Made by a program: the position numbers and the translations under genes
Notes under the pieces: generated by a model
What the model saw: the letters and a program-made list of their open reading frames with translations, nothing else
Database searches by the model: none
What the model was told of the DNA's origin: nothing
Assembly (NCBI GenBank): GCA_904419005.1
Contig: CAJFQI010000002.1
Coordinates: 17,593 to 81,592 of the forward strand
DNA length: 64,000 bases
Direction: 5' to 3'
Origin: Candidatus Avimonas faecium
Lineage (GTDB): Bacteria > Bacillota > Clostridia > Oscillospirales > Acutalibacteraceae
Shown: piece by piece, positions 1 to 64,000 of the stretch
Position numbering within the stretch: position 1 is the first letter of the stretch
Layout: each line of letters begins with the position of its first letter

Positions 1-828
1 GATATCGGTGGTGGTGCCGCCCATATCAACCACGATGCAGTTTTTCTCCCCCGTGAGGGCTGCGCTGCCCATCACGCTGGCGGCCGGTCCGCAAAGCAGG
101 GTTTCAACCGGGTGGAGCCGGGCAAAGGCCTCGGACATCAGGCTGCCGTCGCTGCGCACGATGACCGTGGAGGGGCGGAGTCCCCGGCGGTCCATAGCCG
201 TGCGGATGGCGGCCAGGAATTCCTCAATGACGGGAAGAAGCTGGGCGTTCAGCAGGGTGCTGGCCCCGCGCTGCAGGCAGTTGAGCTCCGAAAACAGCTC
301 ATGCCCGCAGACAACCGGGATGTCAAAATATTCCCGAACGATATCCCGCGCCTGCTTTTCAATCCGCCCGCCGTTGTTCATCGCGTTTATTTCAAGGATC
401 GCCGCGCCGTCCAGCTCCCGGAACGACTGCTGGACCCGCTGACGGAAGAGCTCCCAGTCCGGCTCCTGCCCGCCGTCCCCCGCCGATAGGCCGCCTTCCT
501 CAAGCAGGATTTCGTCGGCGGGAGGAAGGCCGTATTTCCCGCCCAGCTCGTCGATCACTTTGCGGTTGCCGCCGAAAAAGGCCAGCTTGGCCCGCCCGCC
601 TTTGTTTTCCACGCAGGCGTTGGTAGCCAGCGTCGTTGACAGCGAGAGTACGCTGGCTTTGGCGAGGGCTTCGGGGGGCAGGCGGTCCAGGGCGGCGAGG
701 ATCCCCTTGGACAGGTTCTCCCGTGTGGTAAGCGCCTTGGCGGTGCCCAAGACCTCCCCCGCGTCAAAATCATACAACACGGCGTCGGTATAGGTGCCGC
801 CGGTGTCAATCCCGATTCCAATCTTCAT
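1..828 (-). CDS. Hydantoinase/oxoprolinase family protein, N-terminal part (runs off the window start)
   Basis: Reverse strand from 828 reads MKIGIGIDTGGTYTDAVLYDFDAG...STTLATNACVENKGGRAKLAFFGG...CIVVDMGGTTTDI, with the phosphate-binding motifs of the HyuA/oxoprolinase family; open to the window edge. Confidence 0.88.
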   Translation of the reverse strand, partial: MKIGIGIDTGGTYTDAVLYDFDAGEVLGTAKALTTRENLSKGILAALDRLPPEALAKASVLSLSTTLATNACVENKGGRAKLAFFGGNRKVIDELGGKYGLPPADEILLEEGGLSAGDGGQEPDWELFRQRVQQSFRELDGAAILEINAMNNGGRIEKQARDIVREYFDIPVVCGHELFSELNCLQRGASTLLNAQLLPVIEEFLAAIRTAMDRRGLRPSTVIVRSDGSLMSEAFARLHPVETLLCGPAASVMGSAALTGEKNCIVVDMGGTTTDI

Positions 829-1024
829 GCTTTGTCCTCCGTTGCTTTGATGGTCCCATGCGTTCCCCTTTACGGTACCCCTTCAGCCGGAGGAATGGAA
901 GGGAGTTTTTTTGCCTTTTTGGTATTTTTCGGCGGAAATGGGGTGCCCGGAAAAAGCCTGCCGCCGGCCCCGTTCCCAGGGGTGCGGCGGCAGGCGGCCT
1001 GCATTGTTCAGTCTCTCATCCCTA

Positions 1025-2341
1025 TCAACGGATTTCGGCGGAAACATCATACCGCCCCTGTTTTTTCAGCAGGCGCACCAGCCCAAAGGTGGCGGCCGCC
1101 ATGACCGCAAACAGGAGCAGAAGGACATATGGGAAAAGGGACAGCCCGGCGGCCTGGGCCAACAGGCTGAACAGCGGCGGTACGGCCATGATCCCGACAT
1201 AGGAAGCCGCCATCTGGGTCCCCATCACCGACGGGGCGATGTCCTGCCCGAAGTTGCGAGGGGTCAGGTGGACCAGGTTGGGGAAAAGCGGCCCGTTGCC
1301 GAAGCCGATGATAAACAGCCCGACGCCGGCGGCGTATCCAGGCAGGGGCAGCATCAGCAGCAGGATCGCCGCCAGGACGACGCCCTGCCCGATATGGATC
1401 AGCCGCCAAGCGGATACCCGGTTGGCCAGCAGGCCGGAAACAAACCGCCCAAGCGCCATGCCGACATAATAAAAGGTAATCATCTGCGCCGCCTGGCTGG
1501 CGGATAACCCCTTGGCGCTGACCAGGAAGGTGCTCCCCCAAATGCCGCACAGGTTCTCTATGGCGCAGGAGCCGATGAAGACCAGCCAGACCATGCGAGC
1601 GGCCGGCATTTTGGCTATCGCGGCAAAGGAGAGGGGCCGGGCTTCCTCCACCCGCGTTGCGAGCGGGCTTGCCGCGGCCTTTTTCCAGAGCGGCAGGGCC
1701 GCCAGGGCCAGGGCGGCGATCCCGGCCTGCACCAGGCCCATCACCCGGTAGCCGTGCCGCCAGTTGTTCTGGTCGGAGAGGGCCAGGGACATCAGGTAAG
1801 GGCTCAGCGAGATGCCGATCCCGTAAAAGCAGTGCAGGAAGCTCATATGGGAGGCCTGGTAGTGCAGGGCGACATAGCTGTTCAGGCCGGAATCAATGGC
1901 GCCCGCCCCGAGCCCCAGAGGGACGGCGAACAGGCAAAGCCAAAGCAGGCTGGGGGAAAGGGAAAAGCCGAAAATGGCGAACACCGTCAAAAGCGTACTG
2001 GCCGCGGTAACCAGCCCGGTGCCGAAACGGTGGATCAGCCGCGCGCTCAAAAGGCTGGAAACCACGGTGGAGCCGGAAATCAGAAGGGTTACCATGCTGG
2101 CGGAGGCAACCGGCGCCCCCAGCTCCGGATAGATCGCCGGCCACGCCGTCCCAAAGAGGGAGTCCGGTATCCCCAAACCGATAAAGGTGATGTAGATGAC
2201 GCAAAGCAGGAGTGTCGCCACAAAGATTCCTCTTTCGCTGATGAATTTTCGGCCGGAGGGCAGGGGCCGCGCTCCCATTGGCGGATCCGTGTTGGCTGTC
2301 TGTGCCTTGGGGGAGGGCCATGCTTCTCCGATGTATAACAC
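1025..2341 (-). CDS. MFS transporter
   Basis: 438 aa, about 12 hydrophobic segments, MFS-like N-half (IYITFIGLGIPDSLFGTAWPAIYPELG). Confidence 0.85.
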   Translation of the reverse strand: MLYIGEAWPSPKAQTANTDPPMGARPLPSGRKFISERGIFVATLLLCVIYITFIGLGIPDSLFGTAWPAIYPELGAPVASASMVTLLISGSTVVSSLLSARLIHRFGTGLVTAASTLLTVFAIFGFSLSPSLLWLCLFAVPLGLGAGAIDSGLNSYVALHYQASHMSFLHCFYGIGISLSPYLMSLALSDQNNWRHGYRVMGLVQAGIAALALAALPLWKKAAASPLATRVEEARPLSFAAIAKMPAARMVWLVFIGSCAIENLCGIWGSTFLVSAKGLSASQAAQMITFYYVGMALGRFVSGLLANRVSAWRLIHIGQGVVLAAILLLMLPLPGYAAGVGLFIIGFGNGPLFPNLVHLTPRNFGQDIAPSVMGTQMAASYVGIMAVPPLFSLLAQAAGLSLFPYVLLLLFAVMAAATFGLVRLLKKQGRYDVSAEIR

Positions 2342-2545
2342 ATCCGCCGAAGAAAGTCAATTGTTTCCGGCTCAAATACAGGGCTTTTGCATATTGGGGT
2401 TGCGTTACGAAAAGAGGCCCTGCTTTGACGTGGGCCTCCCCCCTTAGAAAAGAAAACCTGCGGTGCACGACTTGCGGCCGGGCTCAGTCTGAGAGCCGCA
2501 TGAAAAATATGTTTTTACGGTTGGGGCAGGAGATGAGCTCTCAAA

Positions 2546-3085
2546 CTAAATAAGTAACTTTTTGTAGTAATCTTCCTTTGAGATTGAGTAAATAACAGAA
2601 TCAAATATTGCATCATCATATCGTTTAAAGCCGTTTTCAATTGTTAATTCATATATAAAGCCGCTTTTTTCAAGAACTGATTTTGAACGTACATTTTGGG
2701 GTGTTGTAAAAGCAGATAACAAATCAACATTTAAATCTTCAAATGCATAACTCACCATACATGTAACCGCTTCTGTCATATAGCCGTTATTCCAATAGTT
2801 TTCATTTAAAAGATAATTGATCATTTTTGCATAATATCTGCCCCGGTTATTATCCGGATATATTTTGATAAAACCGATAGCCTTCCCGCTTTCTTTTAAA
2901 ATAATGGCAAATATGCCGTCGGTTTCCACATAGGATTTTAGAATATTCAATGAATCTGCTCTGCATGAGGACGGCTTCCAGCCGCCGATCATACAAGCCG
3001 GACTGCACATCAGTTCATGAAAATCCTCTATATCTTCAATGCTCCACTTCCGTAACAGTAATCGTTTGGTATCTAAGTTCTTCAT
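2546..3085 (-). CDS. GNAT family N-acetyltransferase (RimJ/RimL type)
   Basis: TKRLLLRKWSIEDIEDFHELM...GKAIGFIKIY...NGYMTEAV...NVRSKSVLEKSGF; visibly AT-rich versus neighbours. Confidence 0.85.
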   Translation of the reverse strand: MKNLDTKRLLLRKWSIEDIEDFHELMCSPACMIGGWKPSSCRADSLNILKSYVETDGIFAIILKESGKAIGFIKIYPDNNRGRYYAKMINYLLNENYWNNGYMTEAVTCMVSYAFEDLNVDLLSAFTTPQNVRSKSVLEKSGFIYELTIENGFKRYDDAIFDSVIYSISKEDYYKKLLI

Positions 3086-3141
3086 GCGTCCACCCCATAA
3101 CTGAACAAATAAAAAGCGCCCGTCAAACGACGAACGCTTTT

Positions 3142-3232
3142 TGGCGGAGATGGAGAGACTCGAACTCTCGCGCCGGTTACCCGACCTACGCCCTTAGCAG
3201 GGGCGCCTCGTCACCAACTTGAGTACATCTCC
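3142..3232 (-). tRNA. tRNA-Ser(GCT)
   Basis: Reverse strand GGAGATG...CTGCTAA anticodon loop...long variable arm...TTCGAGTC...CATCTCCGCCA; acceptor stem GGAGATG/CATCTCC, encoded CCA. Confidence 0.93.
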
Positions 3233-3296
3233 GTGTAGGTGATTTGCCAATCTCTATTTTCACTTTTTCGAAGGCCCTCGAGAAAAGATCGTCCTC

Positions 3297-3383
3297 TGGC
3301 GGAGAGGAAGGGATTCGAACCCTTGGCTCTTGCGAGTCACTGGTTTTCAAGACCAGCTCCATAAACCGCTCGGACACCTCTCC
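3297..3383 (-). tRNA. tRNA-Ser(TGA)
   Basis: Reverse strand GGAGAGGTGTCCGAGCGG...CTTGAAA anticodon loop...GGTTCGAATCC...CCTCTCCGCCA; long variable arm, encoded CCA. Confidence 0.94.
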
Positions 3384-3452
3384 GTGCTGATTAACGGGAA
3401 TTATAATACCATCTTCCCAGCGAAATGTCAACCGGAAATTGCGCAAACCAGC

Positions 3453-4058
3453 CTATTTTAATTCAATAACGATCCGGCTGTCGCCGACACGGACCCCCGC
3501 GTCCCCGCTGAGGATGGCAAGCAGGCTGCGGTAAAGGAGAACGGGATCGTTTAGGAAATTTTCCCGGATCAGCTGCGCCTGCAGGTCATCCGCCACCCGC
3601 AGGGTAAAGGACATCAGCGGGTATTCGTCGTCGTTGATGCAGCAGGTGACATTGCAGCCGTGGGGAAGCTTCTCAATTTTCACCGTGTTTTCCCGTTCTC
3701 TCCGGATGCGGGTGAGGAGCTGGAGCGCGGATTTGACCGAACGTTCCCGCAGCGTGTAGGGGATCATCCCGGAAAGGGTGTCCGCCACCTGGCGGCCGGT
3801 TTCGGTCAGCGAGAGGGTATCGTCCGGTCCCTCGCTCAAATGGCCCAAGCGGACCAGCTCGTCAATGGCGCTGCCCGTTTCAAAAAAGTTCGCCATCCCG
3901 TTGCCGGAAATGATGTCGAGCACCGCTTGGCGGGGCATCGGCTCCCCGGCGCCCATCAGCATATAGCAAACCAATATTTTGATCTCCTGGCTGGTACGGA
4001 GCCCGCCGGGCTCCACCCCATCGGAGAAAATCTGTTGTCCCTTCATCGCGCAGAACAT
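3453..4058 (-). CDS. DUF4364 family protein
   Basis: 201 aa, winged-helix-like N-half and C-terminal CNVTCCINDDEYPLMSFTLRVADDLQAQLIRENF typical of clostridial DUF4364. Confidence 0.75.
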   Translation of the reverse strand: MFCAMKGQQIFSDGVEPGGLRTSQEIKILVCYMLMGAGEPMPRQAVLDIISGNGMANFFETGSAIDELVRLGHLSEGPDDTLSLTETGRQVADTLSGMIPYTLRERSVKSALQLLTRIRRERENTVKIEKLPHGCNVTCCINDDEYPLMSFTLRVADDLQAQLIRENFLNDPVLLYRSLLAILSGDAGVRVGDSRIVIELK

Positions 4059-4611
4059 CCCTTCCCGGATAGCCTGCCCGCTTTCCGCGTTGCAGGCGGC
4101 GCCCGGCGCGGCCTGCCCCCCTTCGCCGAGAGGAGGCGCAACGCCCCGGAGCGTTTTTCTTACTTATTATACCACGGATCCTCCGAAAAGGGAAGCGCTT
4201 CAAGAGGCGTTCCCCCCATAGCTGGCGGGGAGCCCCCGGTCCGGCTAGGCGGATCTCCTTTTTCTGGGAAGGGATTGGCATCGTCCGGACGCGAAAGAAG
4301 GCATAATGCTTTTAAGGTGCCGGCTTTCTCTCTCCCGTGAAGCGGCCGTTTCCACTGAAAAAGAGGAAAAGAAACGCCCCTTGAAAAGGCGCGGATTTCT
4401 GGAGCGGATAAACCGTACCGGGGAAGGGGGCGATCCCGGCAGGCGAGGCCCGTTCCCAGCGGTTGAGGCCCTCTTATCAAACGTCGCCATCGCGCCGCGC
4501 ATCGGCCGCCCTCCCCGTACAAAAGGCGGAGAGACAGGGACGTAGGGCGGCGGATTCCCCGGCGGCCGGCTCCCATTAAAAAAGGAAAAAGAAAAATCCT
4601 GCCGATTTTAC

Positions 4612-4640
4612 TTGACATATCGCGAAAAATCCTGTAGATT
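4612..4640 (+). promoter_or_regulatory. Sigma-A promoter for the uracil permease gene
   Basis: TTGACA (4612-4617), 17-nt spacer, TAGATT (4635-4640). Confidence 0.75.
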
Positions 4641-4649
4641 TTTAACGAT

Positions 4650-4707
4650 AGGCGAGACCGCCTGGCGGCTCCGCAGGGCAAGCGGGCGCTGCCGGCGGTC
4701 ATTTTTG
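4650..4707 (+). promoter_or_regulatory. Putative attenuator-like leader of the uracil permease gene
   Basis: AGGCG-AGAC-CGCCT (4650-4663) overlaps GACCGCC (4656-4662), which also pairs with GGCGGTC (4694-4700), followed by ATTTTTG. Confidence 0.4.
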
Positions 4708-4720
4708 AGGAGGGAAACGG

Positions 4721-6154
4721 ATGAGCTTTTTATCCAAAGTCAACGCGTTCTTTTTCCCCTGCTCCAAGGAGTACCCGAAGCTCAGCGCGGGAAAACTGAT
4801 GCTGCTGGGGCTGCAGCACGCGTTCGCGATGTCCTGCGCTACCATCCTGGTGCCGATCCTGACCGGCATGGACGTTGGGGTGGCCCTGTTTGCTGCCGGG
4901 ATGGGGACCATTATTTTCCATCTCTGTACGAAGGGACGGATGCCGACCTTTTTGGGCAGCTCCTTTGCCTTCATCGTCTCGCTGCAGGCGGTGATCGGGA
5001 CCGGGGGCGGCGCGCCGATGTACGGCACGCAGGAGGAAAGCATCCCCTACGCGCTGGGCGGCATCATCTGCGCAGGGGCAATCTACCTGGTGCTGGCGCT
5101 GCTCATCAAGCTGTTCGGCGGACGGTTTATGGAGCGGCTTTTCCCGCCGGTTGTGCGGGGCGTGGGGATCGCGATTATCGGGCTGAACCTGGCGACCTCC
5201 GCGGTCAACAACATCCAGGGCAACGGGATAGAGATGTTTACCCCCGCGTACTACTGGAGCTGGGGGATCGCGATTGCCGTCTGCCTGCTGGCGATTGTCC
5301 TGTCCAGCTACGGCAGGGGGATGGTCAAGATGTCCAGCATCGTGATTGCGCTGGCGGCCGGGTATCTGCTGACGCTGCTGGTGACCAAAATCGGCCTGGC
5401 ACCCGCCTCCCTGATGTCGCTGGACGCGATCGGGGAGAAGGGATGGTTCGCCGTTCCCAACTTTGTTCTGCCGAAATTCGACTGGAAGGCGATCGGCATG
5501 ATCGCGCCGATTTCGATCGTTACCTGTGTAGAGCATGTCGGCGACGTGTATGCCAACGGTTCGGTCGTGGGCAAAAACTTCGCCAGGAACCCCGGCCTGC
5601 ACCGCACGCTGCTGGGCGACGGCCTGGCAACCATGGCGGCCGGCCTGGTCGGCGGCCCGCCCAACACCACCTATTCCGAAAATACGGCGGTGCTGGCGGC
5701 GACCGGCAACTACAACCCTGCCTCCCTGCGGGTGGCCGCCCTGATCGCGATCGTCATCTCCTTTTTTGGGAAGGCGGTCGGCGTGGTTGAAACGGTGCCG
5801 ACCTGCGTGCTGGGCGGCGCATGCATTGTGCTGTACGGCATGATCTCCTCGGTCGGCCTGCGCACCCTGGTGGAGAACCATGTGGACTTTACCAAGAACC
5901 GCAACCTCTGCATCGCGGCGGTGATGTTTGTGCTGGCCATCGGCGGCGCGGTGATCGGCGGTCCGGCGTTTAATGTCAGCGGCATCGGCCTGGGGATCCT
6001 GGCGGGCATCCTGCTCAACCTGATCCTGCCTGTGAAGAAGGGCGAGGGCGCGGGCTGGATCGCGCACGGCGTGGACGAGGACGACGTGAAAATGGGCGTT
6101 TCGGACAATCCCGACGAGGAGCACCTCGTACAGGAGGAGCAGGCACAGGGCTGA
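4721..6154 (+). CDS. uraA: Uracil/xanthine permease family protein (NCS2)
   Basis: 477 aa; GLQHAFAMSCATILVPILTG, FLGSSFAFI, GGPPNTTYSEN signatures of UraA-type transporters. Confidence 0.92.
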   Translation: MSFLSKVNAFFFPCSKEYPKLSAGKLMLLGLQHAFAMSCATILVPILTGMDVGVALFAAGMGTIIFHLCTKGRMPTFLGSSFAFIVSLQAVIGTGGGAPMYGTQEESIPYALGGIICAGAIYLVLALLIKLFGGRFMERLFPPVVRGVGIAIIGLNLATSAVNNIQGNGIEMFTPAYYWSWGIAIAVCLLAIVLSSYGRGMVKMSSIVIALAAGYLLTLLVTKIGLAPASLMSLDAIGEKGWFAVPNFVLPKFDWKAIGMIAPISIVTCVEHVGDVYANGSVVGKNFARNPGLHRTLLGDGLATMAAGLVGGPPNTTYSENTAVLAATGNYNPASLRVAALIAIVISFFGKAVGVVETVPTCVLGGACIVLYGMISSVGLRTLVENHVDFTKNRNLCIAAVMFVLAIGGAVIGGPAFNVSGIGLGILAGILLNLILPVKKGEGAGWIAHGVDEDDVKMGVSDNPDEEHLVQEEQAQG

Positions 6155-6182
6155 ACCGCCCGTGTTCCGGCGTATTAAAAGC

Positions 6183-6216
6183 AAGGGAGAGGGCGGCTTG
6201 TCCCTCTCCCTTTTTT
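6183..6216 (+). terminator. Rho-independent terminator after the uracil permease gene
   Basis: AAGGGAGAGGG-cggcttgt-CCCTCTCCCTT followed by TTTT. Confidence 0.9.
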
Positions 6217-6226
6217 ATGCTACAAT
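6198..6226 (+). promoter_or_regulatory. Promoter overlapping the preceding terminator
   Basis: TTGTCC (6198-6203), 17 nt, TACAAT (6221-6226) preceded by TGC (extended -10). Confidence 0.55.
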
Positions 6227-6303
6227 GGAGTCATTCCGACAAAACGGCGAAGGCCGCGGAGAAAACGGCAAGCTCCATTTGCCGCTGTGGGGAGTTGTGT
6301 TTT

Positions 6304-6822
6304 ATGCCCATGCAAAAAAAATGCCGCCTTTTTGCCCTGGCTGCGGGCTGCCTGCTGCTGCCGGCGCTGCTTTTTTCCGGCTGCGGGCAGGCGGAGGAAG
6401 GGACCTCCTCCGCCGCCCCCACGACGACGGAGACGGCGCCGCCGCTGCTCAGCGTAGATGTTACCGCGCTGCTGAGCGCAGAGGAGATTGGGGATGCCCT
6501 GGGGGTAGAGGTCGGGCAGCCGGAATCCTATGAATCGGGGACCATCGCCCACTATTCCTCGGCCGACCTGCAGACCACGGCCGAGATCAGCCTGAAGGAA
6601 GGCGAGCGGGCGATGTACGATTCGACCGTCGCCATGGTAGAGGACGCGGTGGATTCCCCCAACCTGGGGGATGCCGCCGTATGGAGCCCGCAGTTTCAGC
6701 AGCTGCTGGTTTACGGCAAGGGGTATATGCTCGGCATTACGGTTGATGTCGCGGGCAAAAGCGCCGACGAGTACCTGACGGCGGCCCGCCAGATAGCGGT
6801 CCTGCTGCTGGAGAGGCTGTAG
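6304..6822 (+). CDS. Putative lipoprotein of unknown function
   Basis: MPMQKKCRLFALAAGCLLLPALLFSGCGQ: type II signal peptide with lipobox LFSGC. Confidence 0.75.
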   Translation: MPMQKKCRLFALAAGCLLLPALLFSGCGQAEEGTSSAAPTTTETAPPLLSVDVTALLSAEEIGDALGVEVGQPESYESGTIAHYSSADLQTTAEISLKEGERAMYDSTVAMVEDAVDSPNLGDAAVWSPQFQQLLVYGKGYMLGITVDVAGKSADEYLTAARQIAVLLLERL

Positions 6823-6889
6823 GCGCCGGGCGGCCTGCCGCCCGCTTTGGCCCGGATCGACGCGATGGACGGAAGGAGGATATAGTCTT

Positions 6890-7123
6890 ATGGCGATGCA
6901 GGATACAATGCCGGACCTCGGCTTTTCTCTGCGGATGCCGCTGTGCAACCGCTGTATCCACCGGGAATCGCTGCTGCTGGAAGGGGCGGACGGCCCGGTG
7001 CAGGCGCTGCGCTGCCGGGTGCTCGGCGAAATCCCGGCCCCTCTCCTTGCCTGCGAGCAGGAGGACTGCCCCGATTTTGAGCAGGACGAGGAGCAAGCCC
7101 GCCTGTTTGCTGGGCTTTTATAA
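6890..7123 (+). CDS. Small cysteine-containing hypothetical protein
   Basis: 77 aa with CNRC plus two further Cys (RCRV, ACEQEDC); upstream GGAGGA ribosome-binding site. Confidence 0.6.
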   Translation: MAMQDTMPDLGFSLRMPLCNRCIHRESLLLEGADGPVQALRCRVLGEIPAPLLACEQEDCPDFEQDEEQARLFAGLL

Positions 7124-7207
7124 AAACGAAATCCCCTCCGCGGTTTTTAAACCGTGAACAGCCCCAGATAGTGCGGGCACCAGGATAATTGCGGGGAGAA
7201 TTGCGCA

Positions 7208-8074
7208 ATGTGGTTAGTGGCTTCAATAGGCTCAGCTTTCTTTGCTGGACTCACAGCGATACTGGCAAAGTGCGGGATCAGAAAAACGGATTCCGATATT
7301 GCAACAGCTATCAGGACGATAGTCGTCCTGATCTTTTCATGGTTGATGGTATTCGTCGTCGGCTCAGCCGACCAGCTTACAGAAATACCCCCGCGGTCTT
7401 TACTTTTTTTGATTTTGTCGGGTGCTGCAACCGGGGCATCATGGATTTGCTACTTCAAAGCCCTATCCATCGGCGATGTCAATAAGGTTGTCCCAATCGA
7501 CAAATCAAGCACGGTGCTGAGCGTTTTGCTTGCAATCCTTTTGTTTCACGAAACCGAACACCTCGCGATAAAACTCATTGGGACAGTCTTGTTAGGCATC
7601 GGGATTATCTTGATGGTAGAAAAAAAGGAGAGGAAACAAAAGGCGAGCGGGAATACATACATCCTGTATGCAGTTGGCTCTGCGGTCTTTGCAGCGCTGA
7701 CCTCGATTCTGGCAAAAGTGGGGATTACCGGGGTCGAGTCCAACCTTGGCACGGCCATACGGACGATTGTGGTTCTGGTTATGGCGTGGCTGCTTGTTCT
7801 GATCAAAAAGAAAACGTCCCAGCTGAAACGGCTTGACAAAAAAGAACTTATTTTTATTGGATTATCCGGGATTGCCACAGGAGCATCTTGGTTATGTTAC
7901 TATTACGCAATTCAAAATGGCATCGTCAGCGTAGTGGTGCCGATAGACAAGATGAGCTTGCTTGTGACGGTTATCTTTTCCTATCTTGCCTTCAACGAGA
8001 AACTGACAAAGAAAGCGCTGCTCGGCCTGGTATTGATGTTGGCCGGTACACTGGCAATGGCTGTTTTCTCCTAA
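7208..8074 (+). CDS. EamA/DMT family transporter
   Basis: 288 aa with two similar halves (TAILAKCGIRK...ATGASWICYF / TSILAKVGITG...ATGASWLCYY), DMT fold. Confidence 0.88.
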   Translation: MWLVASIGSAFFAGLTAILAKCGIRKTDSDIATAIRTIVVLIFSWLMVFVVGSADQLTEIPPRSLLFLILSGAATGASWICYFKALSIGDVNKVVPIDKSSTVLSVLLAILLFHETEHLAIKLIGTVLLGIGIILMVEKKERKQKASGNTYILYAVGSAVFAALTSILAKVGITGVESNLGTAIRTIVVLVMAWLLVLIKKKTSQLKRLDKKELIFIGLSGIATGASWLCYYYAIQNGIVSVVVPIDKMSLLVTVIFSYLAFNEKLTKKALLGLVLMLAGTLAMAVFS

Positions 8075-8329
8075 TTGAGGACACGAAAATGGCAGAGGAA
8101 ACAAACGATGATGACACCTGCATAAGGCGCGCCTTGCCGGGAGCGAAAACGTGCCCGCCCAGCACCGGCAGAGGGAGAGGAACGCCCCGGTTTGCCTTTC
8201 CGGTTATGTGGAAAAGCCCTTCGCGCATATCATGAAGCAGACGGAAAAGCAGGCCTTGATCGGTTCCCGCGGGATCCTTGCCGAGCGGCCTCCTCATCCG
8301 TATTGCTGAGAAAGGAGCGGTCCATCTAC

Positions 8330-9142
8330 ATGTATGCAGTCATCAAGGGAAGGCGGCTGCTGGGGGCGGTCGCTTGCTGCCTGGCTTTGGCGGTGCCCGT
8401 CGGGGTGGCCTTCGCGGCGGCGGGGGCGCCCTCCCCGGCAGCGGCCGCCAATGCGGCGAACACCAATTGGGGGCTGAGCTTTCAGGAAAACGGGAAAACG
8501 CCGGTCGGCAACGCCTCGGCCGAATTCCTCAAGCAGTATAATGCCTATTACGCGGGAGACCCGGAGGAAAAGGTGATCTACCTCACGTTTGACGCCGGGT
8601 ATGAAAACGGGTACACCCCATCCATCCTGGACACCTTAAAAAAGCACGGCGTCAAGGCGACGTTTTTTGTCGTGGGGAATTATATAGAAACCGCGCCCGA
8701 CCTCGTCCGGCGGATGGCGGCGGAGGGGCATACCGTCGGCAACCACACCTATCACCATCCGGACATGTCCAAAATCTCGGATACCGAGGCGTTCCGCCGG
8801 GAGCTGGAGTCGCTTGAAGACCTGTACAAGGAAACCACCGGCCAGGAAATGAAGAAATTTTACCGCCCGCCCCAGGGCAAGTACAGCGAAAGCAACCTCC
8901 GGCAGGCTAGCGAGCTGGGGTACGCCACCTTTTTCTGGAGCTTGGCCTATGTGGACTGGTATGTGGATGACCAGCCGACGCGGGAGCAGGCGTTTGACAA
9001 GCTGCTGCCCCGCATCCATCCCGGCGCGGTGGTGCTGCTGCACAGCACGTCCCAGACCAACGCCGAAATCCTTGACGAGCTGCTCACCAAATGGGAGGCG
9101 GCCGGCTATACCTTCGGCACGCTTGACGAGCTCTGCGCCTAA
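8330..9142 (+). CDS. Polysaccharide deacetylase, PdaA-like delta-lactam-biosynthetic de-N-acetylase
   Basis: Signal peptide; IYLTFDAGYENGYTPSILDTLKKHGVKATFFVVGNYI, GNHTYHHPDM, YRPPQGKYSE, LLHSTSQTNAEILD. Confidence 0.88.
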   Translation: MYAVIKGRRLLGAVACCLALAVPVGVAFAAAGAPSPAAAANAANTNWGLSFQENGKTPVGNASAEFLKQYNAYYAGDPEEKVIYLTFDAGYENGYTPSILDTLKKHGVKATFFVVGNYIETAPDLVRRMAAEGHTVGNHTYHHPDMSKISDTEAFRRELESLEDLYKETTGQEMKKFYRPPQGKYSESNLRQASELGYATFFWSLAYVDWYVDDQPTREQAFDKLLPRIHPGAVVLLHSTSQTNAEILDELLTKWEAAGYTFGTLDELCA

Positions 9143-9270
9143 AGCGGCCCCGCCGCCGCAAGGGCCAAAACGGCCTGTGGGGAAAAGCCGCCCGCCTTCC
9201 ACTCCGATCGGCGTGCGAAGGCGGGCGGCCTTTTTGGCGCGGCGATGCCCCGACAGGGCTCCCGCCGCCG

Positions 9271-10146
9271 TTATCCGGCGCCGGAGCCAAACAGCGCGCG
9301 GATGAGGGGGATCTGCTCCTTGGTCTGCCGGTAGCCCTCCTGCATACAGCCGGCCATTTCCCGGAAGGTCAGCAGGCCGGCCTTTTCCGGGAGCCGGGGA
9401 TGCAGCAGCAGCGTTTCCCCCCGCGCGACGTATTCCCGCATCCTGGTGGTGAGGATGGTCAGGGAATGGGAGACGATCTCGATCACCCCCTCGCTTTCGG
9501 GGGGCTCGTATTCCTCGGATACGTCAACGGCGAGCACCTGCGGCACCCCGGCCGCCAGCAGGAGGTTGACCGGCAGGTTGTCGGTCAGCCCGCCGTCCAC
9601 CAGGCAGCCGCCGTCCCAGGTGACCGGGCGGAAAACCGCCGGGAAGGCGCAGCTCGCCCGGATGGCGCGGCACAGAGGGGCTTCGGTACTCCAGCGGACG
9701 CGGGGGAGGGGGCGCACCCCGGCGAGGGTGTTGGTGTACGCGATGGTTTCCCCGGTGCGGATGTTCACCGCCGGGATGATGGTGCGCAGGCTCAGGTCGT
9801 GCATGGCCTTTCCCCCGGCCAGGGAGCAGAGGAAGCGTTCAAGGCGGTCCCCCTTGACCAGCCCCTGCATGGTGACCGGCCGCCGCGTGAGGAGCTGGAC
9901 GAGCGCGAGAAGCAGCCCCTTGATGTCCGGGTCGATCAGTTCCCGCCCGCTGCGGGACAGGGAAAGCAGAATGTGCTGCAGCCGCTTGGCGGGGATACCG
10001 GCGGCGTACAGCCCGCCGACGATGCTCCCCGCGCTGGCCCCGGCCACGGCGGAGGGGTACAGCCCCGCTTCGTTTAAGGCGAGAAGCACCCCGACGTGCG
10101 CCGCGCCCCGCGTCCCTCCGCCGGCCAAAGCGATACCGAATCCCAT
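9271..10146 (-). CDS. Patatin-like phospholipase family protein
   Basis: GIALAGGGTRGAAHVGVL, GASAGS, VDGGLTDNLPV: oxyanion hole, GxSxG and DG motifs. Confidence 0.92.
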   Translation of the reverse strand: MGFGIALAGGGTRGAAHVGVLLALNEAGLYPSAVAGASAGSIVGGLYAAGIPAKRLQHILLSLSRSGRELIDPDIKGLLLALVQLLTRRPVTMQGLVKGDRLERFLCSLAGGKAMHDLSLRTIIPAVNIRTGETIAYTNTLAGVRPLPRVRWSTEAPLCRAIRASCAFPAVFRPVTWDGGCLVDGGLTDNLPVNLLLAAGVPQVLAVDVSEEYEPPESEGVIEIVSHSLTILTTRMREYVARGETLLLHPRLPEKAGLLTFREMAGCMQEGYRQTKEQIPLIRALFGSGAG

Positions 10147-10358
10147 AGCCCGCCGCCCCTTTCCTTCGTTTCCTCGCTGTTTCCGCGTTCGGTTCCATGT
10201 TATGGGCCGGGAGAGGCGGTTATGACCGGCGGTCCGGCTCCGGCATGTATTTTTTGGAAAATGGGATGCGGCGGAGCCATGGGCCGGGCGCCGCCCTCCT
10301 GTACAGCGGCGACGTACTCCCTCTTTATGAATGATTCTTTAATTTCCGCGCATATGCC

Positions 10359-10387
10359 TTGCGGAGGGAGGAAAGATACGGTATGAT
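10359..10387 (+). promoter_or_regulatory. Promoter for lemA-like operon
   Basis: TTGCGG, 17-nt spacer, TATGAT. Confidence 0.5.
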
Positions 10388-10424
10388 AAAGCCGCTGTAA
10401 AAGCATACGGCTATGGAGAGAGCA

Positions 10425-11021
10425 ATGAAGGAGTTTGATTATCTTATGAAAAAAAGCAAGGGCATTCTGCTGGGCGTCCTGGGGGCCCTGGCGCTCGTGG
10501 TGATTCTCGTGGTCGTCTGGGGGATCTCCGCCTACAACGGGCTGGTCAACGCCGAGCAGCGGGTGCATACACAGGAAAGCAACATTGAAACCCAGCTCCA
10601 GCGCCGCAGCGACCTGATCCCGAACCTGGTCAATACGGTCAAGGGATATGCCGCCCACGAGGAGGAAATCTTCACCGCCCTGGCGGAGGCCCGCGCCAAG
10701 CTGAGCGGCGCCTCCTCCCTGGAGGAGATGGACGAGGCGGACAGCGAGCTGAGCAGCGCGCTCAACCGCCTGATGGTGATTGTGGAGAATTACCCGGATC
10801 TGAAGGCGGACCAGAACTTCATCGGCTTGCAGGATGAGCTGGCGGGCACCGAAAACCGGATTGCGCAGGCCCGCCGGGATTATAACGAGGCCGTGCAGGA
10901 ATACAATGGGAAGGTTCGGCGCTTCCCCTCCAACCTGATCGCCGGGATGTTTGGCTTTGAACAGGCGGACCTTTTTGAAAGCGACGAGGGCGCTTCCTCT
11001 GTGCCGGAAGTGAGCTTCTGA
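10425..11021 (+). CDS. LemA family protein
   Basis: YNGLVNAEQRVHTQESNIETQLQRRSDLIPNLVNTVKGYAAHE, characteristic LemA. Confidence 0.93.
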   Translation: MKEFDYLMKKSKGILLGVLGALALVVILVVVWGISAYNGLVNAEQRVHTQESNIETQLQRRSDLIPNLVNTVKGYAAHEEEIFTALAEARAKLSGASSLEEMDEADSELSSALNRLMVIVENYPDLKADQNFIGLQDELAGTENRIAQARRDYNEAVQEYNGKVRRFPSNLIAGMFGFEQADLFESDEGASSVPEVSF

Positions 11022-11043
11022 GCCGCTTTGCAGGGAGGGGGAG

Positions 11044-11868
11044 ATGCCGATGGCAGCGACTGCGGCCGATGCGGCGGTCTGGACGGCGGGGAAAAGGCGG
11101 CTCCCGCTGCTGCTTAGCCTGATCGGCCTGGCGGCGGCGTTCACGCTCCCGGCGGCTGCGGCCTCCGCGGATTACCAGCCGACCGAACGCTTTTTTGTCA
11201 ACGATTTTGCCGGGGTGATTTCCTCATCGGACGCCGAGGAGATCTACGCCCTGGGGGCGGAGCTCCAGGAGAAAACCGGCGCGCAGGTGGTGGCGGTCAC
11301 CGTCCCGACCACCGGCGGCGAGGATATCCGCCAGTATGGCCTGGACCTGGGCCGGGACTGGGGGATTGGGCAGGAGGATGAGGACAACGGCGTCCTGCTC
11401 CTGCTGGTGACCGAGGACCGGCAGGTCAGCATTGAGGTGGGCTACGGCTTGGAAGGCGCGCTCAACGACGCCAAAACCGGCCGGATTCTTGATACCTACG
11501 CCACCCCGGATTTTGCGGAGGGGGCGTATTCCTCGGGGATGCGCAAGGCCTACCGCGCCCTGGTCAACGAGGTGTATATAGAGTACGGCCTGGATCCGGT
11601 TGATGACGATTACGTCCCGGATTCCCCGGAGGAGGAGGGCGGCGGCCAGAACGTGCTGGCCGCGCTTCCCTTTGTCCTTTTCCTGGCTCTCTTTGCCTTC
11701 ACCATGGTGCGGAGCCGCACCCGCGGCGGCCCGCCCTTTATCTTCTTCGGCGGCCCCCGCGGCGGAGGCGGCTTCCACGGCGGAGGCGGGGGCTTCGGAG
11801 GCGGCGGAGGCGGCTTCCACGGCGGAGGCGGGAGCTTCGGCGGAGGCGGCAGCTCCCGCGGGTTTTAG
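11044..11868 (+). CDS. TPM domain (YgcG-like) protein with Gly-rich C-terminus
   Basis: FVNDFAGVISSSDAEEIYALGAELQEKTGAQVVAVTVPTTGGEDIRQYGLDLGRDWGIGQ; adjacent to LemA; GGGGFHGGGGGFGGGG tail. Confidence 0.9.
   Translation: MPMAATAADAAVWTAGKRRLPLLLSLIGLAAAFTLPAAAASADYQPTERFFVNDFAGVISSSDAEEIYALGAELQEKTGAQVVAVTVPTTGGEDIRQYGLDLGRDWGIGQEDEDNGVLLLLVTEDRQVSIEVGYGLEGALNDAKTGRILDTYATPDFAEGAYSSGMRKAYRALVNEVYIEYGLDPVDDDYVPDSPEEEGGGQNVLAALPFVLFLALFAFTMVRSRTRGGPPFIFFGGPRGGGGFHGGGGGFGGGGGGFHGGGGSFGGGGSSRGF
11761..11840 (+). repeat. 38-nt coding direct repeat, two copies (Gly/Phe/His-rich tail)
   Basis: ggcggaggcggcttccacggcggaggcggg(g/a)gcttcgg at 11761-11798 and 11803-11840. Confidence 0.85.
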
Positions 11869-11997
11869 CCGCCGGCTTGTATTGTGCCCGTTTGCCTCCC
11901 GCCGGACGGAACGATACCGGCCGGGCGCGGGAGCCGTTCCGGGATGTGGCGTCGGCCCTGCGGGGCGCACAATTGGAAAATGGAACAGTGAGCGCAA

Positions 11998-12040
11998 GGG
12001 TGTGCGGCAGGACGGGGACGTTGGCCGCGCACCCTTTTTT
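11998..12040 (+). terminator. Rho-independent terminator
   Basis: GGGTGTGCGGC...GCCGCGCACCC followed by TTTTTT. Confidence 0.88.
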
Positions 12041-12322
12041 CGCCCGCTGCGTTTTGCCGGCGTTTGCCGCTCCTTTTTCGTCGCCGAGTCGTCGGATGGG
12101 CAGCCGGGGACGCCCCTCCGGTTCCGTTCAGAGGGGCGGAAGGAAAGGGAAAAATTCGCCCAGGGAATAGACTTTTCCTAAGAAGTATACTAAAATAGAT
12201 GGATAAAAGCCTGCGGGCGCCCGGCGCTGGGACGCCCCGGCAGTATGCCGCCGGAGGGCCTGCCATGCGGAATCGCACCGCCGGCAGGGCGGCTGGAAAA
12301 GAATGGACAGGAGGGAGCCCGG

Positions 12323-12985
12323 ATGGAACTGTGGGATCTTTTGAATGAGCGGGGGGAGCCGACCGGCAACACCATGGTACGCGGCGAACGGCTGCGGCTG
12401 GGGCAGTATCATCTGGTGGTCCACATCTGGGCGGCGGATTCCCGGGGGAGGCTGCTGATCCAAAGGCGGGCGGACCATCTGGCCTTGATGCCCGGCGTTT
12501 GGGCGGTGACGGGCGGCTCGGCCATCCACGGCGAGGACAGCTTGACCGCCGCCCGGCGGGAGCTGCGGGAGGAGCTGGGGATTGCCGCCCGCCCGGAGGA
12601 GCTGGAATTTGTCGGCCGGCTGCGCCGCCGCAATTCCTTCAGCGACCTATGGCTCCTCCGGCGGGATATCGCCTTGCAGGAGCTCACCCTGCAAAAGGAG
12701 GAGGTGGCCGACGCCCGCTGGGTGACCCGGGAGGAGCTGGAGGCGATGGTGCGGGAGAAAACCTTCCACAACTACGGCCGCCCCTATTTTGAAAAGGTGT
12801 TCCGCGCGGTTTACGGCAGTGACGGCGGGGAACCGGGCGCCTCCCCAGGCAAACCGGCCGGCGGACAAGTGAGGCAAGCCCCAAAACGCGCTGGCACAGG
12901 GCGCAGGGAGGCTGAGCTCTGCCCGGGAAATGGCTCTGCGCCGCCTTCGGAGGCGAATACGCGGAAAAGGGGAGGAATGGGATGA
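12323..12985 (+). CDS. NUDIX hydrolase
   Basis: Nudix box GGSAIHGEDSLTAARRELREELGI. Confidence 0.93.
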   Translation: MELWDLLNERGEPTGNTMVRGERLRLGQYHLVVHIWAADSRGRLLIQRRADHLALMPGVWAVTGGSAIHGEDSLTAARRELREELGIAARPEELEFVGRLRRRNSFSDLWLLRRDIALQELTLQKEEVADARWVTREELEAMVREKTFHNYGRPYFEKVFRAVYGSDGGEPGASPGKPAGGQVRQAPKRAGTGRREAELCPGNGSAPPSEANTRKRGGMG

Positions 12986-13842
12986 AACGGCTGTACGTCA
13001 CCGACCTTGACGGGACGCTGCTCAACAACCGCGCGGCGCTTTCCGCCCGTTCGGCGGCGATCCTTAACAGGCTGATTGAGCAGGGGGCGTGGATTTCGGT
13101 CGCCACCGCCCGCAGCCCGATCGGCCTGGCGATGACCAACCTTCGTCAGGTGCGCTTCCGCCTGCCTCTGGTGCTGATGAACGGGGCGCTGCTTTACGAC
13201 CTGCCATCGTCCCGGATCCTTGAGGGCTGCTGCTGGCAGCCCGGAACCGCCGCGCAGGTGCTGGAAATCTGCCGCCAAGGGGGGAAGACCCCCTTCCTGT
13301 ACCGGGTGGAGGACGGGAAGATGGACATCGTCTTTACCGGCTTGACCTCGGAGGGGGAACGGGCGTTTTACCGCAGCCGGGCGGAAAAATTCCCCGGCGC
13401 CTTCCGGCAGGTTCCCTCCTATCCGCTGGACGAGGCGGTGTACTGCTCGATGCAGGACAGCGAATCGGTCCTCCGCCCGATCCGGGAGAGGCTGCAGGGC
13501 CTGCCGGATGTGGCCAGCGTCCTGTACGCCGATACCTACCGGAAGGGAAACTGGTATCTTGAGGTTTTTTCCGCCCGCGCGGGCAAGGGCAACGGCGTCC
13601 GCCGGCTCCGCGACCGCTTGGGGGCGCGGGCCGTCACCGCTTTCGGCGACAACGACAACGATCTGCCGATGCTCGCAATGGCCGATACCGCCTGCGCCGT
13701 CGCCAACGGGACGACGGCGGTCCGGGAAAAGGCCGACGTGATTATTCCCTCCAACGAGGAGGACGGCGTGGCGGTTTACCTATTGAACGACTTTCGGCCG
13801 GACGGACAGGGACGGCCGGATCAAAGGAGCGAGACAATGTGA
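12982..13842 (+). CDS. Cof-type HAD-IIB family hydrolase
   Basis: YVTDLDGTLLNN...ATARSPIG...KGNGVRRL...AFGDNDNDLPML. Confidence 0.9.
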   Translation: MKRLYVTDLDGTLLNNRAALSARSAAILNRLIEQGAWISVATARSPIGLAMTNLRQVRFRLPLVLMNGALLYDLPSSRILEGCCWQPGTAAQVLEICRQGGKTPFLYRVEDGKMDIVFTGLTSEGERAFYRSRAEKFPGAFRQVPSYPLDEAVYCSMQDSESVLRPIRERLQGLPDVASVLYADTYRKGNWYLEVFSARAGKGNGVRRLRDRLGARAVTAFGDNDNDLPMLAMADTACAVANGTTAVREKADVIIPSNEEDGVAVYLLNDFRPDGQGRPDQRSETM

Positions 13843-15002
13843 CGAATTTCCTAATCCGTTTGTTTATCCGCAACCCGGAGGACACGGAAAGCAGCGGCGC
13901 GCGCTACGCCTACGGACGGCTGGCAGGCGCCGCGGGCTTGTGCGCCAACCTCCTGCTTTTCCTGGCTAAGCTGCTGGCCGGCCTGTTTTCCCAGAGCATG
14001 GCGATCGTGGCCGACGCCTTCAATAACCTTTCGGACGCCGGTTCCTCGCTGGTGACCCTGGTCGGCTTCAAGCTTTCCAGCGCGCCGCCGGATAAGGAGC
14101 ACCCCTTCGGCCACGGGCGGATGGAATACCTCACCGCGATGGCGGTGGCGGTGATGATCATGCTGGCCGGGCTGGAGTTGGCCCAAAGCTCGATTGACAA
14201 GATCCTGCACCCGAGCGGGACCGATTTCCAGCTGCTTTCGGTGCTGATCCTGGCCGCCGCGATCGCCGTCAAGCTCTGGATGGCGCTGTTTTACCGCCGC
14301 ATCGGCAATCGGATTGATTCCGAGGCGTTGCGCGCCGCGGCGGCGGACAGCCGCAACGACGTGATCTGCACCGGCGTGGTGCTCGTTTCTTCGGTGGTCG
14401 GCCTGCTGACCAGCTGGGAGATTGACGGCTGGGTCGGCGCGGCAGTGTCGCTGTTTGTCCTTTGGTCCGGCTTTTCCGTGCTCAAGGACACGGTGTCCCC
14501 CCTGCTCGGCCAGGCGCCCGACCCGGAGATGGTGAAGGGTATCCGCTCCATGGTGCTATCCCACGAGGGGGTCATCGGCGTGCACGACCTGATGGTGCAC
14601 AACTACGGCCCCGGCCGGTGCGTGATTTCCCTGCATGCGGAGGTGCCCGCGCATGAGGATTTGCTCCAGAGCCACGATCGAATTGATTGCATTGAAAAGG
14701 AGATTGCGGGGAAATATAACGCCGTGGTCTGCATCCATATGGATCCGGTCAATACCGACGATCCCCGGGTGGAGCATCTGCTTACGCTGACGCGGGATAT
14801 CCTGCACGGCATTGACCCCAGCCTCAGCCTGCACGATTTCCGTGTGGTGTTCGGCCAGACCCACACCAACCTGATCTTTGATGTGGTGGTGCCTTACGGC
14901 TACAAGGGCGCGGACGGCCTGTGCGGCGAAATCCAGCATGAGCTGTGGCAGAGGGACCCCCATTTGTTTGCGGTGGCTACGGTGGAGCACAGCTATACCT
15001 GA
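13839..15002 (+). CDS. Cation diffusion facilitator family transporter
   Basis: GTG start overlapping upstream stop; SQSMAIVADAFNNLSDAGSSLVTL, HPFGHGRMEYLTA metal-binding TM motifs. Confidence 0.92.
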   Translation: MTNFLIRLFIRNPEDTESSGARYAYGRLAGAAGLCANLLLFLAKLLAGLFSQSMAIVADAFNNLSDAGSSLVTLVGFKLSSAPPDKEHPFGHGRMEYLTAMAVAVMIMLAGLELAQSSIDKILHPSGTDFQLLSVLILAAAIAVKLWMALFYRRIGNRIDSEALRAAAADSRNDVICTGVVLVSSVVGLLTSWEIDGWVGAAVSLFVLWSGFSVLKDTVSPLLGQAPDPEMVKGIRSMVLSHEGVIGVHDLMVHNYGPGRCVISLHAEVPAHEDLLQSHDRIDCIEKEIAGKYNAVVCIHMDPVNTDDPRVEHLLTLTRDILHGIDPSLSLHDFRVVFGQTHTNLIFDVVVPYGYKGADGLCGEIQHELWQRDPHLFAVATVEHSYT

Positions 15003-15083
15003 GACCTACAGGAAGGGGCGGGCCTATACGCAGGGCGCTTTAAGGCGTTTTGCCCGAGGAAAACGAGGAGGAAACAAGGAGAT

Positions 15084-15968
15084 ATGGCGGGATATATTCT
15101 TTATAACGGCTTCTGGAACCCGGACGGCCCGCCCGACCCGGTGTTAAGGCTGGAGGCCGCCGCACAGGCCAGGGGGAGGACGCTGACCCCGGTCCCCAAC
15201 AACAAAGCGGTCGTCGAATTTTCCGGCGGGATCACCGTCTCCGGCTTTGACGCGGAGGATTTCGCGCTGTTCTGGGACAAGGACATCCGGCTGGGACGGG
15301 CCCTGGAGGCCATCGGGGTGCGGCTGTATAATCCCGCCGCGGTTGTGGAGCTCTGCGACGACAAGGCCGCCACCCATTGGAAGCTGGCGGCCCAGGGGAT
15401 CCCGATGCCCCGTACCCTGGTCGCGCCCATGACCTATGTGCGCATGGACGAGGAACCGTCCCGCCTGTATCTTGAGCGGGCGGAGGAACGCCTGGGCTTC
15501 CCGATGGTGGTCAAGGAATGCTACGGCTCCCTGGGCGGGGAGGTCTATCTCGCCCATAATGCGGCGGAGCTGCGCGCCCTGGCGGAGCATATGGGATCCC
15601 GGCCCTTCTTCTGCCAGGAGTTTATCGGGGAAACCGCCGGGACGGACCTGCGGGTCTATGTGGTGGACGGCCGCCCCGTGGCGGCGATGCGCCGCCGCTC
15701 CGACACCGACTTCCGCGCCAATATCGGCAACGGGGGGCACGGGGAAGCCTATGCCCTCACCGAGCAGGAGGCGGAGCTGGCGGTACGCTGCTGCCGGATC
15801 CTGGGCGCGTATTTTGCGGGGGTGGATCTGCTGTGGGAGGCGGACGGCACGCCGCTGGTGTGCGAGGTGAATTCTAACGCCCATATGGCGGGCATCACCG
15901 CCTGCACCGGCGTAGATGTGGCGGGCGAAATTGTCAATTTTGTTTTCTCCCAGGAACGTCAGCGGTGA
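15084..15968 (+). CDS. RimK-like ATP-grasp family protein
   Basis: DDKAATHWKLAAQGIPMPRT, FPMVVKECYGSLGGEVYLA, FIGETAGTDLRVYVV, GVDLLWEADGTPLVCEVNSNAH. Confidence 0.85.
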   Translation: MAGYILYNGFWNPDGPPDPVLRLEAAAQARGRTLTPVPNNKAVVEFSGGITVSGFDAEDFALFWDKDIRLGRALEAIGVRLYNPAAVVELCDDKAATHWKLAAQGIPMPRTLVAPMTYVRMDEEPSRLYLERAEERLGFPMVVKECYGSLGGEVYLAHNAAELRALAEHMGSRPFFCQEFIGETAGTDLRVYVVDGRPVAAMRRRSDTDFRANIGNGGHGEAYALTEQEAELAVRCCRILGAYFAGVDLLWEADGTPLVCEVNSNAHMAGITACTGVDVAGEIVNFVFSQERQR

Positions 15969-16000
15969 GTTGGCGGACGATATATTCAGCCAGCCGATTA

Positions 16001-16032
16001 GAAGGGCGGGAGGGTTAACCCTCCCGCCCTTC
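16001..16032 (-). terminator. Perfect 14-bp palindromic hairpin at the 3' end of aroF (possible terminator)
   Basis: GAAGGGCGGGAGGG-TTAA-CCCTCCCGCCCTTC; no clear T-run on either strand; loop contains the aroF stop codon. Confidence 0.5.
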
Positions 16033-17025
16033 AAGCGTGAGCTGCGCTTTGACCTTGCCCATGACCCCGTCGAACTGGGCGGGGGTGAGGGACTGTGCCC
16101 CGTCGCAGAGAGCGGCCTTGGGGTTATTATGCACCTCAATCATCAAGCCGTCCGCTCCGGCCGCGACCGCCGCCTTGGACAGGGGCTCCACCAGCCAGGG
16201 GATGCCCGCCGCGTGGCTGGGATCAACGATCACCGGCAGGTGGGAATGGTGCTTGAGCAGCGGTACGGCGGAGATATCCAGTGTGTTGCGGGTGGCGGTC
16301 TCAAATGTGCGGATGCCTCGCTCGCACAGGATAACCTGCTCGTTGCCCCCGGCCAGGATGTATTCCGCGCTCATCAGGAATTCCTCCATCGTGTTGGCCA
16401 GGCCCCGCTTGAGAAGCACCGGCTTGCCGCAGTGCCCCAGCGCTTTGAGCATTTCAAAATTCTGCATGTTGCGCGCCCCCACCTGGATCACGTCCACGTC
16501 CCGGAACAGGCCGAGATGGGAGAGATCCATGATCTCGGAGACGATGGGAAGGCCGGTTTCCTGCTTGGCCAGCAGCAGCAACTCCAGCCCTTCGGCGTGG
16601 AGACCCTGGAAGGCGTAGGGGGAGGTGCGGGGCTTGAACGCGCCGCCCCGCAGCAGCTTGGCGCCGCTCGCCTTGACCGCTTTGGCCACAGCGACGATCT
16701 GCTCCTCGGTTTCCACCGAGCAGGGGCCGGCGATCACGCTGAAATGCGGGCCGCCGAATTGCGCGTCCCCTACGGCGACGACGGTGTCGTCCGGATGGAA
16801 TTTCCGGTTGGCCGCCTTGTACGGTTCGGATACCCGTTTGACATCCTCCACGATGTCGTTGGCCCGCACCGATTCCAGGTTTACGCGGGAGGTGTCGCCC
16901 ACCAGCCCTACAATGGTGGTGTGCTCGCCGTCGCTGCGGTGGCAGGTCAGGCCCTGGGCCTCCAGGCCGTGCAGCAGGCCCTCCACCTTCTGCTCGTCCG
17001 CGTTTTGCTTTAGGATGATAATCAT
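16015..17025 (-). CDS. aroF: 3-deoxy-7-phosphoheptulonate (DAHP) synthase
   Basis: N-terminal ferredoxin-like domain then FSVIAGPCSVETEEQI, RGGAFKPRTSPYAFQGL, DPSHAAG. Confidence 0.95.
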   Translation of the reverse strand: MIIILKQNADEQKVEGLLHGLEAQGLTCHRSDGEHTTIVGLVGDTSRVNLESVRANDIVEDVKRVSEPYKAANRKFHPDDTVVAVGDAQFGGPHFSVIAGPCSVETEEQIVAVAKAVKASGAKLLRGGAFKPRTSPYAFQGLHAEGLELLLLAKQETGLPIVSEIMDLSHLGLFRDVDVIQVGARNMQNFEMLKALGHCGKPVLLKRGLANTMEEFLMSAEYILAGGNEQVILCERGIRTFETATRNTLDISAVPLLKHHSHLPVIVDPSHAAGIPWLVEPLSKAAVAAGADGLMIEVHNNPKAALCDGAQSLTPAQFDGVMGKVKAQLTLEGREG

Positions 17026-17048
17026 ACCGGTTCCTCCTGTTTGTTTAG

Positions 17049-17092
17049 AAAATAAAAACGCCGGCAGGCTCTGTCGTGCAGAACCCGCCGGC
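17049..17092 (-). terminator. Intrinsic terminator in the aroF leader (putative attenuator)
   Basis: Reverse strand GCCGGCGGGTTCT-GCACGAC-AGAGCCTGCCGGC then GTTTTTATTTT, just upstream of the aroF Shine-Dalgarno. Confidence 0.88.
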
Positions 17093-17106
17093 TTTGAAAG
17101 CGTGTT

Positions 17107-17223
17107 TCAAAGGCGCCGCCATGGGACGGCCCGGGGACAGCACAAACAGCCCGAACGAATGCCGTTCAGGATCGCATAGCGGTAATATCGGGTGGTTTGG
17201 GCCGCTGCCGGGATATGTGCCAT
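17107..17223 (-). CDS. Putative 38-aa leader peptide upstream of DAHP synthase
   Basis: MAHIPAAAQTTRYYRYAILNGIRSGCLCCPRAVPWRRL*; AGGAGG 8 nt before ATG; lies between promoter and terminator. Confidence 0.7.
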   Translation of the reverse strand: MAHIPAAAQTTRYYRYAILNGIRSGCLCCPRAVPWRRL

Positions 17224-17256
17224 CGCCGTTTCCTCCTTTTGTGTTTGCTGCTTTAA

Positions 17257-17285
17257 AGTGTAACAGCATTTCCCGGCCTTGTCAA
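17257..17285 (-). promoter_or_regulatory. Promoter for aroF leader
   Basis: Reverse strand TTGACA (17285-17280), 17-nt spacer, TACACT (17262-17257). Confidence 0.82.
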
Positions 17286-17478
17286 GTGGAAGAGGGGATA
17301 GGAGGGGGATGTTTTTCGTCGGCTTGTGCCGGCGTGCGGATGCTGCCTTCCGTATTTCGGGGGCTGTCGGTTCCCATGGGAACCGGCGCAGGGACGGGCA
17401 ATTCCAGGCAAATTGTCCGGAGGATTCCTGCCCGAACATGAGGAAATAGACAAAAGCAAAAATTTTGGCTTTTCCTCC

Positions 17479-17507
17479 TTGCATTTTTACAGCGGTTGTG
17501 CTATCAT
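17479..17507 (+). promoter_or_regulatory. Promoter for rpmE
   Basis: TTGCAT, 17-nt spacer, TATCAT. Confidence 0.55.
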
Positions 17508-17550
17508 TCTACTGTTAATGCTTGGCCTTCCTGAAAGAGGTGACAATACC

Positions 17551-17760
17551 ATGAAAGAGAATATTCATCCGAAGTATGAAAAGGCGACCATCACCTGCGC
17601 ATGCGGCGAGGTGATTGAGACCCGCTCCACGAAGGGCAACCTCCGCGTGGAAATCTGCTCGAAATGCCACCCGTTCTTTACCGGCAAGCAGAAGCTGGTC
17701 GATACCGGCGGACGCGTTGACCGCTTCAAGAAGCGCTTTGGCATGAAAGACGAGAAATAA
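17551..17760 (+). CDS. rpmE: 50S ribosomal protein L31
   Basis: [64 protein letters not shown], zinc-binding (C+) form. Confidence 0.97.
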
Positions 17761-17774
17761 GCAGCGGCTTTATC

Positions 17775-17800
17775 GGGCAGCGCGCAGGCGCTGCCCTTTC
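17775..17800 (+). terminator. Terminator after rpmE
   Basis: GGGCAGCG-cgcagg-CGCTGCCC then TTTC. Confidence 0.7.
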
Positions 17801-17907
17801 TCGTATCCCGCCGGGGCGCGTCCCGTGCCGTGGAGGCGGCGGAAAGCCTTCCCGGCGGGGCCGTCTGCGTTCCGGCGGAGGGCCGCAGCAAAAGGAGGGG
17901 GCGGGCC

Positions 17908-18546
17908 GTGGACACCGTATACCGGACAATTGAAAAGCAGGCTTGCGCGGAATTTGTGGAACGGCGCTCCCGCTTCCTGGGGGCGGTCTGCCCCGTGACG
18001 GACGAGGCGCAGGCCCAGGCCTTCATCGCCCGCAGGAAGAAGGAGCACTGGGACGCCAGCCACAACGTCTATGCCTATGTGCTGCGCCAGGGGCAGATCC
18101 GCCGCTATTCCGACGACGGGGAGCCGCAGGGCACCGCCGGCATCCCGGTGCTGGACGTGCTGCTTAAGGAGGGCCTGACCGACGTGGCGGTGGTGGTGAC
18201 CCGCTATTTCGGCGGAGTGCTGCTGGGCGCGGGCGGGCTGGTGCGCGCCTATACCCACGGGGCGAAAATCGCGGTAGACGCCGGCGGCGTGGTGGAAATG
18301 CGGCTGTGCGACCGGGCGCTCATCCGCTGCGATTACGCGCAGTACGGCCGGGTCGCCTCGCTGGTGCCGGAGGCGGGGGGCGTGGTTGCCGACACCCGCT
18401 ATACCGACCGGGTGGAGGTGGAGTTCCTGCTGCCCCGCGGGCTGCGGGAGCCGATGCAGAAAAAGCTGACCGAGCTGAGCGCCGGCACCCTGCACATAGA
18501 GGTGACGGGGGAGGAATACGCGCCGTTTTCCCCGCCTGCGCCTTGA
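17908..18546 (+). CDS. YigZ/IMPACT family protein
   Basis: GTG start; KEHWDASHNVYAYVL...YSDDGEPQGTAGIPVLDVL...VVVTRYFGGVLLGAGGLVRAY. Confidence 0.92.
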   Translation: MDTVYRTIEKQACAEFVERRSRFLGAVCPVTDEAQAQAFIARRKKEHWDASHNVYAYVLRQGQIRRYSDDGEPQGTAGIPVLDVLLKEGLTDVAVVVTRYFGGVLLGAGGLVRAYTHGAKIAVDAGGVVEMRLCDRALIRCDYAQYGRVASLVPEAGGVVADTRYTDRVEVEFLLPRGLREPMQKKLTELSAGTLHIEVTGEEYAPFSPPAP

Positions 18547-18586
18547 CGGGGCGGTACGGGAAATACGCGGCGGAGGAGGGCCTTAT

Positions 18587-19261
18587 ATGCTGAAGGCGGT
18601 TTTGTTCGACATGGACGGGCTGATGTTTGACACCGAGCGTCTCTGTATGCGCGCCTGGGATTACGCGGGGGAGCGGCTCGGCTTAGGCAAGGCCGGCTAT
18701 ATGGTGCTCAAGACCCTGGGGGTCAACCCGGCCGCCGCCGACGCGATATGGCGGGAGGAATTCGGAGGCCGGTACGACCCGGAGCGCCTGCGCGCCTATA
18801 CCAAGGAGTACCGGGAGCGGTATTTTTCCGAAAACCCCGTCCCGGTCAAGCCGGGGCTGCGGGAACTGCTGCGCTTTTTGCGCGATAGGGAGGTCCGGAC
18901 GGCGGTGGTGTCCTCAACCCCCGAGAAGGACGTCCGCTTCCTGCTTGCAAAGGCGGGGGTGGACGGCTGCTTTGAAACGGCGGTCTGCGGGGATATGGTG
19001 CCCCGCTCCAAGCCCGACCCGGCGATTTATCTTGCCGCCTGCGCCCGCCTTGGGGTGCCGGCGGAGGGGTGCGTCGCGCTTGAGGATTCCCGCAACGGCC
19101 TGTTCGCCGCTTACCGGGCGGGCTGCCTCCCGGTCATGGTGCCCGACCTTTGGCAGCCGGACGGGGAAACCCGCCGGATTTTGTTCGGCCTCCTGGACAG
19201 CCTGGGGCAGGTCCCGGCTTTCCTTGTACAAAAGGGGCTGCTCCCTGCCGGCTTGGCATAG
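18587..19261 (+). CDS. HAD family hydrolase (beta-phosphoglucomutase-like)
   Basis: AVLFDMDGLMFDTERL...VSSTPEKDV...SKPDPAIYL...LEDSRNGL. Confidence 0.92.
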   Translation: MLKAVLFDMDGLMFDTERLCMRAWDYAGERLGLGKAGYMVLKTLGVNPAAADAIWREEFGGRYDPERLRAYTKEYRERYFSENPVPVKPGLRELLRFLRDREVRTAVVSSTPEKDVRFLLAKAGVDGCFETAVCGDMVPRSKPDPAIYLAACARLGVPAEGCVALEDSRNGLFAAYRAGCLPVMVPDLWQPDGETRRILFGLLDSLGQVPAFLVQKGLLPAGLA

Positions 19262-19361
19262 GGGACGGATCTTGTTCGGCTTCCCGGGTTCGTAAGCGGA
19301 CGGTCTATGGACAGGCCCCGGGCGGATCGTCCGGCAATTTATCCGGACAGGCAGGAAAAAG

Positions 19362-19396
19362 CGCGGCAAAAAGGGACGGCCTTTTTCCGCGTTTTT
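19362..19396 (+). terminator. Terminator-like hairpin
   Basis: CGCGGcAAAAAGG-gacgg-CCTTTTTccGCG followed by TTTTT. Confidence 0.75.
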
Positions 19397-19726
19397 GTTC
19401 TTTTCGCCTGTTTTTCCGGAAGCAAGGAAAAACTTTGGCGAACAGGGAGGAAAAAGACACACAAAACGCGTATAGTATTTTTAGAAAGGGAAAACCCAAA
19501 GCCTGCGGTCGGCCTCCGGGAGGCCGGCATACGATGGCGCGGCAGGGTGCCGGCCCGGCGCCGTTTTAGCCGAGATGTCTCGGCGGCAGGGAGGCGCCGA
19601 CGCTGTGCCGCATCATTTGTACCGTTGCCCTGCCGCCGGCTTCCGCCGTGTAACACCGGACAGGGCGGCGTGCCGGCGTCCGGCGCTTCCAAAAGGCCGT
19701 TCAACGAAGGGAAAGGGGTGGCCGAA

Positions 19727-20731
19727 GTGACAAGCCGAGAACGTACTGAGAAACTGGAGCTCCAGCTCCTGGACTCCCGCGCGGCGTTTGCCGCCCGGAC
19801 CAAGGGACGGGAGCGGGAGGAGGAGCCATGCGCCTACCGCACGGCCTATCAGCGGGACCGCGACCGGATCCTGCACTGCAAGGCCTTTCGCCGTTTGAAG
19901 CATAAAACGCAGGTCTTCCTCTCCCCGGAGGGGGACCATTACCGCACCCGGCTCACCCATACGCTTGAGGTTTCCCAGATCGCCCGCACCATCGCGCGGG
20001 CGCTCCGTCTTAACGAGGACCTGACCGAGGCGATCTCCCTGGGGCACGACCTGGGGCATACCCCCTTCGGCCACGCGGGGGAGCGGGCCTTGGACGACCG
20101 GATGGAGGGCGGCTTCCGCCATTACGAGCAGAGCGTGCGGGTGGTGGAGCGGCTGGAAAACGACGGCCGCGGCCTCAACCTGACCTGGGAGGTGCGTGAC
20201 GGCATCCTCCGCCACACCTGCGGGCAGCAGGCAGCTACGCTGGAAGGGCGGATCGTCCGCCTGGCCGACCGGGTGGCCTATATCAACCACGATATTGACG
20301 ACGCGGTGCGCGCCGGCGTGCTGCGGGAGGAGGACGTCCCGGCGGATATCCGGGCCGCCTTGGGCGATCGCCGCACCGCCCGCATTGATACCCTGGTGAC
20401 CGCGATTGTGGAACACAGCGGGGACGACATCGGCATGGATGAAGCGACCGCTGCCGCGTTTGAAAAGCTGCACCGCTTTATGTTTGAGGCGGTCTACCGC
20501 AATCCCGCCGCCAAAAGCGAGGAGGCCAAGGTGGACGGCCTGATCGGCCGGATGTTTGATTATTTCGTGCAGCATCCGGAGCGGCTGCCGGCGGAATACC
20601 GCGGCATCTGCGAAAGCGAGGGCGTGCATCGCGCGGTGTGCGATTACATCGCCGGCATGACCGACAACTACGCGTTGGAGGTATACGACGAGCTGTTCAT
20701 CCCCCAGGGCTGGCGGATCAAGTCCTTTTGA
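19727..20731 (+). CDS. dgt: Deoxyguanosinetriphosphate triphosphohydrolase
   Basis: GTG start; RDRDRILHCKAFRRLKHKTQVFLSPEGDHYRTRLTHTLEVSQIARTIARAL, HDLGHTPFGHAGE HD motif. Confidence 0.92.
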   Translation: MTSRERTEKLELQLLDSRAAFAARTKGREREEEPCAYRTAYQRDRDRILHCKAFRRLKHKTQVFLSPEGDHYRTRLTHTLEVSQIARTIARALRLNEDLTEAISLGHDLGHTPFGHAGERALDDRMEGGFRHYEQSVRVVERLENDGRGLNLTWEVRDGILRHTCGQQAATLEGRIVRLADRVAYINHDIDDAVRAGVLREEDVPADIRAALGDRRTARIDTLVTAIVEHSGDDIGMDEATAAAFEKLHRFMFEAVYRNPAAKSEEAKVDGLIGRMFDYFVQHPERLPAEYRGICESEGVHRAVCDYIAGMTDNYALEVYDELFIPQGWRIKSF

Positions 20732-20874
20732 CGGCCTGCCGTCAGGGACGGGACGCAGGAGGGCTTTATGCCGTATGTTTCCCGCCGTCCCGCCGTATAC
20801 TATAGCGAAACGGCGCGCCCGGCGGGCTCCGGGCATCCGAGGCGCGACCCGTTGTTGAGAAAGGAGGGGTTACC

Positions 20875-22638
20875 GTGCCGCTGCCGGACAGCTTTCTACA
20901 GGAACTGATCAGCCGCAATCCGATTGAGGATGTGGTGGATTCCTATGTCCGCACCAAACGGCGCGGGCGTACCGCGGTGGGGCTCTGCCCCTTCCATGGG
21001 GAAAAAACCCCTTCCTTTACCGTATACCCTGAGACCGCGTCCTTTTACTGCTTCGGCTGCGGGGCGGGCGGGGACGTCATCACCTTTATCAAAAAGATTG
21101 AAAACCTCGACTATCTTGACGCGGTGCGCTTCCTGGCCGACCGCGCGGGGATGAAAATGCCGGAGGACAAGGCCGACGACGCGGTATCCCGCCTGCGCCT
21201 GCGGGTGCTTGAGGCCAACCGGGACGCGGCGCGGTATTTCCACTCCGTGCTGTATTCGCCGGCCGGCCGCCCCGGGCTGGAGTATTACCACAGCCGCGGC
21301 TATACCGACAACACCATCCGCCGTTTCGGCCTGGGCTACGCGCCGGAGGGCTTCCACAACCTGCTGGACCACCTGCGCGGCAAGGGCTACCGGGACGACG
21401 AGCTGACCGCCGCCTTCTTAGCGGCGCGGAGCCGCAACGGCTCCGGCCGCCTGTACGACATTTTCCGCAACCGGGTGATGATCCCGATTATTGATATCCG
21501 GGGCAACGTCATCGCCTTTGGCGGCCGGGTGCTCGACGATTCCAAGCCCAAATACCTCAACACCTCCGACACCCTGGTGTTTAAAAAGACCAACAACCTC
21601 TTCGCCCTGAATTTCGCCAAGGCTTCAAAGGAGGGGCGCCTGATCCTGTGCGAGGGCTATATGGATGTGATCGCCCTGCACCAGGCCGGGTTTACCAACG
21701 CGGTGGCGGCGCTGGGCACCTCCTTTACCGAGGAGCACGCCCGCCTGATCGCCCGGTATGCCGACGAGGTGATCCTGGTCTTTGACGCGGACGCCGCGGG
21801 GCAGAAGGGCGCCAAGCGGGCGATCGGCCTGCTGCGGGAAACCGGGGTGCATATCCGGGTGATCACCATCCCCGACGGCAAGGACCCGGACGAGTTCCTC
21901 AAGCACAACGGGCCGGAGCGGTTTAAGCTCCTGATTGACCGCTCGGCCAACGACGTCGAATACCAGCTGATTGACCTGGGCCGCCGCCATCCGCTGGATA
22001 CGGCGGACGGGCGGGTTGCCTACCTGCGGGAAGCGTCCCAGCTCCTGGCCCGGCTGAGCAGCCCGGTTGAACGGGATGTCTATGCCGGCAAGCTCGCCTC
22101 GGAAATGGGGGTGGGCAAGGAGGCAATCCTTTCCCAGGTGGAGTATTATATGGCCGCCCAGCGCCGGAAGCAGGAGAAAAAGCAGCTTTCCCAGGCGGTG
22201 CGCCGGGCGGAGGAGGGGACCCGCAAGGTCAACCCGGAAGCGGACAAGCATCTGCGGGCCTCCCGGGCGGAGGAAGGGCTGCTCGGCCTGCTGATCCTGA
22301 ACCCCGACTACCTCAAGGCGGTGTCTCAGGAGCTGCCGGCCGAGGAAATGGTTACCGCCTTTAACCGCACCCTGTATTCCCGGCTGCTCGACCGGCATCG
22401 GCAGGGGCTGCTGATTGAGCTGGCGTTTCTGGCCGCCGACTACGATGCGGACGAGATGGCCTATATCTCGCATATGGTGCAGACAGCGAGGGAGGCTGCC
22501 CAGACGCCGGAGCAGGCGGCTGCCTACGTCAAGGTGATCCGGGAGGAGCACGCAATGGCTGGGCTGCAGGACCCCGGCTCCCTGCCGGACGACGCGATCC
22601 AATCCCTGCTGGCCGCCATGCGGGAACAGAAAAAATAA
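20875..22638 (+). CDS. dnaG: DNA primase
   Basis: GTG start; GLCPFHGEKTPSFTVYPETASFYCFGCGAGGD zinc finger; LCEGYMDVIALHQAG TOPRIM. Confidence 0.97.
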   Translation: MPLPDSFLQELISRNPIEDVVDSYVRTKRRGRTAVGLCPFHGEKTPSFTVYPETASFYCFGCGAGGDVITFIKKIENLDYLDAVRFLADRAGMKMPEDKADDAVSRLRLRVLEANRDAARYFHSVLYSPAGRPGLEYYHSRGYTDNTIRRFGLGYAPEGFHNLLDHLRGKGYRDDELTAAFLAARSRNGSGRLYDIFRNRVMIPIIDIRGNVIAFGGRVLDDSKPKYLNTSDTLVFKKTNNLFALNFAKASKEGRLILCEGYMDVIALHQAGFTNAVAALGTSFTEEHARLIARYADEVILVFDADAAGQKGAKRAIGLLRETGVHIRVITIPDGKDPDEFLKHNGPERFKLLIDRSANDVEYQLIDLGRRHPLDTADGRVAYLREASQLLARLSSPVERDVYAGKLASEMGVGKEAILSQVEYYMAAQRRKQEKKQLSQAVRRAEEGTRKVNPEADKHLRASRAEEGLLGLLILNPDYLKAVSQELPAEEMVTAFNRTLYSRLLDRHRQGLLIELAFLAADYDADEMAYISHMVQTAREAAQTPEQAAAYVKVIREEHAMAGLQDPGSLPDDAIQSLLAAMREQKK

Positions 22639-22719
22639 AGCCGGAGGCTCTCCGCCTGCGGTCGTAAATAAGCGGGCTTACCCGGATGCGGTTCCGCCCG
22701 TAAAGGAAGAGGAATTTCA

Positions 22720-23985
<1,266 letters not shown>

Positions 23986-24033
23986 TGGACGGGATAAGGA
24001 AGGCGTTGGCCATGAAAAGGGAGGCGGCGGCTC

Positions 24034-24516
24034 GTGCATATTAACCTTGAATCCGATTACGCGGTGCGGCTGGTGTACTGCCTTTCCCGCGCGCCTCACC
24101 GGCTGGATGCCCAGACGATCGCCGAGCGCACCGGCGTCTCTCTGCGGTTCACCTTAAAGATCATGCGCAAGCTGGTGGCGGCGGGAATCGTTAAATCCTT
24201 CAAAGGGGCGCGCGGCGGCTACACCCTTGCCCGGGCGTCGGGGGAGATCAGCCTGCGGCAGGTGATTGAGGCTGTTGAGGGCCCTTACCGGTTCAGCCGT
24301 TGCGTGGACGGCGATTACGCCTGCAATTGTTCCGACGGGATGTCCTGTCCCTTCCGCATGGTCTTTGACGAGGTGACGCAGATGGTGGTGCACAAGCTGG
24401 ATGCGGTCACCTTCGATTCCCTGGCTTTGGCCGGGGCCGGCTCGCTAGAAGCCGAGCCTGTGGGGGAAAACCCCGCGGAAAAGGGCCCCGCGGCAAGAAC
24501 CTCCGCCGGAGAATAG
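24034..24516 (+). CDS. Rrf2 family transcriptional regulator
   Basis: DYAVRLVYCLSR...LDAQTIAERTGVSLRFTLKIMRKLVAAGIVKSFKGARGGYTLAR; C-x-C-x-C cluster region. Confidence 0.92.
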   Translation: MHINLESDYAVRLVYCLSRAPHRLDAQTIAERTGVSLRFTLKIMRKLVAAGIVKSFKGARGGYTLARASGEISLRQVIEAVEGPYRFSRCVDGDYACNCSDGMSCPFRMVFDEVTQMVVHKLDAVTFDSLALAGAGSLEAEPVGENPAEKGPAARTSAGE

Positions 24517-24530
24517 GCAGCCTGCTAGAT

Positions 24531-24561
24531 GCGAGGACCGGGGCGGCGCCCCGGTCCTCGC
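24531..24561. other. 14-bp perfect inverted repeat (hairpin), no T-run
   Basis: GCGAGGACCGGGGC-ggc-GCCCCGGTCCTCGC. Confidence 0.85.
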
Positions 24562-24611
24562 TGGCGCTTCACCCCAATATGCAGGGGAAGCCGTACCCTG
24601 GAAGGCTGTCT

Positions 24612-24648
24612 GGCCCTGCCGGCTTCTTGCGCAGAAGCCGGCAGGGCC
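24612..24648. other. 16-bp perfect inverted repeat (hairpin), no T-run
   Basis: GGCCCTGCCGGCTTCT-tgcgc-AGAAGCCGGCAGGGCC. Confidence 0.88.
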
Positions 24649-24720
24649 GCTCTATCCGCATCCTGTGGCTTTCTGCCTGCGGCTGACGGCCCGGTGCACC
24701 GCCTTAGGCATTTCTTAAGC

Positions 24721-24742
24721 CGGGCGCCGCCGCCCGTTTTTT
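24721..24742 (+). terminator. Rho-independent terminator upstream of the miaB promoter
   Basis: CGGGCG-ccgc-CGCCCG-TTTTTT. Confidence 0.85.
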
Positions 24743-24744
24743 GG

Positions 24745-24773
24745 TTGAAAAAAGGGTCGGATTTTGGTATACT
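24745..24773 (+). promoter_or_regulatory. Promoter for miaB operon
   Basis: TTGAAA, 17-nt spacer, TATACT. Confidence 0.78.
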
Positions 24774-24912
24774 AATTAAATCAGCATTCGGCTGGATTCG
24801 GCGGCGTTCCGTCCCTCCGGCCGGCCTGCCGGGCGGGCTCGCAGCCTGCGGAGAAGGCGGCGGGGGCTGTAGTCGGGGCCAGCGGCCCTTTTGGAAAGGA
24901 ATCGTTTCACAG

Positions 24913-26343
24913 ATGTCGCTTACGTCAAAAATCCGTCGGATCCCTCCTGAGGAGCGGGAGCGCCAGCGCGGCTTTGAAGAAAAGGTGCGCGCTTATTATG
25001 CCGCCCGCCGCGGGGGCGGGGATTACGGCGCACCGCTGGCCTGCGTGCGCACCTACGGCTGCCAGCAGAACGTCTCCGATTCGGAGCATATCAAAGGGAT
25101 GCTGGCCGAAATGGGGTTCGGCTTTACCGAGGAGCCCGAGCAGGCGGATTTGATCCTTTTCAATACCTGCGCGGTGCGGGAGCACGCCGAGGACCGGGTG
25201 TTCGGGAATGTGGGGGCGCTCAAAAGCCTCAAGCGCCGCCGTCCGGGGGTGCTGATCGGCCTTTGCGGCTGCATGGTGCAGCAGGAGCATGTGGCCGAGC
25301 GGCTGAAAAAAAGCTATCCCTTTGTCGGGCTGGTGTTCGGCACCCATGTGCTGCATCGCTTCCCCGAGCTGCTCTATGAGGCGCTGGGAGGCGTCCGGGT
25401 GTTTGAACGCCCGGCAGAGGACGGCGTGATCGCGGAGGATATCCCGGTTTACCGGGACGGGAAGTTCAAGGCGTTCCTTCCGATTATGTACGGGTGCAAC
25501 AACTTCTGCACCTACTGCATCGTCCCCTATGTGCGGGGGCGGGAGCGCAGCCGCGATCCGGAGCGCATCGTGCAGGAGGCGCGGGAGCTGGTGCGGGAAG
25601 GGTACCGGGAAATCACCCTGCTCGGGCAAAACGTCAACTCCTACGGTAAGGGGGCGGAGCACGGGGTGGATTTCCCTGAGCTGCTGCGCCGCATCAACGC
25701 GATTGAGGGGGATTTCCTGATCCGCTTTATGACCTCCCACCCCAAGGACGCGACGCCTCGGCTGTTTGACACCATCGCGGAGTGCGAGAAGGTGGCCCGG
25801 CATTTCCACCTGCCCTTCCAATCCGGCAGTAACCGCGTCCTGAAGGCGATGAACCGGGGCTACACGCGGGAGCAGTATCTGGAACTGATCCGTTATGCCC
25901 GCCGGGTGATCCCGGGCCTGTCGTTTACCAGCGACGTGATCGTCGGCTTCCCCGGCGAAACCCGGGAGGATTTTGAGCAGACCCTTTCCCTGATCCGGGA
26001 GGTGGGGTTCACCTCCCTGTTTACCTTCATCTTTTCTCCCCGCCGGGGTACGCCGGCCGCCGCAATGGACGACCCGGTCCCGGCGCAGGAGAAATCCGCC
26101 TGGTTCCGGGAGATGACCGCCGAGCAGGAAAAAATTGCCGCGGCCCAATCGGCGGCGATGGTGGGGCAGACCCGCCGGGCGCTGATTGAGGCTGCCGCGG
26201 ACGGATACCTTGAGGCGCGGCTTCCCGAGAATATTGTGGTGCGGGTGCCCGGCGACCCGGCCTTGGTCGGCCGGTGGGCCGATGTGGAAATTACCGCCGC
26301 CCGCAGCTGGATTCTGTCCGGGCAAATCGCGCGGGTCCATTAA
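24913..26343 (+). CDS. miaB: tRNA (N6-isopentenyladenosine(37)-C2)-methylthiotransferase MiaB
   Basis: RTYGCQQNVSDSEHIKGMLAEMGF, YGCNNFCTYCIVPYVRGRERSR radical SAM motif, LLGQNVNSYG, TSHPKD. Confidence 0.95.
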   Translation: MSLTSKIRRIPPEERERQRGFEEKVRAYYAARRGGGDYGAPLACVRTYGCQQNVSDSEHIKGMLAEMGFGFTEEPEQADLILFNTCAVREHAEDRVFGNVGALKSLKRRRPGVLIGLCGCMVQQEHVAERLKKSYPFVGLVFGTHVLHRFPELLYEALGGVRVFERPAEDGVIAEDIPVYRDGKFKAFLPIMYGCNNFCTYCIVPYVRGRERSRDPERIVQEARELVREGYREITLLGQNVNSYGKGAEHGVDFPELLRRINAIEGDFLIRFMTSHPKDATPRLFDTIAECEKVARHFHLPFQSGSNRVLKAMNRGYTREQYLELIRYARRVIPGLSFTSDVIVGFPGETREDFEQTLSLIREVGFTSLFTFIFSPRRGTPAAAMDDPVPAQEKSAWFREMTAEQEKIAAAQSAAMVGQTRRALIEAAADGYLEARLPENIVVRVPGDPALVGRWADVEITAARSWILSGQIARVH

Positions 26344-26401
26344 GCGGGGATAAACGCCGGCGGGAGCCCGCGAAAAAATAAAAAAGAAAGCAGGAAGCAG
26401 T

Positions 26402-26821
26402 ATGCAGGAATCTATGGATACCATTATCGCCATGGCGCGTTCGATCGGCAGGGAGCTTCAAAACGACGAGCGCTTTGTCCGCACCCAGCTGGCGCAGAAC
26501 GCGGCGGACGAGGATAAGGAATTGCAGGACCTGATTGGGGAGTTCAACCTAAAGCGTATCGCGCTCAACCAGGAAAGCACCCGCGAAGAGAAGGACGGCG
26601 AGAAGATCCGGAAGCTTGACGGGGAGATCCGGGATGTCTACGCCCGGCTGATGGCCAACGAGCATATGCAGGCGTACCAGGCCGCCAAGCAGGAGCTGGA
26701 TCAGCTGATCAACAACGTGACCACCATCATCGCCTTGTCCGCCCAGGGGCAGGACCCCGATGAAATCGAGGAATCCGCTGGCTGCGGCGGCGACTGCTCC
26801 GGCTGCGCAGGCTGCCATTGA
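26402..26821 (+). CDS. YlbF/YmcA family protein with Cys-rich C-terminus
   Basis: IIAMARSIGRELQNDERF...YQAAKQELDQLINNVTTIIALSAQGQDPD...AGCGGDCSGCAGCH. Confidence 0.85.
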   Translation: MQESMDTIIAMARSIGRELQNDERFVRTQLAQNAADEDKELQDLIGEFNLKRIALNQESTREEKDGEKIRKLDGEIRDVYARLMANEHMQAYQAAKQELDQLINNVTTIIALSAQGQDPDEIEESAGCGGDCSGCAGCH

Positions 26822-26945
26822 CGGGCTGCCGAGGGACGCATCGGCGGGCGGCCTGTACAGCACCCGCTGGGGCTGCGCAGGGCTGGACGCAGGGGCACGG
26901 CAAGCACGGGGAAACCGTACGTGATGAACGGAAAGGACGATCGCC

Positions 26946-29564
26946 ATGGCGGAATTGACGCCGATGATGAAGCAGTATTTTGAAATCAAGGAGCAGCATG
27001 AGGACTGCATCCTCTTTTTCCGCCTGGGCGATTTTTACGAGATGTTCTTTGACGACGCAAAGCTCGCGTCCAAGGAGCTGGAGCTGACCCTCACCGGCCG
27101 GGACTGCGGGCAGGAGGAGCGGGCGCCCATGTGCGGCGTCCCGTATCATTCCTGCGAAGGCTATATCGCCCGGCTGGTTGCCCGCGGGTACAAGGTGGCC
27201 ATCTGCGAGCAGATGGAGGATCCCGCGACCGCCCAAGGCTTGGTCAAGCGGGACGTCATCCGGGTCATCACGCCGGGCACGGTCATTGAGGGCAGCATGC
27301 TGGACGAGGGGAAAAACAACTACCTCTGCGTGCTGTTTATGGGGGACGGGGCGGCGGACGCCGGGCTCTGCTTTACCGACTGCTCGACCGGCGAGCTCCA
27401 TCTCACCCAAATCAAGGGGCAGGACGTCGCCCTGCGCGTGACCAATGAGCTCGGCCGCTTCGCCCCAAGCGAGGTCCTGCTCAACGACGCCGCCCAGGGG
27501 CAGGAGACGGTGACCGCCTTTATCCGCGAAAGGCTCAGCGTTACCCCGCAGCTCGGCGATGCGGAGGGCTTCGACTACAACAAGGCGGTGGAGCGCATCC
27601 TGGCGCATTTCCATAAGGCGTCCCTGGAGGAAATGGGGCTGGAGGGGATGTTCTCCGCCGTGCGGGCGCTCGGCGGGACGCTGCATTACCTGTATGCCAC
27701 CCAGATGAACGGGCTGGAGCGGGTCAACAACCTTGAGGTGTATTCCGACGTGCAGTTCATGCGGCTGGATCTGACCGCCCGCCGGAATCTGGAGCTGCTC
27801 GAAACCCTGCGCAACAAGGAGAAGAAGGGGACGCTGCTCTGGGTGCTTGACCACACCAAGACCGCGATGGGCAAGCGGCTGATCCGCAGCTGGATTGAGC
27901 AGCCGCTGATCAACCCGGCGCAGATCCTGCGCCGGCACAACGCGGTCGATGAGCTGGTGGGCGACGCCATGCTGCGCGGCGACCTGGCCGAGTACCTGCG
28001 GGATATCTACGACCTGGAACGGATCATGACCCGCGTGGTGTATGGGAGCGCCAACGGGCGGGAGCTGCGCTCCCTGTCCCAGACCATCCGCCGCATGGAC
28101 CCGATCCGGGAGCGGATGGCCGCGGTGAAATCCGCCCTGCTGTGCGAGACGCGGGACGAAATCGACCCGTTAAGCGACGTGTACAGCCTGATTGAAAGCG
28201 CGATTGTAGAGGACCCGCCCTTCTCCGTGCGGGAAGGCGGGATCATCAAGGAGGGCTTCAACGCCGAGGTGGACGAGCTCCGCTTTGAGATGTCGGACGG
28301 CAAGGGCGTTATCGCCCGCATTGAAGCGCAGGAAAAGGAGCGCACCGGCATCAAGGGGCTGAAGGTCGGCTATAACCGGGTCTTCGGCTATTACATAGAG
28401 GTGTCGAAATCCTATACCGGCGAGGTGCCGGACACCTATATCCGCAAGCAGACCTTGGCCAACGCCGAGCGGTACATCACACAGGAGCTGAAGGATCTGG
28501 AGGCGCGGGTCCTCGGGGCAAAGGACCGGGTGGTGGCGCTGGAATACCAGCTGTTTACCGAGGTGCGCCTGAAGGTGGCCGGCGAGCTGCACCGCATCCA
28601 GTCGACTGCGCAGGCGATCGCCCGGCTGGACGTGCTCTGCTCCTTTGCCGAGACCGCCCAGCGCAATAAGTACACCCGCCCCCTGATCGACCTCAAGGGG
28701 GAGATCGTCATCAAGAACGGCCGCCATCCGGTGGTGGAGGCGATCCAGGACACCCCCTTTGTCCCGAACGACACCCTGCTGGATAACCACGAGAACCGGG
28801 TCGCGCTGATCACCGGGCCGAATATGGCGGGAAAATCCACCTTCATGCGGCAGACGGCGCTGATCGTGCTGATGGCGCAGATCGGCTCCTTCGTCCCGGC
28901 GGACAGCGCGAACATCGGGATTGTCGACAGCATCTTTACCCGTGTCGGCGCGTCGGACGACCTGGCCTCCGGCCAGTCCACCTTCATGGTGGAGATGAAC
29001 GAGGTCGCTTCGATTTTGAAGAACGCGACGGCGAAAAGCCTGATCGTTTTTGACGAGATCGGACGGGGCACCTCCACCTTTGACGGGATGAGCATCGCCC
29101 GGGCCGTGCTGGAATATGTGGTCAAAAAGGTGGGGGCCAAGGCGCTCTTTGCCACCCATTATCACGAGCTGACGGCCATTGAGGGCGAGGTCGACGGGGT
29201 TAAAAATTACAATATTGCCGTCAAGAAGCGGGGGGACGACATCACCTTCCTGCGCCGGATCGTCCGCGGCCCGGCGGACGACAGCTACGGCATTGAGGTC
29301 GCCAAGCTGGCCGGGATCCCGGAGGCGGTGGTTTCCCGCGCCAAGGAGATCCTGCACGGCATTGAAAGCGGGGACATCCCGGCCGACGGGCGCGGCGCTT
29401 CATCCAAGGACCGCTTTGAGCGGGAGGACGGGCAGCTCTCCCTCCTGCCGGCGGGGGACAGCGAGGTGGTCCGGCGGCTCAAGGAGATTGATGTGAACAC
29501 CCTCACGCCCATTGAGGCGCTGCAAACCCTGTACGAGTTGACCAAGCTGGCGGACGCGTATTAA
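26946..29564 (+). CDS. mutS: DNA mismatch repair protein MutS
   Basis: MMKQYFEIKEQHEDCILFFRLGDFYEMFFDDA; ITGPNMAGKSTFMRQTALI; FDEIGRGTSTFDGMSIA. Confidence 0.98.
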   Translation: MAELTPMMKQYFEIKEQHEDCILFFRLGDFYEMFFDDAKLASKELELTLTGRDCGQEERAPMCGVPYHSCEGYIARLVARGYKVAICEQMEDPATAQGLVKRDVIRVITPGTVIEGSMLDEGKNNYLCVLFMGDGAADAGLCFTDCSTGELHLTQIKGQDVALRVTNELGRFAPSEVLLNDAAQGQETVTAFIRERLSVTPQLGDAEGFDYNKAVERILAHFHKASLEEMGLEGMFSAVRALGGTLHYLYATQMNGLERVNNLEVYSDVQFMRLDLTARRNLELLETLRNKEKKGTLLWVLDHTKTAMGKRLIRSWIEQPLINPAQILRRHNAVDELVGDAMLRGDLAEYLRDIYDLERIMTRVVYGSANGRELRSLSQTIRRMDPIRERMAAVKSALLCETRDEIDPLSDVYSLIESAIVEDPPFSVREGGIIKEGFNAEVDELRFEMSDGKGVIARIEAQEKERTGIKGLKVGYNRVFGYYIEVSKSYTGEVPDTYIRKQTLANAERYITQELKDLEARVLGAKDRVVALEYQLFTEVRLKVAGELHRIQSTAQAIARLDVLCSFAETAQRNKYTRPLIDLKGEIVIKNGRHPVVEAIQDTPFVPNDTLLDNHENRVALITGPNMAGKSTFMRQTALIVLMAQIGSFVPADSANIGIVDSIFTRVGASDDLASGQSTFMVEMNEVASILKNATAKSLIVFDEIGRGTSTFDGMSIARAVLEYVVKKVGAKALFATHYHELTAIEGEVDGVKNYNIAVKKRGDDITFLRRIVRGPADDSYGIEVAKLAGIPEAVVSRAKEILHGIESGDIPADGRGASSKDRFEREDGQLSLLPAGDSEVVRRLKEIDVNTLTPIEALQTLYELTKLADAY

Positions 29565-29597
29565 CGGCCGATATAAACACAAGGAGGGAAAATCCCT

Positions 29598-29792
29598 ATG
29601 CGTACCAGTACGGCGAGCCTCACAGCATTGCTGGCCTTCCTAGGCGGCATCCTTCTCGGATTCCTTCTCGCGCCCATCCGGCGGGGGATCGGAAACAACT
29701 GCGGAAACCATATCCATATTTATGATGGGGACAGCGGAAGAACCGGAGGTCCGCCGGAAAACGGCGCGGAGGAGGAAACGCTTTCTTTTTGA
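29598..29792 (+). CDS. Small membrane-anchored hypothetical protein between mutS and mutL
   Basis: 64 aa, one TM segment LTALLAFLGGILLGFLLAPIRRGIG (YtxH-like glycine pattern); upstream AAGGAGGG. Confidence 0.6.
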   Translation: MRTSTASLTALLAFLGGILLGFLLAPIRRGIGNNCGNHIHIYDGDSGRTGGPPENGAEEETLSF

Positions 29793-29852
29793 TTTGCGGA
29801 AAGGGCGAGAAAAGGCGTAAAGCTGAAAACGAGGAAGGAAGGGAGGCAGACC

Positions 29853-31925
29853 ATGCCGAAAATTCATGTGCTGGATAAGCACACTGCCGAGCTGATCGCC
29901 GCGGGGGAGGTGGTGGAGCGCCCCTCCTCCGTGGTTAAGGAGCTGATGGAAAACGCCATTGACGCGGGGGCGAGCGCCATCACTGTCGAAATTGAAAGCG
30001 GCGGCGTCAAAAGCATGTCGGTCACCGACAACGGCTGCGGCATCGCCCGAGAGGACGTGCCGGTCGCCTTCCTGCGCCACGCCACCAGTAAGGTGCGCAC
30101 CGAAAACGACCTGGAAGCCATCGGCACCCTGGGCTTCCGGGGGGAGGCGCTGGCGTCGATCTCGGCAGTGGCGAAGGTAGAGCTGCTCACCCGCACGGCC
30201 GAGGAGGTGGCCGGCACCCGCTATGTCATTGAGGGCGGGCAGGAAATCCTGTGCGAGGATGCCGGGAGGCCCCAGGGAACGACCATTATCGTGCGGGATC
30301 TGTTTTATAATGTGCCTGCGCGGATGAAATTCCTCAAAAAGGATGTGAGCGAGGCGAATTCGGTGGCCGGCGTGGTCGACCGGGTCGCCCTTTCCCATCC
30401 GGAGGTATCGGTGCGCTTCCTGCGGGACGGCAAGGAGGAGCTGTTCACCCCCGGCGACGGGAAGCTCCTCAGCTGCATTTACACCGTCTTCGGGCGGGAC
30501 TTTGCCAAGGGGATGACCCCCTTGGATTATACCTTGAACGGCGTGCATGTTCACGGCTACATCTGCAAGCCCACCTGCGGGCGGGCCAACCGCACCATGC
30601 AGCATTTTTTCGTCAACGGCCGGTATGTCAAGACCCGCACCGCCATGGCGGCGCTTGAGGAAGCGTACAAGGGGGCGATGATGGTCGGCAGGTTCCCCTC
30701 CTGCGTGCTGCATATTGACCTGCCGTTGGAGACGGTCGACGTCAACGTCCATCCTGCTAAAATTGAGGTCCGCTTTATCAACGAGCGCCCCTTGTTTGAC
30801 GCGGTATACCACGGGACGAGGAGCGCGCTTCAGGCGGCGTCCCCGGCGGCCAGCCTGTCCCTGCCGGTGAAGACCCCGCCGGTTGCGCCCCCCGGCGGGA
30901 GCGCCGCGGGAAGGGAAGCCCCGGAGCAGACGCGGCTCTATGCGGGCGCGCCGACCGCCCATACGGCGGTGGAGCAGGCCGCCCGGCGGGAGCTTCCGGA
31001 CGCCCCGGAGAGGCCCTCTCCCCAAGCAGGGGAGCCCTCCCGGCCGGAGTCCCCGGCCCGCACCGGCGTGTACGCGGCGGGAGATACCCGCCCGGCCGGG
31101 AGCCTCTGGGAGCGTTTCCTGGACGACGGGAACGGGACGCCTTCTTCCGGGAGGCCGCAGCCGTTTGCCGGCCGGGCGGGCCTGCGCGACGGAGGCTCGT
31201 TCTATGGGCGGCCGCTGCGCGTGCCGGATATCCAGCGTACCGAAGAGGAGGGCGGCTGGGCGCTCCCGCCGCAGGAGGCCCCCTCCGTGAAAGGGAAGCC
31301 GGCGGCGGGTCCTCCTTCGGCTGGGGCGGCCTCGGCCCCGGACAAGCCGGCGGACGAGCCGGCCGTCCGCTGCCTGGGGGAGGCGTTCGCCACCTACATC
31401 ATCGCCCAGCGCGGGGACGCGCTCTACTTTATTGACAAGCACGCTGCGCATGAGCGGATCCTTTACGACCGGCTGAAGACCGCCGAGCGGGCGGACGCCC
31501 AGCTCCTGCTGGAGCCGGTGCCGGTCTCCCTGAGCCGGGAGGAATACGCCGCCCTGATCCCTGAGCTTGCCACCCTGTCCCAAGCGGGCTTTGAGGTGGA
31601 GGACTTTGGCGGGCACAGCGTCCTGGTGCGGGCGGTGCCCATGCTTCTGACCGGCGGGGACGTCGCCTCCTTGATCCAGGAGATCGCGGGGGGGCTTGCT
31701 TCCGGCCGGCGGGAGATCACAACGGACAAGCTGGAGTGGATCTATCATTCCACCGCCTGCCGCGCCGCCGTTAAGGCCGGGGATTTCACCTCCGAGCAGG
31801 AAAGGCAGGCCGTCGCGGAGCGGATTCTGCTTTCCGACGATGTCCGCACCTGCCCGCATGGCCGCCCCGTCTGCTTTGAACTGACCAGGCGGGAGCTGGA
31901 AAAGCAGTTCGGCCGGGCCAAATAG
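29853..31925 (+). CDS. mutL: DNA mismatch repair protein MutL
   Basis: IAAGEVVERPSSVVKELMENAIDAGAS, DNGCGI, RHATSK, GFRGEALASI; C-terminal DKHAAHERILYD. Confidence 0.97.
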   Translation: MPKIHVLDKHTAELIAAGEVVERPSSVVKELMENAIDAGASAITVEIESGGVKSMSVTDNGCGIAREDVPVAFLRHATSKVRTENDLEAIGTLGFRGEALASISAVAKVELLTRTAEEVAGTRYVIEGGQEILCEDAGRPQGTTIIVRDLFYNVPARMKFLKKDVSEANSVAGVVDRVALSHPEVSVRFLRDGKEELFTPGDGKLLSCIYTVFGRDFAKGMTPLDYTLNGVHVHGYICKPTCGRANRTMQHFFVNGRYVKTRTAMAALEEAYKGAMMVGRFPSCVLHIDLPLETVDVNVHPAKIEVRFINERPLFDAVYHGTRSALQAASPAASLSLPVKTPPVAPPGGSAAGREAPEQTRLYAGAPTAHTAVEQAARRELPDAPERPSPQAGEPSRPESPARTGVYAAGDTRPAGSLWERFLDDGNGTPSSGRPQPFAGRAGLRDGGSFYGRPLRVPDIQRTEEEGGWALPPQEAPSVKGKPAAGPPSAGAASAPDKPADEPAVRCLGEAFATYIIAQRGDALYFIDKHAAHERILYDRLKTAERADAQLLLEPVPVSLSREEYAALIPELATLSQAGFEVEDFGGHSVLVRAVPMLLTGGDVASLIQEIAGGLASGRREITTDKLEWIYHSTACRAAVKAGDFTSEQERQAVAERILLSDDVRTCPHGRPVCFELTRRELEKQFGRAK

Positions 31926-32013
31926 CCAGCGGCGGCCAGCAGAATGCCGCTTTCATGCAGCCGGAGCCGGAAGGCGCCGCCTCGCCGATGACCATGCCAA
32001 AGGAGATACCCTT

Positions 32014-32982
32014 ATGCCTGAAAACAAGCCCCTTCTGCCGGTGATTGCCGGCCCAACCGCCTCCGGCAAGACCGCGCTGGCGGTGGAGCTGGCGCTGCGG
32101 CTGGACGGCGAGGTGGTTTCCGCCGATTCGATGCAGGTGTACGAGCCCCTGCGCATCGGCACCGCCCGCCCTGCGGAGGCCGAGCTGCGCGGCGTGCCCC
32201 ATCACCTTCTGGGCTTCCTGCCCCTGACGGAGAAATACAGCGTGGCGCGGTATGCCGCGGACGCCCGCCGGGCGATCGCGGAAATCCGCGCCCGGGGCCG
32301 GCTGCCCTTCCTCTGCGGCGGGACGGGGCTGTATATTGACGCGGTGGTTGACAACCTCCAATTCGCCGGGAACGGGGAAGACCCCGCCGTGCGGGAGGAA
32401 TTGGCCCGCCGGGCCGACAGGGAGGGCATCGCGCCCCTCCTCGCGGAGTTGCGGGCGGTCGACCCGGAAACGGCGGAGAGGCTCCACCCGTCCAACCGGG
32501 GGAGGATCCTCCGTGCGCTGGAGCTGTACCGCACGACGGGGATGACCATGAGCGAGCAGCTCCGCTTTTCCCGCAGCGTCCCCCCGCCCTTTGAGGCGCG
32601 GGTGCTTGTGCTCGACTGCCGCGACCGCGCCGTTTTGTACGGCCGGATCAACCGCCGGGTGGACGAGATGCTGGCCGCCGGGCTTTTACAGGAGGCGGAG
32701 CAGGCGCTGGCGGCGCCGACCGCGCCGACCGCCTTGCAGGCGATTGGCTATAAGGAGCTGGCGCCGTATTTTGCGGGCGAGCTCCCCCTCGCCGAGGCGG
32801 TCGAGAACCTGAAGCGCTCCACCCGCCGGTATGCGAAGCGGCAGCTGACCTGGTTCCGGCGGCGCAGGGACGCCCGGTTCCTTTATATTGACGAATACGC
32901 CGGGCTCCCGGCGCTGGCAGACGCGGCGCAGGAGGCCCTGGCGATCCCGACCGGGGATGCACAGACGAACGGCCGCGCTTAG
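32014..32982 (+). CDS. miaA: tRNA dimethylallyltransferase
   Basis: VIAGPTASGKTALAVELALRLDGEVVSADSMQVY; GGTGLYIDAV; RRYAKRQLTWFRR. Confidence 0.97.
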   Translation: MPENKPLLPVIAGPTASGKTALAVELALRLDGEVVSADSMQVYEPLRIGTARPAEAELRGVPHHLLGFLPLTEKYSVARYAADARRAIAEIRARGRLPFLCGGTGLYIDAVVDNLQFAGNGEDPAVREELARRADREGIAPLLAELRAVDPETAERLHPSNRGRILRALELYRTTGMTMSEQLRFSRSVPPPFEARVLVLDCRDRAVLYGRINRRVDEMLAAGLLQEAEQALAAPTAPTALQAIGYKELAPYFAGELPLAEAVENLKRSTRRYAKRQLTWFRRRRDARFLYIDEYAGLPALADAAQEALAIPTGDAQTNGRA

Positions 32983-32993
32983 GAGGAAGAGCG

Positions 32994-34211
32994 ATGGAAC
33001 CCTTTGTGAAACGCCTGATTACGGTGGTTGTCTCCCTTTTCCTGATCGCTTATGTCGGCTATCAGGCCTACCAGGTGCTGTATAACCCGGTCAAGACCGA
33101 GACCGTGACCAAATACAGCGTCTACGATACCATTGACACCGAGGGGATCGCCATCCGCAGCGAGACGAAAATCCCCGGGGAGGCGGACGGCTTCCTGCTG
33201 TATACGATTGAAAACGGGAGCCGCGTTTCCAAGGGCGGCGTCGTTGCGGAGGTCTATCCCACCGAAGCGGACGCCAAGGCCCAGCAGGAGCTTGACAGCC
33301 TGAACCAGGAAATCGCCTCCCTGCAGCAGATTGAGCTCCAGGGGACGGCAAACCGGGTGAACCTTGACGTGATTGACAAGCAGATCAGCCAGCTGGTGGG
33401 GGAAATCACGCAGGGGGTGAACGCCCTCTCCCTTTCGGATATGGCCGATTGGCGCGCCCGGCTGCTCGAGCTGATGAATAAACGGCAGATTACGGTGGGG
33501 ACCGTGACCGATTTCAGCGACCGCTTGGCCGCGCTTTCCGCGCAGAAGGCTTCCCTGGAAGGGGCCTTTTCCGCGGCGACGGCGTCAATCACCTCGCCGG
33601 ACGCGGGCTATTTTGTAAACGATATTGATGGGTTTGAGGATGCGCTGACCGCAGAGAAAACCCTGCTTCTGACGCCCGAGGAGCTTTCCAAGCTGCTGGA
33701 GAGCGATCCGGGCGCCGGGTCGTCGGGCTATGTCGGCAAGGTGGTGCAGAATTACGAATGGTATTTTGCCTGCCTGATCCCCGCCGAGTATGCGGCGGAG
33801 GTGCGGATTGACATGACCCCGACGCTGCTCTTTCCCTTTGTCACCAACGAGGCGGTTTCCGCCACCGTGGTGGCCGCCAACCGGGATAAAGAAGGAAATA
33901 CGGCGGTGGTTTTTGAATGCTCCATCATGTCCAGCGAGCTGTCTGCGATGCGGGTGGAGCCGGTGCAGATTCGGCTTCGGCAGTACGAGGGGCTGCGGGT
34001 GCCCAGCAGCTGTATTATTAAAAACGACGAAGGGGAAAGCGGCGTGTATGCCCTGGTGGGGGATACCTGCACCTTCCGCCGGGTGAACATCCTGCACGCC
34101 GAGCCGGACTACGTCATCTGCGAGGAGACGGACGAGGACGGCTATCTGAAGCTCTACGACGATATCATTACGGAAGGAAAGGGGCTTTACGATGGAAAGA
34201 CCGTACGATGA
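32994..34211 (+). CDS. HlyD-like membrane-anchored protein
   Basis: Single N-terminal TM, biotinyl-lipoyl-like hairpin region GEADGFLLYTIENGSRVSKGGVVAEVYP, coiled coil, beta-rich C-half. Confidence 0.65.
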   Translation: MEPFVKRLITVVVSLFLIAYVGYQAYQVLYNPVKTETVTKYSVYDTIDTEGIAIRSETKIPGEADGFLLYTIENGSRVSKGGVVAEVYPTEADAKAQQELDSLNQEIASLQQIELQGTANRVNLDVIDKQISQLVGEITQGVNALSLSDMADWRARLLELMNKRQITVGTVTDFSDRLAALSAQKASLEGAFSAATASITSPDAGYFVNDIDGFEDALTAEKTLLLTPEELSKLLESDPGAGSSGYVGKVVQNYEWYFACLIPAEYAAEVRIDMTPTLLFPFVTNEAVSATVVAANRDKEGNTAVVFECSIMSSELSAMRVEPVQIRLRQYEGLRVPSSCIIKNDEGESGVYALVGDTCTFRRVNILHAEPDYVICEETDEDGYLKLYDDIITEGKGLYDGKTVR

Positions 34212-34911
34212 CATTCGGGAGAACCTGAAGGCGATTACGCAGACAATGGCGGAGGCCGCCGCCGCCTCCGGCCGGAGGCCGGAGGATGTGCAGCTTCTGG
34301 GGGTAACCAAAACCGTCCCTCCCGACCGAATCAACGCGGCGATTGAGGCCGGGGTGGACGCTATCGGCGAGAACCGCGTCCAGGAGTTCCTGGGCAAGCG
34401 GGACAGCCTGCATCTGGACGGCGTCGGCGTTCACCTGATCGGCCACCTGCAGACCAATAAGGTGTCAAAGATCGTGGGGCTGGTCGACATGATTGAGTCG
34501 ATTGACAGCGTCCATCTGGCGAGGGCAGTGTCGGAGGCGTCGCTCCAGCGCGGCCTGGTCACCGACGTGCTGATAGAGGTAAATATTGGACGGGAGGAAG
34601 CGAAATCCGGCGTTTTCCAGGAGAATTTGGAGGAAGTGCTGGAAGAAATCCGCCCTTTCCCCGGAATCCGGGTGCGCGGGCTGATGACCGTCCCGCCGAT
34701 TTTGGAAACGGAAAGGGAAAAAAGGGCGGTTTTTGCCCAGATGTATAAACTGTTTATTGACATTAGGGCCAAAAACAGGGATAATGGAGTTATGGACGTT
34801 CTGTCTATGGGCATGTCCGGGGATTATCGCGAGGCGATCCTTGAGGGGGCTACCCTTGTTCGGATCGGGTCGGCCTTGTTTGGCCGGCGGGCCTATCCCC
34901 CGCGCGGATAA
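34192..34911 (+). CDS. YggS family pyridoxal phosphate-dependent protein
   Basis: VQLLGVTKTVPPDRINAAIEAGVDAIGENRVQEF...HLIGHLQTNKV...MGMSGDYREAI. Confidence 0.94.
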   Translation: MERPYDDIRENLKAITQTMAEAAAASGRRPEDVQLLGVTKTVPPDRINAAIEAGVDAIGENRVQEFLGKRDSLHLDGVGVHLIGHLQTNKVSKIVGLVDMIESIDSVHLARAVSEASLQRGLVTDVLIEVNIGREEAKSGVFQENLEEVLEEIRPFPGIRVRGLMTVPPILETEREKRAVFAQMYKLFIDIRAKNRDNGVMDVLSMGMSGDYREAILEGATLVRIGSALFGRRAYPPRG

Positions 34912-35069
34912 TCGGCCGCCGGACGCGTTTTTCTATGCTTTTGCGACCAGGGCCGCGCCGTTTGGCGCTTCGGCCCTGCCAAGGCCCCTGCCCTTCGGCC
35001 GCTGACCGGAAGAGGGCGGAAATAGAGAAAAATCCAGGGCAATCAAAAGGAAAGGACAGGATTGAAAAA

Positions 35070-35525
35070 ATGAGCCTGATCGACAAATTCAAAAATTTGA
35101 TGAGCGACCCGGAGGACGATGAGTTCGACGAAGAAGTAGACGACGGCATGGATTTTGTGACCAAGCCGGAGGAGACCGCCCCGGCTGCGGCCGATGTCCC
35201 GGCGGAGCCGGCGAAGCGCAGCAATAAGGTGGTCAACATCCACGCGACGGCGCAGCTGCAGGTGGTGCTGGTCAAGCCGGAGCGCTTTGACGATGCCAGC
35301 GCCGTAGCCGACCATCTCAACGCTAAGCGGACGGTGGTCCTCAACCTGGAGAGCGCCAATAAGGACGTTGCCCGCCGGATCCTCGACTTCCTGAGCGGCG
35401 TGGCTTACGCCAACGACGGGCAGATCAAGAAGGTGGCCAACTGCACCTTCATCATCACCCCCTATAACGTGGGGATTATGGGCGACCTGCTTGACGAGCT
35501 GGAGAACAATGGCCTCTACTTCTAA
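35070..35525 (+). CDS. sepF: Cell division protein SepF
   Basis: MSLIDKFKNLM...VVLVKPERFDDASAVADHLNAKRTVVLNLESANKDVARRILDFLSGVAYA. Confidence 0.94.
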   Translation: MSLIDKFKNLMSDPEDDEFDEEVDDGMDFVTKPEETAPAAADVPAEPAKRSNKVVNIHATAQLQVVLVKPERFDDASAVADHLNAKRTVVLNLESANKDVARRILDFLSGVAYANDGQIKKVANCTFIITPYNVGIMGDLLDELENNGLYF

Positions 35526-36321
35526 AAAGGACGAGGGCCCGGCTTCTGCCAGCGCGGAGGACGAGCTCCTACGCGCGGCGGTGCGGGACGCCGTCCGGTT
35601 GTGCGAGCGGCGCTCTGCCCCGCGTTTCCTCGGCTTTTTGGATGGGCGGCAGCGCGCCGTGGCGGCGGAGCTGGTACATACCACCCCGATTGAAAACGCC
35701 GTCTTTTGGGGCGGCTATCCGGAGGCGGAGCGGGTCTACCTCGGCGTGTTCCCGGACTATATGGCCTGGGAGGACGGAGGTCCCGGCGCCCCGCCGTATG
35801 CCTCTTTTCCCTTGACGGCGCTGGGCTTCCGTTACCGCAAGGCGGCAAAGCTCACCCACCGCGATTTCCTGGGGACGCTGCTTTCCTGCGGCGTGAAACG
35901 GGAAACCGTGGGGGATATCCTCTGCGGGGAGGGATTGGCGGTCGCCTTTTTGGACCGGGGGATTGCCGGTTTCCTGGCCGGGCAGATAGAAAAGGTCGGC
36001 GGGGAAGGGGTGACCCTCCTGCCGGATTACGACGGCGTCCTGCCGGGCTTCGGCGGGTTTCAGGAGATGCGGGACACGGTGGCCTCTCCCCGGCTGGATG
36101 CGGTGGTGAAGGTGGCCGCCGGCATCTCGCGGGAGGAAGCGGCCCGGCGGATCCAGGCGGGGCTGGTATCGGTCAACCACATCCCCTGCCTGTCGGTTTC
36201 TGCCGCGGTAAAGCAGGGGGACATCCTTTCGCTGCGGGGAGTCGGTCGCTTTGCGGTCGGGGAACTTGGGCCCTTATCCCGCAAAGGCCGCCTGTTTATC
36301 ACCATCCGTAAGTATTTGTAG
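35509..36321 (+). CDS. YlmH family S4-domain RNA-binding protein
   Basis: RDFLGTLLSCGVKRETVGDILCGEGLAVAF; C-terminal S4 EAARRIQAGLVSVNHIPCLSVSAAVKQGDILSLRGVGRF. Confidence 0.9.
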   Translation: MASTSKKDEGPASASAEDELLRAAVRDAVRLCERRSAPRFLGFLDGRQRAVAAELVHTTPIENAVFWGGYPEAERVYLGVFPDYMAWEDGGPGAPPYASFPLTALGFRYRKAAKLTHRDFLGTLLSCGVKRETVGDILCGEGLAVAFLDRGIAGFLAGQIEKVGGEGVTLLPDYDGVLPGFGGFQEMRDTVASPRLDAVVKVAAGISREEAARRIQAGLVSVNHIPCLSVSAAVKQGDILSLRGVGRFAVGELGPLSRKGRLFITIRKYL

Positions 36322-36397
36322 CGTCCCGCTTGCCTGCACAATCCGGCAAACGGGAATGATCAAGAGTTAATATCGTCGGAAAGGAAGGGCTCCCTGT

Positions 36398-37213
36398 ATG
36401 CTGACAGCCAACGAAATCCGCAACGTCACTTTTAACCGGAGCATGGGCGGCTATAAAACGGCGGAGGTGGACGCATTCTTAGACCAGTGCGCGGACACCG
36501 TCGCCGCCTTGACCTCCGAGAAGGCGGAGCTGGAAAAAAAGCTTGAGGTGCTCGCCGATAAGCTAGTGGAGTACCGCAACGAGGAGGACAGCATCCGCAC
36601 GGCCCTGCTCAGCGCGCAGCGCCTGGGCGATACCGTGGTGCGCGAGGCCAATCACAAGGCCGGGCTGATCCTTGAGGATGCCAACATTAAAGCGGACAAG
36701 ATCGTTGATACCGCGCAGAAAAACATCGTTGATGCGCAGCAGGAGTTTGAACGGATCCGCCGCGAAATCACCGCTTTTAAAGCGCGGATGCTTTCGATTT
36801 ACCGGGAGCACTTGGCGTTGATTGACGTGCTGCCGGAGGAGCCGGCGGAAAAGGCCCAAGCGGAGGATGCCGCGGAGGGGCAGCCGGCTGCCGCTGCCGG
36901 GGAGCCGGCACAGGACGCGGCGGAGGCGCCTGCCGCTCCGGCGGAGGAGCCGGCCTTTGAGCCGGTGGTGGAACAGAACCCGGAGGCGCCGGCGGTACCG
37001 AACAGCGAGGCCCAGGCGGCCCGCAGCGTGGTCTTGGATCTGCCGGTTTTGCAGGAGGAAGAGGCGCCGGATGCCCAGGCGGCTGTTCCAGCGACAGCGA
37101 CGCCTGCGGCGGAGCCTGCCGCTTCCCGCTTCGGTGACCTGAAGTTTGGGGACGACTACGATATCTCCAAGGATACCGACGATGAGCCGGGGCCCTTCCG
37201 GCGCCGGAAATAA
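36398..37213 (+). CDS. DivIVA domain-containing protein
   Basis: MLTANEIRNVTFNRSMGGYKTAEVDAFLDQCADTV; Ala/Pro/Glu-rich C-terminal region. Confidence 0.92.
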   Translation: MLTANEIRNVTFNRSMGGYKTAEVDAFLDQCADTVAALTSEKAELEKKLEVLADKLVEYRNEEDSIRTALLSAQRLGDTVVREANHKAGLILEDANIKADKIVDTAQKNIVDAQQEFERIRREITAFKARMLSIYREHLALIDVLPEEPAEKAQAEDAAEGQPAAAAGEPAQDAAEAPAAPAEEPAFEPVVEQNPEAPAVPNSEAQAARSVVLDLPVLQEEEAPDAQAAVPATATPAAEPAASRFGDLKFGDDYDISKDTDDEPGPFRRRK

Positions 37214-37342
37214 ACGGCATAAGAAATAGGCGGCGAACCGTTTGCTCGGCCCGCCGCCTTTGCCCGTCCGGGGCTGTCCAGCCGTGGGAACGCCCGGGAG
37301 AACGTTTGTCATCCATTTGCACGGCAGAAACGGGGAAACTCT

Positions 37343-37927
37343 ATGTATCAGGCGTTTGTCCTGCTCACGGCGGCCGCGCTGATCCTGCTTGATCAATTTA
37401 CCAAGCTGTTGGCGGTCGCCTTCCTTCAAGGGCAGGAGCCTTTTGTCATCATTCCCGGCGTGCTGGAGTTTAATTTTACCACCAATCCCGGCGTGGCCTT
37501 CGGCCTGTTCCCTGGGAACCGCTGGATTTTCATCGGTTTGACCGCCGTTGTGCTTGCGGCGATCCTTGTTGTGCTTCTTTCCGGGAAGGTCAAGGCGCAC
37601 CGGATGGTGACGGTCAGCGGCGTTCTGATCGTGGCTGGCGGGTTGGGCAACCTCATTGACCGGGTGTTCCGCGGCGAAGTGGTGGATTTTATCTACTTTA
37701 AGCTGATCAATTTTCCGATTTTTAATTTGGCCGACTGCTATGTTGTAATCGGCGCCGCTTTGCTGTTGATTTTCTATCTGTTTTTGTTCAGCGAAGAAAA
37801 GATCAAGCCGAAAGCGCCCGAAAAAGCGGACACGGCGCCGGCTGCGGAGGGGGAGACGCCGGATGGAGCAACGCAGCAGGGAGGAACGGCGGACCCCGCC
37901 GCCGGAAAAAGCGGGGGAGAGGCTTGA
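37343..37927 (+). CDS. lspA: Signal peptidase II
   Basis: LILLDQFTKLLAV, FNFTTNPGVAFGLF, GGLGNLIDRVFRGEVVDFI, FPIFNLADCYVVIG. Confidence 0.96.
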   Translation: MYQAFVLLTAAALILLDQFTKLLAVAFLQGQEPFVIIPGVLEFNFTTNPGVAFGLFPGNRWIFIGLTAVVLAAILVVLLSGKVKAHRMVTVSGVLIVAGGLGNLIDRVFRGEVVDFIYFKLINFPIFNLADCYVVIGAALLLIFYLFLFSEEKIKPKAPEKADTAPAAEGETPDGATQQGGTADPAAGKSGGEA

Positions 37928-38795
37928 CCGCTATCTCAGCCAGGAGCTGGAGGCGCCCCGTTCCCAGGTACAGGATTGGCTGGAACGGGGCTTCGTTTCT
38001 GCCGACGGCCTCAAGCGGGCGAAAAACTATCGCCTGCGCGGCGGGGAGGAAATTGTGGTTTCCCTGCCGGAGCCGGTGGCCTATGAGGCAAAGGCGGAGG
38101 CGATCCCCCTTGATATCGTCTATGAAGACAGCGACCTGCTGGTGGTCAACAAGCCCAAGGGCATGGTGGTCCATCCGGCGGCGGGCAATTACACCGGGAC
38201 GCTTGTCAACGCCCTGCTCGCCCATTGCGGGGACAGCCTTTCCGGGATCAACGGGGTCATGCGGCCGGGGATCGTCCACCGCATTGACAAGGACACCAGC
38301 GGCCTGCTGATCGTCGCGAAAAACGATCTGGCTCACCGCGGCTTGGCGGAACAGATCAAGCAGCACAGCTTTACCCGCATCTATGAAGCGGTGGTGGTCG
38401 GACGCCTGCCGGATGATGCGGGCACGATCAATGCGCCGATCGGCCGGCATCCCGTCCATAGAAAAAAGATGGCAGTGACCCCGAAGAATTCCAAGCCGGC
38501 GGTGACGCACTATGAGGTGATCGCCCGTTACGCGGGCTATACCCATGTCCGGGTTCGGCTGGAAACCGGGCGCACCCACCAGATCCGGGTACACATGGCG
38601 TATATCGGCCATCCCGTGGCCGGGGATGCGGTGTATGGAGGCAGCCGGCAGCCCGCGCTGCTGCAGGGCCAGTGCCTTCACGCGCGGGTGATCGGGTTCC
38701 GCCATCCGCGGGATGGACGGTACATGGAGTTTACCAGCCCGCTTCCCCCGTATTTTACGGCGTTCCTGCGCACCCTGGGGGAGCCGGTCGGTTAG
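37863..38795 (+). CDS. RluA family pseudouridine synthase
   Basis: ERLDRYLSQEL...VVNKPKGMVVHPAAGN...IVHRIDKDTSGLLIVAK...RTHQIRVHM. Confidence 0.95.
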   Translation: MEQRSREERRTPPPEKAGERLDRYLSQELEAPRSQVQDWLERGFVSADGLKRAKNYRLRGGEEIVVSLPEPVAYEAKAEAIPLDIVYEDSDLLVVNKPKGMVVHPAAGNYTGTLVNALLAHCGDSLSGINGVMRPGIVHRIDKDTSGLLIVAKNDLAHRGLAEQIKQHSFTRIYEAVVVGRLPDDAGTINAPIGRHPVHRKKMAVTPKNSKPAVTHYEVIARYAGYTHVRVRLETGRTHQIRVHMAYIGHPVAGDAVYGGSRQPALLQGQCLHARVIGFRHPRDGRYMEFTSPLPPYFTAFLRTLGEPVG

Positions 38796-38890
38796 TCCGG
38801 CAGAGACCGGATGCATCCTGCCCAAAAGGCCGGCAATCAGACAAACGAGGCGGTTTTCCCCGCTCCGGGGCCGCCGGAAAGGCTTTGAAA

Positions 38891-39742
38891 ATGGATTCCA
38901 TTGCATTCGACAAAAACCGCCCTTTTGAAGGGATACTATTGCTGAGCGACCTTGACGGCACTCTGCTTGATCGGAAAAAGGAGATCCCGGCCCGGAATCT
39001 CCAGGCGATCCGCCGGTTTCAGGAAATGGGCGGCTTGTTTTCGATTGCCACCGGCCGCTGCCCCCGCTCCGCCGAGCTGGTAGCGCGGTTGGCGGGAGTG
39101 AACTGCCCGGCTGTTACCCTGAACGGCGCGGTGGTCTATGATTTTGCCGCCGACCGCCCGGCCAGCCAAAGCTGCCTGCCGGAGCAGTACCGGGAGATCC
39201 TGCGGGACGTGCACGCCCATTTCCCGTCGGCCGGGCTGCAGGTATATGTGGGTTCGGATATCTATATTGTGCATCCCAACGAGATTGTGGAACGGCTTTT
39301 CCACATTGAGCATATTGAGAAATGCCGGCAGGAGGCCTCCTTTGACACGATACCGCCGCAGGCAAATAAGGTGCTGATCGGCGAGGAAAACCGGGAATTG
39401 CAAAAGATCCGCCGCTTTCTTGAGGGCCGGCTGGACGGCATGTACGGCATGTTTACTGAGGAGCAGTATTACGAGCTGCTGCCGGCCCGCGCCAACAAAG
39501 GGCAGGGCGTCCGCAGGGTGGCGGAGCTGTGCGGCATCAATCCAGCCAGCGTCGCGGTCGTGGGGGATTATTACAACGACGTGGATATGCTCCAGTCGGC
39601 CGCCTATCCGATGGTGGCGGGCAACGCGCCGGACGATGTGAAAATTTTTGCCCGCTACATTGCCGGGGACTGCGACGGCGGTGTGGTGGCGGATGCGATT
39701 GAGCATATGGAACGCCGGCTGCTGCAGCGCGGAAAGCTGTAA
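38891..39742 (+). CDS. Cof-type HAD-IIB family hydrolase
   Basis: LLLSDLDGTLLDRKKEIPARNLQAI...ATGRCPR...NKGQGVRRVAELCG...VVGDYYNDVDML. Confidence 0.92.
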   Translation: MDSIAFDKNRPFEGILLLSDLDGTLLDRKKEIPARNLQAIRRFQEMGGLFSIATGRCPRSAELVARLAGVNCPAVTLNGAVVYDFAADRPASQSCLPEQYREILRDVHAHFPSAGLQVYVGSDIYIVHPNEIVERLFHIEHIEKCRQEASFDTIPPQANKVLIGEENRELQKIRRFLEGRLDGMYGMFTEEQYYELLPARANKGQGVRRVAELCGINPASVAVVGDYYNDVDMLQSAAYPMVAGNAPDDVKIFARYIAGDCDGGVVADAIEHMERRLLQRGKL

Positions 39743-39761
39743 ACCGCGGCCGGATAAAATG

Positions 39762-39804
39762 ACGAGGGGTACGGCAAAACGAATGATTTTGCCGTACCCC
39801 TCGT
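39762..39804. terminator. Bidirectional terminator between convergent genes
   Basis: ACGAGGGGTACGGCAAAA-cgaatga-TTTTGCCGTACCCCTCGT, 18-bp perfect stem. Confidence 0.9.
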
Positions 39805-39861
39805 TGCCTCTCATTCCGGGCATCCTCTTGAAAGCGGAGCGCAGCTCCCGGCCCGGATTGG

Positions 39862-41025
39862 TTACTCCGGAAGGGCGGATTCGTCCGGATCGGTATAGAC
39901 GATCTCGTAGCCGGTGCAGTTTTCCAGCACATAGCCCATAAAGCCCTGCGCCGCTTCCTGCCCGATATAAAAGGCCTTGCCGGTATCAAGGATATTGGTG
40001 GTGAGATACCCATCCTCGGTAATCCCCAGGCTGATGTTCGTATACCCCAGGAGGGGGATATCAACGCTGACGCTCATGGCGTCTAGGAACGTATTCGCGT
40101 CGGACCAGACGTTGGGCAGGCCGGTGTCCGCCAGCAGCCACTCCCAAACGGCTTCGTCCGGAAGGTCGGGAAACTCGATCTGTGCGTATTGGCCGCCTGC
40201 CTTGCGCTCGTTGTACCAGGCGGAACCCAGGGACAGGGTTTCCCGCAGGTTCAGGTCGTCGATCAGCTGCCCCAGCGTTTCCGGGCGGTAGAGGCTGTTG
40301 CGGTAGACGTAAAAGGCGGTTTCCCCCTCAAACCGGACAGCGACTGCGCAGGCGTCCGCGATCCCCTGTATGCGGTGGACGGCGCCGGGCATGGTGTGGG
40401 TTTCCCCGGTGTAGTTATCCTGGCCGGACAACACCGCGTCCCCGAGCTTTTCGCCTACCTGGCCGGCCTCAAGCTGCGCTGTTGTCCCGTCGTAGGAGGC
40501 CCCGCCAAAGGGCAGGTGGATGTACTGCTCGCTGATTCCCAGTTCCTCCCAGTGCGGGAGGGGAGCGGTGTTCGGCTCGGAGGCGGTGGAAGCGGGCGCC
40601 TGCTTGATCGGCCATCGGGAGGCGGCCAGATGCCGCAGGAGGATCGTCCCGCCGAGGACAACCAGGCACAGGCAGGCCGCCAGAGCGCCCCAGCGCAGGA
40701 GGCGGTGCTTTTTCCGCCGAGCAAGGCCGCCAGGAGGCGCTTTGCCGTCCGGCGGCACCGTCCGCCGCCTGGCCGCTCCCGTTTGCTCAGCCGGGCTTTC
40801 CGCCGTATCCGGCAATCCCGCTTCCACAAGGTAGCGGCCGGCGATGCCGCCGACCGCCGTCAGAAGGCGTTCGGCTCCTTTCTTCTTTCCTGTGTCCGCC
40901 GGATGGGACGTGTCCACCGGGGATGCAGGCCCTCCAGCCGGCGCGGGCCGCTCCGCCGTATCCTGCCGTCCGGTTTGGGCCTGCGGGCGGCTGCCGGAGT
41001 CTTTGCGATTGGGCCAGTCCTTCAT
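39862..41025 (-). CDS. Putative membrane-bound anti-sigma factor
   Basis: Long Pro/Ala-rich N-terminus, one TM (LLRWGALAACLCLVVLGGTILLR), large extracytoplasmic domain; start overlaps the sigma-factor stop. Confidence 0.55.
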   Translation of the reverse strand: MKDWPNRKDSGSRPQAQTGRQDTAERPAPAGGPASPVDTSHPADTGKKKGAERLLTAVGGIAGRYLVEAGLPDTAESPAEQTGAARRRTVPPDGKAPPGGLARRKKHRLLRWGALAACLCLVVLGGTILLRHLAASRWPIKQAPASTASEPNTAPLPHWEELGISEQYIHLPFGGASYDGTTAQLEAGQVGEKLGDAVLSGQDNYTGETHTMPGAVHRIQGIADACAVAVRFEGETAFYVYRNSLYRPETLGQLIDDLNLRETLSLGSAWYNERKAGGQYAQIEFPDLPDEAVWEWLLADTGLPNVWSDANTFLDAMSVSVDIPLLGYTNISLGITEDGYLTTNILDTGKAFYIGQEAAQGFMGYVLENCTGYEIVYTDPDESALPE

Positions 41026-41582
41026 ACGGAAATCCCTTCTTCCTCCAAATAGGCTTTGAGCTGTTTGCGCAGGCGGAAAAGCTGCGATTTCAGCCGGCTT
41101 TCGGGGATACCTTCAGCCTCTGCCAGCTTTGCCAGTGGCTGAAGGTACCAATATCGGCGGACAAAGAGACGACGCTTTTTGAGCGGTAGGCCGGCCAGAA
41201 ACCCGTTGAGCGCCTCCGCCAGCACGCGCTGCTCGGCCATAGCTTCCGTACCGCGCCTGTCGGGCAGGCAGTCTTCCAGCTCATTCAGGGCCAGAGGGAC
41301 CTGCCCGCCGCCCCGGCGCTGTGTGCCGGCCTGGCGGCGCCGGTTGAGCGCCAGATTGCGCGTGATCCGGCCAAGATAGGTCGACAATTGCGCAGGCCTG
41401 GCCGGAGGAATTGCCTCCCACGCGCGCAGCAGGGAGGTGTTGACGCATTCCTCGGCGTCCTCCCGGCTGTCAAGGATCGCGTAGGCAATGGCGCGGCAGT
41501 AGCCGGCGTACTTTTTTTGGCTTTCCGCTATCGCGTTTTCGGAGCGCTCCCAGTACAATTCCACAATCTGCCGGTCATCCAT
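41022..41582 (-). CDS. ECF-type sigma-70 family RNA polymerase sigma factor
   Basis: MDDRQIVELYWERSENAIAESQKKYAGYCRAIAYAILDSREDAEECVNTSLLRAWEAIPP...STYLGRITRNLALNRRR. Confidence 0.9.
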   Translation of the reverse strand: MDDRQIVELYWERSENAIAESQKKYAGYCRAIAYAILDSREDAEECVNTSLLRAWEAIPPARPAQLSTYLGRITRNLALNRRRQAGTQRRGGGQVPLALNELEDCLPDRRGTEAMAEQRVLAEALNGFLAGLPLKKRRLFVRRYWYLQPLAKLAEAEGIPESRLKSQLFRLRKQLKAYLEEEGISV

Positions 41583-41780
41583 GCCGCCGCCTCCCCGGAT
41601 GTTGATAAGGCCTTTCATTAGTATACACCCCAAAAGCAGGGTTTGGTTGCACGGACATTCCACTTTTTGATGTACAACCGGATGCAGCGGCTGCCTCATG
41701 CCGTAGCGGGGATCAGGCTTGGGAGCTCTGGCGCGAGGATGTCCAAGAAAAAAGGAGGGTTCGGTTTTCGCTGGACAAAA

Positions 41781-41819
41781 GGGAGCGCCGCGAAATTCCC
41801 GAATTTTGCGGCGCTCCCT
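41781..41819 (-). terminator. Terminator downstream of 41890-42849 gene
   Basis: GGGAGCGCCGC...GCGGCGCTCCC; reverse strand followed by TTTTGTCC. Confidence 0.85.
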
Positions 41820-41889
41820 GAAAAAACTTGCAGGCCATAGACGGCGGCCCGTATTTATCGTTTGAACGACCTGAAATCATCAGCCGAAA

Positions 41890-42849
41890 CTATTCCTCGA
41901 TCCGCCCGGCCTCCTTGAGGAGGCGAAGGCTGCGGATGGCGTCGTTGATCGGCCACCAGAGGCCGCCGGCGTCCATCTCCGACATCCGCTGTTCGCACTC
42001 AGCCTCCTGGCAGCGCAGCCCGTCTTGGTTCCAGCTTTGCCCGTGACTCAGCCGGTCGACCATCTGGTCCAGTTCCTCCTGGCTGGGAGGATCATCGTTG
42101 GGGGCGCCGCTGTCAATCCGGCGCTGGATGTCGTCACGCACATGGGGATAAGGGGAAGCCATCAGCAGCTCCAGCAGCTGGTCGTTCAGCCGCTGGCATT
42201 CCTCGTGGCTCCGGAGACCATATCTGCCCAACAGGCAGATTAGGTGCTGCCAGTCGTTGGCCTCCATTGAATGCTCGACATCGTATTCCGCTGCCTTCAG
42301 AAAAACGGGAAGCTGCGGTAGGAAGGAAATCCGGTAATCAATAATCCGCAGCATCTTTTGGTACATCGGCGAGTCTTTGTCATAATACTGGAGGATGAAA
42401 TTGATCAGGCTGGCGTTGCAGTAGGCCTCCGGCGGCCAGACATCCTGGAACCGCGGCCGGTGGGGAAAATGATACCAGAGCTGGCATGGGTACTCGTTGT
42501 TTGAGGGAATCGCCCAGTAGCATCCCTTGTCCGTCACATATTCGCAGTTTTCCAAATACCGCATGATGTCTTGGATCATCGGGTGATTTTTGGAGCCGCA
42601 GCCGACCTCCTGCAAAATTTCCCAAGCCATAAACGTGGGGAACGGGGAAGAGTTGGGGTTCATATTGTCCGGTTCCAGCCCGTGGCCGAAGCCGCCGTCG
42701 GAGTTCTGATATACCCTTAAAGCGTCCGCCACCGCCTCCCGGCTGCCGTTTTCAAACCAGTACTGCCAGCGGGTGATATCCAAATGCCGGGCAAACAGGT
42801 ATACCCAATGCCGGATGCGCTGGAATTCCTCCTTGCTGAGCCGTTTCAT
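41890..42849 (-). CDS. Hypothetical protein, possible alpha/alpha-toroid (prenyltransferase/squalene-cyclase-like) fold
   Basis: YQNSDGGFGHGLEPDN...TFMAWEILQEVG...MIQDIMRYLENCEYVTDKGCYWA: QW-like repeat features. Confidence 0.65.
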   Translation of the reverse strand: MKRLSKEEFQRIRHWVYLFARHLDITRWQYWFENGSREAVADALRVYQNSDGGFGHGLEPDNMNPNSSPFPTFMAWEILQEVGCGSKNHPMIQDIMRYLENCEYVTDKGCYWAIPSNNEYPCQLWYHFPHRPRFQDVWPPEAYCNASLINFILQYYDKDSPMYQKMLRIIDYRISFLPQLPVFLKAAEYDVEHSMEANDWQHLICLLGRYGLRSHEECQRLNDQLLELLMASPYPHVRDDIQRRIDSGAPNDDPPSQEELDQMVDRLSHGQSWNQDGLRCQEAECEQRMSEMDAGGLWWPINDAIRSLRLLKEAGRIEE

Positions 42850-42889
42850 AGAGATGCCTGCCTTTCTACTGGTGTTGTCTGTGCTTTTC

Positions 42890-42918
42890 AGTATAGAAGA
42901 GAGGAAAATAGATGTCAA
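42890..42918 (-). promoter_or_regulatory. Near-consensus promoter for 41890-42849 gene
   Basis: Reverse strand TTGACA, 17-nt spacer, TATACT, with AT-rich upstream DNA. Confidence 0.88.
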
Positions 42919-43012
42919 TAGAAATAAAAAATTATCATTATTTAGCAAAAAATTCAGAAATGCTTTTCGCCGAAACACGGGGGACCTTTTACTTCCGCTT
43001 CCCACTGAAAGC

Positions 43013-43062
43013 AGAAAAGGAGGAGGGGATGCCAACACGTTCGCATCCCCTCCTCCTTTTCT
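43013..43062 (-). terminator. Terminator of the V-ATPase operon
   Basis: AGAAAAGGAGGAGGGGATGC-(10 nt)-GCATCCCCTCCTCCTTTTCT, 20-bp perfect stem. Confidence 0.85.
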
Positions 43063-43063
43063 G

Positions 43064-43687
43064 TTAAGCCTTCTGCTTCGTTTCCTTTTGCGCCTTGATG
43101 ACCTTCATCCGGGAAAAATCCTCCCGCTCTTTTTCCTCAAGCGAATCGGTGATGTATTTGACCGTGCTTGTGTACCGGGGGATGATGATATTTTTCAGCG
43201 CATTGGCCCGCTTTTGTGTCTTGTTGACGGCGGTCGCCAAGCGATAGACGCTGTTTTCCACCTCAGCCAGCTCCGCGGTGAGCTTTTTCACCCGGTCAAA
43301 TTTGATGTACGCCTCATCAACCAGGGAGCTGGAAAACATGAAGCCATAGGAAAGATCCACCGGCTCGGCGTCAAGGGATACCAAGGGAATTTCCACCCCC
43401 ATGACGCTGCGGGTCGTGAGGGACAGGCCGTCTTCAATCGGCACCGATGCGGCGATGTCGCTGCAAATGCCATGTGCGACGTTGGCCCGCTGCAGCGCGA
43501 GATACGCCTGCTCGTAGCAGGCGTCTATCTGGGACTGGATAGACTCCGCCCGCTCAATGAGCGCCATCATTTCCCGGACGATAATGTTGCGCTTGCGGTC
43601 AAGCAGCTCAAAGCCGACCTTGGCCAGATTCAGCGTCTTTTTTACGTTGATCAGATTCCCTTTGGTGGGGAACACCTGTTCCGCCAA
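43064..43687 (-). CDS. atpD: V-type ATP synthase subunit D
   Basis: TTG start; AEQVFPTKGNLINVKKTLNLAKVGFELLDRKRNIIVREMM. Confidence 0.94.
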   Translation of the reverse strand: MAEQVFPTKGNLINVKKTLNLAKVGFELLDRKRNIIVREMMALIERAESIQSQIDACYEQAYLALQRANVAHGICSDIAASVPIEDGLSLTTRSVMGVEIPLVSLDAEPVDLSYGFMFSSSLVDEAYIKFDRVKKLTAELAEVENSVYRLATAVNKTQKRANALKNIIIPRYTSTVKYITDSLEEKEREDFSRMKVIKAQKETKQKA

Positions 43688-43732
43688 GGGTCGTCACCAC
43701 ACTTTCCTAAGGATGAAAACGCCGGATCCCGT

Positions 43733-45142
43733 TTAACCGGCGGCCGGCGCGGCCGGCGGTTCCGCCTGTTCCGGGTGGTAGTGCTCCGCAAGCGTCTGGT
43801 CGTCAATACGGTCAAGCTCTTCCCTGGGCAGGGTGGACAGCAGCTTCCATCCGAGATCCAAGGTCTGGTCAATGGAGCGGCTCTCGTTGACCCCTTGGTT
43901 GATGAACTGTTGGTCAAACATCTGCCCGAACTGCAGCAGCTTTTTATCGTTGGGCGACAATTCCTCCTCGCCGATAACCGAAGCGAGGGAGCGCGCGTCC
44001 TGCACACGGGCACAGCAGGCGAACAGCTGGTTGGATACTGCGGCGTGGTCGGCGCGGGTAAAGCCCTCGCCAATGCCGTCCTTCATTAGGCGGGACAGGG
44101 AGAGGAGGGCCGATACCGGCGGGTAAATGCCGCTGGTATCCAGCGAGCGGTCGAGCACGATCTGGCCTTCGGTGATATAGCCGGTCAGGTCGGGCACCGG
44201 GTGGGTGATGTCGTCGTTCGGCATGGTCAAAATCGGGATCTGGGTCACGGAGCCCTTGCTCCCCTTGATCATCCCGGCCCGTTCGTACAGGGAGGCCAGG
44301 TCGGAATACAGGTAGCCGGGATACCCTTTCCGCCCGGGGATTTCCCCCTTGGAGGAGGAGAATTCGCGCAGCGCCTCGGCGTAGGAGGTCATATCGGTCA
44401 TGATGACCAGGATATGCATCCCCCGGTCAAATGCGAGGTATTCCGCCGCGGTCAGCGCGCAGCGGGGGGTCAGGATCCGTTCGACGATCGGGTCGTTGGA
44501 CAGGTTTAGGAACATGGCCACCCGGCTGAGCACGCCGCTTTCCTCAAAAACACGGCGGAAATAATCGGCTACGTCATTGGTCACGCCCATAGCGGCGAAG
44601 ACGATGGCAAAATCCCCGCCTTCCTGGTCGGAAATCTTGGCCTGCCGGACGATCTGGGCCGCCAGCTCGTTATGCTTCATGCCGGAGCCGGAAAAGATCG
44701 GCAGCTTCTGGCCGCGGATCAGGGTCATCAGGCAGTCAATTGAGGAGATGCCGGTTTCAATGAAGTTGCGGGGATAGACGCGGGAAACCGGGTTGATGGC
44801 CGAGCCGTTGACATCCCGCCGCACTTCGGGGAAGATATCGCCCAGCCCGTCCGCCGGGCGGCCGACGCCGTTGAAGATCCGGCCGAGCAGCTCGGGGGAC
44901 AGCGGCATTTCAACCGGACGGCCGAGCAGGCGGGTGCGGGTATTGGATAGGGAGATGCCGTTGGTTCCCTCAAACACCTGGATTACCGCCCGTTCCCCCT
45001 CCAGCTGTACGACACGCCCGTAACGGGTGGTGCCATCGTCCAACTCTATCGTGACGGTTTCCTCAAACGAAGCGTCTTTTACGCCGTCGATCACGACCAG
45101 GGAGCCGTTGATTTCCTTCACGCCTCTGTATTCAATAATCAT
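43733..45142 (-). CDS. atpB: V-type ATP synthase subunit B
   Basis: [19 protein letters not shown]...[17 protein letters not shown]...[32 protein letters not shown]. Confidence 0.97.
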
Positions 45143-45210
45143 TCGTCAGTCATCCCTTTCCCATGCCCGTGCTGCGGCCGGCTCCGCCCGCGGCGTTGCC
45201 GGCAGGGCTT

Positions 45211-46980
45211 CTATTGCCCCAGCTTCTGCATCGTTTCGTCGATTTTCTGCATATAGCCGTCCAGCAGCTCCAGCTGGTCGTTCGGTACGTCGTATTTCAT
45301 GCGGGAAACCTCGTCAAACAGACCGGTCGCAGTGAGCCGGGACAGCGGGATTGCCCGTGCAACCAGCGCCTGCGCGGCGTTGTACAGGTGCAGGATGACC
45401 CGCATCATCTTCAGCTGCTTTTCCATCGGGACGTAGGTGTCGTCCTGATGGTAGGCGTTCTGCTGCAAGAAGCCGTTCCGGATCACCCGCGCGATCTCAA
45501 TCACGAGCTTCTGGTCGTCCGGCAGCACGTCGGCGCCGATCAGCTTGACGATCTCCATCAGCTTATTTTCTTCCTGCAAAAGCTGGGCAATCTGCGCACG
45601 GCAGGCGATGAAATCCTCCCCCACATTTTTTTCATACCAGGCCGCCAGGTCGCCCAGATATTCGCTGTAGCTGGTCGTCCAGTTGATGGCGGGATAGTGG
45701 CGGGCGTAGGCCAGGGATTTGTCCAGCGCCCAGAAGCAGCGGGTAAAGCGCTTGGTGTTCTGGGTGACCGGCTCCGAAAAGTCGTTGCCCTGGGGGGAGA
45801 CCGCGCCGATGATGGTGACGCTGCCCTCCGCCCCGCCCAGGGAACGGATCAGCCCGGCCCGTTCGTAAAACTGGGATAGGCGGGAGGGGAGATAGGCCGG
45901 GAAGCCTTCCTCCGCGGGCATTTCCTCCAAACGGCCGGAAATTTCACGGAGCGCCTCCGCCCAGCGGGAGGTGGAATCGGCCATGATCGCGACGTGGTAG
46001 CCCATATCGCGGTAATACTCTGCCAGGGTGATGCCGGTATAAATGGACGCTTCGCGGGCGGCCACCGGCATATTTGAGGTGTTGGCGATCAGCGTGGTGC
46101 GGTCGGTCATCGGCCGGCCGGATTTCGGGTCAACCAAGCCGGTAAATTCTTCAAGCACCTGGGACATCTCGTTTCCGCGTTCGCCGCAGCCGATGTATAC
46201 GATGATGTCGGCATCGCACCACTTGGCCAGCTGATGCTGGGTCATGGTTTTGCCGGTGCCGAACCCGCCGGGGATCGCGGCGGTGCCGCCCTTGGCGACC
46301 GGGAACAGCGAGTCAATCACCCGTTGGCCGGTAATCAAAGGCGCATTGGCGTACAGCCGCTCGGCGACCGGGCGGGGGGTGCGGATCGGCCATTTCTGGC
46401 ATAGGGAGAGCGGATGGAGCTCCCCACTGTCGTCCTTGAGGGTAACGACCGTATCGTTAACCCGGTATTTCCCGTCGGGGGACGCCGTCTCCACTATGCC
46501 GGACAGGGAGGGAGGGACCATGCAGCGGTGCTCAATGATCGGGGTTTCGGGGCAGGTGGCGTAGATGGCGCCCGGCTCCAGCCGGTCCCCCGGCTTTACC
46601 GTGATATGCACATCCCATTCCCGCTCTTCATCCAAGGCCGAGACGCTGACGCCGCGGCGGATAAAGTCGCCCGACTGCTCTTCAATCGCTTTGAGCGGGC
46701 GTTCAATCCCGTCAAAGATATTGTCCAGGATCCCCGGGCCCAGCGTGGCGCACAGCGGGCCTCCCGAGCCGACCACCGGTTCCCCCTGGCGCAGGCCGGT
46801 CGTATTTTCATAGACCTGGATGGTGGTCTTTTGGTCGTTGATGCCGATGACCTCGCCGACCAGCCGGTCGTTGCCCACCTGCACCATTTCCATCATGGAG
46901 AAGCCGGTGTCGCCCAGCAGGGTGATGACCGGGCCGTTGATCCCGTATATCCGGTTTTCCTGTTGCTCTTTTTCGCGCAT
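45211..46980 (-). CDS. atpA: V-type ATP synthase subunit A
   Basis: IPGGFGTGKTMTQHQLAKWCDADIIVYIGCGERGNEM (P-loop), DSTSRWAEALREISGRLEEMPAEEGFPAYL. Confidence 0.98.
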   Translation of the reverse strand: MREKEQQENRIYGINGPVITLLGDTGFSMMEMVQVGNDRLVGEVIGINDQKTTIQVYENTTGLRQGEPVVGSGGPLCATLGPGILDNIFDGIERPLKAIEEQSGDFIRRGVSVSALDEEREWDVHITVKPGDRLEPGAIYATCPETPIIEHRCMVPPSLSGIVETASPDGKYRVNDTVVTLKDDSGELHPLSLCQKWPIRTPRPVAERLYANAPLITGQRVIDSLFPVAKGGTAAIPGGFGTGKTMTQHQLAKWCDADIIVYIGCGERGNEMSQVLEEFTGLVDPKSGRPMTDRTTLIANTSNMPVAAREASIYTGITLAEYYRDMGYHVAIMADSTSRWAEALREISGRLEEMPAEEGFPAYLPSRLSQFYERAGLIRSLGGAEGSVTIIGAVSPQGNDFSEPVTQNTKRFTRCFWALDKSLAYARHYPAINWTTSYSEYLGDLAAWYEKNVGEDFIACRAQIAQLLQEENKLMEIVKLIGADVLPDDQKLVIEIARVIRNGFLQQNAYHQDDTYVPMEKQLKMMRVILHLYNAAQALVARAIPLSRLTATGLFDEVSRMKYDVPNDQLELLDGYMQKIDETMQKLGQ

Positions 46981-47020
46981 ATACCTTCACTCCGTTCCTG
47001 TTTAGCGAGCCCGCCGGGAA

Positions 47021-47617
47021 TCAGCCGACGGTCAGACCCGACGTGCGGACGAATTCCTCCCGCTGAAGGATCAGCCGGCTGTCCAGCGTGTTGTCCGCGA
47101 TCAGTCCGCTTTCCGCATTTTCCCCGCGCACGCCGCCCAAGCGGATATCCTCCGACGTTTCAATCCGGCTTGACGGGGGGCATAAAGCGGAAAGCGCCGG
47201 GATCTTCGCCTCGTCCCGTTTGGAAATAGAGTAAACGGTGCCTTCCGCCGGCAGTGCGGCGGCCGCCTCGCGCAGCAGGCCGGCCAGCAGCGTATCGTAT
47301 GCGGGGGTTTGGGTAAAGGCCAGGATCTGCTCTTCGGCGCGGGAAAAGACCTCGTCCATAATCTGCTGGCGTCGGGCAAGGAGTTCCTTCCGGGCTGCCA
47401 GGTCCCGCCGGGAAATCTCCCGGATCCCTTCGCCGCGGATGCTGGTGTTCTCCTTCTGGATCATTCGATAGGCGTCGTCCAGAACCTCCTGTTCCACTTT
47501 GGACAGCCGCTGCGACTTGAAGTCCTCGGTTTCCTGATGGATCCGGTCGCGCTGCTCTTCCGCATAGGCGGTGATGGCCTGCACAAATTTACTGATTTTT
47601 TCTTCGCTGTTTGCCAT
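47021..47617 (-). CDS. V-type ATP synthase subunit E
   Basis: Coiled-coil stalk protein MANSEEKISKFVQAITAYAEEQRDRIHQETEDF...; position upstream of atpA. Confidence 0.8.
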   Translation of the reverse strand: MANSEEKISKFVQAITAYAEEQRDRIHQETEDFKSQRLSKVEQEVLDDAYRMIQKENTSIRGEGIREISRRDLAARKELLARRQQIMDEVFSRAEEQILAFTQTPAYDTLLAGLLREAAAALPAEGTVYSISKRDEAKIPALSALCPPSSRIETSEDIRLGGVRGENAESGLIADNTLDSRLILQREEFVRTSGLTVG

Positions 47618-47904
47618 AACGGTCGCTCCGCCTTCCCGCAAGAATTTTGGTTAAGAAAATGGGGGTATGCCGCCGCGATAGGGCCGGCGCTTTTGCTGCG
47701 ATTGCCGCAACCCTTCCGAAAAGGAAAAGGCCCGCTCCTGCCGGTGCTTTTCCTTTTCGGAAACATTGTGCGCATTTTGCCGCCTCCCGGCTTTCCTGCC
47801 GCGCCGTCCGGCAGAGAGCAGAGAGCCCCGTCGTCCAGCGCAGCGGCCGGGCCGCCCTCCGCCGGGAACATCCGGTTCCCGGCGGAGGACAGGGGCCTAT
47901 GCCG

Positions 47905-48213
47905 TCATATTTTAATGCCGATGGCGTCCCGCACATACCGCGTGATGGAATCCTTGGCCCGGCCGTTCCCATGGCGGTCGGGGATCTCGACGATCAGCGG
48001 CCTTGCCCGGTTTAGCTTCAGCTCGTCCACCAGGTCGGGGCACAGCTTGACGAGATGCTCGGTCATCAGGATGACGGCGACATCCGGCATCTGCATGGCG
48101 TCGGAAAGAGCCTGGGTCACCTCGTCCTGCTCGTGTACCACGACGCCGTCAATCCCGGCCAGCCGCAGGCCGACCTGGGTATCCACGTTGTCGCTGATGA
48201 CATAGAAGCGCAT
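47905..48213 (-). CDS. V-type ATP synthase subunit F
   Basis: MRFYVISDNVDTQVGLRLAGIDGVVVHEQDEV...DVAVILMTEHL. Confidence 0.9.
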   Translation of the reverse strand: MRFYVISDNVDTQVGLRLAGIDGVVVHEQDEVTQALSDAMQMPDVAVILMTEHLVKLCPDLVDELKLNRARPLIVEIPDRHGNGRAKDSITRYVRDAIGIKI

Positions 48214-48232
48214 GGCGAAAGCCCTCTTTCGA

Positions 48233-48679
48233 CTAAAGGATCAGGATCATGATCGCGATCAGCAGGCCGTAGAGGCCGAACCCTTCGCCCAGCGCCACGA
48301 AAATGATGGATTTACCAAACGACTTGGGATCCTCCGCCGTTGCGCCGATGGCCGCCGGGGCGCCCGCCGCTACCGCGATGCCGCCGCCGATGCCGGCCAG
48401 GCCGACCGCAAGCGCCGCGCCGATGTACGCAAAGCCTTTCGAGCTGTCCGCCGTCTCCGCCTGTTCGGACTGGGTGGTTTCCGGCGCTGCCGTGTCCGCG
48501 TCTCCGGCTGCGGCCGCCCCCATCGGGAGCAGGCAGGTCAGGATCATGATCGCGACGACCGACAGGAAGTGAACCGCGAGCGCCTTCTTGGCCGGGGTGC
48601 CCCGCTTGACCAGCACGATCGACAGCACGACCGAGAAGACCAGCAGCGCCACAGGGATCAGAAGATACAGAAGATTCAT
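48233..48679 (-). CDS. V-type ATP synthase subunit K (proteolipid)
   Basis: GFAYIGAALAVGLAGIGGGIAVAAGAPAAIGATAEDPKSFGKSIIFVALGEGFGLYGLLIAIMIL; one canonical Glu-bearing hairpin. Confidence 0.93.
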   Translation of the reverse strand: MNLLYLLIPVALLVFSVVLSIVLVKRGTPAKKALAVHFLSVVAIMILTCLLPMGAAAAGDADTAAPETTQSEQAETADSSKGFAYIGAALAVGLAGIGGGIAVAAGAPAAIGATAEDPKSFGKSIIFVALGEGFGLYGLLIAIMILIL

Positions 48680-48796
48680 AATGCTTACCTCCTAATTTTC
48701 AACCGGCCGCCGCGATGGAGGGCCGGGGGATGACAGATGCGGGCGGATAGGTACAAGGCCCCGCCCAACGGGTTGGCCAGCCGCCGGAAGCCGGCG

Positions 48797-50776
48797 TCAT
48801 TTTGCCTCGGTAAATACCTTTTCGCCGGACTTGGGATCCAGCGGCTTGAAGGGCCGGCCGTCGCCGTTGTAATACCGGCTGAACATCTCGTAAAACTCCA
48901 GACGCAGGACCTGGATGGCTACCAGCAGCGCCTCCATGCACATCACCAGCACGTTGCCGAAGATAACGATGGCGACATAGCCGACGCCGCCGGCCAGTTC
49001 CGCCAGGGTAAAGACCGCCATCATCATGCCGGCGTGGATCAGGACGAACGCCCCGACCCGCAGGAAGGACATCGTGTTTGACAGGTAGGAGAGCATCAGC
49101 TCAAACATTTCAAAGAAGTTCTGGAGAATGAACTCGCCCCATTTTTCCGGCTTCCAATCCGGATCGTGCGCCATCAGCCGGCCCAGCGGCTCGCGCAGGA
49201 ACATTAGCACCAGCGGCAGCACGATCAGCACCAGCACATAGGGCAGGGTGACGATCTTCACATTCAGCAGGAGCTGCAGCCCAAAGCCGCATACCAGCGA
49301 GCCGTAAAACACCAGCCCGACAATGCCATTAGGGCCGAAAACGCCGCTCTCGTAATCCCGCCTGCGCAGGCTGGAATAGATATTGAGGCACATCGCCAGC
49401 ATAATCAGCGCTAAGCCGATCACGACGGAGGCCAGGATAATGTTCATCGCCCAGGTGGAGTTCATCACCTCAATCGGCTTTTCCTCCAGCCCGAACAGCG
49501 CGTGGTACAGCGGGTCGAGCGCGTGCTCAAAGCCGAACACCGAACCGTAAACCACCCCGAAGAGGGCGGAGCAGATGCCGCAGGGGACCAGGATCTTGCC
49601 GATCGCCATTTTTTTCAGCTTCCACATCAGCCAGCCCACGGCCGCGACCACAAGGCCCTGGCCCAGGTCGCCGAACATGATGCCGAACAGCAGGGTATAG
49701 GTGATGGCGACGAAGGCGGTGGGGTCGATTTCGGTATAGCGGGGCAGGCCGTACATGTCCACAAAAAACTCGAAGGGCTTGAAAACGCCGGCGTTGCACA
49801 GCTTTACCGGCGGCGCGTGATGGGCGTCGCTGTCCGCGCGCTCAATGGTATATTCAATGCCGTCTACCGCGTCCAGGGCCGTCCGGAACCGGCGCTCGTC
49901 CCGGCTGGGGACCCAGCCGGTCAAGATGAACTTGTCGTTATACCGCGCCGCATACCGCCGGGCGCTGAAATAATAGCTGAGCTGCTTAAGCAGGGAATAC
50001 ACCCGCAGGCACTTGTCCCGTTCTTCGGCCCAGGTGTCCGCAATCTGCTTGTCCAGCGAGGCAAGCTCCTGTTCAACCTGCTGCTTTTCCTTTTTCAGCC
50101 CAGCGACAATTTCATCCGGCCGGCCTGTGCCGGAGGGGAGCCGGAGCCGCTCAAAGTACAGGCTGGAAAAGATGCGGTCCACCTCCGGCGCCAGGTCGAT
50201 CGGGGCGAAGTAGACGCCCCAATAATAGCTCGCATCGCTTGCGCCGGGGAAAAACAGCACATACGGGTTTTCGTTGTATATCTTCAGCTTTTCAAAGCTG
50301 TCCCGCGGCAGGCGGCCAAACCGCACCTTGATGGTCTGGCAGGCAAGCACCGCGTCCAGGTCGATATCCAGCCCCATGAAGTGCTCCAGCTGCTCACAAT
50401 CCTTATTCAGGGATTCGCAGCGTACCGAGAGGAGGCCGCGCTGCCTTGTCAGGTCGGCCATCTGCTGGGAAAAGCGCTCGACATATTGGAACAGCGGCTC
50501 CTTTTCCGTATTGGGGGAGAGCTCCGCGTTCACGGCAGCAAGCGCCTCCTCCGCCGGCAGCTCTCCACAGGCGCGGGAAATGGCCGATTCGAGCCGGCCC
50601 AGGGGCTCGGTGTACGGGTTGTCTTCCTGCGGCGTGCTGAAATCCCGCGTGTCGGAAAAAAACGACAGTGCGTCGTCCGGCTGGGAGACGCCGGTTTTCC
50701 CGCAGGCAATCAGCACCGCATCAAGAAAATCCACATGGCCGATGATATTCACCAGCTTCATTTTCGCTACAGCCAA
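48797..50776 (-). CDS. V-type ATP synthase subunit I
   Basis: 659 aa; MKLVNIIGHVDFLDAVL...; C-terminal membrane domain LLFGIMFGDLGQGLV, LSYLSNTMSFLRVGAFVLIHAGM. Confidence 0.95.
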   Translation of the reverse strand: MAVAKMKLVNIIGHVDFLDAVLIACGKTGVSQPDDALSFFSDTRDFSTPQEDNPYTEPLGRLESAISRACGELPAEEALAAVNAELSPNTEKEPLFQYVERFSQQMADLTRQRGLLSVRCESLNKDCEQLEHFMGLDIDLDAVLACQTIKVRFGRLPRDSFEKLKIYNENPYVLFFPGASDASYYWGVYFAPIDLAPEVDRIFSSLYFERLRLPSGTGRPDEIVAGLKKEKQQVEQELASLDKQIADTWAEERDKCLRVYSLLKQLSYYFSARRYAARYNDKFILTGWVPSRDERRFRTALDAVDGIEYTIERADSDAHHAPPVKLCNAGVFKPFEFFVDMYGLPRYTEIDPTAFVAITYTLLFGIMFGDLGQGLVVAAVGWLMWKLKKMAIGKILVPCGICSALFGVVYGSVFGFEHALDPLYHALFGLEEKPIEVMNSTWAMNIILASVVIGLALIMLAMCLNIYSSLRRRDYESGVFGPNGIVGLVFYGSLVCGFGLQLLLNVKIVTLPYVLVLIVLPLVLMFLREPLGRLMAHDPDWKPEKWGEFILQNFFEMFELMLSYLSNTMSFLRVGAFVLIHAGMMMAVFTLAELAGGVGYVAIVIFGNVLVMCMEALLVAIQVLRLEFYEMFSRYYNGDGRPFKPLDPKSGEKVFTEAK

Positions 50777-50795
50777 CGTGTATCACCTTCCTGTG

Positions 50796-51863
50796 TTAAT
50801 TCGCCAATACCAGCATAGGCCGGATCTGGTCCGGATCCAATCCGTAGCGGATTCCTTCAATGATATTGATGATGTCATCCACCTCAACGTCGGTCAGCAT
50901 GACATAGGAGAGCAGCACCACAAGGGGATGGATGGAGTAGTGGATATGCTTGCGTGCGTTGAAATAGGGGGCGCGGTGGTCAAGGTCATGGATGAACCTC
51001 TGCTGCTCCGGCGGGATCCGCCGTCCCAGCGTGGTAGAGCGGAAAATATCGAGCACCGCGTCGGCGTTGGGGGCTTCAATCATGCTGTCGATCACCTTCG
51101 GGGACAGACAGCGCCCGCCCGGCAGGAGGTTTTCCCGGATGAAGGCCGGCTTGGCCTGGAAAAAGCGCTTCAGGCGTAAGATGCGGGTGACGTTTTGCGC
51201 GTCTACCTGCGCGCCGAACAGGTTGGTGAGCTCCTCCCGCGTGCCGTGCGGCATCTTGGAAATGAGGGAGTACATCGTATTGGTCAGCTGCGTGTACAGC
51301 GCGTTTTCAATTTCCGTCAGCCGGATCCGCCCTTCCTCCTTTGGGGCGAGGGGCGCCAGCACGTCATGGTACTTGGTGTGGGCCAGCGCGTCAAGCAGCT
51401 CCGCAAAGGAGGTGCAATGGCTCATCTTCGGCAGGTCCAGGCGGGTATGGCTCGCAAAATACATCGGCATGGAAAAGAAAAATTCGCTGGCGTGCCCTGC
51501 GCTCATGTACCGCAGGCAGGCGATGATCTGCTCAATTTCAATCCGCTGGAGCAGGTAGAGGGACAGGTTCATGCCGATCATGATGTCGTAGCGGCCGAGG
51601 GCGGCGTAGTCGTTGAAGGCTTTCCGCCGGATCAGCATCTCCAGATGGCCGCGGTGGATGGTGGATTCGTTGATCTCCGCCAGCACCGAGGCATAGGCGG
51701 TGCTGTTCTTCAAATAGGCGGCGATTTCGCTTACGCTGTGGCAATGCAGCAGCTCGTTGAAGTCCTTGACCTTCAGGGAATTGCCGTACATGGCCCTCGC
51801 CTTGGCCAGGATGACGTTGGCCGAAAAAGGGGAGGTGAATTTCAAATTTTCCACGATATTCAC
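50796..51863 (-). CDS. V-type ATPase subunit C/AC39 family
   Basis: FSANVILAKARAMYGNSLKVKDFNELL...; C-terminal NARKHIHYSIHPLVVLLSYVMLTDVEVDDIINIIEGIRYGL. Confidence 0.9.
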   Translation of the reverse strand: MNIVENLKFTSPFSANVILAKARAMYGNSLKVKDFNELLHCHSVSEIAAYLKNSTAYASVLAEINESTIHRGHLEMLIRRKAFNDYAALGRYDIMIGMNLSLYLLQRIEIEQIIACLRYMSAGHASEFFFSMPMYFASHTRLDLPKMSHCTSFAELLDALAHTKYHDVLAPLAPKEEGRIRLTEIENALYTQLTNTMYSLISKMPHGTREELTNLFGAQVDAQNVTRILRLKRFFQAKPAFIRENLLPGGRCLSPKVIDSMIEAPNADAVLDIFRSTTLGRRIPPEQQRFIHDLDHRAPYFNARKHIHYSIHPLVVLLSYVMLTDVEVDDIINIIEGIRYGLDPDQIRPMLVLAN

Positions 51864-51977
51864 GCCTTTCCGGGACGGATTCGCCGGCTCGCTGCGAGGA
51901 AGCGCCGCCTTTGCTCAGAGGAAGTAACGGTCCGCGCTGTTTACCTATCGCGCGCAAGCGGGCTGGATGGGGCGGGA

Positions 51978-52295
51978 TTACGACTTGGACTCGGTGACCG
52001 CGCCGACGATCCGGCGGACCCATTCGTCCCCGTGCTCGGCGTAAAGGGCGTCCATCTGCGCCCTCTGTTCGTCGTAGCGCGCCTTGGCCTTGGCCCATTC
52101 CTGCTCCGCCATCTGCTGCTCCAGTTCCCGATTCACCTGGATACGGCGCCGTGCCTGGGCTAAATAGTCTTCCCGCAGCCGCGCGGCTTTTTCCTGGATC
52201 TCCTTTTCTGATTCCGCCTTTTCCTTTTCGGCGGCTTCGGTAATCGCCCGCGCCTTTTTGTCCATGTCAACAATGCGTTTGATCATGTCCTGCAT
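51978..52295 (-). CDS. V-type ATPase stalk-like coiled-coil protein (G/H type)
   Basis: 105 aa, charged coiled coil; first gene of the V-ATPase operon. Confidence 0.75.
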   Translation of the reverse strand: MQDMIKRIVDMDKKARAITEAAEKEKAESEKEIQEKAARLREDYLAQARRRIQVNRELEQQMAEQEWAKAKARYDEQRAQMDALYAEHGDEWVRRIVGAVTESKS

Positions 52296-52332
52296 AGCAC
52301 AGCTCGCCTCCGTACGTTACAAAATTAGCAGG

Positions 52333-52362
52333 ACGGGGAGAACGGTTGGCCGTTCTCCCCGT
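52333..52362 (-). other. 13-bp hairpin in the V-ATPase operon leader
   Basis: ACGGGGAGAACGG-4 nt-CCGTTCTCCCCGT, between the predicted promoter and the first gene. Confidence 0.8.
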
Positions 52363-52447
52363 AATCCGGTGTCCACACAAACGCCGGATCCTTTGCTGTA
52401 TAACATATATCTGGATATTTGATTTATCAAGGATTCTTGACGCAACA

Positions 52448-52476
52448 AGTATATACCCATCTCCGGGGATTTACAA
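52448..52476 (-). promoter_or_regulatory. Putative promoter of V-ATPase operon
   Basis: Reverse strand TTGTAA, 17-nt spacer, TATACT in an AT-rich intergenic region. Confidence 0.65.
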
Positions 52477-52520
52477 TGTAAAAATTGTAGAAATACCCCA
52501 GATGTGTTTTTACAGTTTTG

Positions 52521-53882
52521 TCAGTTTTTCAGGCTTTGCATGGGCGCGGGAATCCGCCCGCCCCGCCGGATGAACAACGCCGGCGACCAGGTGTTGAGCG
52601 GCATGACCGGCCCGCCGCCCAGCAGGCCGCCGAAGGAGAGCTCCTCCCCCACGCCCTTGCCGATGGCGGGGATAACCCGCACGGCGGTGGTCTTGGAATT
52701 CACCATACCGATGGCGGCCTCGTCCGCAATGATGGCGGCAATCACCTCCGCGGGGGTGTCGCCGGGGATGTTGATCATGTCCAGCCCAACCGAGCAGACC
52801 GCGGTCATCGCCTCCAGCTTCTCCAGCCTCAGGCAGCCGCAGCGTGCGGCGTCAATCATCCCCGCGTCCTCCGTCACCGGGATGAACGCGCCGGACAGCC
52901 CGCCCACATGGGAGGAGGCCATGACCCCGCCCTTCTTGACCGCATCGTTGAGCAGCGCGAGCGCCGCAGTGGTTCCGTACGCCCCGCAGCACTCCAGCCC
53001 CATTTCCTCCAGGATATGGGCCACCGAATCGCCCACCGCCGGGGTGGGGGCCAAGGAGAGGTCCACAATCCCAAAGGGGACGCCCAGGCGGCGGGAAGCC
53101 TCCCGCGCCACCAGCTGGCCCATCCGGGTGATCTTGAAGGCCGTCCTCTTGATGATGTCCGCCACCGCGGTCAGGTCGCAGTCCGGCCCCGCCTTGGCCA
53201 GCGCCGCCCGCACCACGCCGGGGCCCGAGACGCCGACGTTGATGACGCAGTCCGGCTCCCCGGGGCCGTGGAAGGCGCCGGCCATAAAGGGGTTATCCTC
53301 CGGCGCGTTGCAGAAGACGACCAGTTTGGCGCAGCCGATGCAGTCCCGGTCGGCTGTGCGCTCGGCGGTCTGGCGCACGATCCGCCCCATCAGGCCGACC
53401 GCGTCCATGTTGATCCCTGCTTTGGTGGAGCCGATATTGACCGAGGAGCAGACGTGGTCGGTGACGGCCAGCGCCTCCGGGATGCTTTCAATCAGCTCCC
53501 GGTCGCCGGGGGAGAACCCCTTCTGCACCAGGGCGGAATACCCGCCGATGAAATTGACGCCGCAGGTCTGCGCAGCTTTTTCCAAGGTGACGGCCAGGCG
53601 GACCGGATCCTTGTGCTCGCAGGCCGCCAAAACCATGGCGATCGGCGTCACCGCTATCCGCTTGTTGATGATCGGGATGCCGTATTCCTTTTCGATTTCC
53701 TCCCCGGTGCGCACCAGATCTTTCGCGCACCGTGTAATTTTATCATATACGCGCCGGCAGGTTTTTTCAATGTCGCTGTCGCAGCAGTCCAGCAGGGAGA
53801 TTCCCATCGTGATAGTGCGCACGTCCAGGTTTTCGTCCTGGATCATGGTGATGGTTTCAAGGATGTCTTTGGTGTTGATCAC
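52521..53882 (-). CDS. PFL family protein (UPF0210/DUF711)
   Basis: [35 protein letters not shown]...; paired with an ACT-domain gene upstream. Confidence 0.92.
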
Positions 53883-53927
53883 GCTTGAGCCATTCCTTTC
53901 CTTGGTTTGCTTTGGGGTCCGCCTCGC

Positions 53928-54203
53928 TTAAATCCGGTGCATAGAGTTGAAAATGTCCTCGTGCATAGTATGGACGGACAGCCCCATTTCTTTCCCGAGC
54001 GCGGCCATTTCATCGCTGAAGCGGGTAAAGGGGATATCGCTTTTGGATATATCGACCATCATGATCATCACGAACAGATCCTGAAGGATCGACTGCGTTA
54101 CCTCGGATACGTTGATGTTGTGCTGGGCGCAGGCGGTGGAGATTTTGGCAAGGATCCCCACCGTGTCCTTGCCGATAACGGTGATAACAGCGCGCATAGC
54201 CAT
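53928..54203 (-). CDS. ACT domain-containing protein (UPF0237)
   Basis: MRAVITVIGKDTVGILAKISTACAQHNINVSEVTQSILQDLFVMIMMVDI. Confidence 0.94.
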   Translation of the reverse strand: MAMRAVITVIGKDTVGILAKISTACAQHNINVSEVTQSILQDLFVMIMMVDISKSDIPFTRFSDEMAALGKEMGLSVHTMHEDIFNSMHRI

Positions 54204-54362
54204 GTTCCTCCTCAAGCCAACCAGGCAAAATCGGTATTTTTATCGTTCCCATTTTATCACATTTTCCGCCGAATGCAATGCGCCGGGGGCAGAGAAAGCA
54301 GGAAAAAGACGAAATCCCCCGATTGCGCCGAACTTTTTCCGCACGCCGCCCCGGATTTATGG

Positions 54363-54368
54363 TATAAT
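54363..54368 (+). promoter_or_regulatory. Extended -10 promoter element (TGG-TATAAT)
   Basis: Consensus TATAAT preceded by TGG; no good -35; about 15 nt upstream of the first leader repeat. Confidence 0.6.
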
Positions 54369-54377
54369 GCCGTGGGA

Positions 54378-54420
54378 CGCCGCCGGGAAAGGCCGGCAAA
54401 GAAGCCGTTAGGGCGGCGCT
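54378..54420 (+). repeat. Structured leader element, copy 1
   Basis: CGCCGCCGGGAAAGGCCGGCAAAGAAGCCGTTAGGGCGGCGCT; outer stem CGCCGCC/GGCGGCG, apical hairpin CGGC/GCCG. Confidence 0.9.
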
Positions 54421-54465
54421 GAGACGCCATGCCGTTTGGGAGAAATACGGAGTATTTCTCGGATG

Positions 54466-54508
54466 CGCCGCCGGGAAAGGCCGGCAGAGAAGCCGTTAGG
54501 GCGGCGCT
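54466..54508 (+). repeat. Structured leader element, copy 2
   Basis: CGCCGCCGGGAAAGGCCGGCAGAGAAGCCGTTAGGGCGGCGCT; one mismatch to copy 1, in the apical loop. Confidence 0.9.
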
Positions 54509-54528
54509 TGAGGACAGGAGGAACCACC

Positions 54529-55341
54529 ATGCTCATGAAAAACGCCAATATAGATTTTCACACCCATACCGCTTGGTCCCCCGATTCCGAGGCCGCGATG
54601 GATGCCATGTGCGCCTCGGCGGAAAAGGCCGGGCTGTATGCCCTGGCAATCACCGACCATGTGGAAATCCCGGCCTACCGGGCGGACGGGTATGACAAAG
54701 CGCTGGCCGGCTCCTTCCGGGAGGCGGGGGAGATGCAGGCCAAATACGCCGGGCGTCTCCGCATCGCCCGCGGGGTGGAGCTGGGGGAGCCGCTGCACGA
54801 CCTCCCGGTGACGGAGGAGCTGCTGGCCGGGTATGCCTTTGATGTGGTCATCGGTTCCCTGCATAACCTAAAGGACGACCAGGATTTTTATTATTACGAT
54901 TATACCCATACCGACGTCCTGCCCCTGCTCGACCGGTATTTTGAGGAACTGCTTGATATGGTGCGGTGGGGACGGTTCCACATCTTGGCCCATCTCACCT
55001 ACCCGTTCCGCTATTTCCCGGAGGAAAAGCGCCCAGCCGGCTACCGCCGCTGGCAGGGGGCGATTGACGCGATCTTCCGCACGATGGCGGAACGGGGCCT
55101 GGCGCTTGAGATCAACGTCTCCGGCCTGCGGCAGACGATCGGCCGGACGCTGCCCGACCTGCCCCTGGTCCGCCGGTTCCGGGAATTGGGGGGCGAGCTG
55201 GTGACCGTCGGTTCAGACGCCCACGCGCCGCAGGATATCGCCCGTCCGGTCGGGGACGGGCTGGAGGTGGCCAGGCAGGCCGGGTTCCGGTATGTGGCCG
55301 CGTTTTTCGGCGGCCGGCCGGAGCTTCTCCCCATCGGCTGA
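54529..55341 (+). CDS. PHP domain protein, HisJ-type histidinol phosphatase family
   Basis: IDFHTHTAWSPDSEAAMDAMCASAEKAGLYALAITDHVEIP...VIGSLHNLKD...TVGSDAHAPQDIA. Confidence 0.88.
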   Translation: MLMKNANIDFHTHTAWSPDSEAAMDAMCASAEKAGLYALAITDHVEIPAYRADGYDKALAGSFREAGEMQAKYAGRLRIARGVELGEPLHDLPVTEELLAGYAFDVVIGSLHNLKDDQDFYYYDYTHTDVLPLLDRYFEELLDMVRWGRFHILAHLTYPFRYFPEEKRPAGYRRWQGAIDAIFRTMAERGLALEINVSGLRQTIGRTLPDLPLVRRFRELGGELVTVGSDAHAPQDIARPVGDGLEVARQAGFRYVAAFFGGRPELLPIG

Positions 55342-55467
55342 TGCCAGCGTGTGCAGGCGGCGCCCCCTCGGCGGCCGGTTCCCTCTGGACTTCCGGCGGG
55401 GCGCGTTGTATAATAAGCGGGAATACGGCGGGCTGTCCCTGCCGGATTATCCAATGACAAAGGAGCG

Positions 55468-55950
55468 ATGGACATGGACAAATTGCTGAAGCTGCTGGAC
55501 ACCAATGCCCGGATGAGCAATGCGGAGCTGGCCGTGGTACTGGGGAGCACGGAGGAGGCCGTCGCCGCGCGCATTGCGGAATTGGAACGCAGCGGCGTCA
55601 TCCGCTCCTACAAGGCCGTCATTGACTGGGAGCGCACCGACCGCGCCTATGTGACCGCCTTGATTGAGCTGCGGGTCACCCCCAAGCGGGACCTCGGGTT
55701 TGAGGCGATCGCCGAGCAGGTGGTGCAGTTTGACGAGGTGGAAAGCGTCTACCTGATGTCGGGCGGCTACGACCTCGCGGTAATCGTGAGCGACCGTACC
55801 TTCAAGGATGTCGCGATGTTTGTGGCCAAGCGGCTTTCCACGCTTGAGTCGGTGGTGTCGACCGCCACGCATTTTGTGCTGCGCCGGTATAAGGACGACG
55901 GGGTCCTTTTCCTGGGCGAAAAGAAGGACGAGAGGGGCTCCGTGATCTGA
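55468..55950 (+). CDS. Lrp/AsnC family transcriptional regulator
   Basis: LLKLLDTNARMSNAELAVVLGSTEEAVAARIAELERSGVIRSYKAVIDWE; C-terminal RAM domain. Confidence 0.92.
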   Translation: MDMDKLLKLLDTNARMSNAELAVVLGSTEEAVAARIAELERSGVIRSYKAVIDWERTDRAYVTALIELRVTPKRDLGFEAIAEQVVQFDEVESVYLMSGGYDLAVIVSDRTFKDVAMFVAKRLSTLESVVSTATHFVLRRYKDDGVLFLGEKKDERGSVI

Positions 55951-57125
55951 TGAGCTACGAAATACGCCTGAATAAAACGCTGGAGCAGCTGAAGCCCTCC
56001 GGCATCCGGCGCTTCTTTGATATCGCCAACGAGATGGAGGACGTGATTTCCCTTTCCATCGGCGAGCCGGATTTTTCCACCCCCTGGCATATCCGGGAGG
56101 AGGGGATCCGCTCCTTAGAGGGCGGGAAAACCTGGTATACCCCCAACGCGGGGCTGATGAAGCTGAGGGAGAGCATCGCCGGCTACGTCCGGCGCCATCA
56201 CGGGCTCTCCTATGACCCCAAGGGGGAGATCCTGGTCACGGTCGGCGGCAGCGAGGCGATTGACCTCGGGCTGCGCGCGTTGATCAATCCGGGGGATGAG
56301 GTGCTGATCCCGGAGCCCTGCTTCGTCTGCTATGTCCCCTTGGTTGAGATGGCCGGCGGCGTCCCGGTTTCGCTTGTCACCAAAGCGGAGGATGGCTTCC
56401 GCCTGACGCCCCAGGCGCTGCGGGAGGCCGTCACCCCCCGCAGCCGCCTGCTGATCCTGCCCTACCCGAACAACCCGACCGGCGGGGTGATGCGCCGCGA
56501 GCACCTTGAAGCGATCGCGGAGGTGGTCCGGGAAAGCGGGCTTTTTGTGCTTTCGGACGAAATCTATGGGGCGCTGACCTACGGCGACCGGCCGCATGTC
56601 AGCATCGCCGGCCTGCCCGGGATGCAGGAGCGCACCATGCTGATCGACGGCTTTTCCAAAGCGTTCGCCATGACCGGCTGGCGGCTGGGCTACGCCTGCG
56701 GGCCCGCTGCGCTGATGAAGCAGGTGATCAAGCTGCACCAGTATGCCCTGATGTGCGCGCCCACCACCGCCCAGTACGCGGCGATTGAGGCCATGGACAA
56801 CGGGGATGAGGATGTGGAGAATATGCGGGCGGAGTACGATATCCGCCGCCGGTATATCGTTGACCGCCTCAACCGCATGGGCCTGCCCTGCTTTGAGCCG
56901 GAGGGGGCGTTCTACGTCTTCCCTTCGGTGGCGGTCACCGGCCTGTCTTCGGAGGAGTTCTGCCAGAAGCTGCTGATCGAAAAGCATGTGGCGGTCGTCC
57001 CCGGCACCGCCTTCGGCGACTGCGGGGAAGGGTATGTCCGCATCTCCTACTGCTATTCCCTCAAGCATATTACCGAGGCGATGAACCGGCTGGAGGCGTT
57101 CCTGGAGGAATACAAGCCACGTTAA
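55950..57125 (+). CDS. Class I/II PLP-dependent aminotransferase
   Basis: ISLSIGEPDFSTPWHIREEGI...PYPNNPTGG...LIDGFSKAFAMTGWRLGYA. Confidence 0.95.
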   Translation: MSYEIRLNKTLEQLKPSGIRRFFDIANEMEDVISLSIGEPDFSTPWHIREEGIRSLEGGKTWYTPNAGLMKLRESIAGYVRRHHGLSYDPKGEILVTVGGSEAIDLGLRALINPGDEVLIPEPCFVCYVPLVEMAGGVPVSLVTKAEDGFRLTPQALREAVTPRSRLLILPYPNNPTGGVMRREHLEAIAEVVRESGLFVLSDEIYGALTYGDRPHVSIAGLPGMQERTMLIDGFSKAFAMTGWRLGYACGPAALMKQVIKLHQYALMCAPTTAQYAAIEAMDNGDEDVENMRAEYDIRRRYIVDRLNRMGLPCFEPEGAFYVFPSVAVTGLSSEEFCQKLLIEKHVAVVPGTAFGDCGEGYVRISYCYSLKHITEAMNRLEAFLEEYKPR

Positions 57126-57167
57126 AGCCGGCAGGATGCCGATCCGATGCAAAATGGAGGAAACGCT

Positions 57168-58052
57168 ATGGAGATAACGGCCACAGCGCCGGCCAAAATC
57201 AATTTGACCCTGGAGATTACGGGCCGGCGGGAAGATGGGTACCATCTGCTGCGCACGGTTTTCCAGGGGATTTCCCTGCGGGAGTCGGCCGCTGTCTGGG
57301 CGGAAGAGGAGCCGGGGATCCGGCTGTCCATTGCTGGGGCTTCCCTCCCCGCCGACGAAAGCAACACCGCCTGGAAGGCTGCCGCGTTTTTTCAGGAGCA
57401 TACCGGCTTTCCCCTTCCCGGCATCGGTATCCGGGTGCATAAGCACGTCCCTGTCGGGGCGGGGCTGGCCGGCGGCAGCGCCGATGCGGCGGCCGTTCTG
57501 GCCGCCTTAAACGAACTGGCGGGTACCCGACTCCGGCTTGACGAATTGTGCGAAATCGGCGCGCGGGTGGGCGCGGATGTGCCTTTCTGCCTTATGGGCG
57601 GGACGGCGGTCGGCGCCGGGACCGGTACGATCCTGACCCCTCTGCCCGACCTGCTCCCCTGCTCAATTGTGGTTTCCAAGCCGGACGCGGGGATCTCCAC
57701 GGCGGAGGCGTACCGCCGGATTGACGGGGCCGCCGGGCTGCCGGTCCCCCGCAGCGCCGCGATGGAGCAGGCCGTCTGCTCCGGCGACCTGCTGGCCGTC
57801 GGGCGGGAGCTCTGCAATGTGTTTGAGGCGGTGGCCGGTCTGCCCGAGGTGGAGGAGATCAAGAAAACGATGCGCGCCCACCATGCCCTCGGGTGCCAGA
57901 TGACCGGCAGCGGGTCGGCTGTGTTCGGCCTGTTTGACGAGCACACGGCCGCGGAACACTGCGCGCAGGAGCTCCGGCGGCGCTGGCGGGAAACCTTCCT
58001 CTGCCGCCCGGATCCCGATGGAGCGCGGGTTGAGAGGAAGGCGAAACTGTAA
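57168..58052 (+). CDS. ispE: 4-diphosphocytidyl-2-C-methyl-D-erythritol kinase
   Basis: ATAPAKINLTLEITGRREDGYHLLRTVFQ; HKHVPVGAGLAGGSADAAAVL GHMP motif; CQMTGSGSAVFG. Confidence 0.96.
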   Translation: MEITATAPAKINLTLEITGRREDGYHLLRTVFQGISLRESAAVWAEEEPGIRLSIAGASLPADESNTAWKAAAFFQEHTGFPLPGIGIRVHKHVPVGAGLAGGSADAAAVLAALNELAGTRLRLDELCEIGARVGADVPFCLMGGTAVGAGTGTILTPLPDLLPCSIVVSKPDAGISTAEAYRRIDGAAGLPVPRSAAMEQAVCSGDLLAVGRELCNVFEAVAGLPEVEEIKKTMRAHHALGCQMTGSGSAVFGLFDEHTAAEHCAQELRRRWRETFLCRPDPDGARVERKAKL

Positions 58053-58153
58053 AATATTTCCACCTCTTTGCATAACCCCGGCATTGGCCGCCCATACTCC
58101 GGATATCCAGCCGGCGCAACGCCGGCGAGAGGACGGAAAGGGCGGTTTTCTCT

Positions 58154-58801
58154 ATGTCAAAATTATTGCGTGCGCTGGCGATGGCCCTCAGCTTATCCCT
58201 GGCGCTTTCGTTGTGCGGCTTTGCCGGGGAATGCGGCGAGATCCGGGGCCGCGTTCTCCGGCTGCATGTCCTGGCCAATTCGGACAGCGCCGAAGACCAG
58301 ACGCTCAAGCTCTTGGTACGGGATACCATCGTGCAAGAGGCGGCGGGCCTGTTTGACACCGCCGCAAACGAGGCGGAGGCGCTGGCGCAGGCCCAGGCGC
58401 GCCTGCCGGAGCTGGAGGCCGCCGCCCAGCAGAGGGTGTACGACGAAGGCTATGATTACGCGGTACACGCGACGCTGGTGAATATGTATTTTACCACACG
58501 GCAGTATGAAGCGGTGACCCTTCCCGCCGGCTTTTACGACGCGCTGCGGATCACCATTGGGAGCGGGCAGGGCCATAACTGGTGGTGCGTGGTGTTCCCG
58601 CCGATGTGTGTATCCGCCGCCACCCAGGCCGCCGAGCTTTCCGACGTCCTGGAACCGGAGCAGGAAGAGATCGTGACCAGCCCGCAGAAATACGAGGTGC
58701 GCTTTAAGCTGGTCGAGGTTTTTGAGGGGATCGGCCGCCGGTTACAGGAGTGGTTCGGCGGCGGGGAGGACGCGCCATCCCAGAAGGCGGCGGCATCCTG
58801 A
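58154..58801 (+). CDS. spoIIR: Stage II sporulation protein R
   Basis: IRGRVLRLHVLANSDSAEDQTLKLLVRDTIVQEA...LPAGFYDALRITIGSGQGHNWWCVVFPPMC. Confidence 0.94.
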   Translation: MSKLLRALAMALSLSLALSLCGFAGECGEIRGRVLRLHVLANSDSAEDQTLKLLVRDTIVQEAAGLFDTAANEAEALAQAQARLPELEAAAQQRVYDEGYDYAVHATLVNMYFTTRQYEAVTLPAGFYDALRITIGSGQGHNWWCVVFPPMCVSAATQAAELSDVLEPEQEEIVTSPQKYEVRFKLVEVFEGIGRRLQEWFGGGEDAPSQKAAAS

Positions 58802-59018
58802 CGGCGGCCGGCGCTTCAGAGCAGCGCCTCCTCTTTTGGCAGGGAGGGATAAAGCCGGCGCCCTCCGCCTGCGCTGCCGCGGTAGGGGGATCCGCCCCCT
58901 AAGCCGCCTAAGTGGGCCTCCGGCGGTAATGCCCGGACGGAAAGGGGCACTAAACCGGGACGGCGGCGTCCCCCGCCGCCCCTCTTGAATCTGGCTGGAA
59001 AGCGTAATGAGGGAACAT

Positions 59019-59214
59019 AAAGGAAAGGCCCGCGGGCAAAGCGGGCCTTTCCTTTTCGAAAAAAAGGGCGCAGCCAGCTTGGCTGCGCCGTGGAGAGAGA
59101 AGAAAGAGGAGATCCTTCCAGACGGAAGGGCGTCTTCCTTTCGGAAGACGGGGAGAGGGATAGGTAAAATGAAAAAGAGGAAGCCCTTTTACAAAAGCCT
59201 GTCTTTGTAAAAGG
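59019..59214. other. Cluster of five consecutive hairpins (candidate structured RNA region or terminator array)
   Basis: Stems at 59019-59055 (15 bp), 59067-59089 (10 bp), 59114-59129 (6 bp), 59131-59150 (8 bp), 59185-59214 (11 bp); no convincing CDS. Confidence 0.6.
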
Positions 59215-59595
59215 CGATCGCCGTTGAAGCCCGTTGCGGTCCGTGCGTCCTATGGCGATGGGTTTAGTATACCGGAGGAATGTGTTCGTTGTATGAAGAT
59301 CCGTAAAAGGATTCGTTAATAGTGAAAAACGCGGATCCATTTTGGCCGGCCTTCGGCGCCATCCGCGGCGGCATCCCCGCTCCCCGGGCGGAAAGGCAAG
59401 GAGGGCAGCCGCCTCGCACCATGCTCCAGTTAGGAAGGCCCGTCGCCGTCACAGCCGCTTATCGGTTTGGGGTACACCGTAATCTTCTCCGGATGCGTCA
59501 AAGGTGCCGGTTGAGGTGCGGATATCCTGAATCATTGCGGCGCTGGAAATACCGGTTTGCGCCGCCTTTGGCCATCCGCGCCTTTTAAGCGCCGC

Positions 59596-59844
59596 CTATT
59601 CCTCGTTGATTTCCCGGCTTTTTTCCTCCAGCCAGGCCAGCATCGCTTCCCGACCGTCGGCGTCAAGGGGGAAGTCCCTGGTTTCCAGGATCTCGCTTTT
59701 TTCATAGCAATAGGGCCCCCGCCAGATCGCCACCGAAAGGGCGTCCCCTGGTTCAATCCGGAAGCGGAACTCCCCACGGCTGCCGGTAAAGGGGTTTTTG
59801 CTTTGGAAAAAGAGCAGGGGAGGGATATCAAACAGCATAGGCAT
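59596..59844 (-). CDS. Small hypothetical protein
   Basis: 82 aa MPMLFDIPPLLFFQSKNPFTGSRGEFRFRIEPGDALSVAIWRGPYCYEKSE...LAWLEEKSREINEE; coherent composition. Confidence 0.6.
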   Translation of the reverse strand: MPMLFDIPPLLFFQSKNPFTGSRGEFRFRIEPGDALSVAIWRGPYCYEKSEILETRDFPLDADGREAMLAWLEEKSREINEE

Positions 59845-60145
59845 ATGGCGCGCGTCCTTTCTCGTCTTTTCTTGTGTCTGTCTTGTACCTGAGGGAAACG
59901 GCGGCTTTCGCCCAAAGGAAAAGGGGGCCGCTTCCTTCCCCAGTATACACCCTTTTTTGTGGATTGGGTAGGGGACGGGACAGGAAAAGGGGAACGGGCA
60001 ATCCCTGCCAATGGGAAAATGGGCCTCGCCGCAAGGAAAAAGCACATTTCGCCGGCTTTCGGGAAAAGGCTCCGACAACTTGCTTTTTCATCGGCAGGTT
60101 TGCTATACTAATGGTATCCGATTTCAAGCCGGGAGGAGGGCGGAC

Positions 60146-60835
60146 ATGCCGGATTTTCGCCAAAGGGCCAAACGGGGCGTATTCTTTCTTATGAAGATTC
60201 TGCCCTTCCTGATCTGCCTGGGGATGGCGGCCGCCTTCTTCCTTTACGGCAGGGATCTGTCGGTGGAGGACCTGCTGTCCTATACGCCGGATAACCCGTT
60301 CCTGGCGGCCGGTCTCCTTTTTGCGCTTTACGCCGTCAAGAGCCTGTCCGTCCTCTTCCCGCTGGTGATCCTTTATATCGCGGCGGGTACCCTTTTCCCG
60401 CCGGCGGTGGCGCTGCTGGTGAATCTGGTGGGCGTGGCGATCTGCGTATCGGTTCCCTATGGGATCGGCCGCTTTGCGGGGGACGCTTTTGTGCAAGGGC
60501 TGATGGACAAGTATCCCAAGGTGCGCCGTATGGTCGAAGGGCAGAGGAAAAGCGACTTTTTCCTCTCCTTTTTCCTTCGGGTCGTCGGCTGCCTCCCGGG
60601 GGATGTGGTCAGCCTGTACCTCGGCTCGGTCTGCATCCCCTATCTCCGGTTCCTGGCCGGGAGCGTGCTGGGCCTTTTTCCCTCCCTGGCGCTTGCGACG
60701 CTGGTCGGCGTCAGCGTCACCCAGCCGGACTCGCCGATGTTTATCCTGTCGGTTTCCTGTACCGTCCTCCTGGCGGCGGGCTCTGCCGTGTTCTACTGGC
60801 TGTACCAGCGTCGGCGGAATCGGCAGGGAAAATAG
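60146..60835 (+). CDS. TVP38/TMEM64 family (DedA-like) membrane protein
   Basis: LSVLFPLVILYIAAGTLFPPAVALLVNLVGVAICVSVPYGIGRFAG...FFLRVVGCLPGDVVSLYLG. Confidence 0.88.
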   Translation: MPDFRQRAKRGVFFLMKILPFLICLGMAAAFFLYGRDLSVEDLLSYTPDNPFLAAGLLFALYAVKSLSVLFPLVILYIAAGTLFPPAVALLVNLVGVAICVSVPYGIGRFAGDAFVQGLMDKYPKVRRMVEGQRKSDFFLSFFLRVVGCLPGDVVSLYLGSVCIPYLRFLAGSVLGLFPSLALATLVGVSVTQPDSPMFILSVSCTVLLAAGSAVFYWLYQRRRNRQGK

Positions 60836-60896
60836 CCGGGACGCTGTTTCCGGCAGCCGCGTGCCGTCGGCGAGGCCCGGCGCGACGGACAGAGGC

Positions 60897-60934
60897 GCCG
60901 GGCCCTTCCCTTCACGGGGGAGGGCCCGGCGTTT
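60897..60934 (+). terminator. Terminator-like hairpin
   Basis: GCCGGGCCCTtCCC...GGGgAGGGCCCGGC then GTTTGG. Confidence 0.7.
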
Positions 60935-61133
60935 GGTATGCCGCCCATTCTTTTTGGTTAGGGCTCCCTTCCGCCGGGGAGGCGGGCGCTGCGCCGGCAG
61001 GAAAGCCCTTCGGGGAGGTTTATGTCAATATCGGCCGGCTCCAAGGCAATATTCTCATGGAAAAGCGGCGCGCGATCCTCTATAATCGGCTTGTCCGCAA
61101 TCCAGACATTCCGCAGAAAGGGCCGGTGAAAGC

Positions 61134-62894
61134 ATGGATAAAGGAGCGGTATATCATCGCGCTGACAGCGAGTGGTGCTATTTGGGGGACGACGGGCTGC
61201 TGACCATCGTCCTGCGGGCTGCCCGCGGGGATTTGCATAGCGTCCAAATGGTCTACGACGACCGGTACGACGCGAAGCCCAAGCGCCCCTGGCGGCGGCT
61301 GATGCTGGAAAAGCGCCACAGCGCCGGGGAATACGACTATTTCCAGGCGGCCTTCCAATGCCCCTACAGCCGGATCGGCTATTTTTTCCTTCTGACCGCG
61401 GCGTCGGGCGAGACAGCCTATTATTATCAGGACGGTTTTTCCGAGCAGTACAACTGGGGGCGGCAGCGGCTGTTCCAGCTGCCGTACCTTCACCCGGAGG
61501 ACGCGCCGCATGTGCCCCAGTGGCTGAAGGAGAGCGTGGCCTATCAGGTTTTCCCGGACAGCTTTGCCCAGGGGCGGGGCCGGATGGAGCCGGCGCCGGC
61601 GGAGCGGACGACGCCGAATGGACGGACAGTTTCCTCCCGCTTGGGAGGGACCCTGCGCGGGGTGATAGAAAACCTCCCGTACCTGCGGGAGCTGGGCGTC
61701 AACCTCCTGTATCTCAATCCCATCTTCACGGCGCTGTCCTATCACAAATACGATACTCTTGAGTATTATCACATTGACCCCTGCCTGGGAACCGACGAGG
61801 ATTTCAAGGAGCTGGTGACGCAATGTCACGCCATGGGCATCCGGGTGATGCTGGATCTGGTGTTCAACCATGTGAGCCGGGAGCACCCCTTTTTCCGGGA
61901 CGTACTGGAAAAGGGGGAGGGGTCCCCGTATGCTGATTGGTTCTGTATCCATCGGTTCCCCGTTAAGGACGAGCAGGGGCACCATTATGAATCCTTTGCT
62001 TTCCTTGAGGAGATGCCAAAGCTCAATACCGGCAACCCGGAGGTGGCGGACTACCTGCTCGCTGTCGGGAGGTACTGGTTGCTGGAATATGGGGTGGACG
62101 GCTACCGGCTGGATGTGGCCAACGAGGTGAGCCATGCCTTCTGGCGGTGGTTCCGGCGGGAGATGGAGGCGGTGCGCCCGGATGTGGCCATCATCGGCGA
62201 GGTATGGCACGAAGCGCCGGAGTGGATCGGGCGCGACCAGTTTCATTCGGTGATGAATTACCCGCTGCTGTATGCCGTTTGGGGTTTTTTCGGCCAGGAT
62301 TCCCTGCAGGCGCAGGAATTTACCGAAGTCATCGGCCGCCTGGCCCTGCTGTACCGCCGGGACAACGTGGCGGCTATGATGAATTTCCTGGACAACCACG
62401 ATACCTGCCGTTTTTACTCAATCTGCGGCCATCAGAGGCCGCGGCTGCGGCTGGCGGCGGCTTTCCTGCTGTCCTATGTGGGGATGCCCCTGCTGTTTTA
62501 CGGGGACGAGGCGGCCCTTGACGGCGGCAATGAGCTGGAGTCCCGCCAGGCTATGAAATGGCAGCTCGGCGCCGAGGACCGGGAACTGGCCGATTGGTTC
62601 CGCCTGCTGATCCATACCCGGCGGGCCCATCCCGCCCTGTTGCGGGGGGATTTCCGGTCGGCCGGCTGCGACCCCTTGCACGGCACTGCCGCCTTCTGGC
62701 GGGAGGCGGGGCAGGAGCGAGTGCTCTGCCTGTTCCATAACGCGCAGGAAACGGCGGCATACCCGCTGCCGGAGGGGGCGGCGTATACCGACCTGCTGAC
62801 CGGCGAACGGTTATCGGGGGGAGAAGCGGCCGGCCTGACCCCCTTTGGGGCCCGGCTGCTGGCGACATCCTCCTTACAGGAGGATGGGCAGTGA
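61134..62894 (+). CDS. Glycoside hydrolase family 13 (cyclomaltodextrinase/neopullulanase-like)
   Basis: VAYQVFPDSFAQG, VMLDLVFNHVS, DGYRLDVANEV, AIIGEVWHEA, NFLDNHDTCRF: GH13 conserved regions with catalytic D/E/D. Confidence 0.95.
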   Translation: MDKGAVYHRADSEWCYLGDDGLLTIVLRAARGDLHSVQMVYDDRYDAKPKRPWRRLMLEKRHSAGEYDYFQAAFQCPYSRIGYFFLLTAASGETAYYYQDGFSEQYNWGRQRLFQLPYLHPEDAPHVPQWLKESVAYQVFPDSFAQGRGRMEPAPAERTTPNGRTVSSRLGGTLRGVIENLPYLRELGVNLLYLNPIFTALSYHKYDTLEYYHIDPCLGTDEDFKELVTQCHAMGIRVMLDLVFNHVSREHPFFRDVLEKGEGSPYADWFCIHRFPVKDEQGHHYESFAFLEEMPKLNTGNPEVADYLLAVGRYWLLEYGVDGYRLDVANEVSHAFWRWFRREMEAVRPDVAIIGEVWHEAPEWIGRDQFHSVMNYPLLYAVWGFFGQDSLQAQEFTEVIGRLALLYRRDNVAAMMNFLDNHDTCRFYSICGHQRPRLRLAAAFLLSYVGMPLLFYGDEAALDGGNELESRQAMKWQLGAEDRELADWFRLLIHTRRAHPALLRGDFRSAGCDPLHGTAAFWREAGQERVLCLFHNAQETAAYPLPEGAAYTDLLTGERLSGGEAAGLTPFGARLLATSSLQEDGQ

Positions 62895-63664
62895 TTATAG
62901 ATACGCATCTTCATGAGGGCAGGCAGGGGATTTTCTCCCTGTCCTATGACACCCTGCTGGAGCAGATGGACCGCAACGGCATTGACAAGGGTCTGGTTTC
63001 GACCGTGGCCTGCTGCGAATACCGGGCGGACGCTGAGGAGCTGCTGCCCGAGCAGATCCCGCAGGTGCAGGCCAACCGGGAACTGCTCCAAAAGGCGGAG
63101 GCAAGCGGCGGGCGGCTGTACCTATCCTTCTGGTGCAAGCCCGCTGCCGAATCCGCCGCCGGGGTTTACGAGTTCATCCGGGAAAACCGGCGGTTTGTCC
63201 GGGGGCTCAAGCTCCATCCTTTTTATTCAAGGCTCGCCCTTGAGGACGACCGGTATGTCCCGTATTTGGAAATCGCCCGGGAGCTGGGCCTGCCGGTCTC
63301 GGTCCACACGGCGGCGGATCGCTTGTCCAGCCCGCAGCAACTGCTGGGCCTGGCGCGGCGGTTCCCTACGGTGCCCTTTATCATGGTGCATATGGGGCTC
63401 TGCTCGGATAACGAGGAAGCTATCCGCTGCGTGGCCCAGGCGGACAACCTTTTTGGGGACACCACCTGGGTGCCGCTTGATAAGGTGCGAAAGGCCATAC
63501 AGGTCTGCGGAAGCGGCAAGATGCTTTTCGGCAGCGACGCCCCTATTGACGGGGATAGGAGCTACGCCTTTTATGGGGAGATGCTGCGGCTTTACCGGGA
63601 AACGCCGGACAGGGACTGGGAGAACCTCTTTTACAAAAACGCGGCAGGCCTGTTCGGCCTGTAA
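62891..63664 (+). CDS. Amidohydrolase family protein (TIM-barrel metal-dependent hydrolase)
   Basis: GTG start; IIDTHLHEGRQG...GLKLHPFYS...VSVHTAAD...IMVHMGLCSDN...MLFGSDAP. Confidence 0.9.
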   Translation: MIIDTHLHEGRQGIFSLSYDTLLEQMDRNGIDKGLVSTVACCEYRADAEELLPEQIPQVQANRELLQKAEASGGRLYLSFWCKPAAESAAGVYEFIRENRRFVRGLKLHPFYSRLALEDDRYVPYLEIARELGLPVSVHTAADRLSSPQQLLGLARRFPTVPFIMVHMGLCSDNEEAIRCVAQADNLFGDTTWVPLDKVRKAIQVCGSGKMLFGSDAPIDGDRSYAFYGEMLRLYRETPDRDWENLFYKNAAGLFGL

Positions 63665-63694
63665 GGCGGCGTTTGATAAAGGCATCGCGGCACA

Positions 63695-63731
63695 GCAAAA
63701 GCCGAGCGGGTTTAACCCGCTCGGCTTTTGC
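63695..63731. terminator. Bidirectional terminator between convergent genes
   Basis: GCAAAAGCCGAGCGGG-tttaa-CCCGCTCGGCTTTTGC, 16-bp stem. Confidence 0.9.
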
Positions 63732-63769
63732 ATTTGTCCTATTCGGCTGCGGCCTCAGCGCTCAGCCGC

Positions 63770-64000
63770 CTATTCCCCGGCGGGCGTCGCGGAAACGCCC
63801 AGCTCCTTATCGACCCGGGCCTTATAGGTAGAGGGGGATTCCCCCATAACGCGCTTGAACACCCGGGCGAAATAGCTGGAATCGTTGTAGCCCACCAGGG
63901 TGGCCACCTGCGTGATCGTATAGCCCGGCTGCCGGCGCATCAGGGAAACCGCCTGGTGGGTACGGTAGTTGTTCAGGTATTCAATCGGGGTGGAGCCGGT
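63770..64000 (-). CDS. AraC family transcriptional regulator, C-terminal HTH (runs off the window end)
   Basis: Reverse strand reads ITQVATLVGYNDSSYFARVFKRVMGESPSTYKARVDKELGVSATPAGE*. Confidence 0.92.
   Translation of the reverse strand, partial: TGSTPIEYLNNYRTHQAVSLMRRQPGYTITQVATLVGYNDSSYFARVFKRVMGESPSTYKARVDKELGVSATPAGE

Follow-up and report, generated by a model that had tools for sequence, protein, structure and literature searches.

Organization of the region upstream of aroF

The window, by which we mean the whole stretch of 64,000 nucleotides analysed here, carries on its minus strand the gene aroF for DAHP synthase, whose product matches PF00793 and PF18152, also NF006421, with the ferredoxin-like domain at the N-terminal side. 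The elements preceding this gene are listed in Table 1. A scan of positions 16500-17800 gives TTGACA-17-TACACT (17285-17257) as the sole promoter-like site. On the whole, the description given by the sequence-only reading is in accordance with our results: the promoter, the AGGAGG, the 38-codon ORF and the ribosome-binding site of aroF are all present by sequence and scan, the cluster Tyr-Tyr-Arg-Tyr is confirmed, and the 8-bp hairpin overlapping the leader stop codon is found as described. The terminator is likewise present, with a stem not of 13 bp as first counted but of 14 pairs including G-U, a 5-nt loop and GTTTTTATTTT after the stem, its U-rich tail ending near 17048. The neighbouring upstream ORF (17326-17760, plus strand), the C-terminal part of which resembles ribosomal protein L31, is divergent from aroF; the terminator therefore cannot end an upstream minus-strand gene, and belongs to the 5' UTR of aroF.

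Three Tyr in four codons is unique among the 288 small ORFs (12-60 aa) of the window preceded by a Shine-Dalgarno (SD) sequence. However, no more than three codons in ten are aromatic in this leader, which is weak taken alone, and among shuffled upstream regions of 400 nt about 25% contain at least three aromatic residues in ten codons. As this is common by chance, the significance of the leader rests on conservation, position and structure, and the ORF alone proves nothing. The single Trp codon of the leader is far downstream of the sensor cluster, inside hairpin P3.

Table 1. Features of the leader and aroF in the window, in order of transcription
Feature	Position	Strand	Description
Whole leader-aroF arrangement	17285-17026	minus	promoter, SD, ORF, hairpin, terminator, SD, then aroF
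Promoter TTGACA-17-TACACT	17257..17285	-	TTGACA 17285-17280, 17-nt spacer, TACACT 17262-17257; TG precedes the -10
Shine-Dalgarno AGGAGG of the leader ORF	17232..17237	-	by sequence; eight bases upstream of the ORF
Leader peptide ORF	17107..17223	-	ATG, 38 codons, TGA 17109-17107 (MAHIPAAAQTTRYYRYAILNGIRSGCLCCPRAVPWRRL); homologues in G008, G004
Segment 1 (putative protector strand)	17188..17212	-	pairs with 17154-17130 in the predicted full-leader fold; exact pairing not strictly conserved in all relatives
Sensor codons Tyr-Tyr-Arg-Tyr	17176..17187	-	TAT TAC CGC TAT; Tyr-Phe-Arg-Tyr-Ala-Phe in G008
Hairpin P2	17150..17170	-	CCTGAACG/CGTTCGGG; separates the sensor codons from segment 2
Segment 2 (antiterminator strand)	17131..17149	-	CTGTTTGTGCTGTCCCCGG; by folding and pairing tests
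Hairpin P3	17115..17130	-	GCCGTC/GGCGGC; predicted inner arm of the antiterminator junction
8-bp hairpin with leader stop codon	17092..17112	-	CTTTGAAA/TTTCAAAG; predicted inner arm of the antiterminator junction
Segment 3	17071..17092	-	GCCGGCGGGTTCTGCACGACAG; terminator 5' arm, loop and first 3'-arm bases; identical in four species; its part 17091-17071 is the predicted partner of segment 2
Intrinsic terminator (3:4)	17048..17092	-	14-pair stem 17092-17060 and GTTTTTATTTTC
Shine-Dalgarno AGGAGG of aroF	17033..17038	-	by sequence
aroF, DAHP synthase (3-deoxy-7-phosphoheptulonate synthase)	16015..17025	-	ATG at 17025; regulatory ferredoxin-like domain

The leader in related species

A leader before aroF copy 1 was found in three further species of the genus (G008, G004 and G009; the genome of the window is G000), and none was detected there in the eight other members, one of which is unreadable because its contig ends at the gene. 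SD and ORF are retained in G008 and G004. The former has the leader TTRYFRYAFLNETRSGCLCCPRSAVWRRL, in which Tyr and Ile are replaced by Phe, giving RYFRYAF, and the latter has TTRYYRYAILNGSRSGCSCCPRIA, in which RYYRY is kept and an earlier stop, TAG, precedes the position of the window's Trp codon. The aligned sensor region thus reads TTRYYRYAI in G000 and G004 and TTRYFRYAF in G008, with the aromatic codons either kept or swapped for other aromatics in these two relatives. The conservation that the sequence-only reading proposed to check holds for G008 and G004 and fails for G009 (leader L032), where the aromatic codons (TRCSRRAALNG) and the antiterminator are both gone, the terminator is kept and the leader of aroF copy 2 is intact. 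The 5' arm and loop of the terminator (GCCGGCGGGTTCTGCACGACAG) are identical in all four species. The 3' arm differs at three sites without loss of pairing, a pattern that would be expected if the 5' arm also had to pair elsewhere.

Alternative folds of the leader RNA

The sequence-only reading had proposed an attenuator and found no antiterminator. Our analysis supports the attenuator and locates the predicted antiterminator as a three-way junction, in which 17149-17131 pairs with 17091-17071, spanning most of the terminator 5' arm and the loop. Here CTGT-TGTGC and CCCCGG of the first strand are paired with CCGG-GGG and GCACGACAG of the second, and the junction encloses P3 (17130-17115) and the 8-bp hairpin (17112-17092). 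To represent the stalled state, the leader was folded without the stretch covered by a ribosome on the Tyr codons and without everything 5' to that ribosome, and ending short of the terminator 3' arm; in this state G000, G008 and G004 share this one junction. The pairing of segments 2 and 3 (2:3) is 0.82-0.84 in these three genomes and 0.00 in G009, and since the latter is also without the Tyr codons, sensor and switch have been lost together there. In the window the antiterminator fold has -44.2 kcal/mol with a z of -2.94 (0 of 200 shuffles as good), and over the four species 95% of cells pair. The pairs are mostly invariant, and covariation is neither for nor against them. For the window alone, the 2:3 pairing is no better than that obtained when its GC-rich segment 2 is shuffled (p = 0.34).

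The full leader folds into a long 1:2 hairpin hiding segment 2, plus the terminator, with a z of -2.75. This protector pairing is the weakest part of the model: it is present in the window fold and clear across the family, and differs among the four close species. Covariation in the flanks of the 1:2 helix is weak (p = 0.009) with an uncertain register, and for the free leader of G008 folding would still favour the antiterminator. As for the 8-bp hairpin, it is best explained, on the folding model, as part of the antiterminator junction. The stop codon is inside it, and a ribosome located there would, by usual footprint sizes, cover both P3 and the hairpin, which would give the hairpin a purpose.

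These results bear on one alternative, namely that a chance ORF happens to precede a constitutive terminator and that aroF is expressed by read-through. The high chance frequency of three aromatics in ten codons agrees with it, as does the leader being absent or degenerate in much of the genus; however, the replacement of aromatic by aromatic residues, the antiterminator fold common to three species, the invariant terminator 5' arm, the co-loss in G009 and the homologous architecture elsewhere all argue against it, and we regard it as very improbable.

Aromatic leaders before aroF in Clostridia

Aromatic-rich leaders, then terminators, precede aroF in many Clostridia, the one class covered by our wider search. 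Among 189 non-redundant clostridial aroF upstream regions, 113 contain a small ORF that follows an SD and has five or more F/Y/W within ten codons; the corresponding rate is 2.2% in shuffles and 1.6% in reverse complements. Within the subset of whole genomes, such a leader is present in at least one member of 33 of the 42 sampled families. A leader peptide on a clostridial DAHP synthase, which the sequence-only reading thought unusual, is therefore present in about 60% of the sampled aroF upstream regions. Complementarity was tested in 46 leaders from across Clostridia. The segment that follows the aromatic codons matches both the 5' arm plus loop of the terminator (2:3, Fisher p ~5e-21) and the ORF start (1:2, p ~2e-17); the 1:3 control gives no significant signal (p = 0.74). 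The leaders' own pairings beat swapped ones, with a composition effect in these swap tests (reversed and shuffled controls have z of -4 to -5 against the observed -12), for which reason shuffle tests were added.

That the attenuator might be driven by a protein or small ligand, the ORF being incidental, is in line with the RNA segments being more conserved than the peptide (the segment-2 motif is found past the stop codon in five leaders) and with G009 keeping its terminator without Tyr codons. Against this stand the aromatic codon enrichment in the 33 families compared with the shuffled rate given above, the conserved SD and start codon, and the Rfam covariance models, which give no T-box (RF00230), riboswitch or other family match at the locus; we thus consider such an attenuator improbable.

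A translated leader that senses aromatic amino acid supply is preferred here, and the question is then how specific it is. Most leaders in the family mix F and Y codons, G008 has RYFRYAF, and the leader of the second DAHP synthase in the same genome contains F, Y and W, all of which would fit sensing of several aromatics (Phe/Tyr/Trp) and not of tyrosine specifically. In the window, however, the sensor cluster has Tyr only, and the lone Trp codon is far downstream in P3, beyond the point where the ORF of G004 has already stopped. We therefore hold sensing of several aromatics to be rather unlikely for this leader.

The motif TTTTGCTGY recurs in the family, often read as Phe-Cys-Cys, and is located after the stop codon in L062, L131, L138, L139 and L151, showing that it is conserved as RNA, that is, as segment 2. 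Cysteine or arginine sensing, to which the CLCC, the several Arg codons and the recurrence of Cys-Cys in many leaders might point, is hardly credible, since the Cys-coding motif is this RNA segment, outside the ORF in several leaders, and aroF makes aromatic precursors; Cys-Cys was rejected as a sensor on the same ground. As a separate observation, CGA is the codon of the Arg that precedes the first aromatic residue in ten leaders (L043, L044, L047, L051, L052, L067, L081, L094, L096 and L098) and in the window, in the contexts CGATTT, CGATAT and CGATAC, perhaps as part of segment 1.

A predicted tyrosine-sensing attenuator

Overall, the results lead us to predict, with a probability of roughly 0.8, that the aroF leader is a ribosome-mediated transcription attenuator of the trp/phe type sensing the supply of charged tRNA-Tyr. 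Computation gives the individual parts and the extent to which close relatives keep them, the alternative folds that are conserved, and the 1:2 and 2:3 complementarity found throughout the family; what we infer is that the ribosome stalls, for which amino acid it does so, how the terminating ribosome acts, and that aroF is regulated in this way in the cell. RNA polymerase would transcribe the leader with a ribosome simultaneously translating the 38-codon peptide. With ample Tyr-tRNA the ribosome would reach the stop codon inside the 8-bp hairpin, breaking both inner hairpins of the antiterminator; after its departure the upstream segment 1 could hold segment 2, and segment 3, being free, would pair with segment 4, so that transcription stops short of aroF. 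Under a shortage of Tyr-tRNA, the ribosome would stall at 17187-17176 and mask segment 1, whereupon 17149-17131 would pair with 17091-17071 ahead of the synthesis of the terminator 3' arm, and transcription would continue into aroF.

The attenuators of the enterobacterial trp, phe and his operons (Trp_leader, Phe_leader and His_leader in Rfam) are of the leader-peptide type. Like them, the predicted aroF attenuator has cognate leader codons and a biosynthetic target, and its putative protector, antiterminator and terminator would exclude one another. Unlike them, it is found in the class Clostridia and targets DAHP synthase, its sensor codons are located between segments 1 and 2, and the stop codon is inside the three-way junction that forms its predicted antiterminator. 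The Phe, Trp, His, Leu and Thr leader families of Rfam have no match at gathering score, and comparison of eight leaders with NCBIfam and of five with Pfam gives no known peptide family.

Several earlier reports concern the same pathway. In Corynebacterium glutamicum, aroF has a candidate Phe-Tyr-Phe leader peptide (PMC4046766), likewise an aromatic leader on a DAHP synthase gene, actinobacterial and likened here by description only. The uORFC-13-1 motif, known from Acholeplasma and environmental sequences only, has a uORF with Phe codons and a terminator before aroF (PMC8632094); compared by description, it shares the gene target and senses Phe if anything. A five-genome study including Clostridium novyi presents in its Fig. 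6b two candidate Phe/Tyr uORFs on shikimate genes (PMC6429828), and these, as far as that figure goes, may be an earlier sighting of the clostridial aroF leader family. For E. coli aroF-tyrA, an attenuator sensing Tyr-tRNA was hypothesized (Camakaris 1980, as cited in PMC2659441), also at an aroF, however in a different phylum and gene family. According to a 2010 survey, amino-acid leader peptides had been demonstrated in Proteobacteria and Actinobacteria only, until the survey added its hisS case in bacilli (PMC2965389). The mechanism is thus already known, and aromatic uORFs on the pathway have been glimpsed before; as far as the non-subscription literature shows, what is new is the Tyr-biased example, its predicted antiterminator and the extent of such leaders within Clostridia.

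Clostridia are usually thought to sense amino-acid shortage by tRNA-binding T-box switches. A T-box (RF00230) also senses aminoacylation and controls transcription termination, whereas the aroF leader would do so by a ribosome on a peptide ORF. The contrast with T-boxes made by the sequence-only reading is partly justified: 11 T-box matches are found in the genome, and leader peptides are still common before clostridial aroF. One of the 11 is located upstream of tyrS (L165, G000:C83:6144-6380), so that two kinds of aminoacylation sensor would coexist in one genome. The aroF leader is a concrete candidate for a tyrosine-sensing attenuator with a resolved predicted antiterminator, and leader-peptide attenuation, long described for Proteobacteria and Actinobacteria, would be common before the committed step of aromatic synthesis in Clostridia, in genomes that have T-boxes too. 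The choice between T-box and leader peptide can thereby be tested for each gene separately, and a large number of small ORFs that lack annotation in gut bacteria would be marked as regulators.

The second DAHP synthase and the promoter palindrome

The second DAHP synthase of the same genome (G000:C5:52764-53747; L043) is preceded by an F/Y/W-rich leader, MATLSRKTQQNRFTGVFSFGHYFGWGYFCCADRAVRQPA. Leaders of this NRF type precede copy 2 in all 11 genus members with a readable upstream region. Tests for a common origin of the copy-1 and copy-2 leaders gave p from 0.004 to 0.36, which is suggestive only. The terminator loops of L043 and of the window both contain TGCACGA. We tentatively propose, at somewhat less than even odds, that leader-peptide attenuation is the dominant and perhaps ancestral control of DAHP synthase in Clostridia, and that the copies in this genus have separate sensors: copy 2 a leader for Phe/Tyr/Trp, and copy 1, in four species, a Tyr-biased leader of more recent origin. 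If true, such separate sensors would split feedback between the isozymes at the level of transcription.

In addition, a palindrome, TTACACTTTAAAGTGTAA, is located at 17263-17251 (minus strand), overlapping the -10 of aroF copy 1, and is also present in L037, L248 and L052. Its half-conserved form holding the -10, TTACACTTTAAAG, is seen at the aroF promoter of relatives as well. In all, 10 of the 12 genus genomes contain it, for the most part at DAHP synthase genes and even at those without a leader, and the reversed-pattern control has no matches. Judged from its sequence and position, this palindrome is a candidate repressor operator, which might add a second layer of control.
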